64,000 nt of DNA. Source: Deltaproteobacteria bacterium HGW-Deltaproteobacteria-2 (GTDB lineage: Bacteria; Desulfobacterota; Syntrophia; Syntrophales; Smithellaceae). Positions 1-64,000 of the stretch are shown piece by piece. Below the pieces are notes generated by a model. That model ran no database searches, was not told the DNA's origin, and was given only the letters and a program-made list of their open reading frames with translations. A program made the position numbers and the translations under genes. Every line of letters starts with the position of its first letter. The first letter of the stretch is position 1. The stretch is from contig PHBC01000006.1 in the NCBI GenBank assembly GCA_002840505.1, positions 183,952-247,951 on the forward strand, in the 5' to 3' direction.

Positions 1-1963
1 CATAGTCATCATCATTGCCCCACTTAGGCGCATTCTTGACGAAATCAAGACGCATCTCCTCATGGCCCTGCCAATCGTCGGTGATCGCCTGCTTAAGCTG
101 GGCCATGGTGTATTTCTTTTCTTCGAAAACCAGCTTCTTGATTGCTGCCAAACTATCGGCGTTTTCTACCCAGGTAAATGCTGTTATCCAGGAATTACCA
201 CGGCTGATCGACGGATCGTTCACATCCAGTCCGCCTTCAACCGAACGCTCGGAGATGGCCGACAGGAAAGGCCGTGGGGTAAACTTGGAAGCTAGTGATC
301 TGGCCCGGTTCACCGGACGAACCAGGGTACTGAAGATGGTCTTCATCTGGAGAATCCATGCATCGTATACCTGCTCGAAATCGGTGAAAGTTGCCGCATC
401 AGGCGTTTCAGCTCCGATCTGCATGTTGACCACCGGGTCGAAACCGCTGGTAAAGACGTACTCGATGATCTTGGCACAGTTCGCCGTGGCGTTGGCCATG
501 CGCATGGACTGGAAACCATGATTGGTCGTGGGACACGGCGACATGCAGGCCTGATGCACCCAGGTGCGGGCCTCCTCGATGGGGTGTCCGTGCCAATGCA
601 TGGAATTAGCAATCAGGATAGGATCATTACGCATTGAAGGATAACCGAGCCCTTGGCGGATGCATTCAAAACATTCGCGCAGGACTTCTTCCTTGACTTT
701 AGGATGCCAACGGAAACTGAAGGTCGGGTTGGCAACCCTGACCAGACGTGCTGCCTGAAGCAACGCAATTGTCATATCGTTGCAGGCGTCGCTGCCGTCT
801 TTATTGACACCACCCAGGGTCCAGACCCAGGTTCCTTCTATACCCTGCAATCCTTCCCGGATCATTTTCACCTTGTACTGAGAAATCTCGGCGGCTCTGA
901 TCAGAAACTCGCCGACCAGATCCATGGCCTCTTCCTTGGTGAGGCTCTTGTCGATGTTGACGTCTTTGTCGTAATACGGACCATGGTAGTAGTCCGGTCT
1001 GGCGGGCCAGGCGCCTTCAATTGCTTCGCTCCGGCTGAACAGTTGAATGAAGATGTCGTACTGGAGCGATTCCTGGAGGGTACGGGGCGTCTTGGCCGGT
1101 ACTCGTTCGCAGCAGTTGGCGATCTGCAAGAGCTCTTCTTTGCGCTTATTATCGGTCTCATAGTTTTCCGCAATGATCCTGGCCAGGCGTGCAAAGCGCT
1201 GACCATGGCGAATACCAGCTTCAAGGGTTATCTTCATGGCTTCCCACATGTTCATCTTGTCATACAGATCGCCCATTTCCGAGTTGGCGCCGGGTTTGTG
1301 GACATTGGCGTCCGCCTTGTCGATTTGGCGGTCAAGTTCGGCAATGATGTCTTCAAATGCCCGCTTGCCGGTCATGATGTATTCGTAATCCTTGCCGGAA
1401 TAACCACCCCTGGCGACCGGGGCACCCCACCCTATCGTGCCGGAGACGACCTTCATCACGTCGGCCAGGTCCATGTAGGGCAGGATCTTGTCCAGATCAG
1501 ATTTTCCGGACCAGTAAGTAACCACCTCATTGATTATCTTTAGACTCGCATCAATGGGCTCCGGAATAGCCGTAGAGTCATTGACAACCTCTGAATTCAG
1601 CATTGAGGCTATGGTTGGATTCCAACCGATCGTATTGGGCAGGCTGCCCACGTAGCCTACGAGCTGGGCCTTGTCGGTGATAAAGATCGTCTTGTTATCC
1701 AGGTAATGAGCAAAAATCTTGGCCTGTTTAACGACAAACGGATCGGGTGAAAACTCCAGCTCGCGCGCCTTTGCGGTATCCAACTGGGCCTCCTCCAAAT
1801 CGACATGCAAGCCAGCCGGATAAAGTCCACCTATTGCACCTTTTTTCCATATGGCCTTTCTGAGGTAGTCCAATCTCTTCGATCTTTTCTTCTCGGCGGC
1901 CCACCACCATTCTTGTTTTTTTTCCAGTTCTTGAATACTAGCGTTTTTTGCTGGTTCTGCCAT
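1..1963 (-). CDS. Fumarate-adding glycyl radical enzyme, alpha subunit (alkyl-/benzylsuccinate synthase type), 3' end cut by window
   Basis: Open for 654 codons from ATG 1963 to the window edge; a GGGGAGGAG Shine-Dalgarno lies just upstream. The protein has a pyruvate-formate-lyase-type fold region. Around residue 473 it carries ACMSPCPTTNHG, the pattern I know from X-succinate synthases (BssA/AssA); Cys473 would be the thiyl-radical cysteine. The family adds a hydrocarbon C-H to fumarate anaerobically in the cytoplasm. The C-terminal glycyl-radical loop (RVxGY) lies outside the window. The gene follows a small Cys-rich subunit gene, the C-A order of bss/ass operons; the beta subunit and activase would lie beyond position 1. 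Which substrate class (alkane, toluene, methylnaphthalene, other) cannot be read here without a phylogeny. Several antisense ORFs over this span are shadows. Confidence 0.85.
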   Translation of the reverse strand, partial: MAEPAKNASIQELEKKQEWWWAAEKKRSKRLDYLRKAIWKKGAIGGLYPAGLHVDLEEAQLDTAKARELEFSPDPFVVKQAKIFAHYLDNKTIFITDKAQLVGYVGSLPNTIGWNPTIASMLNSEVVNDSTAIPEPIDASLKIINEVVTYWSGKSDLDKILPYMDLADVMKVVSGTIGWGAPVARGGYSGKDYEYIMTGKRAFEDIIAELDRQIDKADANVHKPGANSEMGDLYDKMNMWEAMKITLEAGIRHGQRFARLARIIAENYETDNKRKEELLQIANCCERVPAKTPRTLQESLQYDIFIQLFSRSEAIEGAWPARPDYYHGPYYDKDVNIDKSLTKEEAMDLVGEFLIRAAEISQYKVKMIREGLQGIEGTWVWTLGGVNKDGSDACNDMTIALLQAARLVRVANPTFSFRWHPKVKEEVLRECFECIRQGLGYPSMRNDPILIANSMHWHGHPIEEARTWVHQACMSPCPTTNHGFQSMRMANATANCAKIIEYVFTSGFDPVVNMQIGAETPDAATFTDFEQVYDAWILQMKTIFSTLVRPVNRARSLASKFTPRPFLSAISERSVEGGLDVNDPSISRGNSWITAFTWVENADSLAAIKKLVFEEKKYTMAQLKQAITDDWQGHEEMRLDFVKNAPKWGNDDDY

Positions 1964-2040
1964 AAGATCTCCTCCCCTTATATTGTTGTTTGACTTTTTA
2001 GCTGACGTCCATCTTCTTTTAGTCGGTACCTGGTCTGTCG

Positions 2041-2205
2041 TTACCGCTTCTCAAACGAAGAACACGAACTTGCATCCTTATCCGCAACTACGGGATTTGC
2101 TTTGTAGTAGGCCTGCCTTGGATCAACCACTCTTGCAACACAATCTCCATTTTTAGGTTCTCCCTTTACGGGAAAGAATTTCTTACACTCCTTGCATAAC
2201 GGCAT
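2041..2205 (-). CDS. Small iron-sulfur (gamma-type) subunit of an X-succinate synthase
   Basis: 54-residue ORF below usual length cut-offs. ATG at 2205 has a strong AAGGAGG 8 nt upstream. Cysteines 4, 7, 22 and 48 (C-x2-C-x14-C-x25-C) match the layout of the small BssB/BssC/AssC-like subunits that bind a [4Fe-4S] cluster and stabilise the glycyl radical enzyme. It sits 77 bp upstream of the alpha subunit in the same direction, the position of bssC in bssDCAB-type operons. The gene order and the four cysteines are seen; the subunit identity is inferred from them. A short rubredoxin-like protein is a less likely alternative. Confidence 0.8.
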   Translation of the reverse strand: MPLCKECKKFFPVKGEPKNGDCVARVVDPRQAYYKANPVVADKDASSCSSFEKR

Positions 2206-2248
2206 CAATGTCACCTCCTTGTTTTTTTCTTTGCATTATTTAAACTAT

Positions 2249-2680
2249 TTACTTCCTTTTTATGCTTGCATATTCCACTTCGTTATAATCTTCAAACATG
2301 AACGGGAGGTCCATCAAGGTCATTTCCGGACATGTCATTACCAGTCCATTTCCGGTTAATCCACCTCCCTGCAACTGCTCATTGCGCATTTTGGCCAGGA
2401 TATCCTGGCCATCCCCTATCGTACCACCATAATACCAGTCTATGTTGACCTGGCCATTTGTTACCTTTAATATGCCATGATTAACTATTTCTTTGATTAG
2501 GTCAGCCCAACCGACGCCATCTTGAGCCAGTGTACCCATCTTGAAAAGATACAATGTTTTGCCATCTTTAGTTTGTTTAATGTTCTTCGCTCCCCACACT
2601 GTTTGAGATAAGGACACAGACCCAATCAAAAACAAGACGAATCCCATGCAAAGAAACTCTGCAACTTTTTTACATTTCAT
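2249..2680 (-). pseudogene. Truncated TRAP transporter solute-binding protein (DctP family)
   Basis: 143 residues from ATG 2680, chosen over an upstream start at 2710 because AGAAGGTGA sits 7 nt before it. A signal peptide (residues about 1-30) is followed by the N-terminal lobe of a DctP-type protein: a GTLAQDG segment, WYYGGTIGDGQDILAKMRN and MDLPFMFEDYNEVEY. The family is normally about 330 residues; this one stops about 40 bp before the small-subunit gene, so the second lobe is missing. A lone half-lobe should not bind ligand, hence the pseudogene call. It is still the first gene of the putative fumarate-adding operon and could matter for transcript leader or translation. No TRAP membrane subunits are nearby. 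Confidence 0.65.
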
Positions 2681-2701
2681 AAAAGTCACCTTCTGAAATA
2701 T

Positions 2702-2741
2702 TTTTGACAAAAGAAGCGATAGCTTCTACCTCATGTCAAAA
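2702..2741 (-). other. Stem-loop in the 5' leader of the fumarate-adding operon
   Basis: TTTTGACA (2702-2709) pairs with TGTCAAAA (2734-2741), and an inner GAAGC/GCTTC stem closes around GATA. It lies between the candidate promoter and the first gene of the operon. No T-run follows on the transcribed strand, so it looks like an mRNA leader structure rather than a terminator. Confidence 0.4.
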
Positions 2742-2865
2742 AAAACAAGCTGCCTTTAAGAACCTATGTAACTGATTTTCTTTCCCATTGTTCATTTCAG
2801 CTTTGTACCGAGCTTTTATTTGGACAGTTTGGTCTGGGCGTTTAATAGGATTGGAATATATATCT

Positions 2866-2877
2866 ATAGTCGACAAT
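2866..2877. promoter_or_regulatory. Candidate GntR/FCD operator 1
   Basis: ATAGTCGACAAT is one base from the palindrome ATTGTCGACAAT, the kind of 12-bp core bound by FCD-type GntR regulators. It sits at about the start point of the candidate leftward promoter and is in the intergenic space shared with the divergent GntR gene at 3033. Confidence 0.5.
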
Positions 2878-2883
2878 CTTACT

Positions 2884-2915
2884 TTACTACAGAATAAATA
2901 TAAATTGTCAAGAAT
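2884..2915 (-). promoter_or_regulatory. Candidate promoter of the fumarate-adding operon with a second, weaker operator
   Basis: On the minus strand TTGACA (2906-2911) is followed by a 16-nt spacer and TAGTAA (2884-2889), a weak -10. A second operator-like sequence, ATTGTCAAGAAT (2904-2915), overlaps the -35 and differs from the symmetric core at two places. Operators over the -35 and start point would fit repression by the adjacent GntR protein. Confidence 0.4.
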
Positions 2916-3032
2916 TTTATTAAACAAAAATTGGTGAAAAAGAGAACTTCGCTGGTGTGCATATTGTTATTGCTCTTGGATATTATTTAGGATAAATGTA
3001 ACAAATATTTTCTAATCGTAGGAGGTAGAGCG

Positions 3033-3707
3033 TTGGCTATTGAATTTAAGGCGTCAAAGGGGCTGACTGAACAGATAGCCGAGTACCTTGGATCTCGCAT
3101 CATTCACATGGAACTCAAGCCGGGCGAGCGCCTCTTCGAGGCGAAACTGGCATCGGAAATGGGTGTGAGCAGGGCGCCCGTACGAGAGGCGTTACGCATG
3201 ATGGAAATGAGTGGTCTTGTAGAGTTCGTGCCCAGACGCGGTGTCAGAGTGAGTGAATTATCGGAGAAAACGGTTCTCGCAATCACTGACGTGCTCAAGG
3301 AAGTCCTCGGTCTGGTTGCACTAAGGGGTGTCGAAAATGGAACTATGGAAGATTACGAGATACTCAGGACTATAGGAGAATCCTTGTCAGAGTATGCGGA
3401 GATTGAAGACATCTCCGGATACCTTAATGCCACCATGCAATTTGCCCATTCAGCCTGCCGGGCCACCAAGAATTTATTGTTGGAGAGGGTTGTTCTCTTT
3501 CTTTGGCCTTTAGTCAGCCGACTTCAATATATCTCACGCATATCCCAGAGGAATGGGTTGAAGAAGAATGTAGAATACTTCGAGCGTGCCTTGAATTATT
3601 ATAGGAAAGGAAAATCGGATATGGCTGCCAAAGTCATACATGACCTTTTGGAAAATGAGGAAAAAAATGTAATTAAGTATTTACGTGAGAAAGGTTACGC
3701 AAAATAA
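3033..3707 (+). CDS. GntR family transcriptional regulator, FCD (FadR) subfamily
   Basis: 224 residues from a TTG start with AGGAGGT six bases before it. Residues about 8-72 form the GntR winged helix (SRAPVREALRMMEMSGLVEF), and residues about 85-215 the all-helical FCD effector domain. Such proteins usually bind a small carboxylate and release a palindromic operator. It is divergent from the truncated TRAP / small subunit / glycyl radical enzyme genes, and ATNGTCGACAAT-like sites lie between them, so it is the likely regulator of that operon. The effector is unknown; a succinate derivative is only a guess. Confidence 0.88.
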   Translation: MAIEFKASKGLTEQIAEYLGSRIIHMELKPGERLFEAKLASEMGVSRAPVREALRMMEMSGLVEFVPRRGVRVSELSEKTVLAITDVLKEVLGLVALRGVENGTMEDYEILRTIGESLSEYAEIEDISGYLNATMQFAHSACRATKNLLLERVVLFLWPLVSRLQYISRISQRNGLKKNVEYFERALNYYRKGKSDMAAKVIHDLLENEEKNVIKYLREKGYAK

Positions 3708-3813
3708 GATGTTGTGTATGTAATTTAACAGTCATGATCATCGAGAATATCTCGGAAATATGACTATCTAGGTCATTGATCTTCCATGACTTCCCCGGGT
3801 ACCTTCAAAAATT

Positions 3814-4539
3814 TCATTCGAGGCGGTATTTTGGAGCGAGCTCCTTAAATATCGGTTCTTTCGCCAAATTACGCATATTAATCAATGTATAAAACGGAAC
3901 GTCCTCGCAGATAAGATTTACAATCTTCTTAGGAACATATTTTACTTCGGGATTGAAATAATTCCGGTAGATCACCCGCGTCTTATCAGTACCAAGCTTT
4001 TCAAGAATCCACGTATTGTTAGAATCCGTAACGCGAACGAGTTTACCATTAACGGGAACAGAAGCATCCGTAACCACTCTGCTGGTAACCACCATGTTTC
4101 CCTTTTCGCGATCAAATTTAGCACATGTTTCATAGAGGAGGTCTCTATTTCCAATAGGCCAGGGCGCAGTAAAAGCAAAATAATGCACCTGACAACCTTT
4201 TTCCCATGGCCGGACAAGAAAACTTTCATAACAGGTATGCATTAATTTTTTGTGCAGAGGAGCATACGATATAATGGCATAGATAATATCAATAGAGGCG
4301 GGAATTGTGATGATTCCTTTACATTCATTAATGTTCGAATTTTTATATGGCCGGACGTATACCTCTATGTCATCGGCGTTTTTCACCAGTTTCCATTCGT
4401 CTTCCGCATATAGATTTTGAGAAATACAAACACTGATCAAGGTTAGTAAAAAGAAAATATGTATCCATTTGGGAGTTCCTGAAATACACGGTTTCGATTC
4501 CGCGGCGAGTCTCTCTTTTACCAGACTTTCATGTGCCAT
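3814..4539 (-). CDS. Exported START-domain lipid-binding protein (paralogue 1)
   Basis: 241 residues from ATG 4539, which has AGGAGGAG just upstream; a longer frame to 4602 lacks a ribosome site. After a cytoplasmic stretch of about 22 residues, a hydrophobic helix (IHIFFLLTLISVCISQNLYA) acts as signal or anchor. The rest is a START-like fold (WKLVKNADDIEVYVRPYKNS, NECKGI, HKKLMHTCYESFLVRPW, APWPIGNRDLLYE). START proteins bind lipids or hydrophobic ligands in a closed cavity. It lies 100 bp downstream of, and in the same direction as, a MarR gene, so the two are probably one operon. A second copy lies at 49438-50166. The ligand is unknown. Confidence 0.75.
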   Translation of the reverse strand: MAHESLVKERLAAESKPCISGTPKWIHIFFLLTLISVCISQNLYAEDEWKLVKNADDIEVYVRPYKNSNINECKGIITIPASIDIIYAIISYAPLHKKLMHTCYESFLVRPWEKGCQVHYFAFTAPWPIGNRDLLYETCAKFDREKGNMVVTSRVVTDASVPVNGKLVRVTDSNNTWILEKLGTDKTRVIYRNYFNPEVKYVPKKIVNLICEDVPFYTLINMRNLAKEPIFKELAPKYRLE

Positions 4540-4639
4540 ATTGTCTCCTCCTGAATATTTTCTTGATAGTTTACAAATTTCTTTATTCTCTCCCGCCAGC
4601 AAATAATATCTTGCATGCTAACTATATTGATAAAAATTT

Positions 4640-5050
4640 TTACTTCCCTGAATCCTTCAGCATCCGTTCGAAAAGCAATCTTTCCTCTGGTTTAAAAATG
4701 GAAAGCACTTCGCGATGCGTGGCCTCAATGTCGTTGAGCAGTGCGTCCCTGGCACTGACTGCCTTCTTAGTTAAATAGATTTTTGTAATTCGTCGGTCTT
4801 CATCGTGAGTATCTTTTGCAATCCATCCGCCATCCACCATCCGCTCCAGGACTCCGGACAGGGTTGCACTATCCAACACCAGTTGATTCCCTATCTCTCC
4901 GATTGAAAGCCCATCATTTTGATACAAGGCATTGAGGACAAGGGCCTGTGTGGGCGTCAAACCATGGCGCAAAAACATGGGCTTGAATTTGCTATAAACC
5001 CGCTGGTTGGCTTTTGCGATAACGAATATAATAGTATCTTCATAAAGCAA
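4640..5050 (-). CDS. MarR family transcriptional regulator
   Basis: 136 residues from a TTG start at 5050; AAAGGAG lies about 10 nt before it. The winged-helix core runs from about residue 30 to 100 (LTPTQALVLNALYQNDGLSIGEIGNQ, then DEDRRITKIYLTKKA, the wing). MarR proteins are dimeric repressors released by aromatic acids, acyl-CoAs or oxidants. A perfect 12-bp palindrome lies 19 bp upstream of the start, as expected for autoregulation. It precedes the START-domain gene, which is probably its target. Confidence 0.88.
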   Translation of the reverse strand: MLYEDTIIFVIAKANQRVYSKFKPMFLRHGLTPTQALVLNALYQNDGLSIGEIGNQLVLDSATLSGVLERMVDGGWIAKDTHDEDRRITKIYLTKKAVSARDALLNDIEATHREVLSIFKPEERLLFERMLKDSGK

Positions 5051-5068
5051 TAGGCATTACTCCTTTAG

Positions 5069-5080
5069 TTCGTATACGAA
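5069..5080. promoter_or_regulatory. Candidate MarR operator
   Basis: TTCGTATACGAA is a perfect 12-bp palindrome 19 bp upstream of the MarR start codon, a size and place typical of MarR autoregulatory sites. Confidence 0.55.
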
Positions 5081-5199
5081 ATAATTAATATTTATTCACC
5101 TGTCAAGATAAAAAATGCTCGGTTCAAAACAACAACCCCTTAAATCCAGCGCGCACAATTAGACGTCATTGATGCATATAATGCCATAGTCAAAAGATG

Positions 5200-5916
5200 C
5201 TAAGCCGCTGAATGCATTGCTCTGTCAACTTCATAGAAGATATTGTTTCTGGAAAACATTTCCTGCCATCCCCGAGGAGAACCACCGAAGAATTTATAAT
5301 CATCATAATGATCAGCAACGATATCCCATACGATACGGCCGTTTTTATGCTGCATGCTGGGGAAAACGGGACAGTTTGTGACCAGTAAACTTATTTCAGA
5401 ATAGGGGAATAAATTTTCCAGTAAGTCGTATAGTCGCACAAATGTATTTTTGTCCATCGGAGTTGCATCTTTTTCCAGATGCGGAATGTTACCATCACGA
5501 TTTCTTATAAATAAAACTCTCTTGTTTTTGGGATCGTTAAAGAATCTTTCAATAAGCATGTCGTATTTCTGCTTAAGTAAAGGAATTTGCTGCTCTATAT
5601 TGTTGTCAATAATTTTGTCATCCTCTGTCTTTTTAAAGTCATGATGGTACAACAAATTATAGTAAGTATCCCTGACTGTGAGCAGATCGGAAGATACTTC
5701 CAGATGGTTTATATTAAACAGATCGTGGAACCTGCTCTCCAATAACTTCCACAGCGCCTGAAAGGGTGTTATCCACCAGTCAAGCGGATAAGCATACTCG
5801 ATGCCAAAGTTGGCTCGAATATTCCACGTTAACTCACAGTTACAGCCGAGGCTTATTATTCTATCAAATTTGTTAACTTTAATTTGGGATTCAAATAGAT
5901 TTGAAAGGGGCTGCAT
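5200..5916 (-). CDS. DUF1796 family protein (putative papain-like cysteine peptidase fold)
   Basis: 238 residues from ATG 5916, which has AGGTGG directly upstream; the frame is open to 6018 and a longer form is possible, but that extension looks unconserved. The family signature is near the N terminus: IISLGCNCELTWNIR followed by YPLDWW, with the Cys in a papain-like nucleophile position. Later segments (KRVLFIRNRDG, YSEISLLVTNCPVF, GWQEMF) fit the same family. Its substrate and role are unknown. It stands alone between the MarR operon and the selenoprotein gene, same strand. Confidence 0.65.
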   Translation of the reverse strand: MQPLSNLFESQIKVNKFDRIISLGCNCELTWNIRANFGIEYAYPLDWWITPFQALWKLLESRFHDLFNINHLEVSSDLLTVRDTYYNLLYHHDFKKTEDDKIIDNNIEQQIPLLKQKYDMLIERFFNDPKNKRVLFIRNRDGNIPHLEKDATPMDKNTFVRLYDLLENLFPYSEISLLVTNCPVFPSMQHKNGRIVWDIVADHYDDYKFFGGSPRGWQEMFSRNNIFYEVDRAMHSAA

Positions 5917-6174
5917 AATCCACCTATAATCAGGTTTCAAAATATTGTAATCGGCACTATACCTTAAATTGATAAAAACTGCCGGGATCAATATAAGAAA
6001 TGTCAATTTGCATGTCAAGGCAATCCGTTACCTTCGGAGACTATCTTTTTGACAGGTGCAACGTAAAAATCAGCTAAAGTGTAGCAGTAACCGCAAAATG
6101 ATTCGCAAAGGCGAAAGTTAACAATGTAACAGCGTTCCCTTGTCTTTTTCAGCTTCCCCTATAGATTATTTTTG

Positions 6175-6209
6175 ATTCGATGCACGATCGAATTATATCA
6201 TACACCTCA
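6175..6209 (-). promoter_or_regulatory. SECIS-like element 2 (for the C-terminal UGA)
   Basis: Read on the minus strand, the second UGA (6207-6209) is followed after about 13 nt by a perfect 7-bp stem ATTCGAT/ATCGAAT with loop CGTGC. The hairpin lies after the stop codon, so it is not constrained by coding. A loop with GU about 20 nt after the UGA fits bacterial SelB-binding SECIS elements. Confidence 0.7.
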
Positions 6210-6413
6210 GGTGCCACCATATCCGATAATGACTTTGCTGCCATCAACTATGACAGGTACCTTACGAACACCACCTGTGATATTAAGCATTTCCTGCAAT
6301 CTTAGAATGTCAGACTCAACATCCACGTATTTTGTTTTTTCTCCGAAGGCCGACAGGGCCTTGTCAGTGAATGGTCAACCAGACTTTCCGTATATAATAA
6401 TTTCTTTATCCAT
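6198..6413 (-). CDS. Glutaredoxin-like selenoprotein with two in-frame UGA codons (UXX-star type)
   Basis: 71 residues if UGA at 6375-6377 (codon 13) and 6207-6209 (codon 69) are read as Sec. ATG 6413 has AAGGAGGG about 7 nt upstream. The N terminus reads as a thioredoxin-fold strand plus redox motif, IIIYGKSG-U-PFTDKA, with Sec where glutaredoxins have the first Cys of CxxC. KVPVIVDG gives the cis-Pro region. The end is GGT-U-GV-stop, a Sec two residues from the C terminus, as in the family I know as UXX-star (seleno)protein. Both UGAs have downstream SECIS-like hairpins. Likely a cytoplasmic thiol/selenol oxidoreductase. It lies 142 bp after an ECF sigma gene, same strand, perhaps co-transcribed. 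The plus-strand ORF here is a shadow. selA/selB and tRNA-Sec are not in this window. Confidence 0.85.
6346..6377 (-). promoter_or_regulatory. SECIS-like element 1 (for the redox-motif UGA)
   Basis: On the minus strand UGA (6375-6377) is followed after 12 nt by a perfect 6-bp stem AAGGCC/GGCCTT closing the loop CTGTC (6352-6356). The GU in the apical loop about 18 nt from the UGA fits bacterial SECIS geometry. Confidence 0.75.
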
Positions 6414-6555
6414 AGTGAGTCCCTCCTTATTCAATATTGGCATTTTTGCTTTATAGACGTAAAGGATGTCAAAAAGGATACATTTTATTCTTTTATAAAT
6501 ATGGTGGACTATGGGTTGAAGAAATTAATTATTTAGCGTGTTAGATATAGATTAA

Positions 6556-7122
6556 TTACTTGGGGGTGCAAACTAACTCGTTTCTTTGATCATGATAAAG
6601 AGAACACTCTGTCGTGATATTTTTTCTTAATCTTGTTCGAGCGCGGTGAAGCCTTGTTTTTACGGCATCAAGGGTAATATCCAGAATCTCTGCAATCTCA
6701 CGGTTTTTCATCCCCTCAAATTCACGGAGAAGCAACACAACACGTTCGTTTTCCGGCATTCGCTTAATGATGCGGTGTATGCAGGTATTCATTTCACGCC
6801 TCATAAGACCACTCTCAGCGTCAAGATGCTTTTCCTTTCCAAAAATATCACAATCACAGCTGTCTTCAATTGTATCCAGGGATATTATTGTTTGGCGTGA
6901 CGAGGCTGAACGTCTATTATCTAATGCAACATTGGTGGCGATGCGATAAATCCAAGTAGCAAGACTTGATTCTTCTCTAAAACTTGATAAGTTACGGTTT
7001 ATCTTTTCAAACACTACCTGTGTCAAATCCTCTGCATCGCTCTTGCCAACCATACCGAAAAGATAATGGAAAACTCGATCTCGAAATTCGTCGTGAATTT
7101 GTTGAAAATCAAAAGATGCCAT
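6556..7122 (-). CDS. RNA polymerase ECF sigma factor
   Basis: 188 residues. Region 2 is at about residues 10-75 (FHYLFGMVGKSDAEDLTQVVF, then SSLATWIYRIATNVALDNRR) and region 4 at about 120-165 (MPENERVVLLLREFEGMKNREIAEILDI). The C terminus (ECSLYHDQRNELVC) adds two cysteines, and the linker holds CDCD, so redox or metal sensing is conceivable. No anti-sigma gene is adjacent. The next gene on the same strand is the glutaredoxin-like selenoprotein. The ribosome site (AGGT about 10 nt before ATG) is weak. Confidence 0.88.
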   Translation of the reverse strand: MASFDFQQIHDEFRDRVFHYLFGMVGKSDAEDLTQVVFEKINRNLSSFREESSLATWIYRIATNVALDNRRSASSRQTIISLDTIEDSCDCDIFGKEKHLDAESGLMRREMNTCIHRIIKRMPENERVVLLLREFEGMKNREIAEILDITLDAVKTRLHRARTRLRKNITTECSLYHDQRNELVCTPK

Positions 7123-7435
7123 TGTTATTAATACCTATGCCAAATCATAGCAACGCCATTCGGATCATAAAAGATAAATATCTAATCATTCTTAATGATT
7201 AGGAGCAGACATTTTCATAACATTAAATTATATTATCTAGAAATTTATTTTAGCGTTGACTTCACGTGCAAAGTCTCGGTAGTAGGCAGTTGTCAGAATT
7301 GAAGATTACCAATTTGAAAGATGCAACGTATGACATCGGCATAGCGATTTCGCTTATATAATTCTTTGGGATGCTATTGATGCATCCTCCAACCACCGCC
7401 TGCGTAAAATAATTGACCGGGTCAGCAACAGCTAA
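7123..7435. other. 313-bp intergenic stretch, no gene recognised
   Basis: Lies between the starts/ends of the ECF gene and the large secreted-protein gene. The plus strand at about 7355-7438 reads as a short peptide tail (WDAIDASSNHRLRKIIDRVS) after a stop and without a start, possibly a gene remnant. I see no RNA gene or strong repeat. Confidence 0.3.
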
Positions 7436-8722
7436 TTAGTTATCTACATTAAATGGTTTTATCGAAGTTTTCAATGGATTATCATGTACATTAACAATTT
7501 CTTTTTCCATGCCCCGGTTGTAAGACTTTGTAAAAAAATGTACAAGATTAAATTTTATGGAATTGGTTTTTAAATTAAGCCAGCCTTCTTTAAAATCAGA
7601 TCCGATGCCCGGAAGTTCTCCTTTAATATTTTCGTGTTTATCGACAGCACTTGCATTGTCATTATAGTACAGATTAACCTTTACAGGACTTGCCGCTGGC
7701 GATATACATCGAGACCAGAACGCTAATTTTTCATTTGTAAGAACACTCCATTTCCACGGCGATAGATTAAGGGATTTATCTGAGTCATCCATTTTGCCGT
7801 CAATAACCTGTCCTGCCAAATTTGTAGACGAATAAAATTTCCATCCTGCGCAGTTTCTAAAGTCATCGATAACAGTAGCGTGAAACGCGGACGGCTTAAT
7901 CGGGAATTTAGCTGCGAAAGGAAATTCAGCATAGGTATAATAATAAATAGTATCCTGTTCCGTTGAGACAACAGGGATACCCAATACCGTAATTGTGTTT
8001 TTTGTATGAACAATCACGCGTACCGGTCCGTCAATATAACCGTATTCTTTGACTTTAATATCATCTTCGGTAGGATTTAACGTGACTCCCATGGATGTCA
8101 TTGAAATCCTGACTTTCACCCTGTCTATTATATTTGTACCGTTGCCGCCAAGTCCTTTCCCAAAAGCATAATTAGAAGCTGCTACCGGATGGTTTTTATC
8201 AAATGCTGCAATGTAATTTGCTGCTGTTATTTTAAGATTGCCGGCATCATAATCTACGTAATCTACAGTTGATTTCTGAGTTGCTGATCTGTACAAAACC
8301 AAATATACCCATACTTTGTCCGATGTTTCGGGGTCTGTCAATTCTATCTCAGCGCAAGATATGGCATCTCTGAACTTATAATTTTTAATTTTATCGCCGG
8401 CATCTTTTACCATAAAAACAAGCTCATCGTCTTTATCAAAATTGTTATTAGAGCTTTTAGATATATCCTTTCCCGATGTCAGTACATAATTCCCGTTAAT
8501 TATCTTGTCTATTTGAAACGGGATCATATTAAGCTTGTCCTCTTTATATGAATATAAATTATAATTATTTATTGGATTGCCTAGAATGAATTTGCAATCT
8601 TTACCCTTAATGATCACAGGATCAATAGTGCGATTTGGGGTTTCCACGGGATTACTTAAAGCAACGCCTTGAACGAAAATAATCATAATGATTACGGATA
8701 AAATAACAGATTTTTTTATCAT
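7436..8722 (-). CDS. Large secreted protein of unknown function
   Basis: 428 residues with a clear signal peptide (KKSVILSVIIMIIFVQGVALS) and a cut near residue 23. The mature part is rich in beta-forming stretches and Asn/Asp/Lys. Notable segments are DDELVFMVKDAGD (about 98-110), ELTDPETSDKVWVYLVLYRS, EYGYIDGPVRVIVHTKNTI and AGWKFYSSTNLAGQVIDGK. I do not recognise a catalytic motif. It is probably periplasmic, since no C-terminal anchor is seen. It stands alone between the ECF gene and the tRNA. The AT-rich coding is similar to its neighbours. Confidence 0.7.
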   Translation of the reverse strand: MIKKSVILSVIIMIIFVQGVALSNPVETPNRTIDPVIIKGKDCKFILGNPINNYNLYSYKEDKLNMIPFQIDKIINGNYVLTSGKDISKSSNNNFDKDDELVFMVKDAGDKIKNYKFRDAISCAEIELTDPETSDKVWVYLVLYRSATQKSTVDYVDYDAGNLKITAANYIAAFDKNHPVAASNYAFGKGLGGNGTNIIDRVKVRISMTSMGVTLNPTEDDIKVKEYGYIDGPVRVIVHTKNTITVLGIPVVSTEQDTIYYYTYAEFPFAAKFPIKPSAFHATVIDDFRNCAGWKFYSSTNLAGQVIDGKMDDSDKSLNLSPWKWSVLTNEKLAFWSRCISPAASPVKVNLYYNDNASAVDKHENIKGELPGIGSDFKEGWLNLKTNSIKFNLVHFFTKSYNRGMEKEIVNVHDNPLKTSIKPFNVDN

Positions 8723-9126
8723 AATTTCACCTCATGCTTCTTTTAGTAAATTAACTTTAAATCGTAGAGATTATTTTTCGATCTTTTCAGCTTCTTCAAC
8801 TGGTCTTGCCGAATTCTTTAAATCTTTCTGTACCGGAGCGGTGACCTTATTGGATACAATTTATAGCGTTTCCGTTTGTACGTCAATTATTATTTAGTAA
8901 ATTGAAATATTGCATGAATTGGGAAAACAGTTAAACAACATTACCGGAAGTAATCCACATTTATTGACTCAAAGAAAGAAGGGTTGTTCTTAATGTTCTT
9001 ATGTTGTTAGAAGAGGTGAGATTCGTTTCCCCGCTCGTTGGGTTAAAAACACAAATGTATCTGATTGTGTCTGATCCAAAATGCAAAAAAGGAATTAGCT
9101 ATATCAGCTAACCCCTTGTAATTATT
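8723..9126. other. 404-bp intergenic stretch upstream of the secreted protein gene
   Basis: Carries the leader of the secreted protein gene (GAGGTGAAATT before its ATG, read on the minus strand). A minus-strand frame at about 8780-8850 ends like a Glu/Lys-rich protein tail (SARPVEEAEKIEK) but has no start, so it may be a remnant. Nothing else is recognised before the tRNA. Confidence 0.3.
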
Positions 9127-9203
<77 letters not shown>

Positions 9204-9292
9204 ATCCAATTTTTGTCAAGGAGTTATTTTGATAAAGACTTTCAAAATTACACTTACTTGTAATGACTCGAAGTATATTGGACAGAAAGTCA

Positions 9293-10138
9293 CTATTTAG
9301 TTATGTAACCCATAAAGCGGTAAATAAGTTTCGCCGCCATGAAATCCGGAGCAACAATGCCGGGAATAGGCGCCAGTTCTACCACGTCAAAGCCACGAAT
9401 CTTACAGGAACTTGAAACTAACTTGAGCAGGCGTAAAACGTCCCTCCAATAAAGACCACCCGGCTCGGGAGTGCCCGTTGAAGGCATTATGGAAGGATCA
9501 AAAACATCCAAATCAATAGTGACAAATACATCACCGCTCAGGTCTTTGCAAACTGTTGTGTGCCAGTCTTTCTTTTCTAAAGCGAAATCGGCACTATAGG
9601 ATTTAACTTTGCTTTGCGGTAAAAAAGCAGCTTCTTCTTTGCTCATGCTTCTGATGCCCACTTGGATCAGCGGGCAAATTTCGGAAATTCTTCTGGCAAC
9701 GGAAGCATGGTTATAAGGACTTTCCTGATAGCTTTCGCGCAAGTCGGCGTGAGCGTCCAATTGCAGTACTTTTAGTTTGGGATATTTTTCTTTAAGTGCC
9801 TGTACAGCTCCGAAACTGATGCTGTGTTCTCCCCCTAGCATTACCGGTATTTTATTAAGAGCGGCAACTTTGGCAATTTTTTTGCGCACAGCATTGATCA
9901 TATTTTTTGGTCCGCGCGAATCAATGTCAACAGGCAGGGTCGTATGAATGCCGGCCAAATAGGTTTCCTTCTCTAATTCTTCATCATAGAGTTCCATATT
10001 GGTTGAAGCTTCGATAATAGCTGCCGGTCCCCGGCGACTTCCCGGCTGGTATGTGGAAGTCAGATCATACCCAACGGGAACGACGACAAATAAAGCATCG
10101 CGCAGTGAATGCGCCGGATAAATTCCTCCAAAGTTCAT
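9293..10138 (-). CDS. speB: Agmatinase / ureohydrolase family protein
   Basis: 281 residues. The ureohydrolase manganese motifs are complete: GGEHS (about 98-102), DAHADLR (about 124-130) and the DLDVFDPS metal loop with SGTPEPGG-like TGTPEPGGL. The family hydrolyses agmatine to putrescine and urea, a polyamine route in the cytoplasm. Arginase or formiminoglutamase activity is possible, since substrate residues cannot be settled here. Directly downstream of an LpxH-like gene on the same strand with a 42-bp gap. Confidence 0.82.
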   Translation of the reverse strand: MNFGGIYPAHSLRDALFVVVPVGYDLTSTYQPGSRRGPAAIIEASTNMELYDEELEKETYLAGIHTTLPVDIDSRGPKNMINAVRKKIAKVAALNKIPVMLGGEHSISFGAVQALKEKYPKLKVLQLDAHADLRESYQESPYNHASVARRISEICPLIQVGIRSMSKEEAAFLPQSKVKSYSADFALEKKDWHTTVCKDLSGDVFVTIDLDVFDPSIMPSTGTPEPGGLYWRDVLRLLKLVSSSCKIRGFDVVELAPIPGIVAPDFMAAKLIYRFMGYITK

Positions 10139-10180
10139 AAGTTCATCCTCACTAATGGTTAAATTCAGTATATCTTTAAA

Positions 10181-10954
10181 TCAAGGCCGGTAGTACCTTA
10201 GAAAAAAGTTACCGTCCTCATAGTATAAGAAAGAGTAATAATTTATCCAATCGCCCAGTGTAACAAAAGTCTTTTTCTTTTCCGCTATAGTATAATTGTT
10301 TAAACTTGGCACATGACAATGTCCCAGAATAACTGCGTCATAGTTTTCCTGAAATTTAGCTAAAGCAAAAGAAGCCATTTTTTTTACCAGTGCGTCGCCG
10401 TCTTCCACAGTCAGTTCTTTACTGGTAGAGGAAGCAAGTCCGGCCAGAGTCCAACTGATGTTAGCCGGGATTATACGCTGAATGTTATAGAAAGTACGGC
10501 TGCGCAAAGCCTTGCGGAATAAAAGATATCTGATATTGTCTCCATCCGTTGTGTCACCGTGTGCGATAAGAACATTCAAATTATCCAGTTTGGCATTGAT
10601 CATTTCTTCGAATACTTCCATTCCCAGAACATCGCTGAAATATTCTCCCATAAAGAAATCATGATTACCTTCACTTAAGTGAATATTGATTCCCGCTTCC
10701 TTTAGTTCGATTAATTTATTGATCGCCGGCTTAAACTCCGGATTGATTTTCTCCTTCCGACAGAACCAGAAATCAAATAAATCGCCGGCAATATAAAGAT
10801 CGTTAATGCTTTTTGGTGATGAGTCCGTTACGTTATGATTAATTTGGGACGTGATATTCCCTTTCTTAACAGCATCGAAGAAATCCATCAGTTTCTTATA
10901 TCTGTCATCGCTGTATTTTCGTAAATGAGCATCGGAAATGAAAATGGCTTTCAT
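10181..10954 (-). CDS. lpxH: UDP-2,3-diacylglucosamine diphosphatase-like metallophosphoesterase (LpxH family)
   Basis: 257 residues with the calcineurin-like motifs in order: SDAHL (D8, H10), GDLFDFW, GNHDFFMG, AHGD and GHCHVP. LpxH removes UMP from UDP-2,3-diacylglucosamine to give lipid X on the inner membrane face in lipid A synthesis. The neighbouring Kdo gene (divergent kdsD) supports an envelope role. Family members that act on other substrates exist, so the exact enzyme is likely rather than certain. Confidence 0.75.
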   Translation of the reverse strand: MKAIFISDAHLRKYSDDRYKKLMDFFDAVKKGNITSQINHNVTDSSPKSINDLYIAGDLFDFWFCRKEKINPEFKPAINKLIELKEAGINIHLSEGNHDFFMGEYFSDVLGMEVFEEMINAKLDNLNVLIAHGDTTDGDNIRYLLFRKALRSRTFYNIQRIIPANISWTLAGLASSTSKELTVEDGDALVKKMASFALAKFQENYDAVILGHCHVPSLNNYTIAEKKKTFVTLGDWINYYSFLYYEDGNFFLRYYRP

Positions 10955-11195
10955 GCTTTAGTCCCGTTAATTTGATTCAAATGTGTTTTAGCAGATACCT
11001 TTCGTGAGGTCAATAAACACCTGCTGCATCCATAAAAATAATGATATATTAACAAAATCGCAGATGCCTGAAGAATCATTTTGCTAAGAAACGTTTTCAA
11101 TTCATTCTTGTTTTGTCTGTGTTTTTTTGCTAGCTTTGATAAAAATTATCCGGTTTAGAAAAATTAATATTCATAATTTAAATAAAGGCAAATAA

Positions 11196-12191
11196 ATGAC
11201 AAAAAAACAAAAAGTAATTAAACAGGCAATAGATGTATTAAAAATAGAAGCACAGAGCATTTTGCAGTTGATCGATAAAATCGACAACAATTTTTCCCGT
11301 GCTGTAGATTTAATTTCCAAATCCAAGGGCAGAGTTATCATTACGGGCATTGGAAAATCAGGCTTAATTGGACGAAAAATCGTTGCCACGTTAACGAGCA
11401 CGGGAACACCGGCGCTTTTCTTACATCCTGTTGAAGGCATCCACGGCGATTTGGGTATAGTCACCAAGGAGGACATATTGCTGGCCATTTCCAACAGCGG
11501 TGAAACCGGCGAACTTATACCCATCATAAAATCCGTTCGTCATATCGGGGCGCCTATAATAGCTTTTACGGGCGGTCTATCTTCAACTCTGGCACAGGCT
11601 AGTGATATTGTCATTGACGTTTCCGTGGAAAAAGAAGCCTGTCCCTTCGGTCTTGCTCCCACTTCCAGTTCTACTGCCACATTGGCAATTGGCGACGCTC
11701 TGGCTATTGTTCTTATTGATGAGAAGCAATTTAAGGAAAAAGATTTCTATAAATTTCATCCCGGAGGAAATCTTGGTACCAGGTTAAAAGAAACCGTAAA
11801 AGATGCCATGATTGCCGGAAAACAAATTCCCAAAGTGCTTGCGGGAACTTCCGTTACAAAAGCAGTACAGGAAATTAACAGTAAAAATGTCGGATTTGTT
11901 TTAATTACCGATAATAAAGATAAACTTCTGGGGATTTTTACTGACGGCGATGTACGTCGCATGATCAGCAAAGGAATATCTTTTGAAGGAAAAATTATTA
12001 ATGAGGTTATGACTAAAAATCCTCAGACAATAGATGAAAATATTTCCCTGGCTCAGACATTGGAACTAATGCAGAAAAAAGAAATAACCTCCTTTGCCGT
12101 GGTTAATGAGAAAAAAGAATTGAAAGGATATATCCACCTGCATGATATTTTAGGACGGGGCGGATCGGTTAATATTTCGTTGAATCAATAA
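11196..12191 (+). CDS. kdsD: Arabinose-5-phosphate isomerase (KpsF/GutQ/KdsD family)
   Basis: 331 residues: an N-terminal SIS domain (about 40-190, with GIGKSGLIGRKIVATL, HPVEGIHGDLG, SNSGETGEL) and two CBS repeats (about 205-325, ending SFAVVNEKKELKGYIHLHDIL). It interconverts ribulose-5-phosphate and arabinose-5-phosphate, the first step to Kdo of LPS. ATG start with AAAGG about 9 nt before it. Followed in the same direction by the gamma-carbonic anhydrase-like gene with an 18-bp gap. Confidence 0.93.
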   Translation: MTKKQKVIKQAIDVLKIEAQSILQLIDKIDNNFSRAVDLISKSKGRVIITGIGKSGLIGRKIVATLTSTGTPALFLHPVEGIHGDLGIVTKEDILLAISNSGETGELIPIIKSVRHIGAPIIAFTGGLSSTLAQASDIVIDVSVEKEACPFGLAPTSSSTATLAIGDALAIVLIDEKQFKEKDFYKFHPGGNLGTRLKETVKDAMIAGKQIPKVLAGTSVTKAVQEINSKNVGFVLITDNKDKLLGIFTDGDVRRMISKGISFEGKIINEVMTKNPQTIDENISLAQTLELMQKKEITSFAVVNEKKELKGYIHLHDILGRGGSVNISLNQ

Positions 12192-12209
12192 TTGCCGGGG
12201 GAAATAATA

Positions 12210-12734
12210 ATGGCCCTTTATGAATTTGACGGCAAAAGACCGCAGGTGCCGATCGATTCTTTTGTTCACCCGCATGCCGTTTTAATCGGCGATGTAAAAG
12301 TAGGCCATGAATGCCTGATTGCTCCCGGTGTCTCCATCCGGGCGGATTTTGGACCGGTTGTTATCGGCAATCGTTCCAACGTTCAGGATAATTCCGTTAT
12401 TCATGTCTATCCCGATTCCAGGGTGATCATTGAAGAAGATGTCACTATTGCTCACGGTACTATTCTTCATGATGTTATCATTAAATCAAGATGTGTAATC
12501 GGCATAGGCGCTATTTTGCTCTTTAACTCTGTTTGCGAAGAAGATGTTTTTGTGTCTGTTGGTTCAATTGTACCCAGGGGCATGCATATCCCTGCCGGTA
12601 AGATAGTCGCCGGCAACCCGGCAAAAATCACTCACGATGTTACTGATGAACAAAAAATGATGGCGAAAGCCGGCATCGACTATTATTGTGATATCTGCAA
12701 AAAATATATCGCTACGATGAAAGCAGTTATTTGA
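12210..12734 (+). CDS. Gamma-carbonic anhydrase-like hexapeptide-repeat protein
   Basis: 174 residues from ATG 12210 (GGGGGA 7 nt upstream; the longer TTG form lacks a site). It is a left-handed beta-helix of hexapeptide repeats with the three zinc histidines of the gamma class in NSVIH, IAHG and LHD. Homologues are carbonic anhydrases or YrdA-like proteins with no measured activity. The tail (MMAKAGIDYYCDICKKYIATMK) holds an extra CxxC. Probably cytoplasmic. Confidence 0.82.
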   Translation: MALYEFDGKRPQVPIDSFVHPHAVLIGDVKVGHECLIAPGVSIRADFGPVVIGNRSNVQDNSVIHVYPDSRVIIEEDVTIAHGTILHDVIIKSRCVIGIGAILLFNSVCEEDVFVSVGSIVPRGMHIPAGKIVAGNPAKITHDVTDEQKMMAKAGIDYYCDICKKYIATMKAVI

Positions 12735-12814
12735 TTCACCTGCAATAAACTTTACAAGCTTAACACCTTGTGATATTAAATAAAAGTGTTGAAAAACCAT
12801 TAAGGAGAAGTAAC

Positions 12815-13564
12815 ATGTCCGGCCATTCCAAATGGAGCACAATAAAAAGAAAAAAAGGCGCGATAGACGCCAAGCGCGGCAAGATATTTACCAAGATTAT
12901 TAAGGAAATAACCCTGGCAGCACGGCTGGGCGGCGGAGATATTGAAGGAAATTCCCGGCTCAGGCAGGCGGTTGCGCTCGCCAAAGAAGAAAATATGCCC
13001 AAGGATAATATTGATAGGGCGATTAAAAAAGGTACCGGTGGCGAACAGGGCGCGGCTGCTTTTGAAGAAATAACCTATGAGGGTTACGGTCCCGGCGGCG
13101 CGGCAGTTATTGTGGAAATTATGACCGATAACAAAAACAGGACTGTGGCGGAAATCAGACATATCTTCTCCAAACACGGAGGCAATCTCGGTGAGAACGG
13201 TTGTGTGTCATGGATATTCGCGAAAAAGGGAAGTATAGTTATTGATAAAAAAGTTATTGATGAAGATGCTCTGATGGAACTGGCTCTGGAAGCCGGAGCG
13301 GAAGATGTGCAAAGTGAAGATAGTGAATATGAAGTAATTACCGATCCCGCTTCCTTTGAAGTTGTAAAAAAGGCGCTTGATGCCAAGGGGATAAAGCATC
13401 TGGAAGCCCGGATCAGCATGATTCCGTCCAATACCGTCAAATTGGGAGCGAACAAAGCGGAGCAAATGCTCAAGATGATGGAAAAACTGGAAGATAATGA
13501 CGACGTGCAGAATGTCTACGCTAATTTCGATATAGATGAAGATGTCATGGAGAAGTTAAGTTAA
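12815..13564 (+). CDS. yebC: YebC/PmpR family protein
   Basis: 249 residues from ATG 12815, with AAGGAG 6 nt upstream. It begins with the invariant [16 protein letters not shown] and keeps [14 protein letters not shown] in the middle. The family was first annotated as transcriptional regulators; some members act on translation of hard-to-pass sequences, so the role is best left broad. It precedes ruvCAB, the common bacterial order, with a dispersed repeat in between. Confidence 0.95.
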
Positions 13565-13623
13565 AGAATATCAAAGCTTTCATGTTTTATTATGTCGAAG
13601 AACCTTTGAAAAACCGCTCTAGT

Positions 13624-13707
13624 TGTCATTTCGAGGAGTCTGCCTTGGCGGACGATGAGAAATCTTTACTTTAAGTTATAAAATTTCTCCCTATGGTCGA
13701 GATGACA
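13624..13707. repeat. Dispersed palindromic repeat, type A
   Basis: Begins TTGTCATTTCGAGGAG and ends TCGAGATGACAA, so the ends are inverted copies. Related elements occur at 35561, 43013, 26871, 29987, 31288 and 46753. It fills the yebC-ruvC gap. Confidence 0.6.
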
Positions 13708-13770
13708 AATGATAATTTTCAATGGTTTAATGAATGTCACGTGTAAGATATTTTTTGCGGAATTAAAAAA

Positions 13771-14250
13771 TTGCGAATCTTAGGAATTGATCCAGGCAGT
13801 CATGTTACCGGTTACGGCATCATTGAAAAGAAGGGGAATTATTTGCAGCATGTTCTTCATGGCGAAATCAAGCCGAAAAAAGATTCGCCTTTATCCGCAA
13901 CGTTAATTGTTGTTTATCAGCAGCTTTCCGCAGTAATTTCTCAGACCACGCCTCAGGCTATTGCACTGGAAAATATTTTTTACGGAAAAAATGTCCGCAG
14001 CTTGATTAAACAGGCTCAGGTCAGAGGTGTTGTAATTTTTGCCGGCGCCGATAAAGGGCTGGATGTCTTTGAATACTCACCGTTGGAAATTAAAAAGGCC
14101 GTGGTGGGTTACGGAAGGGCGGAAAAACGACAAGTTCAGGTCATGGTCAAAGCCATTTTAAAACTGCCCGAGCTTCCTCCGGCGGACGCTGCGGATGCGC
14201 TGGCAACCGCGATATGCCATGCTAACTTCTCAAAGGAAATACCAATCTGA
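13771..14250 (+). CDS. ruvC: Holliday junction resolvase RuvC
   Basis: 159 residues from a TTG start. Catalytic acidic residues are placed as in RuvC: GIDPG (D7), ALENIF (E67), and the C-terminal PADAADALATAICH (Asp pair). It cuts four-way DNA junctions with RuvAB in recombination repair. It overlaps ruvA by one base (TGATG), which implies translational coupling. The ribosome site is weak. Confidence 0.95.
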   Translation: MRILGIDPGSHVTGYGIIEKKGNYLQHVLHGEIKPKKDSPLSATLIVVYQQLSAVISQTTPQAIALENIFYGKNVRSLIKQAQVRGVVIFAGADKGLDVFEYSPLEIKKAVVGYGRAEKRQVQVMVKAILKLPELPPADAADALATAICHANFSKEIPI

Positions 14251-14858
14251 TGATTGCCTTAATCAGCGGTAAAATCGTTTATAAAGGTATCGCTCACGTG
14301 ATTGTTGATGTCCAGGGCGTCGGCTATCGTATTTTTATTCCGCTGACAACTTTTTATGAATTGCCGGAAGCAGGACAACCAATAACTCTGCATATTCATA
14401 CCAATGTCAAACAGGACGCCATAAACCTGTTTGGTTTTCACACTATTCAGGAAAGAGATCTTTTTCAATTGATGATTTCGGTGAGCGGCATTGGGCCTAA
14501 AGTTGCCATGAATATCCTTTCCGGTATTTCCGCGCTGGAATTGTTGAGTGCCATATCCGGCGGGCATGTCGAAAAACTGATTAAGGTTCCGGGAGTGGGC
14601 AAAAAAATGGCCGAGCGTCTGATTCTGGAATTAAAAGAAAAAGTTCTCAAGAAAATGATGCTGGAGAAAGAACCCGAGGCTGGTCTTCAGAATCGCATTG
14701 ATGAAATTATAACAGAAGATGTTCTTTCCGCTTTGGTGAATTTAGGTTATAAAAACAATGTCGCTAAAGACGCTTTAGATAGGGCTATCCGTTCATCCGA
14801 AGAAAAATTGGAAATGGATAAGCTCTTGAAAAAGACTTTAAAATTTCTTGCCGGTTAA
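14250..14858 (+). CDS. ruvA: Holliday junction branch migration protein RuvA
   Basis: 202 residues. An OB fold at the N terminus (MIALISGKIVYKG), then helix-hairpin-helix DNA-binding motifs (SGIGPKVAMNILSG and VPGVGKKMAERLILELK), and a flexible linker to the C-terminal RuvB-binding domain (about 155-202). It forms the tetramer that holds the junction open for RuvB. Member of the ruvCAB operon. Confidence 0.97.
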   Translation: MIALISGKIVYKGIAHVIVDVQGVGYRIFIPLTTFYELPEAGQPITLHIHTNVKQDAINLFGFHTIQERDLFQLMISVSGIGPKVAMNILSGISALELLSAISGGHVEKLIKVPGVGKKMAERLILELKEKVLKKMMLEKEPEAGLQNRIDEIITEDVLSALVNLGYKNNVAKDALDRAIRSSEEKLEMDKLLKKTLKFLAG

Positions 14859-14881
14859 TTTGAACGAATAAGGTATGCGAT

Positions 14882-15907
14882 ATGGATAAACCTGTAAAAA
14901 ATGTTTTAATCAGTCCTTCCTGCGCCGATGAAGAAAGTGACTTTGAAGTTACTTTACGTCCGGCGAAATTAAAAGATTATGTCGGTCAGGAAAAAGTAAA
15001 AAGCAATCTGGCTATCTTTGTTGAAGCAGCAAAAAAACGCCGCGAGGCCCTTGATCATGTACTTCTATACGGTCCTCCCGGGTTGGGAAAAACTACGCTG
15101 GCTTATATTATTGCCAGGGAAATGGGCGTTGATATCAAGGTTACTTCCGGGCCGGTTATAGAGAGGCCGGGAGATTTGGCAGCAATTTTAACGAATATGC
15201 AAGAGCATGAAGTTCTCTTCATCGATGAAATTCACAGGCTTTCCCATGTGGTGGAAGAAATTTTGTATCCGGCCATGGAGGATTTTCATATTGATATTTT
15301 AATCGGGCAGGGACCATCCGCCAGATCAATGAAACTGGACATTCCCAAATTTACGCTGGTGGGAGCGACAACCCGCGCCGGATCGCTTACTTCTCCCTTG
15401 CGTGACCGTTTCGGCATGCACTTTCGTCTGGAGTTTTACTCGCCGCAGGAACTTGCTATTATTCTGAAGAGATCTGCATCCATTCTGGGAGTCAAACTTG
15501 CCGCCGCAGGGGCGGAGGAACTCGCCGCACGCGCACGTGGCACGCCGCGTATTGCCAACCGTCTACTCAAACGCGTACGCGATTACGCCGAGGTGAAAAG
15601 CGATGGGACCATTGATGGGAAAATAGCCCGGGAAGCGCTGGATGCTTTTGAAGTTGATCAAAAAGGATTTGATCAGATGGACAGAAAACTACTACTGACG
15701 CTGATTGAAAAATTCAACGGCGGACCGGTCGGAGTGGATAGTCTTGCCGCGGCCATTGGCGAAGAAAGAGTGACCATTGAAGATGTCTATGAACCGTATC
15801 TGATTCAGGAAGGTTATTTGCAAAGAACGGCTCGCGGTAGAATCGCTTCCGCCAGAGCGTACGAACACTTTGGGTTGAAGGCCACTGGACAGGGAGAAAT
15901 ATTTTAA
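14882..15907 (+). CDS. ruvB: Holliday junction branch migration ATPase RuvB
   Basis: 341 residues. AAA+ motor with Walker A GPPGLGKT, Walker [10 protein letters not shown], sensor 1 GATTRAG, arginine finger LRDRFG, and the C-terminal winged helix ([15 protein letters not shown]). Drives branch migration as hexamers on RuvA. Last gene of ruvCAB, with queH 36 bp downstream. Confidence 0.98.
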
Positions 15908-15943
15908 CATAGGACAAAAATAACACCGGTTAAATTTTATAAT

Positions 15944-16474
15944 ATGAAAATGTTAATGCACATCTGTTGCGGGCCTTGCACCATCTATCCCCTGAAAGAG
16001 TTAAGAACTCATGGGCATCAAATCACCGGGGTTTTTTACAATCCCAATATTCATCCTTATCAGGAATATCAGAGACGCCGCCAGACTCTTATGGATTATT
16101 CTGATAAAACATTTTTAAATATTGTCTGGCCGGAAGGATATCCGTTGGAAGAATTTTTACGGGCAGTTGCTAATCTAAAAGAAAATGAAAGATGTGCTTT
16201 CTGTCTGAGAGATCGTCTGGCCTATACTGCAGAAATGGCAATTCAGGAAAAATACGATGGTTTTACGACCACATTACTTTACAGCAAATATCAAAAGCAT
16301 GATATGATTAAGGAAATCGGGAAAACCTTGGGCCAGCAACTGGGAATATTCTTTTATTATCAGGATTTTCGTACTGGATGGGCCGAAGGTGTAAAAATAT
16401 CCAAAGAGTTGGATATGTACCGCCAGCCTTATTGCGGTTGCATTTACAGCGAAAAGCAGAGATACTGCAAATAA
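15944..16474 (+). CDS. queH: Epoxyqueuosine reductase QueH
   Basis: 176 residues with the QueH cysteine pattern: HICCGPC at residues 6-12, RCAFCLRDR in the middle and a C-terminal YCGC. The family makes the last step to queuosine in tRNA by a route independent of cobalamin (unlike QueG), using a [4Fe-4S] and adjacent iron. Probably read with ruvCAB from the same promoter. Confidence 0.9.
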   Translation: MKMLMHICCGPCTIYPLKELRTHGHQITGVFYNPNIHPYQEYQRRRQTLMDYSDKTFLNIVWPEGYPLEEFLRAVANLKENERCAFCLRDRLAYTAEMAIQEKYDGFTTTLLYSKYQKHDMIKEIGKTLGQQLGIFFYYQDFRTGWAEGVKISKELDMYRQPYCGCIYSEKQRYCK

Positions 16475-16671
16475 TTTTATATACTTATATATCTAGAATA
16501 TCAACTGTGGCGATTATGCCACACCAAGACAGAAAACAACCAATTTTATCGATTCGTATTTCAATAAAAACATAATTATTACAACATGATATATTTTATG
16601 ACGAATATTGCAGAATATGGTATGCTAATTGCTGTTATTTGAAGTATCAATTTTTTATTTTGGGAAAAATT

Positions 16672-17604
16672 ATGAATTTGCAGCGTACACTTAAAAAAGA
16701 AATAAATTGTTCCAGCATAGGTTTGCATACCGGCCGTAAAATCAACATGAAGATAAAACCGGCACAGGCTGATACAGGTATAGTTTTTATCCGTAAGGAT
16801 TTGCCCGAAGCAATGCCGATTCTAGCCCGCTATGATAATGTTTGCGATACGACGCTGGCCACAACATTAGGTTCCAACGGGGTAACGGTTTCTACAGTGG
16901 AACATCTTTTATCGGCGTTCAGCGGGATGGGTGTTGATAACGCTGTTGTAGAACTTGATTCTTTTGAGGTACCTGTTATGGACGGCAGCGCGCTTCCTTT
17001 TGTGAATATGCTCAAGGAGGTCGGCACGCACGTTCAAAAGAAAAATAAAAAACTGTTGATTATTAAGAAACCCGTATCTGTAAATAACGGCGATGGCAGC
17101 GCCATGTTTATGCCTGCGGATGAATTTAAAATAACTTATGAAATAGATTTCAAACACCCTGTTATCGGTAAACAATCATTAGACATGACTTTCTCGGATG
17201 AAATATATGAAAAAGATATTTGTGCTGCTCAGACTTTCGGTTTTCTGAAAGATCTGGAGTTTCTGCAGGCAAAAGGTCTGGCGCTGGGTGGATCGCTGAA
17301 AAATGCAATTGTTCTCGATGAGAAAAAAATTATCAATAAAGAAGGACAACGAATCGAGAATGTTTTTGTAAAACATAAAATTCTTGATGCGATCGGAGAT
17401 TTGTTTTTGTTGGGAATGCCGATAATCGGGCATTTTATAGCTTACAAATCCGGCCATCGTTTAAATAATCTTTTGCTTAGAGAGTTAATGGCTAAAAAAG
17501 ATTGTTGGGAAATTGTTAATTCTATCAATAAAGAAGAAGTACATAAGCTTAATTTTCTCAAAAAAATTCCTTCCTTTAAAATTCTCGACGCCATTCGGGC
17601 TTAA
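16672..17604 (+). CDS. lpxC: UDP-3-O-acyl-N-acetylglucosamine deacetylase
   Basis: 310 residues from ATG 16672 (GGGA 7-8 nt upstream; the longer TTG form adds an unconserved leader). Zinc and catalytic motifs: TVEHLLSAFSGMGVDN, EVPVMDGSALPF, KHKILDAIGDLFLLG and GHRLNN. It commits UDP-GlcNAc to lipid A, a zinc hydrolase of the cytoplasm. Evidence of an LPS-bearing envelope, with kdsD and rfaE2 in the same window. Confidence 0.96.
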   Translation: MNLQRTLKKEINCSSIGLHTGRKINMKIKPAQADTGIVFIRKDLPEAMPILARYDNVCDTTLATTLGSNGVTVSTVEHLLSAFSGMGVDNAVVELDSFEVPVMDGSALPFVNMLKEVGTHVQKKNKKLLIIKKPVSVNNGDGSAMFMPADEFKITYEIDFKHPVIGKQSLDMTFSDEIYEKDICAAQTFGFLKDLEFLQAKGLALGGSLKNAIVLDEKKIINKEGQRIENVFVKHKILDAIGDLFLLGMPIIGHFIAYKSGHRLNNLLLRELMAKKDCWEIVNSINKEEVHKLNFLKKIPSFKILDAIRA

Positions 17605-17755
17605 ACCAAATAAATCTTGATTTTTATCGATAGGTTGCCTAAGATTACAACTTAAAATTTTAAGGCTGGTTTCTTTCATGCCGTACCCCTTTTAAATTTT
17701 AATACGAGTACTGCGTGATTTTACTTGTTTTAAATTTTGGATAAACAGGCGTTTT

Positions 17756-18331
17756 ATGAATAATATAAAAAATAAAAGATTGTTTTTGATTTTCTTGTTT
17801 CTCGTTTTTGTTTTTATGGCGCTGCCAATGAGGGTGCAGGCTATCGAACCGAAAATTACGGATATTTTGGTTACAAACAATAGAGAAAGCGTTCTTTTAT
17901 ATGCGCGCCTGGTCAACGGTTTTAAACCCGAAATGGAAATGGCGATTTTAGCCGGAATCCCCGCAGTCTTTACTCTGCAACTGGAAGTTTATCAGGAAAG
18001 GTCTATTGCATGGGATAAAAAAATAACAGGTTATGAAATTAAACGCACTATGAAATATGACAATCTCAAAAAGACATTTAGTATTTACACCAATGGCAAC
18101 CAGCAGCCTGTTATTTTCTCTGATTTTGAAAGTGCGCAAAAGGCAATGACGGATTTTAATGGAATAATTGCTGTTCCTCTGTCTTCGCTTACAAAGGGGA
18201 AAAATTATTATATGCTGATTAAAGTTAAAATGGATAAGGTTCGCCTGCCTTTGCGCATGGAGTATGTATTTTTCTTCGTTTCTTTCTGGGATTTTGAAAC
18301 GGCATGGAATCGACAGAATTTTTCCTATTAG
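17756..18331 (+). CDS. DUF4390 family exported protein
   Basis: 191 residues with an N-terminal signal peptide or anchor (LFLIFLFLVFVFMALPMRVQA). The mature part (KITDILVTNNRESVLLYARLVNGF ... AILAGIPAVFTLQLEVYQ) fits DUF4390, a small beta-rich family usually found just before an NtrY-like kinase, exactly as here (46 bp gap). A periplasmic partner of the kinase is a reasonable but unproven idea. Confidence 0.78.
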   Translation: MNNIKNKRLFLIFLFLVFVFMALPMRVQAIEPKITDILVTNNRESVLLYARLVNGFKPEMEMAILAGIPAVFTLQLEVYQERSIAWDKKITGYEIKRTMKYDNLKKTFSIYTNGNQQPVIFSDFESAQKAMTDFNGIIAVPLSSLTKGKNYYMLIKVKMDKVRLPLRMEYVFFFVSFWDFETAWNRQNFSY

Positions 18332-18376
18332 CGGGTGAATTCATTTTTGGTGTACGGGAGTGGCCTTGATTAGCCG

Positions 18377-20584
18377 ATGAAAATAAAACAAAAAAAAAGC
18401 AATATCGATGAAAAGGAATTAAAAAAACGACGCCGTGAACGGATTGTCATGGTAGCTGTGGGCATTTTAGCAATTACTTTTACGCTGCTTGCCAGTCAAT
18501 TTTTCAACAAAAATGATTTGCCTCTATCAACAAACATTTTCGTCTATGGTCTTACCAGCCTTAATGCTATTCTTATAATTCTCCTGCTTTTTCTGATTAT
18601 CAGGAATGTCGTCAAACTATTTTATGAGCACCGCCGTGGAATTATCGGTTCCAGACTAAGAACAAAACTGGTGGCTACTTTTGTCGGGTTATCACTTATT
18701 CCGACAATTTTACTTTTTTTGTTTGCCGTCAATTTTCTTTCATACAGCATGGAGTTCTGGTTCAATATTAAAATTGGTGATGCCTTAAACCGGTCATTGG
18801 AAGTGGCCCAGGTTTATTACCAGCAAATGGGAGAACAAGCCAAGTTCAATGCCCGCCAAATCAGCGCCGATATTACCAGAAACCATCTATATGAAAGCGA
18901 AAGGATTGAGTACCTGAAAAGTTTCATCGGTCAACGCCAAAAGAATTATAAGGTAGGCATGGTTGAAACTTATTTTGATTTTCAAAAAGAAAGAACGGTT
19001 TTTGCTGATGCCGAACATCCGGAACTTGTTCCGGTGACTCTTGACCCGAAAATGATAGAAGATATTTATTCCGGTAAAGAAGCTTCTACAATTCAACCTA
19101 CCAATATCGGAGATGCAGTTGTCGGTATCGTTCCGGTTTTTTCTTCTGCGCTGCCTTCGGAAGTAATCGGCCGTGTCTCGGTAAATTACATTGTTCCTAA
19201 GGGCTTTGTGGATAAACTTAGAAGCATAGCCGACGCTTCTGAACAGTATGGCAAGATTAAACTTTTGAAAAATCCGATTAAATCAAATTACATTATTACG
19301 CTGTCCATAGTGACTCTGGTTATCATATTTTTAGCGACATGGTTTGGATTGACTCTAGCCAAGGGAATCACTGATCCTATTCAAGATCTTGTTTTGGCTA
19401 CTAATAGAATTACACAGGGAGATTTGGATAGTCGTATTAATATTGAAGCGGACGATGAGATTGGACTTTTGGTAAAATCATTTAACCAGATGACCGTGGA
19501 TTTAAAGAAAAGCAAGAACAGCGTGGAAGAAGCGAATATAAATCTGGAGCAGCGGCGAAAATATATGGAAACAGTTTTGCGAAATGTTTCCGCCGGGGTT
19601 ATTTCCGTGGATAAAGCCGGAATGATCACTACTATAAATCGTGCTGCGGAGAATATGTTTGATATTAAAGCGGAGAAGGTTCTTTTTCAAAATTATCGCG
19701 ATTTAATGATGCCGGAACACCTTTCTCTGGTTGACGAATTTCTGCAGGAAATGAAAGAGAACAACGAGAGCGTATTGGAAAAACAGTTGGAAGTTATGCT
19801 TAAAGAGAAAGCCATTACTGTTCTTCTGACTATTACAACAATTCATGATGAGGAAGGTAATGACTCCGGTATCGTTATAGTTTTTGAAGATTTGACTCAA
19901 CTTCAAAAAGCAGAACGTGCTGCTGCCTGGCGTGAAGTAGCACGTCGCATGGCGCACGAAATCAAAAATCCGCTGACTCCGGTTCAGCTTTCCGCACAAA
20001 GATTGCAGAAAAAATATGGAGATAAATTAGGAGAAGAAGGTTCCGTATTTAAAGAGTGCACTCAGACAATTATTGATCAAGTGGAAGTGCTGAAAAATCT
20101 GGTCAATGAATTTTCCCGTTACGCGCGAATGCCGGTGACTTCTTTGTCTCCGAACGACTTGAATGCCGTGGTTGCCGAAGCCGTTTTACTTTTTCAGGAT
20201 GCGCACAAAGATATCGTTTTTGAATTTAAACCCTCAGAGGGACTTCCGAAATTTGATTTAGACGCAGAGCAAATCAACAGAGTAATGATCAATTTGCTGG
20301 ATAACGCCGTCGCGGCGATCGATAAGAAAAGTGGTCATATAGATATTACCGTAACCTATGATGAACAACACCGTAAAGCCACGGTGACGGTGGCAGACGA
20401 TGGCAGAGGAGTTCCTGCAAGTTATAAAAGAAAAGTATTTGAGCCGTATTTTTCGACAAAAAAAGCGGGAAGCGGTCTTGGTCTGGCGATTGTAAGCTCA
20501 ATTATTTCCGATCATCGTGGTCAGGTTAGCGTCGCTGATAATAAACCCACGGGAACGATTGTTTCTTTTCAGTTGCCGGTTTAG
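18377..20584 (+). CDS. NtrY-like membrane sensor histidine kinase
   Basis: 735 residues. Transmembrane helices near 27-45, 55-80, 98-120 and 305-330 bracket a periplasmic sensor segment. These are followed by a HAMP domain (about 330-385), a PAS domain (about 395-500), a HisKA dimer with the phospho-acceptor REVARRMAHEIKNPLTP, and a HATPase_c with DNAVAAI, DDGRGVP and GSGLGLAIV. It should phosphorylate the sigma-54 regulator encoded next (166 bp downstream, with a type B repeat between). The signal is unknown; nitrogen or envelope stress are options. Confidence 0.9.
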   Translation: MKIKQKKSNIDEKELKKRRRERIVMVAVGILAITFTLLASQFFNKNDLPLSTNIFVYGLTSLNAILIILLLFLIIRNVVKLFYEHRRGIIGSRLRTKLVATFVGLSLIPTILLFLFAVNFLSYSMEFWFNIKIGDALNRSLEVAQVYYQQMGEQAKFNARQISADITRNHLYESERIEYLKSFIGQRQKNYKVGMVETYFDFQKERTVFADAEHPELVPVTLDPKMIEDIYSGKEASTIQPTNIGDAVVGIVPVFSSALPSEVIGRVSVNYIVPKGFVDKLRSIADASEQYGKIKLLKNPIKSNYIITLSIVTLVIIFLATWFGLTLAKGITDPIQDLVLATNRITQGDLDSRINIEADDEIGLLVKSFNQMTVDLKKSKNSVEEANINLEQRRKYMETVLRNVSAGVISVDKAGMITTINRAAENMFDIKAEKVLFQNYRDLMMPEHLSLVDEFLQEMKENNESVLEKQLEVMLKEKAITVLLTITTIHDEEGNDSGIVIVFEDLTQLQKAERAAAWREVARRMAHEIKNPLTPVQLSAQRLQKKYGDKLGEEGSVFKECTQTIIDQVEVLKNLVNEFSRYARMPVTSLSPNDLNAVVAEAVLLFQDAHKDIVFEFKPSEGLPKFDLDAEQINRVMINLLDNAVAAIDKKSGHIDITVTYDEQHRKATVTVADDGRGVPASYKRKVFEPYFSTKKAGSGLGLAIVSSIISDHRGQVSVADNKPTGTIVSFQLPV

Positions 20585-20718
20585 TGAGCCAAGCTGAAAG
20601 CGAATGGAATGAAGCTTGAAGCGTAAAACGAACTATCCCAGGAGCGAAGCGACGCGGGATTAGAGGTATGCCGGAGAGTATGAACCGCAAATCTTGCTTT
20701 GGGATTCATACCCGTGAT
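20585..20718. repeat. Dispersed repeat, type B (divergent copy)
   Basis: Ends GGGATTCATACCCGTGAT like the better conserved copies at 43252, 51535 and 55199. It contains several short inverted segments and splits the kinase and regulator genes without breaking either. Confidence 0.5.
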
Positions 20719-20749
20719 ATAAAAATAATTAATTGGCGGAAAAGTTGAC

Positions 20750-22120
20750 ATGAACGAGACAATTCTTGTAGTTGATGATGAAGAAAGCATTTGCCACTCT
20801 TTGAAGGCAATCCTGGCAGACGAGGGCTATCAGGTTCTGGTCGCAGGCAGCGGTGAAGAAGCTATTAAGATTGTTGAAGAAGAAATGCCCCAGCTTATTT
20901 TACTCGATATCTGGCTGCCGGGCATGGATGGTCTGGAAACTCTCAAGTCCATTAAGAAAATAAATCCTCAAATGCTGGTAATTGTAATGTCCGGTCATGG
21001 CACAATCGAAACAGCAGTAAAGGCCACGAAGCTTGGCGCATTCGATTTTATCGAAAAACCTTTGTCGCTGGATAAAATTATAATTCTGGTAAACAACGCC
21101 ATAAATTTAATTCGTCTGCAGGAAGAAAACGTTTTATTGAAAGAGAAAGTTTCACACCAGTATGAACTTACCGGCACAAGCCCGGCGATAACTGAACTTA
21201 AAGAGATGATCAGCATTGTCGCTCCGACGAACGCCTGGATTTTAATTATGGGAGAAAACGGTACGGGTAAAGAGTTGGTGGCGCGGTCGATTCATCATTT
21301 AAGTTTGAGATCACACAAAGATATCGTTGAGGTCAACTGTGCGGCAATACCGGAAGAGCTTATAGAAAGTGAATTGTTCGGTCACGAAAAAGGAGCTTTT
21401 ACCGGAGCTACAGAGAAAAAGCGCGGCAAATTCGATCTTGCCCATGAAGGCACAATATTTCTTGATGAAGTTGCCGATATGAGCCTGAAAGCGCAGGCAA
21501 AAATTCTGCGTATTTTGCAGGAAAAAAAGTTTGAAAGAGTCGGCGGTAATAAATTAATCGACATGGATGTGCGGGTTTTAGCTGCGACAAATAAAGACCT
21601 GGAAGAGGAAATGAAAGCGGGGCGTTTCCGCCAGGATCTTTATTATCGTTTGCATGTAATTCCTCTTGTTGTTCCACCCCTGCGTGAAAGAAAGGAAGAC
21701 ATTAACCCTCTGGTAGAACGTTTTATTCTTGACTTTACCACCAAAGAAGGTCTGGAACCGAAGACATTGACAGATGAAGCGATGGCTCTGCTGATGAAGC
21801 ACGATTGGCCGGGGAATGTGCGGGAGTTGAAAAATATCATTGAAAGAATGATCATTCTGACTCCTGATGATGAAATAACGACCAAGGATATTCCACCTTT
21901 AAATATTAAAGAGGAAAGTGAGGCGGCTTTCGGCTCTCAGTCTGTAGCCGGAGATTCGTTGAAAGATGCGAAGATGGATTTCGAAAGGCAGTTTATTTTA
22001 AAGAAGCTGGAAGAGAACGAAGGAAATATTTCTAAGACCGCTGAAGCGATTGGTCTGGAACGCAGTAATCTGCACAAAAAATTAAAAGCTCTGAAAATTG
22101 CAGTGAAAGACCAGCCTTAA
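20750..22120 (+). CDS. Sigma-54-dependent NtrC-family response regulator
   Basis: 456 residues. The receiver domain (1-120) has the phospho-Asp in ILLDIWLPGMDG; the AAA+ domain (about 140-375) has GENGTGKELVARSIH and the sigma-54 contact loop GAFTGA; a Fis-type helix-turn-helix closes the protein (NISKTAEAIGLERSNLHKKLK). It activates sigma-54 promoters after phosphorylation by the kinase upstream. Its stop codon overlaps the convergent gene by four bases. Confidence 0.95.
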   Translation: MNETILVVDDEESICHSLKAILADEGYQVLVAGSGEEAIKIVEEEMPQLILLDIWLPGMDGLETLKSIKKINPQMLVIVMSGHGTIETAVKATKLGAFDFIEKPLSLDKIIILVNNAINLIRLQEENVLLKEKVSHQYELTGTSPAITELKEMISIVAPTNAWILIMGENGTGKELVARSIHHLSLRSHKDIVEVNCAAIPEELIESELFGHEKGAFTGATEKKRGKFDLAHEGTIFLDEVADMSLKAQAKILRILQEKKFERVGGNKLIDMDVRVLAATNKDLEEEMKAGRFRQDLYYRLHVIPLVVPPLRERKEDINPLVERFILDFTTKEGLEPKTLTDEAMALLMKHDWPGNVRELKNIIERMIILTPDDEITTKDIPPLNIKEESEAAFGSQSVAGDSLKDAKMDFERQFILKKLEENEGNISKTAEAIGLERSNLHKKLKALKIAVKDQP

Positions 22121-23103
22121 CTTTTTGTTATTTTATTTAGCTGGTTTTTCATATCGGGTATTGAAAATTTATTGAAAGGAAGAAATGCTACGCCGAGCAC
22201 AACTACAATTATCATAGATAAGAAATGGTAAACAAGAGCAAAAGAAAGCGCTTCAGCTTTAGCCAAACCAAAAAGACTTAAAGCCAGAACACAGGCAAAA
22301 TGCCAATTGCCAATATAACCGGGGGCTGTGGGAATGGCTATGCCCACGATGAGAATAATCATTAAAACAAACGAAGCCATTATCGGCAGACCAAAGCCGA
22401 AAGACTCCAGCAACATATAAATTGCCAGAACATCCACAAGCCAGATTAAAGCCGAAAGAAAAAACAAATATAAAAACAGTTTAATATTAGTGATGATTTG
22501 AAAGCCGTCAATAAAATGATGTATAAGTTCGTCAATTTTATGCGCTAATTTTCCGGGAAGTTTACTTAATATCCCATTGATTAACTTTAATGCTGCTTCT
22601 CTGCGCAGTATCAGAAAGATGATAAAACAAAACATCACTAACGCGAGCAGAAAAAAGATAATGCTTGATTTAATCATCCATGGCGGCAGGTCTGTAAAAA
22701 AAAGAATAATTATAGCAATTGCCAATACTGTGAAACTATCAAATACTCTTTCCACAAGAATGGTCCCCAGTGCGGAAGACATTTTTATGGAACTTCTTTT
22801 GGAGATTAAATAAGGTCTGGCCAATTCGCCAATTCGCGCTGGAATTGATGCTATTGCCAGAAAACCTACCGAAGTAACTGAGAAAAGAGATAATTGATCT
22901 ATTTTCTCCATCGGCTGTAACATAACACCCCAGCGGTAAGATCGCAGCCATTGCATCAGCATTACAAGGATAATGAAAGAAATAACATAGCTGAACTGTA
23001 TTCTTTGCAGATCACGGAAAACATCCTGAAGATTAATGCCTCTTATAGATAAGTAAACCAGGAAGACGCTGATCAGTATACCTAGGATAACTTTTTTATT
23101 CAT
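22117..23103 (-). CDS. Lysylphosphatidylglycerol synthase TM region / UPF0104-like membrane protein
   Basis: 328 residues with about eight hydrophobic segments. The family landmarks are an early WLRSYRWG segment, ARIGELARPYLISKRSSIKMSSA-like loop, VERVFDSF and the late PTAPGYIGNWH. Members without the synthetase domain are thought to be lipid flippase-like inner-membrane proteins. Its own substrate is unknown. It is followed by nothing on the same strand and converges on the response regulator. Confidence 0.85.
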   Translation of the reverse strand: MNKKVILGILISVFLVYLSIRGINLQDVFRDLQRIQFSYVISFIILVMLMQWLRSYRWGVMLQPMEKIDQLSLFSVTSVGFLAIASIPARIGELARPYLISKRSSIKMSSALGTILVERVFDSFTVLAIAIIILFFTDLPPWMIKSSIIFFLLALVMFCFIIFLILRREAALKLINGILSKLPGKLAHKIDELIHHFIDGFQIITNIKLFLYLFFLSALIWLVDVLAIYMLLESFGFGLPIMASFVLMIILIVGIAIPTAPGYIGNWHFACVLALSLFGLAKAEALSFALVYHFLSMIIVVVLGVAFLPFNKFSIPDMKNQLNKITKS

Positions 23104-23133
23104 TTAAATTTACCCGGCCATATTACGGCGATT

Positions 23134-23541
23134 TTATTTTTTAGCCAGGTAATCGGCAATTTTATCATGCAGAAGCTGGGACGATAGCTTATTGCCGAGT
23201 AAGCCCACGCGAATGGCTACTGTGGTTAGATTCTTTGATTTATATTTAATATCGAATTTAACTTTTTCATCATTTATTAATGTATTGATTGCTCCCCGGG
23301 CAATTTCTTTTTCAGGAACAACTTCGATGCCTTTCATATCGGCTACAGTTTTTTCACAGGCTGTCCATACTTCATCGAATGAAAAACTATAATCAGTTTT
23401 CAACTCACCGTTAATATAATAATAAGTTCCTGCCGTACCCGCTCCGGCAGCAGCTCCTCCGATAAGTAATGGTACGCAACCGGAAAAAATACAAAGAGCG
23501 AACAAGGATAAAATCAAGAACAAAAAATTATTTCTTTTCAT
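23134..23541 (-). CDS. DUF3568-like lipoprotein
   Basis: 135 residues from ATG 23541 with GGAGG upstream; a longer frame to 23655 has no ribosome site. A lipobox at IFSGC (Cys22) is followed by a Gly/Ala-rich turn (GGAAAGAGTAG). The body (YSFSFDEVWTACEKTVADM ... VAIRVGLLGNKLSSQLLHDKI) fits the small outer-membrane lipoprotein family DUF3568. Function unknown. Upstream of the flippase-like gene on the same strand, with a 30-bp gap, so possibly one operon. Confidence 0.75.
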   Translation of the reverse strand: MKRNNFLFLILSLFALCIFSGCVPLLIGGAAAGAGTAGTYYYINGELKTDYSFSFDEVWTACEKTVADMKGIEVVPEKEIARGAINTLINDEKVKFDIKYKSKNLTTVAIRVGLLGNKLSSQLLHDKIADYLAKK

Positions 23542-23626
23542 GTTTTTTCCTCCGGTAAATTTATTGCAATATTTAAAGCACAAGTTGTAGGGTATTGCAA
23601 TCGCTAATATCCGACAGTCTCTTAAA

Positions 23627-24694
23627 TCAATGGACTGCCTTATTGAGTTTTTCAAATTCGATTAAAAGTTCTTCCTGCTTTTTACTGAGTACTGTGGGAA
23701 TTTGCACGAAAATTTCAATAATCTGATCTCCGCGTCCGTAACCCCTCAGATGAGAAATTCCTTTGCCTTTGAGTCTGAAAGTCTGTCCGTTTTGCGTACC
23801 TTTGGGAATTTTGAACTTTTCTTGTCCTTGAAGTGTAGGAACTTCAATCGTTGCGCCCAATGTAGCATGAACAAATGAAACAGGAATGCGGCAAATAATA
23901 TCGTCACCTGATCGGGCAAAAAAATCATGCTCTTCAACATGTAAAAATACATACAAATCACCATCAGGTCCGCCGCGGTCTCCGGCTTCTCCCTCTCCAC
24001 GCAGACGCAGACGCGATCCTGTTTCCACACCGGCGGGAATTTTCAATTGCACGGTTTTAGATATATGTTCCTTGCCTCTGCCGCGGCAATTATCGCACGG
24101 TTTGGAGATAACTTTGCCGTGTCCATTGCAATGAGGACAGGTAGAACTGATGGTGAAAAAACCACTCGATTGGATTACCTGACCGCGACCCTTACAGGTG
24201 CGGCATATTTCGGGAGATGATCCCGGCGCAGCTCCGGTGCCCTGACATTTACGACAGGTTGCCAATTTCCCCACTTCAATTGTAGTGGTAAGTCCAAAGG
24301 CGGCATCAAGGAAAGAGATTTTCAGGTCATAGCGTAAATCAGCGCCGGCAGCAGCTCCGGAATGAGATTGCCCTCCCGTATTGCCGTATCCGAAAGCATC
24401 CTCGAAAATATTGCTGAAATGGGAAAAGATATCGTCGAAACCGCTGAATCCTCTAAAACCGGTATTGTTTAAGCCTTCATGCCCGTAATGGTCGTATATT
24501 TCTCTTTTTTGCGTGTCGCTTAATACTTCATAAGCTTCAGCCGCTTCTTTGAATTTTTCTTCCGCTTTTTTATTTCCCGGATTCCTGTCCGGATGACACT
24601 GCATTGCTATCGTGCGGTAGCTTTTTTTTATTTCTTCATCTGAAGCATTTCTATCCACGTTTAAAATTTCGTAATAATCTTTCTTCGTTGTCAT
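23627..24694 (-). CDS. dnaJ: Chaperone DnaJ
   Basis: 355 residues. J domain 1-70 with HPD in MQCHPDRNP, a Gly/Phe-rich stretch ([14 protein letters not shown]), four CxxCxGxG-type zinc repeats (about 135-205) and the C-terminal substrate domains. It delivers clients to DnaK and stimulates its ATPase. It overlaps the TPR-like gene upstream by four bases, so they are translated together. No dnaK or grpE is near. Confidence 0.95.
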
Positions 24695-25089
24695 GCGCTT
24701 TTTGAGTCAACCTCTTGTTGCATTATTTTATTGAGGGAATTAAGCATTTCCTCATTATTTGCTTTTTCCAGAGCGTGCCGGGCAAAGGAATATTTCTTCA
24801 GGCTTATGGCTTTCTGTCCGATATTTTCCCAGTCGGCAGGTTTTAGTTCCAGGTTAAGAGCTTTGGCCGCCTGCTGAAAAAGCATCACATCGCCGCGATC
24901 AAATGCGATATCCTTAATTTTTTGAAGGCCGCCTTTATCTTCTGCCTTTTGATAAAAATCAAGAGCGTCGGATAAAAAACCTTCTTCCAGCAAAGAGTTG
25001 CCATAATCCTGAAGTACTTTCTGATTAGCTTTATCCACATATAGTATTTTTTGTCTTAAACGATAATCAGGCAGTTTTTTAATACTCAA
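24691..25089 (-). CDS. Small TPR-like protein coupled to dnaJ
   Basis: 132 residues, mostly amphipathic helices in pairs ([41 protein letters not shown]), which read as degenerate tetratricopeptide repeats. No signal peptide. It is the first gene of a two-gene unit with dnaJ (ATGA overlap), so an adaptor role for the chaperone is likely. I know no named family. Confidence 0.65.
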
Positions 25090-25181
25090 AATATGTCTCC
25101 TTACGGGGAATAGATATATCTGTTTGGATTTGGATATAATCTAATGATAATTTAGTTCAAGTCAATATATTGATAGATAGA

Positions 25182-26063
25182 TCACTCCACAAGGCGCTTC
25201 AGCGCTTCTTCGTATTTTTTCTTTGTATTTTCTATAATTTCTGCAGGCAATTCTGGTGCGGGCGGCTTTTGATTCCACTTTATGGAAAGAAGATAGTCCC
25301 GCAAGAACTGTTTATCAAAACTTTTTTGTGGACGGCCTTCTTCATAATCATCGGCAGGCCAGAAACGTGAGGAATCGGGAGTCAGCAATTCATCAATCAG
25401 GATTAATTCCTTACCCATCAAGCCGAATTCCATTTTTGTATCGGCGATGATAATTCCAGCCTTCAGCGCTATTGCCGCTGCCCTTTCATAAATAGCGAGT
25501 GAAATCTTTATAACTCTGTCGGTTAATTCTGCCCCGATCAGATCCTCCATTTCTTTTTTGTTAATGGGCGAATCATGTTCGCCGGCCTCTGCTTTGGTGG
25601 TCGGAGTGAAAATGGGTTCAGGTAATTTGGATGATTCTTTTAAACCATCCGGGAGTCTAATACCGGAAACTGTATTATTGTGCTGATAATCTTTCCAGCC
25701 GGAACCACTTAAATACCCGCGCACAATACATTCAACCGGCAAAGGATTAGCCTTTTTAACTAACATGCTTCTGCCTTCAAGACCTTTGCTGTAAAGAGCA
25801 CATTCTTCGGGAAACTCGGCAGGATCAGTGGAAACAATGTGATTGCCGATAATATCTTTCATTTTTTCGAACCAAAAGGCGGACATACGGTTTAGAATTA
25901 TGCCTTTGCCGGGTACGGGATTGGGCATGATAACATCAAATGCCGAGATGCGGTCGGTGGTCACAATGAGCAAATAGTTTTTTACAGAATAAATATCGCG
26001 AACTTTTCCACGGCCAATCAGTTTCAGATTTTTAAATTCTGTTGTCTGTATGCTCTTATTCAT
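25182..26063 (-). CDS. purC: Phosphoribosylaminoimidazole-succinocarboxamide synthase
   Basis: 293 residues, the long (about 300-residue) form. Motifs: [40 protein letters not shown], and DTKMEFG with [15 protein letters not shown]. It joins aspartate to CAIR in purine synthesis, with ATP. Transcribed alone or with the metallo-hydrolase upstream (14-bp gap). Confidence 0.96.
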
Positions 26064-26077
26064 AAAAATACACTCCT

Positions 26078-26707
26078 TTATTGAACGAATGGATTGCAGG
26101 TTTTTTCATGGCCAATAGTGGAAGTTGGCATACGGCCGTAATTATGTCCGGGCATTACTTTAGTGTCGTCAGGCAGACAAAAAAGTTTTTCCTTGATGGC
26201 TGTAAACATTGTCTGCCATGATCCGCCCGGCAAATCTGTTCTGCCTACAGCTTCAACGAATAACGTATCTCCGGTGAAAACATACCCGGGTGTATATAAA
26301 CTGATTCCGCCGGGAGAGTGTCCCGGAGTATGGATAACTTTGAGCTCAACGTTGCCTACGGAAATTGTATCACCATCTTTAACCAGAATATCGGCCGGCG
26401 GAGAGGCCTTTGCTCCGAACATTCGCAGAATCATGGCCGGCGTGTGAGTCAGCATAATAGCGTCGTCTCCATGAACAATAATTTTGGCGCCGGTTTCTTT
26501 TTGCATTTCCGTGTTGCCGCTGATGTGGTCAACATGGCCGTGGGTATTGACTATGTAATTAATGCGTAAATTATTCTTCTTGGCTTCAGCAATAATTCCT
26601 TTAACGTCAGCCGCCGGATCAATAACCAGAGCGTCTCCGGTTATTTGGTCGCCGACCAGATAGGCAAAAACAGCCATCGTGCTTACCTGCATTTGTTTTA
26701 CGAACAT
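26078..26707 (-). CDS. MBL-fold metallo-hydrolase (glyoxalase II-like)
   Basis: 209 residues from ATG 26707 (GAGGAG upstream). The metallo-beta-lactamase zinc motif is [11 protein letters not shown], with further ligands in HTPGHSPGG and TGDTLF, and a late PGHNYG. The group includes hydroxyacylglutathione hydrolases and persulfide dioxygenase-like proteins; no oxygen-dependent role is likely in an anaerobe. Same strand as purC. Confidence 0.85.
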
Positions 26708-26870
26708 TATTTTGCTCCTCAAAAAAGTGCATCGCTAATAACATTTTTTTATTGGAAACGTCAACTGAAATCAATCGTATAAGTTATTAATAATATTCCA
26801 TTTTAAATTATAGATAATATCGGGGCAGGTTGGTAGACTATGTTGTAATAGGAAAAAGCCTCATCAGTAT

Positions 26871-26983
26871 CGTCATACCGGTCCCGCATACGCGGGATTT
26901 CACTCCGGTCCCAAACCCGGCGAATACCGGGGGTATCCAGAATTTAATAAATCATGGGCCCCGGCCTACGCCGGGGAGACGAC
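26871..26983. repeat. Dispersed palindromic repeat, type A (CCGG-rich variant)
   Basis: Starts CGTCATACCGG and contains nested inverted pieces (CCCGCATACGCGGG, CCCCGGCCTACGCCGGGG). It fills most of the gap before the end of rsmB and may act as a transcription stop for that operon. Confidence 0.5.
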
Positions 26984-26984
26984 T

Positions 26985-28328
26985 TTACAAGTATTTGAGT
27001 ATAGCTCCAAAGAATCCGTCCATATTATGCTTGTGTGGATAGGTGTGAAAAAATCCGCAGCTGTCAATAAATTGCCGGTTAATTGAATCAGTCGGGTGGC
27101 ATAAGGAAAAATTATGGTTTTGCTTTAAAAAAACGTCAACAATATTTTCGTTTTCTTCGGGCAACAGTGAACAGGTGCAATATATTAAGTACCCGCCTTT
27201 TTTTACTGCTACAGATGCGTTTTGCAGGATTAATTTTTGAGCGGCGGTAAAATTACGCAAATCTTTTTCTGTTGTACGCCATTTGATTTCCGGATTGCGA
27301 CGCAATGTTCCTGTACCGGAGCATGGTGCATCCACCAAAACATAATCAAATTTCTCTTTTAGAGAACCATGAAGGCCGACATCCAAATTGCCTGTTTGCG
27401 TTTCAATTATATTTATTCCTAACCGTGCTGCTTCCAATTTTAATTCGGCAATTTTTCTCGGATTGCGATCAATCGCAACAATTCTTCCCTTGTTTTTAAG
27501 AATTGCGGCAAGTTGTGTGGTTTTGCCTCCCGATCCGGCGCAGACATCCAATATGGATTCAATGCTGTCAGGTTTAACCAGGTAAGAAATCAGTTGCGCC
27601 CCTTCATCCTGAATACGCAGAAGACCGGCCTCAAAGAAATCTGTTTTTTGAAGGGGATTGGTGGAAGCATTCAGGATAATGCCGTCAGGAGAATATTTAG
27701 TTGCCTCCGGTGTGAATCCGTCAGCGGTAAGTTTTTCTGTCAAATCTTCACGTGATATTTTTAATGTATTGACGCGGGCCGTCAGCGGCGGCAACTTGTT
27801 GTCGGTTGAACATAAAGAAATCGTTTCTTCCGGGCCGAATATTTTTATCCATCTTTTAACAAGCCAGAGAGGATGCGAATGAAAAGCGGCTATATACTCA
27901 GCTACATTTTTTTTCGCTGAAGGGAATGGTAAATTTTGGCCGCGGCGCAAATAGTTTCTTAAAACAGCATTAACCAATGCGCTTTTATCCGGCTTTAGTA
28001 TTTTGGCAATTTTGACTGCTTCATTTACAACGGCAAAATCAGGCAGCCGGTCGCTGAATTTAAGCTGGTAAATGCCAAGGCGCAAAATATTTTTTACGCC
28101 TTCGTCTATCTTTTCAAAATCTCCGCGATAGAATTTTGCTAATATCCAGTCGAGGTGACCACGAAAGCGCAGTACTCCATATACCAGATGAGTAAGTAAC
28201 CGTCCGTCCGGTGTTCCGGATAAAGAGTTCTTATCCAGACAATCATTGATAAGCGGACTGGCGAAATCCTGACCCGCGCTTACTTTATTTAAAATGTCGA
28301 CGGCCTGATGGCGAACTGATATTTTCAT
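26985..28328 (-). CDS. rsmB: 16S rRNA (cytosine-967-C5)-methyltransferase RsmB
   Basis: 447 residues. An N-terminal NusB-like RNA-binding domain (about 5-140) is followed by a Rossmann methyltransferase (about 245-445) with LDVCAGSGGKTTQLA, VDAPCSGTGTLRRNPE (catalytic TC/PC motif) and YCTCSLLPEENE. It methylates C967 of 16S rRNA. It overlaps the acyltransferase gene upstream (ATGA) and follows fmt, the usual fmt-rsmB neighbourhood. Confidence 0.95.
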   Translation of the reverse strand: MKISVRHQAVDILNKVSAGQDFASPLINDCLDKNSLSGTPDGRLLTHLVYGVLRFRGHLDWILAKFYRGDFEKIDEGVKNILRLGIYQLKFSDRLPDFAVVNEAVKIAKILKPDKSALVNAVLRNYLRRGQNLPFPSAKKNVAEYIAAFHSHPLWLVKRWIKIFGPEETISLCSTDNKLPPLTARVNTLKISREDLTEKLTADGFTPEATKYSPDGIILNASTNPLQKTDFFEAGLLRIQDEGAQLISYLVKPDSIESILDVCAGSGGKTTQLAAILKNKGRIVAIDRNPRKIAELKLEAARLGINIIETQTGNLDVGLHGSLKEKFDYVLVDAPCSGTGTLRRNPEIKWRTTEKDLRNFTAAQKLILQNASVAVKKGGYLIYCTCSLLPEENENIVDVFLKQNHNFSLCHPTDSINRQFIDSCGFFHTYPHKHNMDGFFGAILKYL

Positions 28329-28927
28329 GATTTAGAACGGATAACCACGAGGCTTGCATTCTCGGGATATTTGCCTTTGACCGTCAGATAAAAATTGCGA
28401 ATTACGTTCATATCCTTTTCCATATCACCGGTGGGGTATATTAGAGGACCTGCTCCACCGGTTTTTCTTTCGTAATCGATAAATGCCAGCAAAATGGGAA
28501 CATGGGCATTCAGAGCAATATAATAAAACCCTGATTTCCAGCAATCCATTTTATGACGGGTGCCTTCGGGAGCCAGGGCGAGAACAAACTTTTCGTTTTT
28601 CTCGAATTCGGATGACATGTGCTCAACGAAATGGGAGGACGATGACCTGTCGACCGGAATGGCTCCCGACCATTTCATCAGTAAAGAAAAAGGTCCGCGA
28701 AATAATTCTTTTTTGGCTACGTAACAAGCATCCAGTTTCAGGGCAAACGCCAGGAGAATTCCATGGAATAAATCCCAGTTGGATGTGTGCGGCGCGACAA
28801 TAAGAATATATTTTGCTTTTTGGGGCAACTTTCCTGATGCTTTCCAACCGAGCATTTTTAAAAGAACCAGGGAAATACCACGGAAAAATGATTTTACAAC
28901 GGGTGTATTAAAAATCGTATGATGCAT
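28325..28927 (-). CDS. Lysophospholipid acyltransferase family protein (PlsC-like)
   Basis: 200 residues from ATG 28927 (G-rich site upstream). Acyltransferase motif H-x4-D in APHTSNWDLF, then GAIPVDR and APEGTRHK (the substrate-binding EGTR block). A hydrophobic stretch near the N terminus suggests membrane association. It may acylate lysophosphatidate or another glycerolipid; the exact acceptor is open. Overlaps rsmB and lies 38 bp after fmt. Confidence 0.82.
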   Translation of the reverse strand: MHHTIFNTPVVKSFFRGISLVLLKMLGWKASGKLPQKAKYILIVAPHTSNWDLFHGILLAFALKLDACYVAKKELFRGPFSLLMKWSGAIPVDRSSSSHFVEHMSSEFEKNEKFVLALAPEGTRHKMDCWKSGFYYIALNAHVPILLAFIDYERKTGGAGPLIYPTGDMEKDMNVIRNFYLTVKGKYPENASLVVIRSKS

Positions 28928-28965
28928 AAATTCCCAGCCCCCCGATTGATGCAACAATTTTTATT

Positions 28966-29904
28966 TCATTGCAAAACACTTCCCTGCTTTAAATGATGGC
29001 CGCGCAGGAAGTCTGAAATCAGCATTCTCTTCTTTCCCGCCAATTGTAAATCTTTTAAAATCACGTAACCGTCCGCTGCCGCCACAGTCATTCCTGCTTC
29101 ACCGGCAGAGCCGATGGTGCCCGGTGGTTGATTAATATTTTCCGGTCGTGCTTCGGCTGTAAAAATTTTCAGAGATTGTCCGTCCAGTGATGTGTGGGCA
29201 GTAGGCGAGGGACTTAGGGCGCGGATTAGATTTACAATATCCGAGGCTTTACTGTTCCAATTAATCTTTCCTGTTTCCTTTGTCAGGCGCGGCGCGAATG
29301 TTGCGCCGGAGGCGTCCTGCGGTTTTCTTGTTGCGGTTCCGTTTGTCATTTGCTCAATGGATTTTATAAGCATTGTCGCGCCCAGTTGCGCAAGACGGTC
29401 ATGCAATTCACCGAACGTTTCGGTAGCGCCAAGTCCAGTTTCTTCCTGCAGAATAATATCGCCGGAATCCATTCCTTCATCCATCAGCATAATGGTTACA
29501 CCGGTTTTTGTTTCTCCGCGGATAATCTGCCAGTTAAGCGGCGCCGCGCCACGGTATTTCGGCAGAAGGGAAGGGTGGATGTTCAGGCATTTCAGGGGCG
29601 GATAATCAATAATTGATTTGGGCAGAATCTGTCCGAAAGCTACCAACACGACCATATCCGGATTAAGTTTTCTAAAAATTTCCAGAAAAGATTCGTCTCT
29701 AACTTTTTGAGGCTGAAAAACAGGCAGGCCAAATTCCTGCGCCAGAAGTTTCACTGGCGGTGCGACTTCTTTTAAACCTCTGCCCTTGGGGCGGTCAGGT
29801 TGGGTAACAACACCGGCTATCGGATAATTCTGGTCGTGCAAAAGGCGCAAAGCGGGAAGTGCAAAATCAGGTGTGCCCATAAAAAGAATTCGAGGCTTGG
29901 CCAT
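28966..29904 (-). CDS. fmt: Methionyl-tRNA formyltransferase
   Basis: 312 residues from ATG 29904 (AAAGGAT about 9 nt upstream). Begins KPRILFMGTPDFALPAL; formyl-folate site in NIHPSLLPKYRGAAPLNW; C-terminal OB fold. Formylates the initiator Met-tRNA, whose gene is at 9127-9203. First gene of an fmt-acyltransferase-rsmB unit. Confidence 0.96.
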   Translation of the reverse strand: MAKPRILFMGTPDFALPALRLLHDQNYPIAGVVTQPDRPKGRGLKEVAPPVKLLAQEFGLPVFQPQKVRDESFLEIFRKLNPDMVVLVAFGQILPKSIIDYPPLKCLNIHPSLLPKYRGAAPLNWQIIRGETKTGVTIMLMDEGMDSGDIILQEETGLGATETFGELHDRLAQLGATMLIKSIEQMTNGTATRKPQDASGATFAPRLTKETGKINWNSKASDIVNLIRALSPSPTAHTSLDGQSLKIFTAEARPENINQPPGTIGSAGEAGMTVAAADGYVILKDLQLAGKKRMLISDFLRGHHLKQGSVLQ

Positions 29905-29986
29905 GGATAAATATCCTTTATTTTTTCTATGTAAAAACATATATGGAAATCTGAAAGAAGTGTCAAGGATTACAAATTATTGAGAC

Positions 29987-30082
29987 GTCATACCGGCGGA
30001 AGCCGGTATCCAGACTTCGTCCCGGCGGAAGACGGGAACCAGTTATAAGAATACTGGATTCCGGATCTAGTCCGTAATGACA
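29987..30082. repeat. Dispersed palindromic repeat, type A (CCGG variant)
   Basis: From CGTCATACCGGCGGAAGCCG to TCCGTAATGACA, with inverted ends and internal CCGGCGGAAGCCGG. Its right end touches the open frame of the MFS gene, which has no ordinary start codon upstream of 30150. Confidence 0.55.
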
Positions 30083-30149
30083 AGATAAGGTTAAAATTAT
30101 TCTTAAGCGAACTAAAAATACCCTCTTAAAATTACCGCGGGACCTCCAG

Positions 30150-31286
30150 TTGTTTCTGGCGGCGACATTTATTTTCGGATTCTCTCAGAGCATTGTTGAT
30201 TCTACGTTCAATAATTTTCTGAATGAGACATTCTTTATCAACAATCTTCAGCGCGGACTTTTGGAACTTCCCCGTGAATTGCCGGGTCTTTTGACAATCG
30301 TTGTTTCAGCGATTTTATTTTTTCTGTGTTCCCGAAGGCAGGCGGCACTGGCCAATATCCTGTGCGCTTTCGGGATACTTTTTATCGGATTATTTTCACC
30401 GAGCTTTTCGGTAATGCTGATTTGGCTTTTTATCTTCAGCATCGGCCAGCATTTATTTATTCCGCTGAATCAGAGCATTGGCATGGAACTGGCTGTTAAG
30501 GGAGAAACCGGCAAAAGGCTGGGGCAGTTCAGCGCTGTGGCCAATGTTGCCATGATTATCGGCAGCTTTGCTATTTTTATCGGATTTAAATTTCTTAATC
30601 TGAATTTTAAAATGTCATACATCGTGGCTTTTCTGGGATTTATAACCGTGGCTGTTTTAATATCCATGATGAAAAAAGACGAGCCGGTTTCCATGAGGAT
30701 GAAATTTCAGCTGCGCCGGGAATACAAGCTTTATTACTGGTTAACCGTTTTGTACGGCACACGCAAGCAGTTATTTCTTACTTTTGCTCCCTGGGTACTG
30801 GTTACAGTCTTTAAGCAGAAGACGGAAATCCTGGCGACTCTTCTGACTATCGGCGGAGTTATCGGCATATTTTCCAAACCTATGCTGGGGAAAGCAATTG
30901 ACAAACTGGGCGAAAGATTCATTCTTACCGCCGAAGCGGCAATTCTTGTTTTTGTCTGCATTGGTTATGGTTTTTCTAAAAGTATTTTTTCAGAAACGAC
31001 AGCCATGTTTATAGTTTTTGCCTGTTACATTCTCGATCAAATGCTGATCGCTGTATCCATGGCGCGGGCGACTTACCTCCAGAAAATAGCGGTCAAGCCT
31101 GAAGATGTTACGCAGACTCTGACGATGGGAGTGAGCATTGATCACATCTTTTCTATTTTTCTTGCTGTCTTTGGTGGTTTTGTCTGGATTAAATGGGGAT
31201 ATCAGTATGTCTTTCTGCTCGGCGCGATCATTGCCGTGATTAATTTCTTCTCCGCACTGCAGATTGAAATAAAACCTCACAATTAG
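30150..31286 (+). CDS. MFS transporter
   Basis: 378 residues from TTG 30150, about eleven transmembrane segments; DRxGRR-like loop GKAIDKLGERF in the middle. The frame stays open and protein-like upstream to 30081 (LLKLPRDLQL before the first helix), so the true protein probably starts near 30096, where only an ATT follows AAGG. The type A repeat ends at the same place, and may have replaced the native start. Substrate unknown. Confidence 0.78.
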   Translation: MFLAATFIFGFSQSIVDSTFNNFLNETFFINNLQRGLLELPRELPGLLTIVVSAILFFLCSRRQAALANILCAFGILFIGLFSPSFSVMLIWLFIFSIGQHLFIPLNQSIGMELAVKGETGKRLGQFSAVANVAMIIGSFAIFIGFKFLNLNFKMSYIVAFLGFITVAVLISMMKKDEPVSMRMKFQLRREYKLYYWLTVLYGTRKQLFLTFAPWVLVTVFKQKTEILATLLTIGGVIGIFSKPMLGKAIDKLGERFILTAEAAILVFVCIGYGFSKSIFSETTAMFIVFACYILDQMLIAVSMARATYLQKIAVKPEDVTQTLTMGVSIDHIFSIFLAVFGGFVWIKWGYQYVFLLGAIIAVINFFSALQIEIKPHN

Positions 31287-31287
31287 T

Positions 31288-31352
31288 GTCATTCCCGACC
31301 TGATCGGGAATCAAAGTGTCATACCGGCGAAGGCCGGTATCCAGACAAGAAA
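31288..31352. repeat. Tandem type A repeat fragments
   Basis: Two short hairpins, ATTCCCGACCTGATCGGGAAT and a CCGGCGAAGGCCGG unit, follow the MFS stop codon; probably serve as its terminator. Confidence 0.45.
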
Positions 31353-31443
31353 TATTATCTTCGCCACTCATTAAAATCATTGACATATTAACAATAGTTA
31401 TGCTTTTGTTAAACAGCGTTATAATAAAATATGGTGTCGGGCG

Positions 31444-31467
31444 AACGGAGCCGCGGCTCCGTTAGAC
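31444..31467. mobile_element. Left junction of the cassette array (GTTAGAC core site)
   Basis: A perfect 20-bp palindrome AACGGAGCCGCGGCTCCGTT (31444-31463) runs into GTTAGAC (31461-31467), a core site of integron type (G^TTRRRY). It is the exact reverse complement of GTCTAAC at 31888, as expected if the DNA between them is one gene cassette. It may be the array's attachment site or a worn attC. Confidence 0.5.
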
Positions 31468-31499
31468 CAAGGACAATAAATAAAAAAAGGAAATAGATT

Positions 31500-31871
31500 A
31501 TGAAAAAAAATATTGCCTGTATTACTATTCTTATGGTTTTTTGTATTACAGCAGTCAGTTTAGGAGAGGACACCGATCAAAATCTGAGAGCTATGTGGAA
31601 TACGATGACCTCTTATTTAAAGCAAGGTAATACCGAAAAAGCACTGAAACTAATACATCCCATGACCAGAAACAAATATGCAATTATGTTTCAAGCTATA
31701 AAGAATGAATTGCCTCAAATCATGTCTACGCAGATCGATTTTCAACTTGTTAGAATTTCGGATGATACAGCAGAATACACATTAAAAACAAAAGAAAACG
31801 GGAAATTATATGCTTACGAGGTAGAATTTGAAAAATGGCAAGATGGTAAATGGTATATAAAGGAATATTAA
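31500..31871 (+). CDS. Cassette 1: small exported protein of unknown function
   Basis: 123 residues, ATG with AAAGGAAA upstream. Signal peptide about residues 1-22, mature helix-rich half (AMWNTMTSYLKQGNTEKALKLI) and a beta C-terminal half (DTAEYTLKTKENGKLYAYEVEF). It resembles small periplasmic NTF2-like or DUF4878-type proteins but I do not assign it. It is the only gene between the GTTAGAC core at 31461 and the attC-like site at 31888. Confidence 0.65.
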   Translation: MKKNIACITILMVFCITAVSLGEDTDQNLRAMWNTMTSYLKQGNTEKALKLIHPMTRNKYAIMFQAIKNELPQIMSTQIDFQLVRISDDTAEYTLKTKENGKLYAYEVEFEKWQDGKWYIKEY

Positions 31872-31887
31872 CATATAGTGAAAGTAT

Positions 31888-31942
31888 GTCTAACAAAGGC
31901 AATACGCCGATCGCCACGCTCCGGCTGATTTTTTCGTTATGA
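31888..31942 (+). mobile_element. attC-like recombination site 1
   Basis: GTCTAAC (31888-31894) and GTTATGA (31936-31942) bound an imperfect inverted core (GCCG...CGGC). The layout RYYYAAC-stem-GTT follows integron attC sites; crossover would fall at G31936/T31937. GTCTAAC is the exact complement of GTTAGAC at 31461, the start of its own cassette. Confidence 0.7.
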
Positions 31943-32370
31943 AGACAACACCACAAAAAATATCAAAAAGAATTAGAAGTTTTATTAATACACTAGGCGA
32001 TATTGATGAGCCAGAATATTTACTTTTTACAAATTGTTCGAATAAATATCTTCCGCAACATTGTTTGTCTAATTGTGAAGCGGAATCACATTTTACTGAT
32101 AGTCCTGTAGTCTTTGGTTGGGTTATTTGGGAAGACAAAAAGACAAGAAGTATGGTTGCAGAATTTCACGCAGTTATCAGGCGTAAAAATAAACTTGTAG
32201 ATATTACACCAAGAGTTGATGGTGAAAGCAGGGTATTATTCGTACCAGACAAAGAGAGGGTTGCCTCTAGATTAAATGAGCGTCAATGGAATACATGGCA
32301 AAATCACAGCGCCAATATTCATACGAAGCCATGTGTAGTTATAAACTCACATAATGATAAATTATTTTAG
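31939..32370 (+). CDS. Cassette 2: conserved protein of unknown function
   Basis: 143 residues; the ATG lies within the attC core (G^TTATGAAG), so there is no ribosome site and the mRNA would be near leaderless, common in gene cassettes. The middle has GWVIWEDKKTRSMVAEFHAVIRR and LVDITPR, which recall a small family (GWxIWE...EFHAVW...LVDITP) I have seen in phage and cassette DNA without a function. Three Cys near residues 33-46. The stop abuts the next attC-like site. Confidence 0.65.
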   Translation: MKTTPQKISKRIRSFINTLGDIDEPEYLLFTNCSNKYLPQHCLSNCEAESHFTDSPVVFGWVIWEDKKTRSMVAEFHAVIRRKNKLVDITPRVDGESRVLFVPDKERVASRLNERQWNTWQNHSANIHTKPCVVINSHNDKLF

Positions 32371-32426
32371 TCATAACAAAGTCAATACAGCCGATCGCTA
32401 CGCTCCGGCTGTGTTTTTCGTTATCT
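32371..32426 (+). mobile_element. attC-like recombination site 2
   Basis: TCATAAC (32371-32377) is the exact complement of GTTATGA, the start of cassette 2. The core holds ACAGCC/GGCTGT, then a T-run and GTTATCT (32420-32426). Shares most of its sequence with sites 1 and 3. The hairpin plus T-run could also end transcription of the cassette. Confidence 0.75.
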
Positions 32427-32435
32427 AAGAATGAC

Positions 32436-32483
32436 TTGACATGTATGCATAGATGATGCATACTCAGGCATACTAATTGTATG
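32436..32483 (+). promoter_or_regulatory. vapBC promoter and operators inside cassette 3
   Basis: TTGACA (32436-32441), 17-nt spacer, CATACT (32459-32464). The spacer is filled by GTATGCAT-N5-ATGCATAC, and a second repeat CATAC-N5-GTATG lies at 32469-32483. Such inverted repeats are where a VapBC complex would bind to repress itself. Confidence 0.6.
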
Positions 32484-32493
32484 AGGTGAAGCG

Positions 32494-32688
32494 ATGAGAA
32501 CAACTTTGAATATTGAAGATAATCTGATAAATAAAGCATCCAAAATGACTGGAATCAAGGAAAAAACCGCCCTCGTTAAACTTGGGCTTGAGGCGCTTAT
32601 TGCCAGAGAAAGTGGTAAGAGGCTTGCAAGACTCGGTGGGACTCAAAAGCAGTTGAAAGCGATACCAAGAAGAAAAGGGGCATTATAA
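32494..32688 (+). CDS. vapB: Cassette 3: VapB-type antitoxin
   Basis: 64 residues, MRTTLNIEDNLINKASKMTG is a ribbon-helix-helix N terminus; the basic C terminus (KQLKAIPRRKG) should wrap the toxin. ATG with GAGGTG 7-8 nt upstream. It is followed by vapC after 3 bp. Its own promoter with operator repeats is just upstream. Confidence 0.85.
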   Translation: MRTTLNIEDNLINKASKMTGIKEKTALVKLGLEALIARESGKRLARLGGTQKQLKAIPRRKGAL

Positions 32689-32691
32689 GAA

Positions 32692-33060
32692 ATGGTTCTT
32701 GTGGATACATCGGTTTGGGTTTCCCATTTGAGGGATGGAAATGATGAACTTGCAAACCTGCTCAATGATGGAAGAGTATTGTGCCATCCAATAATTGTAG
32801 GTGAACTTGCCTGCGGGAATCTTAAGGACAGAGCAGTCATCCTTTCGTTTTTGCAATTGTTGCCGATGAGCATTGAAGCCGAACATGACGAAGTATTATC
32901 ATTCATAGAGAATAACCGTTTAATGGGAAAAGGGATGGGCTATGCGGATGTCCATCTTATTACATCCGCTGTATTGACGGGTGTACCTATCTGGACACTG
33001 GATAAGAAACTGGCGCAAACTGCTGACAGCCTGCATAAAAATTATCTAAAAAATAGATGA
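32692..33060 (+). CDS. vapC: Cassette 3: VapC-type PIN-domain toxin
   Basis: 122 residues. PIN-domain acidic residues are in place: LVDTSVWV (D5), GELACG (E42 region) and YADVHLITSA (D near 96), with a final WTLDKKL. VapC toxins are Mg-dependent RNases that cut initiator tRNA or rRNA. The stop codon lies inside the attC-like site 3, typical of a compact cassette. Confidence 0.88.
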   Translation: MVLVDTSVWVSHLRDGNDELANLLNDGRVLCHPIIVGELACGNLKDRAVILSFLQLLPMSIEAEHDEVLSFIENNRLMGKGMGYADVHLITSAVLTGVPIWTLDKKLAQTADSLHKNYLKNR

Positions 33061-33110
33061 CAAAGTCCATACAGCCGATCGCTATGCTCCGGATGATTAT
33101 TTCATTAGTA
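33055..33110 (+). mobile_element. attC-like recombination site 3 (right end degenerate)
   Basis: AGATGAC (33055-33061) pairs at 6 of 7 bases with GTTATCT at the start of cassette 3. The core again reads ACAGCCGATCGCTATGCTCC. The right core is CATTAGTA instead of GTTAGTA, so this end may be worn or the array boundary. Confidence 0.65.
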
Positions 33111-33120
33111 TGAATAATCA

Positions 33121-33915
33121 ATGAAGATAAAAGAAATACACGCTAAATCCATTCTTTCTTCGTCAAAGATTTATGATTATGTCATAAATCCATATGTGGG
33201 ATGTCAGCACGCGTGTTCTTATTGCTATGCCAGATTTATGAAGAGATTTACCGGACATAAAGAACCATGGGGTGATTTTGTTGACATAAAAATCAACGCA
33301 CCGGATTTGTTAAGCAAAGAAATCAAGAAGAAAAAAATGGGTACAGTTTGGGTGAGCGGTGTTTGCGACCCGTATCAGCCGCTGGAAGCAAGATATAAAC
33401 TTACAAGACAATGTTTGGAAATACTCGTAAAGAATGACTGGCCGGTAGTTATTCAGACACGCTCGCCACTTGTTCTTCGGGATTTGGATATATTTAGAAA
33501 ATCGAAAAATATCGAAGTCGGACTAACTATCACCACCGCCAATGACGAAATGAGAAAGATATTTGAACCTTATGCGCCGCCGATCCAGGAGCGGCTGAAA
33601 GCTATTGCAACATTGCATCAAAATGGCATCAGGACTTATGTAATGATTGCGCCGATTCTTCCTGAAGCCGAGAATCTCATCCCCATGTTGGCAGGGAAAG
33701 TTGACCACATCATTATTGACCGCATGAACTATTACCACGCTGATAAAATTTACGAAAAATATGGGTGGAAAGAGAAAAATACTTACGAATATTTCAAGAC
33801 TGTTGGAAATAAGATAGAAAATGATTGCCGGAAATTGGGAATTGAGTGCAGATCGGCGTTTTCAAGAAAAAGAAAACACCAGCGTTCAAATAACGATGCA
33901 GATTTCTTTCGTTGA
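33121..33915 (+). CDS. SPL-family radical SAM protein
   Basis: 264 residues. The radical SAM cluster is C28-x3-C32-x2-C35 in GCQHACSYCYARF, followed by VWVSGVCDPYQPLE and QTRSPLVLRDLD, marks of the spore-photoproduct-lyase-like Rv2578c branch. Members of this branch are widespread and mostly uncharacterised. The gene begins 16 bp after the last attC-like site, so it may be a fourth cassette, but no attC-like site follows it. Confidence 0.85.
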   Translation: MKIKEIHAKSILSSSKIYDYVINPYVGCQHACSYCYARFMKRFTGHKEPWGDFVDIKINAPDLLSKEIKKKKMGTVWVSGVCDPYQPLEARYKLTRQCLEILVKNDWPVVIQTRSPLVLRDLDIFRKSKNIEVGLTITTANDEMRKIFEPYAPPIQERLKAIATLHQNGIRTYVMIAPILPEAENLIPMLAGKVDHIIIDRMNYYHADKIYEKYGWKEKNTYEYFKTVGNKIENDCRKLGIECRSAFSRKRKHQRSNNDADFFR

Positions 33916-34018
33916 CACTGCGTGTCCATTTACTTATACTCTCGACCAATAATACCGACTTGCATTCAAAAGATAACGAGGCGGCAATGTAAAGAATTTC
34001 CCGGAAGGAGAAACCAGT

Positions 34019-34801
34019 ATGACTATTAATGTAAAAACCGAAGAGCATATTATGCTCATTGAAATTGACCGGCCTAAAAAATACAACGCCATGACGCGTG
34101 AAATGTATACGCAGATGGCGCGCGCTTATTACAAACTGGATCAGGACGACGATTTGCGTGTTGGAGTTGTTTATGCCAATGGCCCGCATTTTACTTCCGG
34201 ACTGGAGTTAACCGACTGGTCGGATGCTTTCAGTAATGGAGTGGGTTTTCCTCTGGGCGGTAAAGACGAAATTGATCCTTTTTACATGATGGATGAGAAA
34301 CGATGTCGAAAACCGATTATTTATGCGGTACAGGGATATTGCTTCACATGGGGTGTGGAAGTAATGCTCAACGCGGATATCCGCGTGGCGGCATCGGACA
34401 CGCGTTTTGCCATGCTGGAAGTGCGCCGCGGATTTTTCCCGTGTGGAGGAGCAACTTTCAGATTGCCCCGAGATATGGGGTGGTCCAATGCGATGCGCTA
34501 TCTTTTGACCGGGGATCAATGGACAGCAGACGATGCTTATCGTATGGGTTTGATACAGTATGTCACCGAACCGGGAAAACAACTGGAAAAAGCAATGGAA
34601 CTGGCAAAGAAAGTGGCCAGCGCCGCTCCTCTGGGTGTGCGCAGTATTTTACAGAACAGTCGTCTGGCTGAAAAACAGGGCGAAGAAGCAGCAAAGAAAA
34701 TTATTTATCAAACAGTGTCTGAAGTTATGAAAAGCGATGATATGAAAGAAGGCCTCCAATCTTTCATTGAAAGACGCACTGCGGTATTCAAAGGCAAATA
34801 A
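34019..34801 (+). CDS. Crotonase / enoyl-CoA hydratase family protein
   Basis: 260 residues, GGAAGGAG before ATG. Crotonase fold with KKYNAMTREMY, HFTSGLELTD (oxyanion Gly), and LEVRRGFFPCGGATFRLPRD. The first catalytic Glu of hydratases is kept (LEV), but the second (Glu in the AMEM-type helix) reads as Arg in SNAMRYLL, so a plain hydratase reaction is doubtful. It sits next to a TetR gene and the acyl-CoA island, so a CoA-ester substrate is likely. Confidence 0.85.
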   Translation: MTINVKTEEHIMLIEIDRPKKYNAMTREMYTQMARAYYKLDQDDDLRVGVVYANGPHFTSGLELTDWSDAFSNGVGFPLGGKDEIDPFYMMDEKRCRKPIIYAVQGYCFTWGVEVMLNADIRVAASDTRFAMLEVRRGFFPCGGATFRLPRDMGWSNAMRYLLTGDQWTADDAYRMGLIQYVTEPGKQLEKAMELAKKVASAAPLGVRSILQNSRLAEKQGEEAAKKIIYQTVSEVMKSDDMKEGLQSFIERRTAVFKGK

Positions 34802-34920
34802 ACCGTTTGTCCATTTTGACGGACGCGAATTATATCTTTTAGATTTAGTCGCAAAAAATACTTGAACAAAAGATAATACTGGTGTTTAAGTAAGCAATCT
34901 TTAATTTATTTTTAGGTGCC

Positions 34921-35523
34921 ATGGCAAAAACAGTTTCATTAAATGAACTTAAAGAGCAGGAGCGGGAAGCCAGGCGTGATTTTATTATCAGCGCGGCGGA
35001 ACGGGTCTTTGCGAAAAAAGCCTTTAACACGGTGACCATTCGGGATATCGCGAAAGAAGCCGGAATTTCTCACGCTCTCATCTATCGTTACTTTCCTGAT
35101 CAGCAGTCGTTGTTTGTGGAAGCATGTATAAGACGCGGTGCCGAGATTGTGGAATTTGTCAATCAGTTAATCGATGACGATAGCAATATCAAGATCGAAA
35201 AAGTCATGGAGAGATTCATTCAGTTTCTGGCAGAGAATGATCAATATTTCAGGATGATGACGCATTTCGTGCTGGACGGCTCCCTGAATGCGGAAATGCT
35301 CCAACGCCTGAACACTGCCGAGAGAGTGTTGCTTGCTCAATTCGATAGAATTTTCGCAAAGACGAATGATGAAAAGAGTACCCGAATGCTTTCTCATGCT
35401 TTATTTGCTGCCATGAACGGGATTATCATAACTTTCCGGAGCTTCCCGGGAAGGAGCAGGGAAGAGGCTCTAAATCATATGCTGGCGTTGGGGAAAATCA
35501 TTGCTGAAAAATTCAAACAATAA
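34921..35523 (+). CDS. TetR/AcrR family transcriptional regulator
   Basis: 200 residues. The N-terminal helix-turn-helix (about 16-62) includes ERVFAKKAFNTVTIRDIAKEAGISHALIYRYFP; the rest is the helical ligand domain (RMLSHALFAAMNGI). In this setting it probably senses an acyl-CoA or fatty acid and controls the flanking catabolic genes. A candidate palindrome lies before the acyl-CoA dehydrogenase gene at 39588. Confidence 0.9.
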   Translation: MAKTVSLNELKEQEREARRDFIISAAERVFAKKAFNTVTIRDIAKEAGISHALIYRYFPDQQSLFVEACIRRGAEIVEFVNQLIDDDSNIKIEKVMERFIQFLAENDQYFRMMTHFVLDGSLNAEMLQRLNTAERVLLAQFDRIFAKTNDEKSTRMLSHALFAAMNGIIITFRSFPGRSREEALNHMLALGKIIAEKFKQ

Positions 35524-35560
35524 TTTATCCGGTCAGAGAGATTTGCAAAACTATACTTCA

Positions 35561-35654
35561 TGTCATTTCGAGGAGTCCCGATGTATCGGGACGACGAGAA
35601 ACCTTTCTTTTATGTAAATATCTTTTAAGATTCCTTCCTTCGGTCTAAATGACA
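35561..35654. repeat. Dispersed palindromic repeat, type A
   Basis: TGTCATTTCGAGGAGTCCCG ... CTAAATGACA with an internal CCCGATGTATCGGG hairpin. It separates the convergent TetR and dehydratase-like genes and could terminate both. Confidence 0.6.
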
Positions 35655-35694
35655 AGTTGATCATTATGCAAAGATTTCGCGGTCAGCATATCTA

Positions 35695-36972
35695 TTAGGT
35701 TTTCGCGTGTGTCCGGCCTGCGTCAATACTTTCCAGCAAAGCCTCAATTCTCAGGAAAGCGCTCTCCTCGTTGTACTTTCTGACATCCGCGTGGTCCACG
35801 TCGATCATTATCGAGGGAATTCCCAGTTCTTCGGTTATCCACTTCTGGAGGTCCATCTGCATAACGGAATATACCTTGCAGCTTCTGTTGCTGGCAAACA
35901 CAAATCCATCTATTGAGTAGTGTCGAGCCGCCCAGGACATCGCTTTGAACCGTAACTCCATCCCGTAGGGGCACACCGAAAAATTTTGTACACGGGCAAG
36001 CGACTCCAGAGGATCGCCGTCCTTGTATTCCTGGAGAAATTCATAGGAGCCCTCGATACTTCCCACACATGATGTATAGCTTGCCGCAACGATATTGGCG
36101 TCTAGATCGGACAATCTTGTCGACATCTTCCGCAGTTGGTGCCAGGGAGCTATGCTGTCCCATAAGAGGCGATACTTCTCGTTGGGCACAGGGAACTGAC
36201 CGTTTTTAATTCTTTCTTCGGTTTCATCGGCGAGCATCCTGAAGTGCTCGACAACCTCCGGACGACCCCGTGAAGTCAAAAGAGGAGCCATCTGGACAAA
36301 GGAATCGAAAGCTGTTATTCCGGATGGCCGATGTACTGCACAATCTATGAAACGTTTGTAATGCCTTGCTGCCTCGCTGCTGTTTCGCAGAGCTTCCTTA
36401 ACCCGGTCGATATTGAACTTTTGTCCGCTCAGCTCTTCGATGGTTCTAATCAGGTCTTTAAACTGTGCTACGATATACTTGAGGTCTGTTTCCTTCTGCA
36501 TTTCATAGCAAAAAGGAACGTCGAGGATAAAATGAGGAACGCCCCATTCCCGATGATACACGTCAAACCACTTGACCAGGAGAGAACAATTGTTGTTATC
36601 CGAGACAAGAAGGTTTGGCCGTGGTAATCCGAAAGTCGGCGAATCTTTGCCGCCGCTCATGGCGGTTCCGATGTCGATCCTGGCGTAGGAGCAGATGTCC
36701 ATCGAGTAGCCGCTGTGCTCTGCCTTTTCACACTGAAGCATGCCGACGCCTTTTGCTGCGCTAAGGGCTGCGTGGCTTTCCGGCACGGCAAACACGACAT
36801 TGTCGAATCCTTTGAATAACTCGATCGGCACGATTATGGCTACCCAGACAACAAAGGCTCCCCCGCTGGCTTTGCCATGAAGGTTCATATAGTCATCGGT
36901 TAGGATCTGTGTAAGCCGCCTGCCTGATTCGGTCTTCATTAATCCCTTCATTTCATCCTTTTCTTCAGCCAT
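35695..36972 (-). CDS. 2-hydroxyacyl-CoA dehydratase / benzoyl-CoA reductase family subunit (BcrB/HgdB-like)
   Basis: 425 residues from ATG 36972 (AGGA 9-10 nt upstream). The family fold is recognisable by LVSDNNNCSLLVKWFDVYHREWGVPHF (split here for length: NNNCSLL, WGVPHFILDVPF), ASYTSCVGSIEGS and FASNRSCKVYSVMQMD, which hold the cluster cysteines. Such two-subunit units bind [4Fe-4S] and receive electrons from an ATP-driven activator. No activator or BcrA/D ATPase is in view. The partner subunit is the next gene upstream. Whether it dehydrates a 2-hydroxyacyl-CoA or reduces an aryl-CoA cannot be told here. Confidence 0.82.
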   Translation of the reverse strand: MAEEKDEMKGLMKTESGRRLTQILTDDYMNLHGKASGGAFVVWVAIIVPIELFKGFDNVVFAVPESHAALSAAKGVGMLQCEKAEHSGYSMDICSYARIDIGTAMSGGKDSPTFGLPRPNLLVSDNNNCSLLVKWFDVYHREWGVPHFILDVPFCYEMQKETDLKYIVAQFKDLIRTIEELSGQKFNIDRVKEALRNSSEAARHYKRFIDCAVHRPSGITAFDSFVQMAPLLTSRGRPEVVEHFRMLADETEERIKNGQFPVPNEKYRLLWDSIAPWHQLRKMSTRLSDLDANIVAASYTSCVGSIEGSYEFLQEYKDGDPLESLARVQNFSVCPYGMELRFKAMSWAARHYSIDGFVFASNRSCKVYSVMQMDLQKWITEELGIPSIMIDVDHADVRKYNEESAFLRIEALLESIDAGRTHAKT

Positions 36973-37042
36973 ATTTAACCATCCTAAATTATCAGCGTTC
37001 AATCTTAAAAGTTTCGGTTGGGGGCATTAACAGATATCTTAA

Positions 37043-38152
37043 TCAACGTATCAATTCTGAAAATGCCTCGATTCTTGTCCGCAGGGCCTCCACATTTTCG
37101 TTGTCGTCCGTTGCTATCTCCAGTTGGAGAGTGACAATGTTTTTCTGCTCAAGTATTTTGGTGATAAAAGGCATTTCCAGATACTCATATTCGCAGAATT
37201 TTTCTCCGATAAAAATCAGGCCCCGGGCTCCTCGCTTTTCAATCAGTTCATTGAGCGCCTTGAGACGCTCATCCGATGAGTAAAGAAGGGTCGTGCAGGG
37301 GTAGTGATTGCGGTAAAAATCAGCGTAATAAGCGGCAGGATCACCGGTTTCCTGAGGAATGTAGCCATAGGATCGGGCTTGAGATGATATATCGTTGCCG
37401 GCTACTCTCATGCCGGCTTCTTCAATAATGGCGCACAGCGCATCCGGAGGAGGAAGAATACCTGAAACGATAATTTTCTTTCCGTCAGAACTGTTTTCCT
37501 TTGGATTTGACGTAGCATTTTTTATAGCATCATTCAATGCGGATAGATTATCTTCAGGTGTCATGAAATACCCGTCCCTCATATGGCGCGAGAAGTCAAC
37601 ATAAGACATCCTTCCTTCAGCAACCAGCATCTCCATTTCCAGAGATAATTTTCTTATTGCATTGTGTAATCTGACGCTGGCGAGGAAACGTTCTGAAGAA
37701 AACCGGACTCCGAAGGTACTCTCAATTTCTGCTATCAGTTTACGGATTCTATCGGCCAAATATCCTGTTGAATCGGTCTGGTTTGGAGACACCATGGGCA
37801 CATGTAGCTTAAGCAAAGGCAGAGTCTTCCCCTTTTCCTTAAGACCGTGTTTGATAATTTCCGGCATATTGCGGAAAGTATCACAGGCATTGTACATCAG
37901 GAGACCGTCAAGAAGAGCTCCTTCTTCTGACAGGACAAACTCTGTAAGTCGCCTGGCCACAGAACAGGTAAAGCTCTGAAGATGGCGATCGCTTTCTTTG
38001 AGCGTGTGCACTCCATCTTTCATATCCCAAAGAATCACAGGCATCAGGCCGAAAGAATGGAGCAACTCCAGCGGTGGGTACAGGGGGAAACATCCCACAA
38101 CTTTTGCGCCTTTTATTTTTGCCTGTCTAATGTTTTCAACCATATCAAACAT
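37043..38152 (-). CDS. 2-hydroxyacyl-CoA dehydratase / benzoyl-CoA reductase family subunit (BcrC/HgdA-like)
   Basis: 369 residues. Starts with a KGAKVVGCFPLYPPLELLHS segment common to this family; likely cluster ligands are in QSFTCSVARR, MYNACDTFRN and EKFCEYEYLE. It lies 70 bp upstream of its BcrB/HgdB-like partner and 106 bp after the acyl-CoA dehydrogenase gene, all on one strand, so the three form an operon. The two subunits would make a heterodimer with two iron-sulfur clusters in the cytoplasm. Confidence 0.82.
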   Translation of the reverse strand: MFDMVENIRQAKIKGAKVVGCFPLYPPLELLHSFGLMPVILWDMKDGVHTLKESDRHLQSFTCSVARRLTEFVLSEEGALLDGLLMYNACDTFRNMPEIIKHGLKEKGKTLPLLKLHVPMVSPNQTDSTGYLADRIRKLIAEIESTFGVRFSSERFLASVRLHNAIRKLSLEMEMLVAEGRMSYVDFSRHMRDGYFMTPEDNLSALNDAIKNATSNPKENSSDGKKIIVSGILPPPDALCAIIEEAGMRVAGNDISSQARSYGYIPQETGDPAAYYADFYRNHYPCTTLLYSSDERLKALNELIEKRGARGLIFIGEKFCEYEYLEMPFITKILEQKNIVTLQLEIATDDNENVEALRTRIEAFSELIR

Positions 38153-38258
38153 AAATAATCCCCCGCATCGTAAAAATTTAATATAAGAGACTTATTATTT
38201 CAATTTTTATAAAAGTTCAAGGCGATGAATTATCATCTTTTTGCTGATTAATGAGCAG

Positions 38259-39542
38259 TTACTTGTTCTCCTTCTCCAATACACGCCACATATCGTCATC
38301 GTCATAGATCTTTTCTTCCTCGGCTGCGGCGTTCTCCGCGTCCAGTTCACTCTGACGATACCTTCCAATCTGCTTTAACAGTTCGTCATAGTAATCATGC
38401 TGAATCATGAGGTCCATTATCTGATTGGTTCCTGTCCATATCTGGCATAATCGCGCATCTCTTAATGCCCGTTCGACTGGATACACGTTGGTGTAGCCTA
38501 TACCTCCCATCATTTGCATAACCAGGTTGGATATTTCCCAGGAATTGTCTGTGACGAAACGTTTGGCTTCACTCGCTAATCGGCGGACGCGGGGATCATC
38601 CCGGTCGGCTGCGAGGGCAGCCTGATACACAATGCCCGCGCTGGCATCCATCAGTGTAATACCCCGGGCGAGCATTGCGCTTACGAGTTGGAACTTTCGT
38701 ATTTTTTTCCCGAAAGCCATGCGACGGTCTGTGTAACGCGCTGCAAGTTCAAGACCGGCCCTCATACCGCCAATACAAGGTGCGGCGCTGGTGATACGTT
38801 CGGGTATCATCATCCGATTGAAAACCAAGGCTCCGCCATTGAGCGAACCCAATAGATTTTCCTTCGGAACTTTAACATTGCGGAAAGTAATTTTTCCTGT
38901 GCCGCCACCTCTGGTTCCCATCAAACCATATAGATATTTTACCTCAACCTCGGGTGATCGGTCGATGATGAGGGTGCTGATTCGTTCGTATGGACTTGCT
39001 TTGGGATCCATATTGGTGCGGACATACACGAGGAAAAAGTCGGCTCCTTCGGCTCCTACGACAAAACGCTTCTGACCTGTCACCAGAAAATGATCTCCCT
39101 TATCAATCGCTCTGCTCGTAGCACCAAAGAAATCTGATCCGCCGCGAGGTTCAGTCAGCGCCTCTGCGGCCACAAGTTTTCCTTCAAGCATTGGTTTGAG
39201 GTATTTCATCTTCTGTTCTTCTGTGCCGAATCTGATAAGACCTTCTCCGACGATATCCGGCATGACATAAGCGCAGCCGCAGGCGGTACCGATAGATCCG
39301 ATTTCGGCCATAGTTGCAACTGCGGCCACCCAGTTTAGCCCCCGGCCTCCATATTTTTTCGGGAATCGAATTCCCAGTAGATTATGGCGGGCGTATGTTT
39401 CATAAATTTTACGGGGGAATTTTATTTCATCACGGTCCATAGCGCGAAGATATTCGGGATCGATTTCATCCTTAACCATCAAACGGGCCTCATCGGCAAC
39501 TGCGAGAGTGTCCGCATCCAGCAGAAAGTCATTGAATGACAT
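38259..39542 (-). CDS. Acyl-CoA dehydrogenase family protein
   Basis: 427 residues with the three ACAD domains. FAD/acyl-CoA loops: AAEALTEPRGGSDFFG and GQKRFVVGAEGADFF, then MGGIGYTNVYPVERALRD. The usual catalytic Glu in YEGTxQI reads Thr here (IWTGTNQIM), so the base must come from elsewhere, as in isovaleryl- or cyclohexanecarboxyl-type enzymes, or the reaction differs. First gene of the acd/bcrC-like/bcrB-like operon. No electron-transfer flavoprotein is nearby. Confidence 0.9.
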   Translation of the reverse strand: MSFNDFLLDADTLAVADEARLMVKDEIDPEYLRAMDRDEIKFPRKIYETYARHNLLGIRFPKKYGGRGLNWVAAVATMAEIGSIGTACGCAYVMPDIVGEGLIRFGTEEQKMKYLKPMLEGKLVAAEALTEPRGGSDFFGATSRAIDKGDHFLVTGQKRFVVGAEGADFFLVYVRTNMDPKASPYERISTLIIDRSPEVEVKYLYGLMGTRGGGTGKITFRNVKVPKENLLGSLNGGALVFNRMMIPERITSAAPCIGGMRAGLELAARYTDRRMAFGKKIRKFQLVSAMLARGITLMDASAGIVYQAALAADRDDPRVRRLASEAKRFVTDNSWEISNLVMQMMGGIGYTNVYPVERALRDARLCQIWTGTNQIMDLMIQHDYYDELLKQIGRYRQSELDAENAAAEEEKIYDDDDMWRVLEKENK

Positions 39543-39568
39543 ATTTGCCTCCTATAATTTGCCTAGTT

Positions 39569-39611
39569 TTACCTTTGGTAAGAATAGTAACCAATGGTTA
39601 TTTTTTGTCAA
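39569..39611 (-). promoter_or_regulatory. Candidate promoter and operator of the acyl-CoA operon
   Basis: On the minus strand TTGACA (39606-39611), about 16 nt, TACTAT (39584-39589). The perfect palindrome TAACCAATGGTTA (39588-39600) sits in the spacer and a second one, TTACCTTTGGTAA, at 39569-39581. The TetR protein at 34921 is the likely reader. Confidence 0.45.
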
Positions 39612-39828
39612 GTATTTTTTGATCACAACCATTTTTTCATATTGTAAGTATATGGACAAAGTAATGAGAAAATTATATAAAAAGAGCAATATTTTATCAA
39701 TATTTAACGTAATACATTAAGTCTTTTTAATGTTAAAAACATTTGTTCTATTTAAGAGGGTATTTCAAGTTGTCGAACAGAAATAGAGATACTTAATAAA
39801 CTTTACAAAATATTAAAGGAAGAAAACA

Positions 39829-40032
39829 ATGGAATGCAAAAAAGAGAAGAATCTTGATAAATGTAACTGCACATATGAACCTTGCAGCAGAAAAGGCGTA
39901 TGCTGCGACTGCCTTACGTATCATCGTAAGAACAGGGAACTGCCCGCGTGCTTTTTTTCGAAAGACGCGGAAAAAACATATGACAGATCATTCCAACATT
40001 TTGCGGAATTAGTATCAAAACATAAGATATAG
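39829..40032 (+). CDS. DUF6485-like Cys-rich small protein
   Basis: 67 residues with eight cysteines: [20 protein letters not shown], then PACFF. The pattern and length fit DUF6485, a small presumably metal-binding cytoplasmic family of anaerobes. AAAGGAAGA upstream of ATG. It stands before a group of small unknown genes on the same strand. Confidence 0.75.
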
Positions 40033-40069
40033 AAAAATATTGATATTATGAAAAGGATATTTCCTGAAT

Positions 40070-40468
40070 ATGAAACTTCTCCGTTACATCTGGGCTTTAC
40101 CCAACACTCTACTGGGGCTCCTCTTTGTTCCCCTGGCTATGATTACTAAAGGCCGGATGGAAATACAAGATGGTGTGCTGGAGATTCACGGCGGGCTCGT
40201 TTCATGGATTCTAAAATATTGTATTCCGAGTAAGGGATATGTAAGTGCTGTAACACTAGGGCATGTTGTTTTGGGATGCGATAGAGAGTCGCTCGTTAAT
40301 GATCGTCGACATGAAAGAGCGCATGTTAAACAATATGAGCTATTGGGTCCGGCATTCATTCCTGTTTATATATTAGCAGGCATATGGGGACTGATAAGAG
40401 GTAGAGGAGCATACAAAGGAAATTACCTGGAACGAAAAGCGATAGAGCAGGAAAAGTTTGAGAAATAG
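40070..40468 (+). CDS. Small membrane protein with an HExxH-like motif, unknown function
   Basis: 132 residues. N-terminal hydrophobic segment (IWALPNTLLGLLFVPLAMI), a soluble stretch ending RRHERAHVKQYELLG, then a second helix (PAFIPVYILAGIWGLI). The HERAH-VKQYE run recalls the metal helix of small membrane metallopeptidase-like proteins, but the second Glu/His pattern is not canonical. No named family assigned. Confidence 0.6.
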   Translation: MKLLRYIWALPNTLLGLLFVPLAMITKGRMEIQDGVLEIHGGLVSWILKYCIPSKGYVSAVTLGHVVLGCDRESLVNDRRHERAHVKQYELLGPAFIPVYILAGIWGLIRGRGAYKGNYLERKAIEQEKFEK

Positions 40469-40561
40469 AGTAGGATACAAAGTAATGAAAAAAATTTCAT
40501 CAAGGGGCATATTTTTCTGTAAGCGAATATTGACAACCCTAAATTATAATAGGTTAGCATT

Positions 40562-42043
40562 ATGAATACATTGCTTATCGTTATAGTCAGCGTTCCGTTT
40601 GTTATTGCAATACTCTTTTTTCTTTATCGTTTTCTTGTACAATTTACCACTAAACCCGTTATGGAAATAAATCTTTCTCCGTCTGATGATCCGCGATGGT
40701 CCGACAAGAAAAAAATAACAGAACTGATGGAAACATTTCAGAAAAAAGGGTTCGATCTGGCCGGACAGTATGAATGCTGGGAAATACCCGGTCTCATTAT
40801 AGCGGGCTTTGTGAAGCCGTCGGAACAATTGATCGGCGTAATTTACGATCATCCTACTGCGGGAATATGGGAGGATCTTTGTATTGAGTATAATGATGGA
40901 GAAAATCTCACTGTTTCCAACGCGCCTTTGGGACAGGAAATGGATCACATGCCGCAATCGACAAAATTTTATTTGAAGGGGAGTTCTCTGGAGGAACTTC
41001 TGGTAAAAATTCTGGCCGAGAGAAAAGATAAGGGGAGGAAAACAATAACCAAAGAAGAATTCTCTTCCAATTTCGAGGAAGCGTATAAAAAAGAAATGAA
41101 GTGGCGGATGGACAGAGGTGGCCCGACCTCTCTGGAAGTAAAGAGAGTTGCCGATGAGATGGGCGTTCCTTTGGATAGCGAAAAAATGCAGGCTAAAACC
41201 AGGCAATTACAAAAGATATGGATGAAAGAGAAAAACAAGCCCAGGAAAGTTAAGAGAGGTCTGTATGAGGCAGAGCTGCCCGGAGAATTCCAGAAACCGG
41301 AGGAGTTTCATCGGCGGATGGAACAAAAAAGCGAGTCCATGCCCCAGAAGATGAATATACCGGTTGTGCCCGCTTATATTGTCCTGATAGCGGCAATAAG
41401 CTACTGGATATATTTTGGCTTTCAATACAATAAAGTCCATACGGTTTCCCTTACCGCAGTGATTATTTTTTTGGCAGTCTTTCTATTTTTATTCATTACT
41501 TTGATATGGATTAACACACGTAATCAAGCGGCGAAAATGTGTCCCTTCTTAAAACGAATTGCGGAGCTAAGACCGGGAGCCTTTTTGTTTATAAGCGGGA
41601 CATTTCCTACGCTCTTCTATGCCAGGGAAGGGTGGCTGGGAAAAGTTGTTTTTCAGGAAGGTGGCGAGCATCAAGACTCCTGTACCCGTCTGGAAGCGGT
41701 AACAAGACATTCCGGGGGATGGCTGTCAATCAGTAAAAAGAATGTAATCAGCAAGGTTTTCGGCCGTTCGGACAAGGACAATATTTCCTTACCGGATAAC
41801 GATTTTGGCAGAAAGTTTACAATGTCAGGCACGGATAAAATGCTGGCTGAAAAAATGCTCAGCTCCGACATTGCCGGCACAATCATGCGTCTGGAAGAAT
41901 TTAAAAAGCCGAATATAGAGATTGATGGTAAATCAGTAACAGTGGAAATAACAGAAAATCTTTTCAGCACGCGCAAAGAAGCCGCACTTCGGCAATTTCT
42001 AGAGGTGGCGGAGAATGTTATTGATGTGGTAGTGCAGCGGTAA
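40562..42043 (+). CDS. Membrane protein of unknown function
   Basis: 493 residues. One N-terminal helix (about 2-24, LLIVIVSVPFVIAILFFLYR), a long charged region (about 30-265, with repeated Lys/Glu), two helices in the middle (about 272-320) and a soluble C-terminal half (RKEAALRQFLEVAENVIDVV). I recognise no domain. It is followed by another unknown gene after 12 bp, so they are probably co-translated. Confidence 0.6.
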   Translation: MNTLLIVIVSVPFVIAILFFLYRFLVQFTTKPVMEINLSPSDDPRWSDKKKITELMETFQKKGFDLAGQYECWEIPGLIIAGFVKPSEQLIGVIYDHPTAGIWEDLCIEYNDGENLTVSNAPLGQEMDHMPQSTKFYLKGSSLEELLVKILAERKDKGRKTITKEEFSSNFEEAYKKEMKWRMDRGGPTSLEVKRVADEMGVPLDSEKMQAKTRQLQKIWMKEKNKPRKVKRGLYEAELPGEFQKPEEFHRRMEQKSESMPQKMNIPVVPAYIVLIAAISYWIYFGFQYNKVHTVSLTAVIIFLAVFLFLFITLIWINTRNQAAKMCPFLKRIAELRPGAFLFISGTFPTLFYAREGWLGKVVFQEGGEHQDSCTRLEAVTRHSGGWLSISKKNVISKVFGRSDKDNISLPDNDFGRKFTMSGTDKMLAEKMLSSDIAGTIMRLEEFKKPNIEIDGKSVTVEITENLFSTRKEAALRQFLEVAENVIDVVVQR

Positions 42044-42055
42044 TGGTAAAAAATA

Positions 42056-42547
42056 ATGAATGAATGGCATTTAGACATTGATTCCTGGCCGGGTCCCAAC
42101 CGAAAAAAATGGCCGGACTTGCGGGACATTATTGTGGAAAGCCCTGACGGCAAACACGTTGCAGTTCTTTATTCGTGTGGTGAAATTGATATTTACAAAG
42201 AAGTCGGATTTTTCGCTCTGTTTGAGGAACCGAAGGACTCTCCATGTTTATTGCTCCGTCCAAGCGGCCTTGCCTGCCTTATTTCGTCCACCGCCGAAAA
42301 ATCCATACAATGGATCGGAGATCGGTTTTGTGTGGTCACTCCTTATAGCCTTAGTCCGAGTTTCTCTTTATCCGGACAGCTCAAACAGTTTTACGGGATA
42401 ATGGTTTTTGATGTGAGGGAACGCAAGGTAGCATACGTTCCTAACGGTTCTCCTGAAGAAGTCATTCCTGCTCTCCCTGATAAACTATCATGGAAAAGTT
42501 GGAGAAGGTTGTCATGGTGGCCCAAATTGTGGCATAAAAATACATAA
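42056..42547 (+). CDS. Unknown protein downstream of the 493-residue membrane protein
   Basis: 163 residues, no signal peptide, Trp-rich (WHLDIDSWPGPNRKKWPD near the start and WKSWRRLSWWPKLWHK at the end). Beta-propeller-like phrases (VVESPDGKHVAVLYSCGEIDI, YGIMVFDVRERKVAYV) suggest one or two blades of a WD40/TolB-type fold. Possibly a partner of the upstream gene. Confidence 0.55.
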   Translation: MNEWHLDIDSWPGPNRKKWPDLRDIIVESPDGKHVAVLYSCGEIDIYKEVGFFALFEEPKDSPCLLLRPSGLACLISSTAEKSIQWIGDRFCVVTPYSLSPSFSLSGQLKQFYGIMVFDVRERKVAYVPNGSPEEVIPALPDKLSWKSWRRLSWWPKLWHKNT

Positions 42548-42591
42548 ATGTTCACCAAAATAAATAATTGGTTAAGGTGCTTTAGTAAAAA

Positions 42592-42963
42592 ATGAAGGAA
42601 GAAATTAAAAAACAAAATCTAAAAAATGAATTTTATACTGCAGAGAAATGCTTCATTACTGAATTATCCAACACACCGGATGATCCGGACGTGTCCATTG
42701 CGCGGGCGAGGGTAGAGCCCGGAGTAACAACCAGCTGGCACCGTCTTAAAGGAATTACCGAACGTTATGTTATTATCAGCGGCAGAGGGCGTGTGGAAAT
42801 TGGAGAACATCCGCCACAGGAAGTAACTGACGGCGACATCGTTTTTATTCCCCCGATGTGCCGTCAGCGCATTACTAATATAGGTAAAAAGGATCTAGTA
42901 TTTCTTGCCATCTGCTCACCTCGTTTTACGCAGGATGTTTATGAAGATATCGAGGATCAATAG
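42592..42963 (+). CDS. Cupin-domain protein
   Basis: 123 residues. Single cupin barrel with PGVTTSWHRLKGITERYVIISG (motif 1, His and Glu) and GDIVFIPPMCRQRITNIG (motif 2). Such proteins bind a metal and a small ligand; some are sugar isomerases, others sensors. A ribosome site is weak (GAAGGAAG overlaps the start). No partner is evident. Confidence 0.85.
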   Translation: MKEEIKKQNLKNEFYTAEKCFITELSNTPDDPDVSIARARVEPGVTTSWHRLKGITERYVIISGRGRVEIGEHPPQEVTDGDIVFIPPMCRQRITNIGKKDLVFLAICSPRFTQDVYEDIEDQ

Positions 42964-43012
42964 AGTTTTGTTGTCATACCGGCGCAGGAAACTGTGTCAC
43001 AATTAACTTTGC

Positions 43013-43121
43013 TGTCATTTCGAAGTCCCGTATGCGCGGGATCATACTCCGCGAGAAATCTTGATTCCGGTAATTTTAAAACCCTAAGATTCCTCACCCG
43101 CAAGCGGGATTCGGAATGACA
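43013..43121. repeat. Dispersed palindromic repeat, type A
   Basis: TGTCATTTCGAAGTCCCG at the left, CGGAATGACA at the right, internal CCCGTATGCGCGGG and CCCGCAAGCGGG hairpins. Confidence 0.6.
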
Positions 43122-43251
43122 TTTTTCTTATTACGACATAGTCTCGTAGGCCGGTATAAATCGGAATCGCAAAAGTATAAATTATAATACAGTAGCTTGA
43201 TTTTATTTAATAATGTTGGTAATTCTAAAACTATAGAAAAACGATTTATTG

Positions 43252-43361
43252 TTGAAACTCCAATTCCGAGAGCGACGCGTAGCGGAATTGGCAAGTTGAA
43301 CAATCCCGCGAAGCGGAGGGTATAATACCCCGCAACTTGCTTTGGGGTTCATACCCGTGAT
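43252..43361 (+). repeat. Dispersed repeat, type B
   Basis: Begins TTGAAACTCCAATTCCGA, has the CGGAATTGG inverted partner about 25 nt later and ends GGGGTTCATACCCGTGAT. Very like copies at 51535 and 55199. Confidence 0.65.
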
Positions 43362-43447
43362 ACAGAAGGAAACAGTCTGTGTTTACAGAATTATACAGAT
43401 TGTATAAACATTGTTAGCTGGATGCTTCGCGCTGGAAGAGGAATATT

Positions 43448-44113
43448 ATGGATATTAAGATTCGTTTAGAAACCAAAGAAGATTACTTAAAAGTCGAAGA
43501 ACTAACACGAGAAGCATTCTGGAATTTATATACTCCAGGATGTGATGAACATTATTTATGTCATATATTGAGAGATCACAAAGACTTTATTCAAGAACTT
43601 GATTATGTTGCAGAAATAGATGGAAATGTAATAGCTTCAATTATGTATACCGATTCGTACCTTTTAAGTGATGATCAGGAAAAGGTAAAAATTGTATCAT
43701 TTGGTCCTTTCTGTGTTCATCCTGACTATCAGAGGAAAGGAATAGGTACATCATTAATTGAAAAAACAAAATTATTGGTAGAAAAAAGAAATATTCCAGC
43801 AATTGTAATTTGCGGAGATCCTCACAATTACTGCAAACATGAGTTTAAGAATGGAATTGACTACCAAGTAAGTAATATGGATGGAGAGTATCCTTTAGGA
43901 TTACTTGTTCTAGAGCTTCAGCCTGGTTTTTTTGGTAATAAAAAATGGAAGGCAAAACAAAGTGATGTATTTATTTTTGAGCATGAGAAAGCCATAGAGT
44001 TTGACAAGAAGTTTAAGGAAAAAGAAAGGAAATTTCAGTATAGTCAAGAGATATTTAAAATACAGATTAGGTCTTTCTTGCAAAAGAATCAGCTAACAAC
44101 TGCTTCAACCTGA
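43448..44113 (+). CDS. GNAT family N-acetyltransferase on a lone gene cassette
   Basis: 221 residues, GGAAGAGG before ATG. GNAT core with PFCVHPDYQRKGIGTSLIEKTK (acetyl-CoA loop RKGIG) near residues 92-113 and a following beta/helix with VICGDPHNYCKHEFKNGIDYQ. The substrate is unknown; amines, antibiotics or toxins are options. The gene is AT-rich compared with its neighbours. It lies between GTTAGCT at 43413 and the matching AGCTAAC at 44091, so it is a single-gene cassette. Confidence 0.85.
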   Translation: MDIKIRLETKEDYLKVEELTREAFWNLYTPGCDEHYLCHILRDHKDFIQELDYVAEIDGNVIASIMYTDSYLLSDDQEKVKIVSFGPFCVHPDYQRKGIGTSLIEKTKLLVEKRNIPAIVICGDPHNYCKHEFKNGIDYQVSNMDGEYPLGLLVLELQPGFFGNKKWKAKQSDVFIFEHEKAIEFDKKFKEKERKFQYSQEIFKIQIRSFLQKNQLTTAST

Positions 44114-44215
44114 CATTTCCTTTGTCACGGTTTGTGCTGCTCGCTTCGCTCGTTTTACGCACAAACCGCGCCAAGCCCTTCGGGCACGGGAAAGCAGGTT
44201 ACGCAAATGTTAGGA
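44091..44215 (+). mobile_element. Long attC-like recombination site of the GNAT cassette
   Basis: AGCTAAC (44091-44097), the exact complement of GTTAGCT at the cassette start, and GTTAGGA (44209-44215) bound a 125-base region. It holds nested arms: GGTTTGTGC/GCACAAACC around a CGCTTCGCTCG loop, and outer pieces AACCTG and CAGGTT. The length and fold recall long attC sites such as Vibrio repeats. Confidence 0.7.
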
Positions 44216-44285
44216 AGCTGACGACCCCGGCCTGCGCCTGGGCAGGCTGTGCCAACGAAGATAGCGCTTTGATTCAGGACCGGAG

Positions 44286-46694
44286 CTACATGAAGTTTTC
44301 CGGATCAACATCCGCGGTAATCTTTACGTTACTGTTTTTGTGTCTTTGGATAATCTCTCGCGCGATTTGATGCAGCACATTTATGTTCGTGCCTTTGATC
44401 AGCATCTGCCAGCGGAAGCGACCTCTGATTTTGGCCAGCGGTGATTCCGCCGGGCCGATAATTTCCGTGGTATTTCCATGACGCGCGCTCAGTTTTTTAG
44501 CCAATTTGCCTAGACGTTGTGCTTCTTCAACTAAAACGTCTTTCTTTACGGAAGATAAACGTAAATTGATTATCCGGCCAAACGGCGGATAGTGCAAAGC
44601 TTTGCGAAAATCAACTTCTTCTTCATAAAAAGATTTGTAATCGTGATTTTGCGCGTATTGCAATGCATAATGCTGGGGATTGAAGGTCTGGATTATTACT
44701 TTAGCCGGAGAATCGCCGCGTCCACCGCGTCCGGCAACCTGAGTTATCAATTGAAAGGTTTTTTCTGCGGCACGAAAATCGGGCATATTCATCGAGGTGT
44801 CAGCGGAAATTACGCCGACCAGCGTAATAAAAGGGAAGTCATGGCCTTTGGTAATCATCTGCGTGCCGATTAGAACATCAATTTTTCTTTGCTCCAGTGC
44901 ATGAAGAATTTTTTCCTGAGTTCCTTTTTGGGAAGTGGTGTCGGAATCCATTCTTTGAATGCGGGCGTCAGAAAAAAGTTTTTCTATTTCTTTTTCAAGT
45001 TTTTGTGTGCCGACTCCGTAACTTAAAATACGGCTGCTTTTGCATGATGGGCAGAGAGGCAGAGATTTTATTGTGTAGTCGCAATAGTGACATTTGACCA
45101 CGCCTTCCGCCGCGTGATTTTTCAAGGAAACAGCGCAATTGGGACATCGAAAATTATAACCGCAATCGGCGCAAACTAAAAACGTATCAAATCCACGTTT
45201 GTTGAGAAAAAGCAAAACCTGTTCTTTTTGAGCAAGCGTTTCCTTTATCCCTTCAATCAGGGCGTCGGAAAGAATGGGGACTTTCCCCGATTTTTCCTGC
45301 TGTGCTTTCATATCAACTATTTCGACTACAGGCATTGGTCTATCGTCCACGCGCCGGGGCAATTCCAGATAAAGGTATTTCTTTGTCTGCGCGTTGAAAT
45401 AGGTGTGCACACTGGGAGTGGCCGAACCTGCAATTACAACAGAACAAGACATCTTTGCTTTCAGAATCGCCATATCGCGGGCGTTATAGCAGAGCCGTTC
45501 ATCTTGCTTATAGGATGAATCATGTTCCTCATCAACAATAATCAGTTTTAAATTTTGCAGGGGAGCGAAAAGAGCGGAACGGGTGCCGATAACCAGATTG
45601 ATCCGACCGCGTTTGATTTGACGCCACTGATCGTAGCGGACGGATTCGGCGATTCCGCTGTGAAGAACCGCTATTTTTTGTTCGTCAAATCTTCCCGCAA
45701 CGCGCGATATTAGTTGCGGTGTAAGAGCTATTTCCGGAACAAGATAAATCGCGGAACCGCCGTCTTTCAGAACTTTTTCGATGGCTTTTAGATAAATTTC
45801 CGTTTTGCCGCTGCCCGTGACTCCGTGAAGAAGTACCGGCGCAAAGACGTTTTTCTCCAGATGACGCGAAATCTTTTCCATTACCTGAGCTTGTTGATCG
45901 TTGAGAATGATAGCGTCGTTGCTATTGCTAATTGCAGAATCAAGCGATGCGGTGCGCACTTTTTCTTTATCAGTAAAATTAATGATTCCTTTGTCGCGCA
46001 ATGCTTTGACCACAGCACCGGAGATATTGGATTTTTCAATCAGATTATTGAGGGGTATCGCTCCGGTCTTTTGAATAAAATCAATTAGCTTTCCCTGTTT
46101 ATCGGTTAATTTTGTCTCAGCGATTTTATCTTGCACGAGCGTCACAATTTTTTCGCTTAGAGGAGAAAGTTGCTTACTTTGTCTTTTTTCTATTTGGACA
46201 AGTCCAACCGATTGTAATTCCCGAGCCGCAGAAGAAATATTTTTCAGGCCGCTGATTTTGTTTATATTGTTAAGAGCTATGCCTTGAGGATACTGATGTA
46301 AAAATTCCATCAGTTTCTTCTGCGCTGGTGGCAGGTGGATATCCGTTTCCAATGTCAGAGGAATTATCCAAAAGAAATCTTTCTTTTCCGACCCGGAAGG
46401 AATCAGTTCGGCAAGTGTCTTGCCCAGCGGATACATGAAATAATTGGCAATCCATTGGTAAAAATCAAGATCGCTGGCGCTGAAAAGAGGTTCATCATCG
46501 AGTATCTCAGCAATGGATTTTATACTTTTCAGCTCGCAGGATTGATTTATCCCGACAATAAAACCGGTGCGTTTTTTATTACCGAAAGGGACAAAGGCAC
46601 GTTGGCCGATTTTGACTCCCTGCTGTAAATCCGCAGGCACTTCATAAGTGAAGAGTTTATCTGATGGGATGTTTAAAGCAATATTCGCATACAT
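44286..46694 (-). CDS. priA: Primosomal replication restart helicase PriA
   Basis: 802 residues. N-terminal DNA-binding domain, Walker A GVTGSGKTEIYLKAI, DEEHDSSYKQ box, two zinc-binding Cys sets (CADCGYNFRCPNC, CHYCDY, CPSCKSS) and the late helicase motifs ITKGHDFPFITLVG and QVAGRGGRG. It reloads the replisome at stalled forks. Its stop codon is 70 bp beyond the GNAT cassette's attC-like site, so the cassette landed at the 3' side of priA. Confidence 0.97.
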   Translation of the reverse strand: MYANIALNIPSDKLFTYEVPADLQQGVKIGQRAFVPFGNKKRTGFIVGINQSCELKSIKSIAEILDDEPLFSASDLDFYQWIANYFMYPLGKTLAELIPSGSEKKDFFWIIPLTLETDIHLPPAQKKLMEFLHQYPQGIALNNINKISGLKNISSAARELQSVGLVQIEKRQSKQLSPLSEKIVTLVQDKIAETKLTDKQGKLIDFIQKTGAIPLNNLIEKSNISGAVVKALRDKGIINFTDKEKVRTASLDSAISNSNDAIILNDQQAQVMEKISRHLEKNVFAPVLLHGVTGSGKTEIYLKAIEKVLKDGGSAIYLVPEIALTPQLISRVAGRFDEQKIAVLHSGIAESVRYDQWRQIKRGRINLVIGTRSALFAPLQNLKLIIVDEEHDSSYKQDERLCYNARDMAILKAKMSCSVVIAGSATPSVHTYFNAQTKKYLYLELPRRVDDRPMPVVEIVDMKAQQEKSGKVPILSDALIEGIKETLAQKEQVLLFLNKRGFDTFLVCADCGYNFRCPNCAVSLKNHAAEGVVKCHYCDYTIKSLPLCPSCKSSRILSYGVGTQKLEKEIEKLFSDARIQRMDSDTTSQKGTQEKILHALEQRKIDVLIGTQMITKGHDFPFITLVGVISADTSMNMPDFRAAEKTFQLITQVAGRGGRGDSPAKVIIQTFNPQHYALQYAQNHDYKSFYEEEVDFRKALHYPPFGRIINLRLSSVKKDVLVEEAQRLGKLAKKLSARHGNTTEIIGPAESPLAKIRGRFRWQMLIKGTNINVLHQIAREIIQRHKNSNVKITADVDPENFM

Positions 46695-46752
46695 GCAGTC
46701 TAACTATCACTTTTGATTTAAAAATGGAATTACTAATGGCACTCAAATAGTA

Positions 46753-46859
46753 TTGTCATGCGGGACTTGATCCGGCATCCAGAAAACTATGGATTCCTCC
46801 GACATTCGTCGGACTTCGGGCCGTTTACTCCGGCGTATGCCGGATCCGCCGGAATGACG
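46753..46859. repeat. Dispersed palindromic repeat, type A (CCGG variant)
   Basis: Inverted ends TTGTCATGCGGG and CCGGAATGACGG, with inner TCCGACATTCGTCGGA and CCGGCGTATGCCGG hairpins. Lies upstream of priA. Confidence 0.55.
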
Positions 46860-46915
46860 GGAGCCGGACTATTATGAGATTGTTAATATTTACAGGATTT
46901 TGTTTTCCTAAATAA

Positions 46916-46942
46916 AAAACGCCCCAATAATAGGGGCGTTTT
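46916..46942 (-). terminator. Rho-independent terminator after dksA
   Basis: AAAACGCCCC pairs perfectly with GGGGCGTTTT around a 7-nt loop, so the T-run is present on either strand. It lies just past the dksA stop codon. Confidence 0.85.
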
Positions 46943-46965
46943 GAGCAAGAATTTATATTGTGAGG

Positions 46966-47361
46966 TTATTCACCTTTTAGTTTTTCCAGTTTTTCCTGCT
47001 TGGTTTTACAATCGATGCAAAGAGTAGTAACAGGTCTGGCCATCAATCTTTTGTCGGAGATTGGTCCGCCGCAAACTTCACAAATACCAAAAATGCCATC
47101 ATCGATCCTTTTGATAGCTTCCTGCATTTTCATAATCAGCTTGCGTTCCCTGTCGCGGATGCGTAATTCAAAATTTCTGTCGGATTCCAGAGACGCTCTG
47201 TCGTTAGGATCAGGATAGTTTTCCTTGCCATTGGTCATTTCGGAAACCGTTTTTCCTGCTTCGCTGAGCAACTCATTTATTTTTTGAGTAAGCAAAGCTC
47301 TGTATGTTTCCATTTTGTCTTGCTTTTGTTTTACGTTTGCCTGTTTTTCCAAAATATTCAC
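46966..47361 (-). CDS. dksA: DksA/TraR family zinc-finger transcription factor
   Basis: 131 residues. Coiled-coil helices (about 15-95, with DPNDRASLESDRNFELR, including the Asp tip) and a C4 zinc finger, CEVCGGPISDKRLMARPVTTLCIDC. It acts in the RNA polymerase secondary channel with ppGpp. ATG start preceded by AAGGAG. Followed by the terminator at 46916. Confidence 0.93.
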   Translation of the reverse strand: MNILEKQANVKQKQDKMETYRALLTQKINELLSEAGKTVSEMTNGKENYPDPNDRASLESDRNFELRIRDRERKLIMKMQEAIKRIDDGIFGICEVCGGPISDKRLMARPVTTLCIDCKTKQEKLEKLKGE

Positions 47362-47471
47362 TCCTTATATGAAAAAATCGGGTCGTCCTTATTACACAAG
47401 TGAATTTTATTTGTAAAGGAAAATCTTTGTCAATATAATTTTTTTATTATATTGGCTGATATCGTGATAAT

Positions 47472-47975
47472 TCAATTAAAATCAATAACTTTATTGCCGG
47501 AACAATAAATTTGTTTAATTTTTTCCACGATATTGGTTGTGGATTTCCCCTCTACTTCGGGAATTATGACTACCCTGCCTCCCCATTTTTTTATTTCTTC
47601 CCGACCGACAACTTTTTCTTCCGGCCAATCTCCTCCCTTTATCAGAATATCCGGTTTTAGGTATTTGATCAATTCCAATGGTGTTGACTCTTCAAATATA
47701 GTTACAAAATTGATAAATTCAAGAGCGGCGAGAATTTCGGCCCTTTCTTTTTCATTAATTAAGGGTCTTTTTTCTCCCTTGATCGAGCGCACGGAGGAGT
47801 CGCTGTTGAGAGCGAGTACCAGTACGTCGGCGGTTTTTTTAGCTTCGCGCAAATAACGTACATGGCCGACATGTAAAATATCGAAACATCCGTTGGTAAA
47901 AGCTATTTTCTTTCCTTTTTTACGCAGGGCTTCCAGTTTATTCCGGAGAGCTTCTCTTTCTAAAATTTTATACAT
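47472..47975 (-). CDS. rfaE2: D-glycero-beta-D-manno-heptose 1-phosphate adenylyltransferase
   Basis: 167 residues. Nucleotidyltransferase motif TNGCFDILHVGHVRYL (HxGH), then KGEKRPLINEKERAEIL and IKGGDWPEEKVVGREE. It makes ADP-heptose for the LPS core. The separate (non-fused) form, without the RfaE kinase half. Read with comF and rsfS on the same strand (20-bp gap). Confidence 0.95.
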   Translation of the reverse strand: MYKILEREALRNKLEALRKKGKKIAFTNGCFDILHVGHVRYLREAKKTADVLVLALNSDSSVRSIKGEKRPLINEKERAEILAALEFINFVTIFEESTPLELIKYLKPDILIKGGDWPEEKVVGREEIKKWGGRVVIIPEVEGKSTTNIVEKIKQIYCSGNKVIDFN

Positions 47976-47995
47976 TCCCGCTCCTTATACTGAAA

Positions 47996-48730
47996 TTAAT
48001 TTTGGAAGACTCTGGCCAGTGTTAAAACGGAAACTTTTCGAGCTCCAGCCTTAATTAACGTTTTTGCGCATTCATTAACCGTTGCGCCGGTGGTGTAGAC
48101 ATCGTCAACAAGGATGATATCTTTGCCGGCGATTTTCTCCTTGTTACTTACTTCGAAAGCCTTCTTGATATTTTGCTTTCTTTCGTCTTTGTGCATACCG
48201 GTTTGTGTTTCAGTAAATTTGTGCCTTTTCAGCAAGGAAAAATTAACAGGAATTTGCTGTTTTTTCCCTATGGCGCGGGCCAGAATCAGAGATTGATTAA
48301 AACCACGTTCGCGGAGTCTTTTAATGTGCAGGGGCACGGGTATAATCAAAGAGTAATCAGTGAAATCGATATCAGGAAAGGAAAAGTCGGCCATAAAAGA
48401 AGACATCATTTCTCCGATGGATATATTGCGTTTGTATTTAAATTGGTGAATAGCGTTCAGTATAATGTTTTCGTAACTGAATACGGCGCGGGCATAAGAA
48501 AAATAAGGTCTCTTCTCCAGACAATCTCCGCATAAATGATTCTCAGCCGGACTATCGGGAAAAGTTGTACCGCAAATGGAGCAGATGCCGCCTTTTATAA
48601 AATTAATCTTGTCATTGCAAAGGGAGCAAAACATTTGACGGTCAAACGGATACAAAATTTCAGAACAGCCCGGACACTGGGGAGGGAAAATAACTTTACT
48701 TAAATCATTTAAAACTTCGCCGAAGATCAT
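47996..48730 (-). CDS. comF: ComF family phosphoribosyltransferase-like protein
   Basis: 244 residues. N-terminal zinc ribbon pairs (CPGCSEILYP, CSLC, CSICG, CGDC) and a C-terminal PRTase fold with DIILVDDVYTTGATVNECAKTL (PRPP loop). Needed for DNA uptake in competent bacteria, perhaps in others for single-strand handling. It overlaps rsfS by four bases. Confidence 0.92.
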   Translation of the reverse strand: MIFGEVLNDLSKVIFPPQCPGCSEILYPFDRQMFCSLCNDKINFIKGGICSICGTTFPDSPAENHLCGDCLEKRPYFSYARAVFSYENIILNAIHQFKYKRNISIGEMMSSFMADFSFPDIDFTDYSLIIPVPLHIKRLRERGFNQSLILARAIGKKQQIPVNFSLLKRHKFTETQTGMHKDERKQNIKKAFEVSNKEKIAGKDIILVDDVYTTGATVNECAKTLIKAGARKVSVLTLARVFQN

Positions 48731-49122
48731 GCCAGTTCCTTGTTTAATCTTTTTATTTCCTTCTTATTTTCATCAATATTCATCCGGGGCGCATCCCACA
48801 GATTTTCTATGTTGTAAAATTCCCGGGCAGGTTCATAAAAAACGGAAATTACGACATCATCGTAATCAAGCAGAATCCATTGACCGTTGGTTTCGCCTTC
48901 GATACCCATAGGCCTGATTCCCGCTTTCTTTAAGAATTGTTGAATAGCTTGAGCGATTGCCTGAACTTCTCTTTCCGATGTTCCACTGCAGATAATCATG
49001 TAATCTGTAAAAGCAGAAATTTCTTTTAAATTTAAAACAACTATTTCTTTCGCTTTTTTCTGCAGGGTTGCATTGATACACAAAATAAGACGCTCTCTGG
49101 TTACATTTTTTTTGGCGGGCAA
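48727..49122 (-). CDS. rsfS: Ribosome silencing factor RsfS
   Basis: 131 residues from TTG 49122, chosen because AAGGAGG lies 5 nt upstream; an ATG at 49167 would add 15 unconserved residues. Core SAFTDYMIICSGTSEREVQAIA, GIEGETNGQWILLDYDDVVISVF and REFYNIENLWDAPR fits the RsfS/Iojap family, which binds uL14 and blocks subunit joining in starvation. Confidence 0.93.
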   Translation of the reverse strand: MPAKKNVTRERLILCINATLQKKAKEIVVLNLKEISAFTDYMIICSGTSEREVQAIAQAIQQFLKKAGIRPMGIEGETNGQWILLDYDDVVISVFYEPAREFYNIENLWDAPRMNIDENKKEIKRLNKELA

Positions 49123-49322
49123 ATAAACCTCCTTTTTAAAGCATGGGATTTTTGTAATATATGCCACAAATCAGAAGAATTGACAACTTCGCTCTACACT
49201 TTCGTTTTTATAAAAAAAATTTATCAGAAAATATGGTTAGATAATACTGACATAAACGGATATTGATCTGACATTCAGTGTCAAGCCTCGTATCAACTTC
49301 TTTTTCCTCAAATTATTACTTG

Positions 49323-49335
49323 TGAACATTGTTCA
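49323..49335. promoter_or_regulatory. Candidate operator before START paralogue 2
   Basis: TGAACATTGTTCA is a perfect 13-bp palindrome about 100 bp before the start codon. A TTGACA follows at about 49355, so the site could lie just upstream of a promoter. It differs from the MarR site at 5069, so another regulator is likely. Confidence 0.4.
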
Positions 49336-49437
49336 TGCTTCCATAAATAAATATATGTTGACATTATGAAATATGTTCGACCTATGCTATAAGTCAATAA
49401 ACAATGACTCATCAATTTAAGAAGGAGGCGTTGTTCT

Positions 49438-50166
49438 ATGCAATACTTTTCCTCCAACAAAAGCAGATTTATTCTTCGTATCTTATTTTTATTTACCTTG
49501 CTCAGTACTTGTATCTCTCAAAATCTTTACGCAGAAGACAACTGGAAGCTGATAAAAAATGATGATGGTATAGAAGTCTATGTCCGCCCATATAAAAATT
49601 CTGGTCTCAATGAATGCAAGGGTATCACTACGATTCCTGCTTCTATGGATATTATTTGTAGACTATTATCTGACGCTACATTACACAAAAAATTCGTACA
49701 TAATAGCTATGAAAGTTTTGTCATTAAACCATGGGAAAATGGTCACCTTATACATTATATTGCATTGAAAGCACCTTGGCCTTTAAGGAACAGAGATATT
49801 GTTTATGATACTCACGGCGAAATTAATCCTGAAATGAACCGTATGATCTTTTATTGCCTGGCTGTAAAAGAACCTCTTGTGCCTTATAAAGATAGAACTG
49901 TTCGCATTACAAATTCAGAACATACATGGACGCTTGAAAAAATTAGTCCTGATAAGACGCGTGTAACGTATCAAAACTTTACTGAGCCTGTTGCAGCCTA
50001 CGTTCCTGAATGGGGTGTAAATTTGATAACCAAAGAAACACCTTATTACTCTTTAAAAAACATGAGAAATATTGTCTTGGAATCAATCAAAGATTCTTCT
50101 TATAAGACGCTAGTTTGTCCAGAATTGCCGATAAAAACAGAAGTAAATAATAAGAACTTGCCATAG
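49438..50166 (+). CDS. Exported START-domain lipid-binding protein (paralogue 2)
   Basis: 242 residues, GAAGGAGG before ATG. N-terminal signal helix (FILRILFLFTLLSTCISQNLYA), then a START-like fold. It shares long runs with paralogue 1 at 3814: CISQNLYAED, IEVYVRPYKNS, NECKGI, AYVP/KYVP and SLKNMRN/LINMRN. Both probably bind a hydrophobic ligand in the envelope. This copy has no MarR neighbour and ends in a strong terminator. Confidence 0.75.
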   Translation: MQYFSSNKSRFILRILFLFTLLSTCISQNLYAEDNWKLIKNDDGIEVYVRPYKNSGLNECKGITTIPASMDIICRLLSDATLHKKFVHNSYESFVIKPWENGHLIHYIALKAPWPLRNRDIVYDTHGEINPEMNRMIFYCLAVKEPLVPYKDRTVRITNSEHTWTLEKISPDKTRVTYQNFTEPVAAYVPEWGVNLITKETPYYSLKNMRNIVLESIKDSSYKTLVCPELPIKTEVNNKNLP

Positions 50167-50239
50167 TACAGGATTCACGGACTATGTCCATCAAGCCAAG
50201 TATAAAGATAAACAAAATTAACTTGAAATATATATATAA

Positions 50240-50273
50240 AAAAGCCCGCTCTCAAAAGGGAGCGGGCTTTTTT
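50240..50273 (+). terminator. Rho-independent terminator
   Basis: GCCCGCTCtcaaaagggAGCGGGC-type hairpin (AAAAGCCCGCTC / GAGCGGGCTTTT) with T-runs on both strands. It separates and can serve both START paralogue 2 and the convergent metK gene. Confidence 0.88.
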
Positions 50274-50295
50274 ATATAAGATGCAAGTATGGTGA

Positions 50296-51489
50296 TTACT
50301 TTTTAGACTTCAATCCGGCTGCTTCACGAAGCGCATCCACACGATCCGTCTTTTCCCAGGGGAATCCCGGGCGGCCGAAATGACCGTAGTTGCAACTCTT
50401 GCGATAGCTCCAGCCTTTGGGTGTTGTCAGTCCCAAATCCTTAATCATCATTGCCGGACGGAAATCAAAAATATCTCCTTCCATGAGAATCTTTTCAATT
50501 TTTTGCTCCGGGATTGCCTCTGTACCATAGGTGCAGACATTGATGCTGAGCGGTGTGGCAACGCCAATTGCGTAGGCAATCTGGATTTCACATTTGTCGG
50601 CCAGTCTGGCTGCTACAATATTCTTGGCGGCATAACGGGCGTAATAGGCAGCAGAACGATCTACTTTGGAGGGATCTTTGCCGGAAAAAGCACCGCCGCC
50701 GTGAGAACCGACTCCTCCATAAGAATCCACGATAATTTTCCGACCCGTGACACCGGAATCGCCACTGGGGCCGCCGATTACAAATCGACCTGTAGGATTA
50801 ATCAAAAATTCCGTCTTGTTGGTCAGCATTCCCGTCTTGTCGAGAACCTGATGAGCGATTTCTATCAAATCCTTGCGAATTCGTTTTAACGGTACGTCGC
50901 ATGTCTGATGGGAAATAACGACGGTCGTAATTTTCACGGCTTTTCCATCTTCATGTAATACGCTGACCTGCGCTTTGGAATCGGGGCGGAGATATTCAAT
51001 AGCCTTTTCCTTGCGGAGTTTAGTCAGCTCCTCCAGTAATCGATGCGAATAAACTATGGGAGCAGGCATCATTTGCGGGGTGGCATATGAAGCATAGCCG
51101 AACATCATACCCTGATCACCGGCACCCTGATTTTCAGGCTTATCACGGTCGACACCTTGTTTGATATCCGGTGATTGACCGTGAATGGCGGAAACGTAAT
51201 TAAAAGTGTCCCAGCTGAAGTTCTCGCACGGGTCATCGTAACCGATGTCTTTGACGACTTGTCGCGCGATGGCCTGGGGATTGATTTTGTTCCAGTTTTT
51301 ACAGGTGATTTCTCCTAGATTAACGACGATATTCGGTCCCACAGCCGTTTCGCAGCCTACGTGAGAATGCTTATCCTGCTCCAGGCATGCGTCCAGAATC
51401 GCGTCGGAAATCTGATCGCATACTTTATCCGGATGTCCTTCTGAAACCGATTCCGAAGTGTAAATGTGACGAGTGCTTAGTTTACTCAT
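50296..51489 (-). CDS. metK: S-adenosylmethionine synthetase
   Basis: 397 residues. GHPDKVCDQISDAILD, GAGDQGMMFGYA, GPSGDSGVTGRKIIVDSYGG and SGKDPSKVDRSAAYYARYAAK mark the MAT domains. Makes SAM from methionine and ATP; SAM feeds the radical SAM and methyltransferase genes here. A SAM-II-like aptamer and a terminator lie upstream, separated from the gene by a type B repeat. Confidence 0.97.
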   Translation of the reverse strand: MSKLSTRHIYTSESVSEGHPDKVCDQISDAILDACLEQDKHSHVGCETAVGPNIVVNLGEITCKNWNKINPQAIARQVVKDIGYDDPCENFSWDTFNYVSAIHGQSPDIKQGVDRDKPENQGAGDQGMMFGYASYATPQMMPAPIVYSHRLLEELTKLRKEKAIEYLRPDSKAQVSVLHEDGKAVKITTVVISHQTCDVPLKRIRKDLIEIAHQVLDKTGMLTNKTEFLINPTGRFVIGGPSGDSGVTGRKIIVDSYGGVGSHGGGAFSGKDPSKVDRSAAYYARYAAKNIVAARLADKCEIQIAYAIGVATPLSINVCTYGTEAIPEQKIEKILMEGDIFDFRPAMMIKDLGLTTPKGWSYRKSCNYGHFGRPGFPWEKTDRVDALREAAGLKSKK

Positions 51490-51534
51490 TTTATTTTTAT
51501 TACCTCTCTATTAGATTTTGCGTTCATTTTTTTT

Positions 51535-51647
51535 GTGAAACTCCAATTCCGAAAGCATAGCGCAACGGAATTGGTAAGTTGAATCCCGACGCTGTCGGGA
51601 CACAACGGAGTTATGAACACCATAGCTTTGGGATTCATACCCGTGAT
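51535..51647 (+). repeat. Dispersed repeat, type B, between riboswitch and metK
   Basis: GTGAAACTCCAATTCCGA ... GGGATTCATACCCGTGAT with an internal CCCGACGCTGTCGGG hairpin. Closely matches the copy at 55199. Confidence 0.65.
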
Positions 51648-51665
51648 TCAAACTTCCTTAAAACA

Positions 51666-51693
51666 AAAAGCCCGCGCCAAAGGGCAACGGGCT
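51666..51693 (-). terminator. Terminator-like hairpin following the SAM-II aptamer
   Basis: On the minus strand AGCCCG pairs with CGGGCT, with an inner GCC/GGC stem, followed by TTTTTG. It lies 11 nt after the aptamer and before metK, as expected of an attenuator expression platform. Confidence 0.65.
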
Positions 51694-51704
51694 CATTTTC
51701 TTTT

Positions 51705-51761
51705 GCACCAGCCTTTAGCACATTTTTAGAGCGGAGCAATTAACTTGTTTAAATCGCCGCT
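51705..51761 (-). promoter_or_regulatory. SAM-II-like riboswitch aptamer upstream of metK
   Basis: Minus-strand RNA reads AGCGG-CGAUUUAAAC ... UUGCU-CCGCU, a 5-bp P1 closing the loop with the GAUUUAA core, and then AAAAAUGUGCUAAAGG, which matches the SAM-II pseudoknot strand (AUGU.GCUAAA.GG). It lies upstream of metK in the right orientation. The assignment is by pattern from memory; no covariance search was done. Confidence 0.75.
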
Positions 51762-51806
51762 TTTGTTTGGTTTGATAAAACAAATCATAAACATTTTGTC
51801 AAGAAA

Positions 51807-52289
51807 TTATTTTTTAAGAAGAATATCCATCATATTATCCGATACCTGAACGGCCACGACTTCTCCTGTGGCGCAAACCTGACCTTCGGCAATCAGTCTG
51901 GATTCCACTACAACTTTGCGCCCTCTGACTTCCTTGACTTTGCCCCGAATTTCAATTGGTCCATTTAAAGGTGTCGGCAACAAATAATTAACATGTAAAG
52001 AAGCTGTCAGAAAGCGAATCGGCGGTAAGGTGTCCATTTCGCGATTCTCCGCGCGATATTTGGCTGCCGCGGCCGTGCCGGTGGAGTGGCAATCAATCAG
52101 AGATGCGATGAGACCTCCATACGCCATACCGGGAATAGCCATGTAACAGGCCTTGGGTTGGTGAAGACAGACAGATTCATCTCCGTCCCAGTAACTTTTG
52201 ATTTGCAGACCATCTTGATTAAGTCGTCCGCATCCGTAACAGTGGCTTAAATCGTCCGGATAGTAATCCTGAAACGCTTTTTTCTCCAT
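51807..52289 (-). CDS. Hotdog-fold thioesterase (PaaI-like)
   Basis: 160 residues. The early HCYGCGRLNQDGLQIKSYW, then GMAYGGLIASLIDCHSTGTAA (hotdog helix with the catalytic region) and the beta strands FLTASLHVNYLLPTPL fit PaaI/UPF0336-like acyl-CoA thioesterases. The N-terminal CxxC is unusual and may bind a metal. Probably cytoplasmic; substrate open. Confidence 0.85.
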   Translation of the reverse strand: MEKKAFQDYYPDDLSHCYGCGRLNQDGLQIKSYWDGDESVCLHQPKACYMAIPGMAYGGLIASLIDCHSTGTAAAAKYRAENREMDTLPPIRFLTASLHVNYLLPTPLNGPIEIRGKVKEVRGRKVVVESRLIAEGQVCATGEVVAVQVSDNMMDILLKK

Positions 52290-52302
52290 GGTATCTCCTT
52301 TC

Positions 52303-52470
52303 TCAACTGAATGTAAGTTTTGTTCCCGACATGTTCAAAATAAATTGCTTAGGCATTTGTTTTTCCATAGCCATGATTGCTTTTCTGCCTGTACAGTGTG
52401 TTGGAATCACATAAGTCGGATGAATATTTTGAAGCTCCTGTGTCGTGCGATCATTATTCATGGCATTCAT
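52303..52470 (-). pseudogene. C-terminal remnant of an MBL-fold metallo-hydrolase
   Basis: The 55-codon frame ends in IHPTYVIPTHCTGRKAIMAM and a QFILNMSGTKLTFS tail. This is the usual end of the MBL-fold group near the dihydropterin-linked synthases (PTHCTG holds the last metal His). The zinc-binding N-terminal part is absent; NifX lies immediately upstream and overlaps by 17 bp. A deletion that removed the rest of the gene is the simplest reading. Confidence 0.6.
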
Positions 52471-52813
52471 GCTTGTGCTGAACGCAGGCGATTCCCGAAT
52501 CCCTAAGGTTGCCAGCGAGCCAGCTTTCCGTTACGGCTTTCACATCACCGGAACATCCGCGCAAAACATCTATTCCCAGATTGTTCAGAACGTTTACTGC
52601 ACCTTGTCCCATGTTCCCGGCCAACATAAGTTTCACGCCCTTCTCGGCAAGTGTCTGGGCAATATTCGATTTGCAACCGCAGCCAGAGGGCGAGGCGATT
52701 TTTTCTTCTGCCATGATTTTCTTTTGATCGTTAATTGTAAAGACCGTGAAATATTCACAGTGTCCAAAGTGTTCATCAATTTGATTTTGGTATGACGGTA
52801 ACGCGATTTTCAT
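52454..52813 (-). CDS. NifX/NifB-C-terminal family (dinitrogenase iron-molybdenum cofactor biosynthesis-like) protein
   Basis: 119 residues from ATG 52813 (AAAGGAGC upstream). The fold is seen in IALPSYQNQIDEHFGHCEYF and LAEKGVKLMLAGNMGQGAVN. SPSGCGCK and RGCSGD add cysteines, and the tail is His/Cys-rich (CVQHKHECHE). The family binds iron-sulfur/molybdenum clusters; many copies in anaerobes have no link to nitrogen fixation. Downstream of DUF134 on the same strand, 17 bp apart. Confidence 0.85.
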   Translation of the reverse strand: MKIALPSYQNQIDEHFGHCEYFTVFTINDQKKIMAEEKIASPSGCGCKSNIAQTLAEKGVKLMLAGNMGQGAVNVLNNLGIDVLRGCSGDVKAVTESWLAGNLRDSGIACVQHKHECHE

Positions 52814-52830
52814 GTATTGCTCCTTTAAAA

Positions 52831-53178
52831 TTATTGATTGTTTGTTCCAGCCCTGCGGCCTTTCCCCTGGCCGCAAGATGTATTTTCGCCTAAATTAACT
52901 TCTTCGCCTTCGATCTTCAGCGCTTTCCCGTGCAGCAGAACGTCAGCTATTTTTTTGTGTGCCGCTTCAATTATCCTACCAAACGTCTGGCGGGAAATGT
53001 TCATTTTGGCCGCTGCTTCTTCCTGATACAACTGTTCATAATCCGCAAGACGAATAGCTTCAAATTCATCCAGATTCAAAACAATCTCCTCCAAATCCAC
53101 AGTAGGTATTCCCCGTGGTTTGAAATAATTTTTGTCAGGCATTCCACCGATATTCCGGCGACATTTGGGGCGGGGCAT
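52831..53178 (-). CDS. DUF134 family protein (HTH, putative DNA-binding)
   Basis: 115 residues. Starts MPRPKCRRNIGGMPDKNYFKP, then the recognisable LNLDEFEAIRLADYEQLYQEE and a helix-turn-helix MNISRQTFGRIIEAAHKKIAD. Usually paired with NifX-like proteins, as here, and probably their regulator. The C-terminus is Gly/Arg-rich (CGQGKGRRAG). Confidence 0.9.
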   Translation of the reverse strand: MPRPKCRRNIGGMPDKNYFKPRGIPTVDLEEIVLNLDEFEAIRLADYEQLYQEEAAAKMNISRQTFGRIIEAAHKKIADVLLHGKALKIEGEEVNLGENTSCGQGKGRRAGTNNQ

Positions 53179-53403
53179 TTGTCTTCATTGCTCCTTTTAG
53201 TTATTATAAGCATATGCCCATAACTTGTCAAAGAATAAATTTTTTCTGCTTACCAGAAAGTAAGATAAGAAGATGATTGTTCTTGCGTTTTTGCAATAAT
53301 ATATTTATTGTTAGAATACAATGAATGGCCGCAGTATTATTAATAGGGAACAAATAACCATGCGATTTCCTTCAGCTTTAAATAAAGAGGAGGGCATAAA
53401 TAT

Positions 53404-53771
53404 ATGGGTATCACTAATGCGTTTCTGTATGTTTTCACAGGTTTGTTGGCCGGACTATTAAGCGGCCTCATCGGTATTGGCGGCGGAACTATTATAGTCC
53501 CGATTCTCGTAATATTTGCCGGTCTTTCCCAAAAAATGGCCCAGGGAACAACCTTGGCTTTATTGGTTCCACCAATAGGCATACTTGCCGCGTGGACATA
53601 CTATAACAAGTATATGTTGATTTTCCAATTGCTGCATTAATCTGCGTTGGTTTCATATTTGGCGGTCTAATTGGCGCAAAATTTGCCACCAATTTATCTA
53701 ATCAAACATTGGAAAGAATATTCGGAATAGCATTACTGATCATTTCTATAAAAATGATTTTCTCGAAGTAA
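53404..53771 (+). pseudogene. TauE/SafE (TSUP) small transporter, frameshifted
   Basis: Frame 1 (53404-53640) gives LSGLIGIGGGTIIVPILVIFAG and QGTTLALLVPPIGILAAW-type TSUP text and then runs into a stop. The expected continuation (VDFPIAALICVGFIFGGLIG, then ATNLSNQTLERIFGIALL) is in another frame up to TAA at 53769-53771. One base is missing near 53609. The full product would be about 122 residues, a one-repeat TSUP half often paired in anion export. A sequencing error or recent decay are equally possible. Confidence 0.75.
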
Positions 53772-53852
53772 AGATTGATAAAAGAATTATTGATTGACCA
53801 CTATATTAAATAAGGATGTTGCATTTAAAAGGGGAATAAAGAGGAGATACGT

Positions 53853-55184
53853 ATGGATAAGAATTTAGTGATTATAGGTGGCGGTGCGGGTGGCGCATCC
53901 ACAGCCGCCGAAGCAAAACGCAATGACCCTTCTTTGAAAGTTACTATTCTGCAAGAAGGTAAGTTTGTTGCTTACGCATCATGTCCAACTCCTTATTATA
54001 TTGGTAATCTCATCAAGGATGCTAACAATCTGGTTGCACGAACGCCGGAGAGATTCAGCGAAGATGGAATCGATGTGCAGCTTAATACTCCGGTTATAAA
54101 TATAGATACTAAGGCGGGTGTCGCTGAAACAAAAGATAGCCGCCGGTTTCCCTATGATTTTTTAATGATGAGCACCGGAACCTCTGCGATTGTGCCAGAC
54201 ATTACCGGTATCGATCTGCCTGGTGTCTTTTTACTGAGAAATCTCGAAAATGCCATATCCATCAAAACATGGTTGCGAGAGAAAAATGCAAAGCGTGTTG
54301 TGATCATCGGGGGCGGTTTCATTGGCTTGGAAATGAGTGAAACACTGCATGCTGCAAACATTAAAACAACTATCATCCATAAGGATTCGCTGCCGGCCAA
54401 TCGCTGGGACGCAGCCCTGTCTGCAATTATGCTCGAAGAACTACAAGCGCATGGCGTGGAATTCATAGCCAATGCACAAGCAAATGCTATTGAAAAAGGA
54501 ACGAGTGCGCCGCTTAAAGTAACAACAGATAAAGGCTTTTGGGAAGGGGATCTGGTTTTATTGGCTGTAGGTGTTCGTCCAGACGCGCGACTGGCAAAAT
54601 CCATCGGTCTCGATATAGGCAAAACCGGCGCGATTGCCGTAAATTTCGCTCAACAAACATCTTTGGAAAGTATATATGCGGCTGGTGACTGCTGTGAGTC
54701 ATTTCATAAGGTCAGCCGCCGCTGGGTAAATATCCCTCTCGGTGATATTGCCAACAAACAGGGACGCGTCGCCGGACGCAACATCGCTGGCAAACCTTTA
54801 ACTTTTGACGGCATTGTCGGCGCTCAGTCTTTCCGACTTTTTGATCTGGAATGCGCGGCAACCGGCCTATCGGAAAAAGAAGCTCTTGCCGTTGGGTATG
54901 TGCCGGTCAGTAACATTACGTGGGGTAGTGCAATGGCGCCTGCATTAGGTATGAGAAAAATCGGCCTGAAACTTATAGCCGATAAATCATCAGGCAAACT
55001 GCTGGGAGCGCAGGCTGTCGGAGTAGCCGGTGCTGTAGGCAGGATCAACGCGCTCTCCGTCGCACTCTGGGCTGGAATGGATCTTGATCAGATCGGCTAT
55101 CTGGATCTGGCTTACGCACCTCCCTTCAGCGCGGCGTGGGACATCATTCATAATGCTGCGCAGGCGTTGCGCCGTATAATATAA
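53853..55184 (+). CDS. CoA-disulfide reductase-like FAD/NAD-dependent oxidoreductase
   Basis: 443 residues. FAD motif GGGAGGASTAAEAKR, single active-site cysteine C44 in ASCPTPYYIG, NADH motif IIGGGFIGLEMSETL, and the FAD-binding SIYAAGDCCE. The C-terminal dimer domain is present (DLAYAPPFSAAWD). The family includes CoA-disulfide reductases, NADH oxidases and NADH:polysulfide reductases (Npsr). In an anaerobe next to TSUP, thioredoxin and selenoprotein genes, a thiol or sulfur redox role is likely. Confidence 0.88.
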   Translation: MDKNLVIIGGGAGGASTAAEAKRNDPSLKVTILQEGKFVAYASCPTPYYIGNLIKDANNLVARTPERFSEDGIDVQLNTPVINIDTKAGVAETKDSRRFPYDFLMMSTGTSAIVPDITGIDLPGVFLLRNLENAISIKTWLREKNAKRVVIIGGGFIGLEMSETLHAANIKTTIIHKDSLPANRWDAALSAIMLEELQAHGVEFIANAQANAIEKGTSAPLKVTTDKGFWEGDLVLLAVGVRPDARLAKSIGLDIGKTGAIAVNFAQQTSLESIYAAGDCCESFHKVSRRWVNIPLGDIANKQGRVAGRNIAGKPLTFDGIVGAQSFRLFDLECAATGLSEKEALAVGYVPVSNITWGSAMAPALGMRKIGLKLIADKSSGKLLGAQAVGVAGAVGRINALSVALWAGMDLDQIGYLDLAYAPPFSAAWDIIHNAAQALRRII

Positions 55185-55198
55185 TGTTTTGTTTATTC

Positions 55199-55321
55199 GT
55201 GAAACTCCAATTCCGAAAGCGAAGCGCGGCGGAATTGGTAAGTTGAATCCCGATACATCGTGACAAAGCGGAGAGTATAATACCACGCAGCTTGCTTGCT
55301 TTGGGGTTTCATCCCCGTGAT
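55199..55321 (+). repeat. Dispersed repeat, type B
   Basis: GTGAAACTCCAATTCCGA ... GGGGTTTCATCCCCGTGAT; lies in the gap between the convergent reductase and Crp/Fnr genes. Confidence 0.65.
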
Positions 55322-55324
55322 TGG

Positions 55325-56005
55325 TTACTCGCCTTCTGCCAGTTGTTCCAGCGCTTTATGATCGAGAATGGTGATGACACGGCCTGATGTGGAGAGGATA
55401 CCGTCATTAGCCATTTTTCTGAGGGCTCGGGAAAGTGCTTCCGGCGTGGCGCCAATAATCTTAGACAGTTCACGTTGGGAAATCGTTAATTCCACCGCAG
55501 TTTTTTTGTCTGATGCATTCTTTGGTAATGAATGGCGCAGGAAAGATGCCAGCCGTCCGGGAATTTCTTTTAAGGCGAGAGATTCGATGAGGGCCATGGA
55601 ATCCTTGAGGCGCTGGGATAGTATCTGAATGATGTTGAACAAGAGCGCTGGTTCCTGCCTTGCTGTTTCCTCCATGACCGTGCCGGGAATTAAAAGAACT
55701 GCAGCATCTTCAATGGCCATGGCGGAAGCCGGAAAGGAATCGGTTGCAAACGCCGTGCACAGACCGAAAGGATCTCCCGGACCGAGCAGTTGCAGGGTCT
55801 GTTCTTTGCCTTCCGCTGAACTCCGGTAGAGTTTTAACTGTCCGGAGATGACCACATAAAATGATCGGATAGGATCTGTTTCGCCGATAACCATCTCACC
55901 CGGTTTAAATTTTTTGTATGTTGCCTGCTGCGCCAGTAAACTTATTTTTTCTGAAGAAACTCCCTGAAACAGGCTAATATCCTTTATCTGTTTTGTAATA
56001 TCCAT
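55325..56005 (-). CDS. Crp/Fnr family transcriptional regulator
   Basis: 226 residues from ATG 56005; a TTG 30 nt upstream would place the start inside the FNR box, so is less likely. A cyclic-nucleotide-type beta barrel (residues about 12-120) and a helix-turn-helix at the C terminus, LTISQRELSKIIGATPEALSRALRKMANDGI. No N-terminal or central Cys cluster for a [4Fe-4S] like true Fnr, so it may sense heme, NO or small ligands like Dnr/NnrR types. It reads a FNR-type box just upstream of its own gene and another before trxA. Confidence 0.9.
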   Translation of the reverse strand: MDITKQIKDISLFQGVSSEKISLLAQQATYKKFKPGEMVIGETDPIRSFYVVISGQLKLYRSSAEGKEQTLQLLGPGDPFGLCTAFATDSFPASAMAIEDAAVLLIPGTVMEETARQEPALLFNIIQILSQRLKDSMALIESLALKEIPGRLASFLRHSLPKNASDKKTAVELTISQRELSKIIGATPEALSRALRKMANDGILSTSGRVITILDHKALEQLAEGE

Positions 56006-56156
56006 ATGAAAAAATATTCTCCCGCGTTGATTCAAATCAATGAAATATTAAATATCAGTGTGTATTCATAAAATCAAAATCAGATATTTTTTATCACAGA
56101 TGCAAAAGAGAAACAAAATATATTATTTATAAGGAGAAACCGGAATGAGTAATTCA
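55997..56156. repeat. Direct repeat copy 1: duplicated crp/trxA control region
   Basis: 160 bp matching 60731-60890 along its whole length with scattered changes. Shared landmarks are AATATCCAT, the GCGTTGAT box region, GTGTATTCATAAAATCAAAA, the GAAACAAAATA run, TTTATAAGGAGAAA and ATGAGTAATTCA. It spans the first bases of the crp gene through the first four codons of trxA, so it looks like a copied trxA start. Confidence 0.85.
56027..56040. promoter_or_regulatory. FNR-type box (crp / RND side)
   Basis: TTGATTCAAATCAA is a perfect FNR/Dnr consensus (TTGAT-N4-ATCAA), just upstream of the crp start and of the leader to the RND operon. Confidence 0.7.
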
Positions 56157-56246
56157 AAACGATTTAAGTGGACACACGAAAGTGTTGGTATTATAAATAA
56201 AACGATAATTCCCAGGTATATTGGAATAGGAGGCCAAAGCCTATGA
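56145..56246 (+). CDS. Small ORF with a copied trxA start (possible leader peptide)
   Basis: 33 codons from the ATG of the duplicated segment (AAGGAG 8 nt upstream). The first four residues MSNS are those of TrxA; after that the sequence (KRFKWTHESVGIINKTII) has no relation. It may be a translated leader for the RND operon or leftover DNA. Overlaps the next small ORF by four bases (ATGA). Confidence 0.4.
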   Translation: MSNSKRFKWTHESVGIINKTIIPRYIGIGGQSL

Positions 56247-56317
56247 ATATGGAACAGTTGATTTCCGTAATATTACATTTCTTGAATAATTTGAATATTA
56301 ATCATAACGCCCATTAA
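56243..56317 (+). CDS. Second small ORF before the RND operon
   Basis: 24 codons, ATG overlapping the stop of the previous one, AGGAGG about 9 nt upstream. MNMEQLISVILHFLNNLN forms one amphipathic helix. Function unknown; 13 bp before the adaptor gene's start. Confidence 0.3.
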   Translation: MNMEQLISVILHFLNNLNINHNAH

Positions 56318-56330
56318 TGGAGAAACAACC

Positions 56331-57428
56331 ATGGAATTGAAAAGTTATCACAGGTTGATGGCATCCTGTTTTCTAGCGGCAATGATCGTGCTTGCCGGTA
56401 TGACAGCAGGCTGCAAAGACAAGACGGAAGAGAAGGCGATTAAACGTCCTGAGATTACCGGTGTTGCTGTTTCTCCCGTTTTAATGTCAAAGGTTGACGA
56501 TATCTATGAAGCCACCGGGACCGTGCGGGCAAACAGCACCAGCATTGTTGCCAGCCGGGTAATGGGTACAGTCACTTCCCTCTCTGTTCGGGAAGGCGAC
56601 TCTGTGAAAGAGGGACAGGTTCTCTTGACTATTGATGACCGGGATGCCGCCCAGAGGGTGCGTGCCGCAGGTATGGCAGTGGAGTCGGCAAAACAAAGTC
56701 AGTCTTTGGCGGAAAAAACCTGGCGGCGGTATAAAAAACTCTATGATGAAAATGTCATTTCCCTCCAGGAGATGGACCAGATGGATGCGCGGAAGAAAGT
56801 AGCGGATGCCGAATATGAACGTATAAAGTCCATAGCGGAGGAAGCAGGGACGTACCTTTCTTTTGCCCGAGTTACCGCGCCGATCTCCGGCAGGATAACA
56901 GAGAAACGCATAGATGCCGGCAGTATGGCCACTCCCGGCATGCCCCTACTGGTTATTGAGAGCGGGGGCAGTTCTTACATCGAAGTGTCCATTGATGCCG
57001 GTCTCGGGGCTAAGGTAAAAACAGGCATGGTAGTGGAAGCCATCGTCGAGACCATGGATCGGCCTCTTCCGGGAATGATCCGGGAGGTTTTCCCTTCTGT
57101 TGATCCCTTATCCCGGACTTTTACGGTCAAGGTGGAAATCAGGAATGTCAATCTACGAAGTGGATTGTTTGCCCGTGTGCGGATTCCAGTAGGTAAGAGG
57201 GAGACAATCCTGGTGCCTGAAACAGCCATTGTTCAAAAAGGACAGCTAACGGGCGTTTATGCCGTTGATGGCCAAGGCATTGTCACGTATCGTCTGGTTC
57301 GTAAAGGAAACGCCTCTGCCGGCGGCACGGAGATTTTGTCGGGACTTACTGTAAATGACCGGATCATTACGGCAGGAATCGAAAAGGTAATAGATGGCGG
57401 TTTGATAACGGGAGAAAAAACAAAATGA
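56331..57428 (+). CDS. RND efflux periplasmic adaptor (membrane fusion lipoprotein)
   Basis: 365 residues. Lipoprotein signal with MTAGC (Cys28), a lipoyl/biotinyl half-motif ([22 protein letters not shown]), alpha-helical hairpin (about 105-160), the other half ([20 protein letters not shown]) and beta-barrel parts. It links the RND pump to an outer-membrane channel. It overlaps the pump gene by four bases (ATGA). Transcribed from a copy of the FNR-type control region. Confidence 0.92.
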
Positions 57429-60400
57429 CAGGAATCGGGATTTCCGGAAAAATTGCCAGGGCCTTCATCAAGTCGAAACTCACGCCGCTCCTCGTCATTG
57501 CCGCCCTTTTGCTCGGGATATTTGCCGTCATTGTGACGCCCCGTGAGGAGGAACCACAGATTGTCGTTCCCATGATTGATGTATTTGTCAGCTATCCCGG
57601 GGCATCCCCTAAAGAAGTCGAAGAACGCGTGACGATCCCGATGGAGAAACTCCTTTGGGAGATCAAAGGGGTTGAATATGTCTATTCCATCGTTAAACCC
57701 GGCTCCAATATGACTATTGTCCGTTTCTACGTGGGCGAAAAAATGGAAGACAGCCTGGTGAAACTGTATAATAAACTGATGTCTAATTATGATATTATCC
57801 CGCCGGGAGTCTCGCAACCCATGGTGAAACCCAAATCCATTGATGATGTGCCGGTTCTGGCGCTCACTCTCTGGAGCAAACAGCCGCAATACACGGGTTA
57901 TGAGCTCAGGAGAATTGCCACGGGGCTGTCCGATGAACTCAAGAAAGACGCCAATGTGTCGGAGTTTTCCATTATTGGAGGTCAGCGCCGCCAGATCAGA
58001 GTCACCATTGATCCCCAGCGTCTGCGGGCTTATCAACTGTCGCCCTTCCAGATTATGGATCGTCTGGAGAAATCCAATGTGGTCATTTCCTCCGGAACCT
58101 TTCCGATCGGCAACCGCGAAACGATCGTGGAGACGGGCCGCTTCCTGAACAATGTACAGGATGTAGGCAATCTTGTTGTCCATGTGTTTAATGGCCGGCC
58201 TGTTTATCTCAGGGATGTGGCGCAAATCGCCGACAGACCGGAGGAAGCGGCCAACTATGTCTTCATGGGCATGGGACCTGCGGCGGCAAAAAAAGGATTA
58301 GCAGGCGATGCCACCGGGCAGTATGAAGCCGTAACGATTGCCATTTCCAAACAAAAAGGAGCCAACGCCAGCGTCGTTGCCGATGAGGCGCTGAAGAAAG
58401 TAGAAGCGTTGAAGGGACAATTGATTCCGAATGATGTTCAGGTGACCGTGACCCGCAACTACGGGGAAACCGCCAAGGAAAAATCCAATGAACTACTTTA
58501 TCATATGCTTCTGGCTACGATCTCGGTAATCATCCTCGTGGCCCTGTTTCTGGGCTGGAGAGAATCCATCGTGGTGGCCGTTGCTGTTCCGGTAACTCTC
58601 GCGTTGACGCTTCTGATCAACTACCTCTATGGTTATACTCTGAACCGCGTGACTTTGTTCGCCCTCATCTTTTCCATCGGCATTCTGGTCGACGACGCTA
58701 TTGTTGTCGTGGAAAACATCAACCGCCACTTCCGAATGCACAAGATTCAGCCGCTGACGGCGGTGTACGCGGTAGACGAGGTGGGCAATCCTACAATCCT
58801 GGCGACGTTTACCGTTATTGCGGCATTGATGCCCATGGCCTTCGTTTCCGGTCTGATGGGACCGTACATGCAGCCCATTCCTGTCGGCGCGTCGGCGGCG
58901 ATGGTTTTTTCCCTGCTGGTTGCTTTCATCGTCAGCCCCTGGCTGGCCTACATCGTTTTGAAGAACGTCCGTCATGGTCTGGGTCATGATGAAGAGAAAC
59001 AAGGGCTGGCCCGCCTCTACGAGAAACTGCTTGGCCCCCTGATTGATGCCCGGAAGAAGCGTCTTATCGCCTTCGCGGTCATCGGCTTCCTGCTGATGCT
59101 GGCCTTTGTCCTCGTTCCTCTGAAGCAAGTCACCATGAAGATGCTTCCTTTCGACAACAAAAGCGAATTGCAGGTGATTATCGACATGCCCGCGGGACGA
59201 ACACTGGAAGAAACGGCCGCTCTCACGCGGGAAATGTCCGAGTATCTAAAAACCGTGCCGGAAGTGACGGATTATCAAGCCTATGTGGGCACGGCATCGC
59301 CATACAATTTCAATGGTCTGGTGCGTCATTATTTCATCCGTTCAGGAAGCAATGTTGCCGATATCCAGGTTAATTTCGTGTCCAAAGGCGAGCGCAAGGA
59401 CCAGAGTCACGATATTGCCAAACGCATGCGTCCTGAATTGAAGCGCATTGCCGATCGCTATGGCGCGCGGATCAAAGTAGCGGAACTTCCGCCCGGTCCG
59501 CCGGTTTTAAGCACCCTTGTTTCGGAGATCTACGGTCCGGAAACATCGCGTCAGATTGAAATCGCCAAACAGGTGCGGGATATTTTTGAAAAGACATCCG
59601 GCGTTGTTGATATCGACTGGCTTGTTGAGGCCGATCAGCGCAAGGTCATGTTCGATGTTGACCGGGAAAAAGCGGCTGACAGCGGAATCAGCACGGAGAG
59701 CATTGCCCGGAGTCTGCGCATTGCACTGTCGGGAGCCTCAGCCGGCCTTGTACACATGGATAGAGAGAAGGAACCCGTAGATATTTTTCTGCGCCTGCCG
59801 CAGGAGCTGCGCTCAAATCTGGCCGTGCTTCAATCCATGACCATTCCCTCCCCATCGGGTGCACTTATCCCTCTGGCAGAGTTAGTAAAGACCAGAGAAG
59901 GGATTGAAGAGAAAACAATCTACCATAAGAATTTGAAGAAAGTAACCTATGTGACAGGTGATGTAGCCGGAACCGAAGAGAGTCCCGTCTATGCCATTCT
60001 GAAAATGAAATCGGACATCAAAAAGTTGAAACTCTCCGAAGGATATGAGCTGCAGCAGTTTTACACGACGCAGCCCCGGCTGGAGGGACGTTATTCCATG
60101 AAATGGGATGGTGAGTGGCACATCACCTACGAAGTATTCCGGGATCTGGGTGTTGCCTTTGCCGCTGTGCTTATCATCATCTATATTCTGGTTGTAGCCT
60201 GGTTCCGGAGCTTTGTGACGCCGCTGGTCATCATGGCTCCGATTCCCCTGACACTCGTGGGGATCTTGCCCGGCCACTGGGTTTTCGGCGCCTTTTTTAC
60301 GGCAACATCCATGATCGGATTCATTGCCCTGGCGGGGATCGTTGTGCGAAATTCTATTTTGCTTGTGGACTTCATTCAGATGGAATGGCAGGAAAAGGGC

Positions 60401-60658
60401 GACCTGCGTCAGGCGCTGATCCGCGCAGGAGCAGTGCGTTTCCGGCCTATCGTTCTCACAGCCGCCGCTGTCGTTGTCGGATCCTTCGTCATGCTTCTTG
60501 ATCCAATCTTTCAGGGATTGGCCATCGCCATGATGTTCGGAGCCGTGGCCTCGACAATGCTCACACTCGTAGTTGTTCCGCTGCTCTACTATGAATTTTT
60601 CAAAAATAAGAAGTGCCCGATGGAGAAAGAACAGGTGCCGGAGGACGAAGGCATCTGA
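57425..60658 (+). CDS. RND family efflux pump (AcrB/MexB-like)
   Basis: 1077 residues with the twelve-helix RND plan; [37 protein letters not shown] includes the helix-4 acidic pair (DDAIVV) needed for proton relay, and the second half repeats the fold ([13 protein letters not shown]). Two large periplasmic loops carry the drug pocket. Substrate unknown; metal- or drug-type not evident. No outer-membrane channel gene follows. The GC-rich codon use looks higher than that of neighbours. Overlapping minus-strand ORFs are shadows. Confidence 0.95.
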
Positions 60659-60730
60659 TGCATCAGTTCTCCTAGAATCTGACAACCAGTCTTCGAATGG
60701 GCTACCAAGTTAGCTTAAACCTTATTTGCT

Positions 60731-60890
60731 AATATCCATCTGCAAAAAAATATTCTCACGCGTTGATTTAGATCAATGCAATATTAAATAGCAGGGTGTA
60801 TTCATAAAATCAAAAGAAGATAGTTTTTACCGCAGACGTAAAAAAGAAACAAAATAAATCATTTATAAGGAGAAAAAAATGAGTAATTCA
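60731..60890. repeat. Direct repeat copy 2: trxA control region
   Basis: 160 bp matching 55997-56156. It ends within the fourth codon of trxA. Bases 60731-60740 still mimic the crp start region (AATATCCATC), though no crp is here. Confidence 0.85.
60763..60776. promoter_or_regulatory. FNR-type box before trxA
   Basis: TTGATTTAGATCAA, perfect TTGAT-N4-ATCAA, 103 bp before the trxA start; same place in the repeat as the box at 56027. Confidence 0.7.
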
Positions 60891-61214
60891 GAATTTGTGA
60901 AACACGCTGATGATATTAATTTCAATACAGTAGTCTTAAAAGAAGAAAAGCCGACTTTGGTGGATTTCTGGGCGCCCTGGTGCGGTCCTTGCAGGGCAAT
61001 CGGTCCGATTTTAGAAGAGCTTGCGGTCGAATACGGCGAACGGGTCAACATAGTCAAAGTGAATGTGGATGATAATCCGGCAACAGCCTCTCAGTATGGG
61101 GTTCGGAGCATACCGACATTGATCCTGGTTAAAAACGGTACAGTGCAGGATACTAAGGTTGGCTTGTTATCCAAAAATCAACTTGTGCAGTTGCTTGATA
61201 AGAATTTGAACTAA
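60879..61214 (+). CDS. trxA: Thioredoxin
   Basis: 111 residues, TAAGGAGA 6-8 nt before ATG. WAPWCGPC redox site (C35, C38), VNVDDNPATASQYGVRSIPTLIL with the cis-Pro. Reduces disulfides in the cytoplasm. Followed by a small membrane selenoprotein gene and then a methyltransferase. Likely driven by the Crp/Fnr protein at 55325. Confidence 0.97.
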   Translation: MSNSEFVKHADDINFNTVVLKEEKPTLVDFWAPWCGPCRAIGPILEELAVEYGERVNIVKVNVDDNPATASQYGVRSIPTLILVKNGTVQDTKVGLLSKNQLVQLLDKNLN

Positions 61215-61221
61215 CGGATGA

Positions 61222-61250
61222 AAGGGGAGGCGGTTTTGCCGCCTTCCCTT
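61222..61250 (+). terminator. Hairpin between trxA and the small selenoprotein
   Basis: GGGGAGGCGG pairs with CCGCCTTCCC (one G-U) around a five-base loop, giving about 12 bp. No long T-run follows, so it may be an attenuator or an mRNA end stabiliser rather than a full stop. Confidence 0.5.
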
Positions 61251-61273
61251 AAATAGAATAAAGAAGGCAAAAA

Positions 61274-61435
61274 ATGAACGATACATTGATTTTAATTTTG
61301 GTTTTGGCGACGTGGGTTTTTGTACAGGCCTGGCTATTGCCGCGCATGGGAGTCTCCACTTGAGTGAGGCAGGCTTGTCCGGTCAAGGACAAGAAGAAAA
61401 GAACGGATGTGGAAAGCGATAAGAAAAGCAGCTAA
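61274..61435 (+). CDS. Small membrane selenoprotein in the thioredoxin operon
   Basis: 53 residues if UGA 61361-61363 (codon 30) is Sec; otherwise it would stop at 29. GAAGG 7 nt before ATG. A single N-terminal transmembrane helix (TLILILVLATWVFVQAWLL), then PRMGVST-U-VRQACPV and a Lys-rich tail. Sec30 and Cys35 make a U-x4-C pair on one side of the membrane, likely a thiol/selenol redox site. A SECIS-like hairpin follows the UGA. It lies 59 bp after trxA, a natural redox partner. I recall similar short proteins with Cys in place of Sec beside thioredoxins, but give no name. Confidence 0.8.
61361..61393 (+). promoter_or_regulatory. SECIS-like element of the small selenoprotein
   Basis: UGA (61361-61363), 10 nt, then the perfect 7-bp stem CTTGTCC/GGACAAG with loop GGTCAA. 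The GGUC loop resembles the E. coli fdhF SECIS apex. Confidence 0.75.
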
Positions 61436-61515
61436 CATTTTTTCTGTATGGTCTGGTAATTAATTATGTTGTTTGGCTAATGTATTGGTGGTAAAAAATA
61501 GTCGCAGTATTATCA

Positions 61516-62163
61516 ATGTCTGGAGGAAGCAAGATAAATACTAAAAAGCGCAATTTCGATCAGGAAGCCGCTAACTGGGATCAGGTTCCCGGCCGTGTAA
61601 AAGTGGCTCAAGATATTGCTCAGAGCATGATCCGGGAAATAACCTTAACGCCCGATATGGACGTTCTGGATTTCGGTTGCGGCACAGGATTGCTGACACT
61701 TGCCTTGCAGCCTTTTGTCCATTCCATAACCGGCGTGGATAGCTCCCCGGCGATGCTTGATGTTTTTAAAACAAAGATCAGAGAACAAAACCTGAAAAAA
61801 GTAAAAGCTAAATACGTTGACCTTGATAAGGGTGATGTTCTGACTGATTCTTATCATCTGATTGTCAGTAGCATGACCTTGCATCACATTAAGAACACGC
61901 CCGCTTTGTTAAAACAATTTCATTCGGTTTTACTCCCATCCGGCATACTTGCCATTGCTGATCTGGATCTGGATGACGGCCAGTTTCACAGCAATAATGA
62001 AGGTGTATTCCACTTTGGATTTGATCGGGAAGCTTTGCGCCTTATATTGATGGATTCAGGATTCCGAAATATTCGATCACTTAAGGCGGCCGAAATTGAA
62101 AAACCAGTTGGTAATGGTAAAAACCGACTGTTTACAATATTCCTGATGACGGCCTGCAAATAG
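61516..62163 (+). CDS. Class I SAM-dependent methyltransferase
   Basis: 215 residues. LDFGCGTGLLTLALQP is motif I, SSMTLHHIKN the post-I motif, with ADLDLDDG further on. The leader (MSGGSKINTKKRNFDQEAANWD) is usual for small-molecule methyltransferases. ATG 61516 lacks a Shine-Dalgarno; a GGAGG lies just inside the frame. Substrate unknown. Last gene of the trxA group. Confidence 0.85.
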   Translation: MSGGSKINTKKRNFDQEAANWDQVPGRVKVAQDIAQSMIREITLTPDMDVLDFGCGTGLLTLALQPFVHSITGVDSSPAMLDVFKTKIREQNLKKVKAKYVDLDKGDVLTDSYHLIVSSMTLHHIKNTPALLKQFHSVLLPSGILAIADLDLDDGQFHSNNEGVFHFGFDREALRLILMDSGFRNIRSLKAAEIEKPVGNGKNRLFTIFLMTACK

Positions 62164-62244
62164 AAATTAGTCAAATCCCATCCTGCTGCATGGAATTCTC
62201 TGGCTTCCGCCGTGGGAAACTCCGCTAAAATATTTTTGATTGTT

Positions 62245-62331
62245 GTGAAATCCCGACACGCTACGCCATCGGGATAATTCAACTTACAAGTTTTAGTGCA
62301 CTATGTTTCTAAAACTTGAGTTTCATTAAAA
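62245..62331 (-). repeat. Dispersed repeat, partial type B in inverse orientation
   Basis: Contains TTCAACTTAC and CTTGAGTTTCAT, the reverse of the AAGTTGAA and GAAACTC parts of type B, plus a TCCCGACACGC...GGGA hairpin. It separates the methyltransferase and isomerase genes. Confidence 0.45.
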
Positions 62332-62388
62332 AAGTAGCTATGGTAATAAGGTGTATAATTTTACCAGTGTAATATTAAGGGTTTTGTC

Positions 62389-63177
62389 ATGCAGAGTATC
62401 ATAAGCAAAGTTCACGCTCATATGCCGTATCATCTTCTGCCCAAGTATTTGAAGTCTGTTCTTCAACAGAAGCTTAATCTGGAAATATATTTTCATCATT
62501 GGATTTTGCAGGATTTGGATAAATCAAAATGTTTGGAAACGGCAAAACTTTTAGCCGAGAACGGTTTAAAAGTAACTTTCCATGCTCCTTTTTTGGATCT
62601 GCGTCCGGCGGCCCTGGATGATAAAATCCGGCAGACGAGTCTTGACCGGATTAAGCAGGTCTTTGATTTAGCGCCTTATTTTCATCCTTTAAAAATCGTT
62701 TGCCATCCATCTTTTGACGACCGTTATTATGTGTCGGCAGATGATTTGTGGCTGGAGAACAGCGTTAAAACATGGACAGAGTTGATTGCGCGGGCTAAAG
62801 ACGCTAAAACAATTATTGCCCTGGAAAATGTGTATGAAAAAAATCCGTATATTTTACGGCGTCTTTTCGATGCGCTGTCTTCAGATAAAATTTGTTTTTG
62901 TTTTGATACCGGACATTTCAATGTCTTTTCTCATGAGCCGCTTGATATTTGGCTTACGGAGTTGGGAAAATATTTAGGACATCTTCATTTGCATGATAAT
63001 TTCGGACGGTTGGATGAGCACCTTCCAGTAGGCAATGGTACATTTCCTTTTGCAGAATTTTTTCAAATTCTTAAAAAAATAAAAGTAAAACCGACTATAA
63101 CACTGGAAGCTCATAATCCCGATACTTTCTTGCAGTCGGTAAAGAATGTCAAAGATATGAAGCTGTTGTTTTTCTAA
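62389..63177 (+). CDS. Sugar phosphate isomerase/epimerase-like TIM-barrel protein
   Basis: 262 residues. Family 2 AP-endonuclease-like barrel with metal ligands in KVTFHAPFLDLRPAA, VCHPSFDD, IIALENVYE, FCFDTGHFNVF and LGHLHLHDNFGRLDEHLPVGNGTFPFAEF (last one split: LHLHDN, DEHLP). It may isomerise a sugar or phosphosugar, but other uses of this fold are many. ATG start with AAGG. Followed after 34 bp by an ABC permease gene. Confidence 0.8.
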   Translation: MQSIISKVHAHMPYHLLPKYLKSVLQQKLNLEIYFHHWILQDLDKSKCLETAKLLAENGLKVTFHAPFLDLRPAALDDKIRQTSLDRIKQVFDLAPYFHPLKIVCHPSFDDRYYVSADDLWLENSVKTWTELIARAKDAKTIIALENVYEKNPYILRRLFDALSSDKICFCFDTGHFNVFSHEPLDIWLTELGKYLGHLHLHDNFGRLDEHLPVGNGTFPFAEFFQILKKIKVKPTITLEAHNPDTFLQSVKNVKDMKLLFF

Positions 63178-63211
63178 AAAGAGATGAATTGATTATTTTC
63201 AGAGGGAAAAA

Positions 63212-64000
63212 TTGTTAAGGTACATATTAAAAAGAATATTGTTTATGATTCCGCTTCTACTGGGGATTACGATAATTTGTTTTTTCGTTATGCATCTGGC
63301 TCCCGGTTCTCCCACAGACTTGCAGACTCAAATGAATCCCAAGGCTTCCGCGCAGATGAAGGAACGTCTTCAGGCTTTATATGAACTGGATAAGCCGGTT
63401 CATGTTCAATATTGGTCATGGCTGAAAAAAATCAGCCATGGTGATCTGGGTGTTTCGTTTTCGTCCGACCACCGGCCCGTTAACGCAAAGATTATGGAAC
63501 GTCTGCCCATTACCATCATTATAGAATTTCTTTCTCTTCTGATTATTATAGCCATTGCCATACCGATAGGAGTGCTTTCCGCTGTCCATCAGAATTCGCT
63601 TTTTGATAAGATCGCCGGAGTGTTCGTTTTTATTGGATTCGCGATTCCAACTTTCTGGCTGGCTTTATTATTAATGATATTTTTCGGCATCAATCTGGGA
63701 TGGTTGCCTATTTCCGGGTTGCGTTCTTTAAATTATGAGTACCTTACACCCTGGGCGCAGTTTATTGATTTAACCAAACATTTGGTATTACCGTTATTCA
63801 TTTCTTCCTTTGGAGGATTGGCCGGTCTTTCCCGTTACATGCGCGCAAACATGCTGGAAGTCATCAGGCAGGATTATATTATGACTGCCCGAGCCAAGGG
63901 ATTGAGTGAAAGGGATGTAATTTACAGACATGCGCTACGCAACGCGCTTCTGCCGGCTATAACAATCCTGGGACTTTCCATTCCCGGTCTTATCGGCGGT
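63212..64000 (+). CDS. Oligopeptide/dipeptide ABC transporter permease (OppB/DppB family), 3' end cut by window
   Basis: 263 codons from a TTG start (AGAGGGA before it) to the window edge. First helix [26 protein letters not shown], a typical DppB N terminus, and [41 protein letters not shown], the EAA loop that contacts the ATPases. Inner-membrane pore for peptides or nickel. The gene continues past 64000. Confidence 0.93.

Follow-up and report, generated by a model that had tools for sequence, protein, structure and literature searches.

The question raised by this locus is whether a frame of 71 codons that is interrupted by two UGA triplets encodes one protein with two selenocysteine (Sec) residues. 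The window, that is, the whole stretch of 64,000 nucleotides that was analysed, carries this frame on its minus strand. The earlier note had proposed the gene, its two Sec codons (UGA 13 and UGA 69) and a SECIS-like hairpin after each, and re-examination placed gene and hairpins at exactly the same positions and with the same sequences. The features concerned are as follows.

6198..6413, minus strand: predicted coding sequence, 71 aa and a UGA stop, for a double selenoprotein of UXX-star family 1 (glutaredoxin-like), MDKEIIIYGKSGU13PFT...GGTU69GV-stop.
6422..6427, minus strand: Shine-Dalgarno sequence AGGAGG, strong, 8 nt before the ATG, read from the sequence.
6413-6411, minus strand: start codon ATG.
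6375..6377, minus strand: UGA codon 13, first putative Sec, in U-P-F-T at the glutaredoxin active-site position; column invariant, Sec or Cys.
6346..6362, minus strand: SECIS-like hairpin 1, AAGGCC[CUGUC]GGCCUU, starting 12 nt after UGA13, within the coding region.
6207..6209, minus strand: UGA codon 69, second putative Sec, in U-G-V-stop; column invariant.
6198..6200, minus strand: UGA codon 72, the true stop; of the 61 double-UGA genes, 30 have UAA or UAG here; hairpin 2 is just 4 nt away.
6175..6193, minus strand: SECIS-like hairpin 2, AUUCGAU[CGUGC]AUCGAAU, starting 13 nt after UGA69, past the stop codon.

One way to read the locus is as a pseudogene, or two short ORFs, traversed by chance read-through. 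Consistent with this, the gene escapes plain ORF calling and is absent from a listing of ORFs of at least 60 aa, as had been anticipated of ORF callers. Also, each hairpin taken alone reaches a shuffle P of about 0.01: in the window, hairpin 1 gave P = 0.013 in dinucleotide shuffles and 0.03 in synonymous-codon shuffles, and hairpin 2 gave P = 0.012 in dinucleotide shuffles. The hairpin evidence from the single locus is suggestive, not decisive, each hairpin being moderately unusual by itself, and the Rfam SECIS model found no hit at its gathering threshold in the window. Against chance read-through stand the Shine-Dalgarno sequence of the gene and, above all, its relatives. With Cys written for U, the protein scores 96.4 bits against NCBIfam model NF041114, 'UXX-star selenoprotein family 1' (cut-off 72), and a search of the raw genome with the same model recovered the same locus over cut-off, at 81.8 bits, with two TGA codons inside. 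The protein also exceeds the cut-off of the Uxx_star subfamily model NF041212 (69.4 bits, cut-off 66) and scores 30.2 bits against Pfam Glutaredoxin (PF00462), and it falls below the cut-offs of UXX-star family 2 (NF041211, 41.2 against 100) and family 3 (NF047338, 47.9 against 97). By these scores the gene is a member of UXX-star family 1, a catalogued family common in its phylum. Its double-Sec nature was already known, since a 2026 review lists it with two Sec and the motif UxxT under the name 'Distant Grx-like protein 1 (UXX-star selenoprotein family 1)' (PMC13188914), citing for it a 2008 ocean-metagenome study; the family also appears in PMC9312934. The gene had been called hidden, which holds for plain ORF callers and does not hold for the family catalogues.

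The occurrence of the family was assessed in 395 sampled genomes of the phylum; it is present over cut-off in 99 of these, most with two TGA codons. Sixty-eight family genes were read from the retrieved loci, a count that includes the window's own gene and in which one region was retrieved twice. UGA occupies both sites in 61 of the 68, Cys is followed by UGA in six, and one further gene combines Cys and UGA with a longer, different tail; the U-x-x-stop ending is kept in 67. Both Sec/Cys columns are invariant in an alignment of 62 proteins, and homologues continue past both UGAs, none of the frames closing at codon 12. The expectation that Cys forms would align at both UGAs was borne out at the first, where the six genes and the one with the different tail carry Cys; at the second, no Cys was found among the family members aligned, all of which have UGA. 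The second site is therefore the more conserved Sec, UGA being retained there even where the first site has Cys. Conservation of both UGAs across many lineages, together with 40-70% identity of the protein to other members, the NF041114 match and the occurrence in 99 of 395 genomes, refutes a pseudogene or chance read-through, to which we attach a negligible probability.

A narrower alternative accepts Sec at UGA13 and takes UGA69 as the stop, so that the protein would end at codon 68. The proximity of UGA69 to another stop, just three codons further on, speaks for it; the family speaks strongly against it. Of the 68 genes, 67 have the U-x-x-stop ending, and those that carry Cys in the first position still have UGA in the second. 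UAA or UAG closes half of the double-UGA genes (final stop UGA in 31 of the 61, UAA in 18 and UAG in 12), and such a mixture of stop codons at the same place indicates that the C terminus is fixed at U-x-x. A hairpin that covaries lies at SECIS distance past UGA69, as set out below. This alternative is strongly disfavoured and very improbable. A third Sec, at UGA72, was also considered and is ruled out: UGA72 is a stop, since the corresponding codon, exactly the third after the second UGA, is UAA or UAG in about half of the genes with two UGAs.

The significance of the hairpins lies in their conservation across the family and not in the single locus. Over 66 distinct genes, the best stem score downstream of site 2 averaged 18.5, dinucleotide shuffles giving 6.9; for UGA at site 1 the family-wide score was 12.5, against 5.0 in synonymous recoding. 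The site 1 score was lower in the six Cys genes than in the Sec genes (p = 0.01, few cases). In an alignment of 17 near relatives, hairpin 2 shows compensatory changes, on both sides, in all seven pairs; 87% of cells pair in its register and 27-42% in slid registers, and covariation was 0.695 against 0.26 when shuffled (0/500 shuffles). The stem was picked after viewing the alignment, which biases these figures somewhat in its favour; the compensatory changes and the slid registers lie too far apart for the covariation result to hinge on that choice. Folded alone, the 45 nt after UGA69 adopt another hairpin as the minimum-energy structure, and hairpin 2 becomes the optimum once the 5' part covered by the ribosome is left out of the fold. 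On this alignment the hairpin after the stop, at 6193-6175 as described in the earlier note, is a conserved, strongly covarying stem. Hairpin 1 stands well above synonymous-codon expectation family-wide, and the proposal of a SECIS-like hairpin after each UGA is thereby upheld.

The genome also encodes the selenocysteine machinery, for which it had been proposed that a search be made. SelA (628 bits), SelB (377 bits, the sole SelB over cut-off), SelD (383 bits, G000:C5:258649-259578) and a canonical tRNA-Sec (73.8 bits, anticodon UCA) were all found. The selD frame, too, contains a UGA, at the position where SelD usually has Sec; a hairpin AGGUC-CGGGA-GACCU follows it in the sequence, with a short stem and a 5-nt loop like hairpin 1 of the UXX-star gene. 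UGA13 and UGA69 are almost certainly both read as selenocysteine. In the proposed mechanism, SelB and Sec-tRNA-Sec would decode UGA13 through hairpin 1, within the coding region, and UGA69 through hairpin 2, just past the stop codon; UGA72 would terminate because it lies too close to a hairpin. The double-Sec interpretation of the earlier note is thus supported, nothing that would have spoken against it having been found. Very probably the product is a glutaredoxin-fold selenoprotein of 71 residues that belongs to UXX-star family 1, with both UGAs decoded through hairpins and UGA72 terminating. Gene, family membership and decoding signals are established from the sequence, whereas selenium in the product and its chemistry are inferred.

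The residue inserted could nevertheless be Cys at one or both UGAs, wholly or in part, if SelB carried a selC*-type tRNA-Cys(UCA), for example when selenium is scarce, giving a Sec/Cys mixture. The genome has a second tRNA-Sec-like gene with the UCA anticodon, outside the window (G000:C1:453454-453547), with an 8-bp acceptor stem and a 4-bp T stem (8/4 branch), a variable arm, discriminator U73 and no encoded CCA. This tRNA was found in 22 of 39 genomes of the same taxonomic family, and in its alignment U73 is kept in 17/17 and UCA in 16/17 sequences. A selC* tRNA-Cys with an 8/4 branch, U73 and a UCA or GCA anticodon has been described as translating Sec UGA with Cys (PMC7609411; PMC11415595), and linked selB* has been reported in Syntrophobacterales and Desulfobacterales. 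The second UCA tRNA may thus be a selC*-like candidate tRNA-Cys, in which case some UGAs would be read as Cys. Against a role at the UXX-star gene, no selB* or cysS* is linked to this tRNA, the single SelB over cut-off being about 177 kb away, and in three congeneric genomes the tRNA occurs without a UXX-star match. We consider insertion of Cys at these UGAs unlikely. The broader possibility that Sec UGAs are dual-use in this bacterial family, tRNA-Sec and a SelB-delivered selC*-like tRNA-Cys(UCA) competing for them, is likewise given a small chance; if true, selenium supply would determine whether the glutaredoxin carries Se-Se, Se-S or S-S pairs. A second full-length CysRS match (374 bits) was observed at G000:C6:75743-77131, inside an open frame of 782 codons, the usual CysRS scoring 557 bits.

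With Sec as the favoured residue at both positions, the product has no cysteine, and Sec13 and Sec69 are its sole chalcogen groups; other Cys residues are likewise absent from 58 of 60 distinct double-UGA proteins. The AlphaFold model shows a confident, small glutaredoxin fold (pLDDT 89.1, pTM 0.74), and the best PDB matches of the model in Foldseek are glutaredoxins, including cGrx2 (4TR0/4TR1), with query TM-scores up to 0.76 and modest E-values, none at 0.001 or below. The frame had been described as thioredoxin-fold; profile and structure matches make it, more precisely, glutaredoxin-like. Sec13 sits at the catalytic position with Thr in place of the resolving Cys, and Sec69 lies in a short tail where a glutaredoxin would run on into a helix. 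As the product has no Cys, the two Sec would pair with each other, react with an outside thiol or form a metal-binding pair. Metal binding has also been suggested for the UXX-star family (PMC13188914). We infer joint action of the two selenols, which would either form a diselenide redox pair or, as two selenolates, bind a soft metal or metalloid. Most likely the protein would serve in redox chemistry or metal binding, with a glutaredoxin fold and two selenols as its reactive groups.

Gene neighbourhood was also analysed. In the window, an ECF-type sigma factor (6556-7122, minus strand) ends about 140 nt upstream of the UXX-star gene on the same strand, and the downstream neighbour is DUF1796. 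Among 39 downstream neighbours of family genes there are seven NDK, six rubrerythrin and five lysine-decarboxylase-like genes, and the commonest family among 52 upstream neighbours occurs five times. A conserved operon partner is rejected, no neighbour being dominant on either side. The neighbours in the window give no clue to function, and no conserved neighbour in the family indicates a substrate. Two relatives from the same taxonomic family, L051 (G229) and L052 (G067), have a glutaredoxin-like gene, with a CPFC motif in L051, whose neighbours resemble, by eye, permease genes and a gene for a low-molecular-weight phosphatase/arsenate reductase of the ArsC type.

These results indicate that a reading made without tools can recognise a double selenoprotein missed by plain ORF callers. 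They also provide a clean family-wide demonstration that the second predicted Sec, at the third codon from the end, has its covarying SECIS-like hairpin located after the stop. With 58 of 60 double-UGA members devoid of other Cys, the family is well suited for testing a glutaredoxin-fold or metal-binding site built of two selenols only, and, given the coexisting UCA tRNA-Cys-like gene, whether Sec or Cys is inserted becomes a testable question. The post-stop SECIS covariation and this coexisting tRNA gene most deserve the attention of specialists.

Bacterial SECIS elements of the E. coli type, such as that of fdhF, are stem-loops a short distance after UGA that are read by SelB. The hairpins described here are likewise stem-loops a short distance past UGA; they differ in having a short stem of 6-7 bp with a 5-nt loop, and in that the second lies past the stop. 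The second UCA tRNA resembles selC* tRNA-Cys in its 8/4 branch, U73 and UCA anticodon, and differs from those reported in lacking a linked selB*. With UXX-star family 1 the gene shares U-P-[FY]-T near the N terminus, the C-terminal U-x-x-stop and two Sec per protein; nothing essential differs, the identity range given above being that to 61 other aligned members, and the raw-genome score is toward the lower end for the family. UXX-star families 2 and 3 and the Uxx_star model have in common with the protein a glutaredoxin-like fold and the C-terminal star motif. Glutaredoxins (PF00462), such as cGrx2, share its fold and the position of the catalytic residue, whereas the protein described here is shorter, lacks the CxxC/UxxC pair and, in the model, the C-terminal helix, and has an extra Sec predicted at its C terminus.
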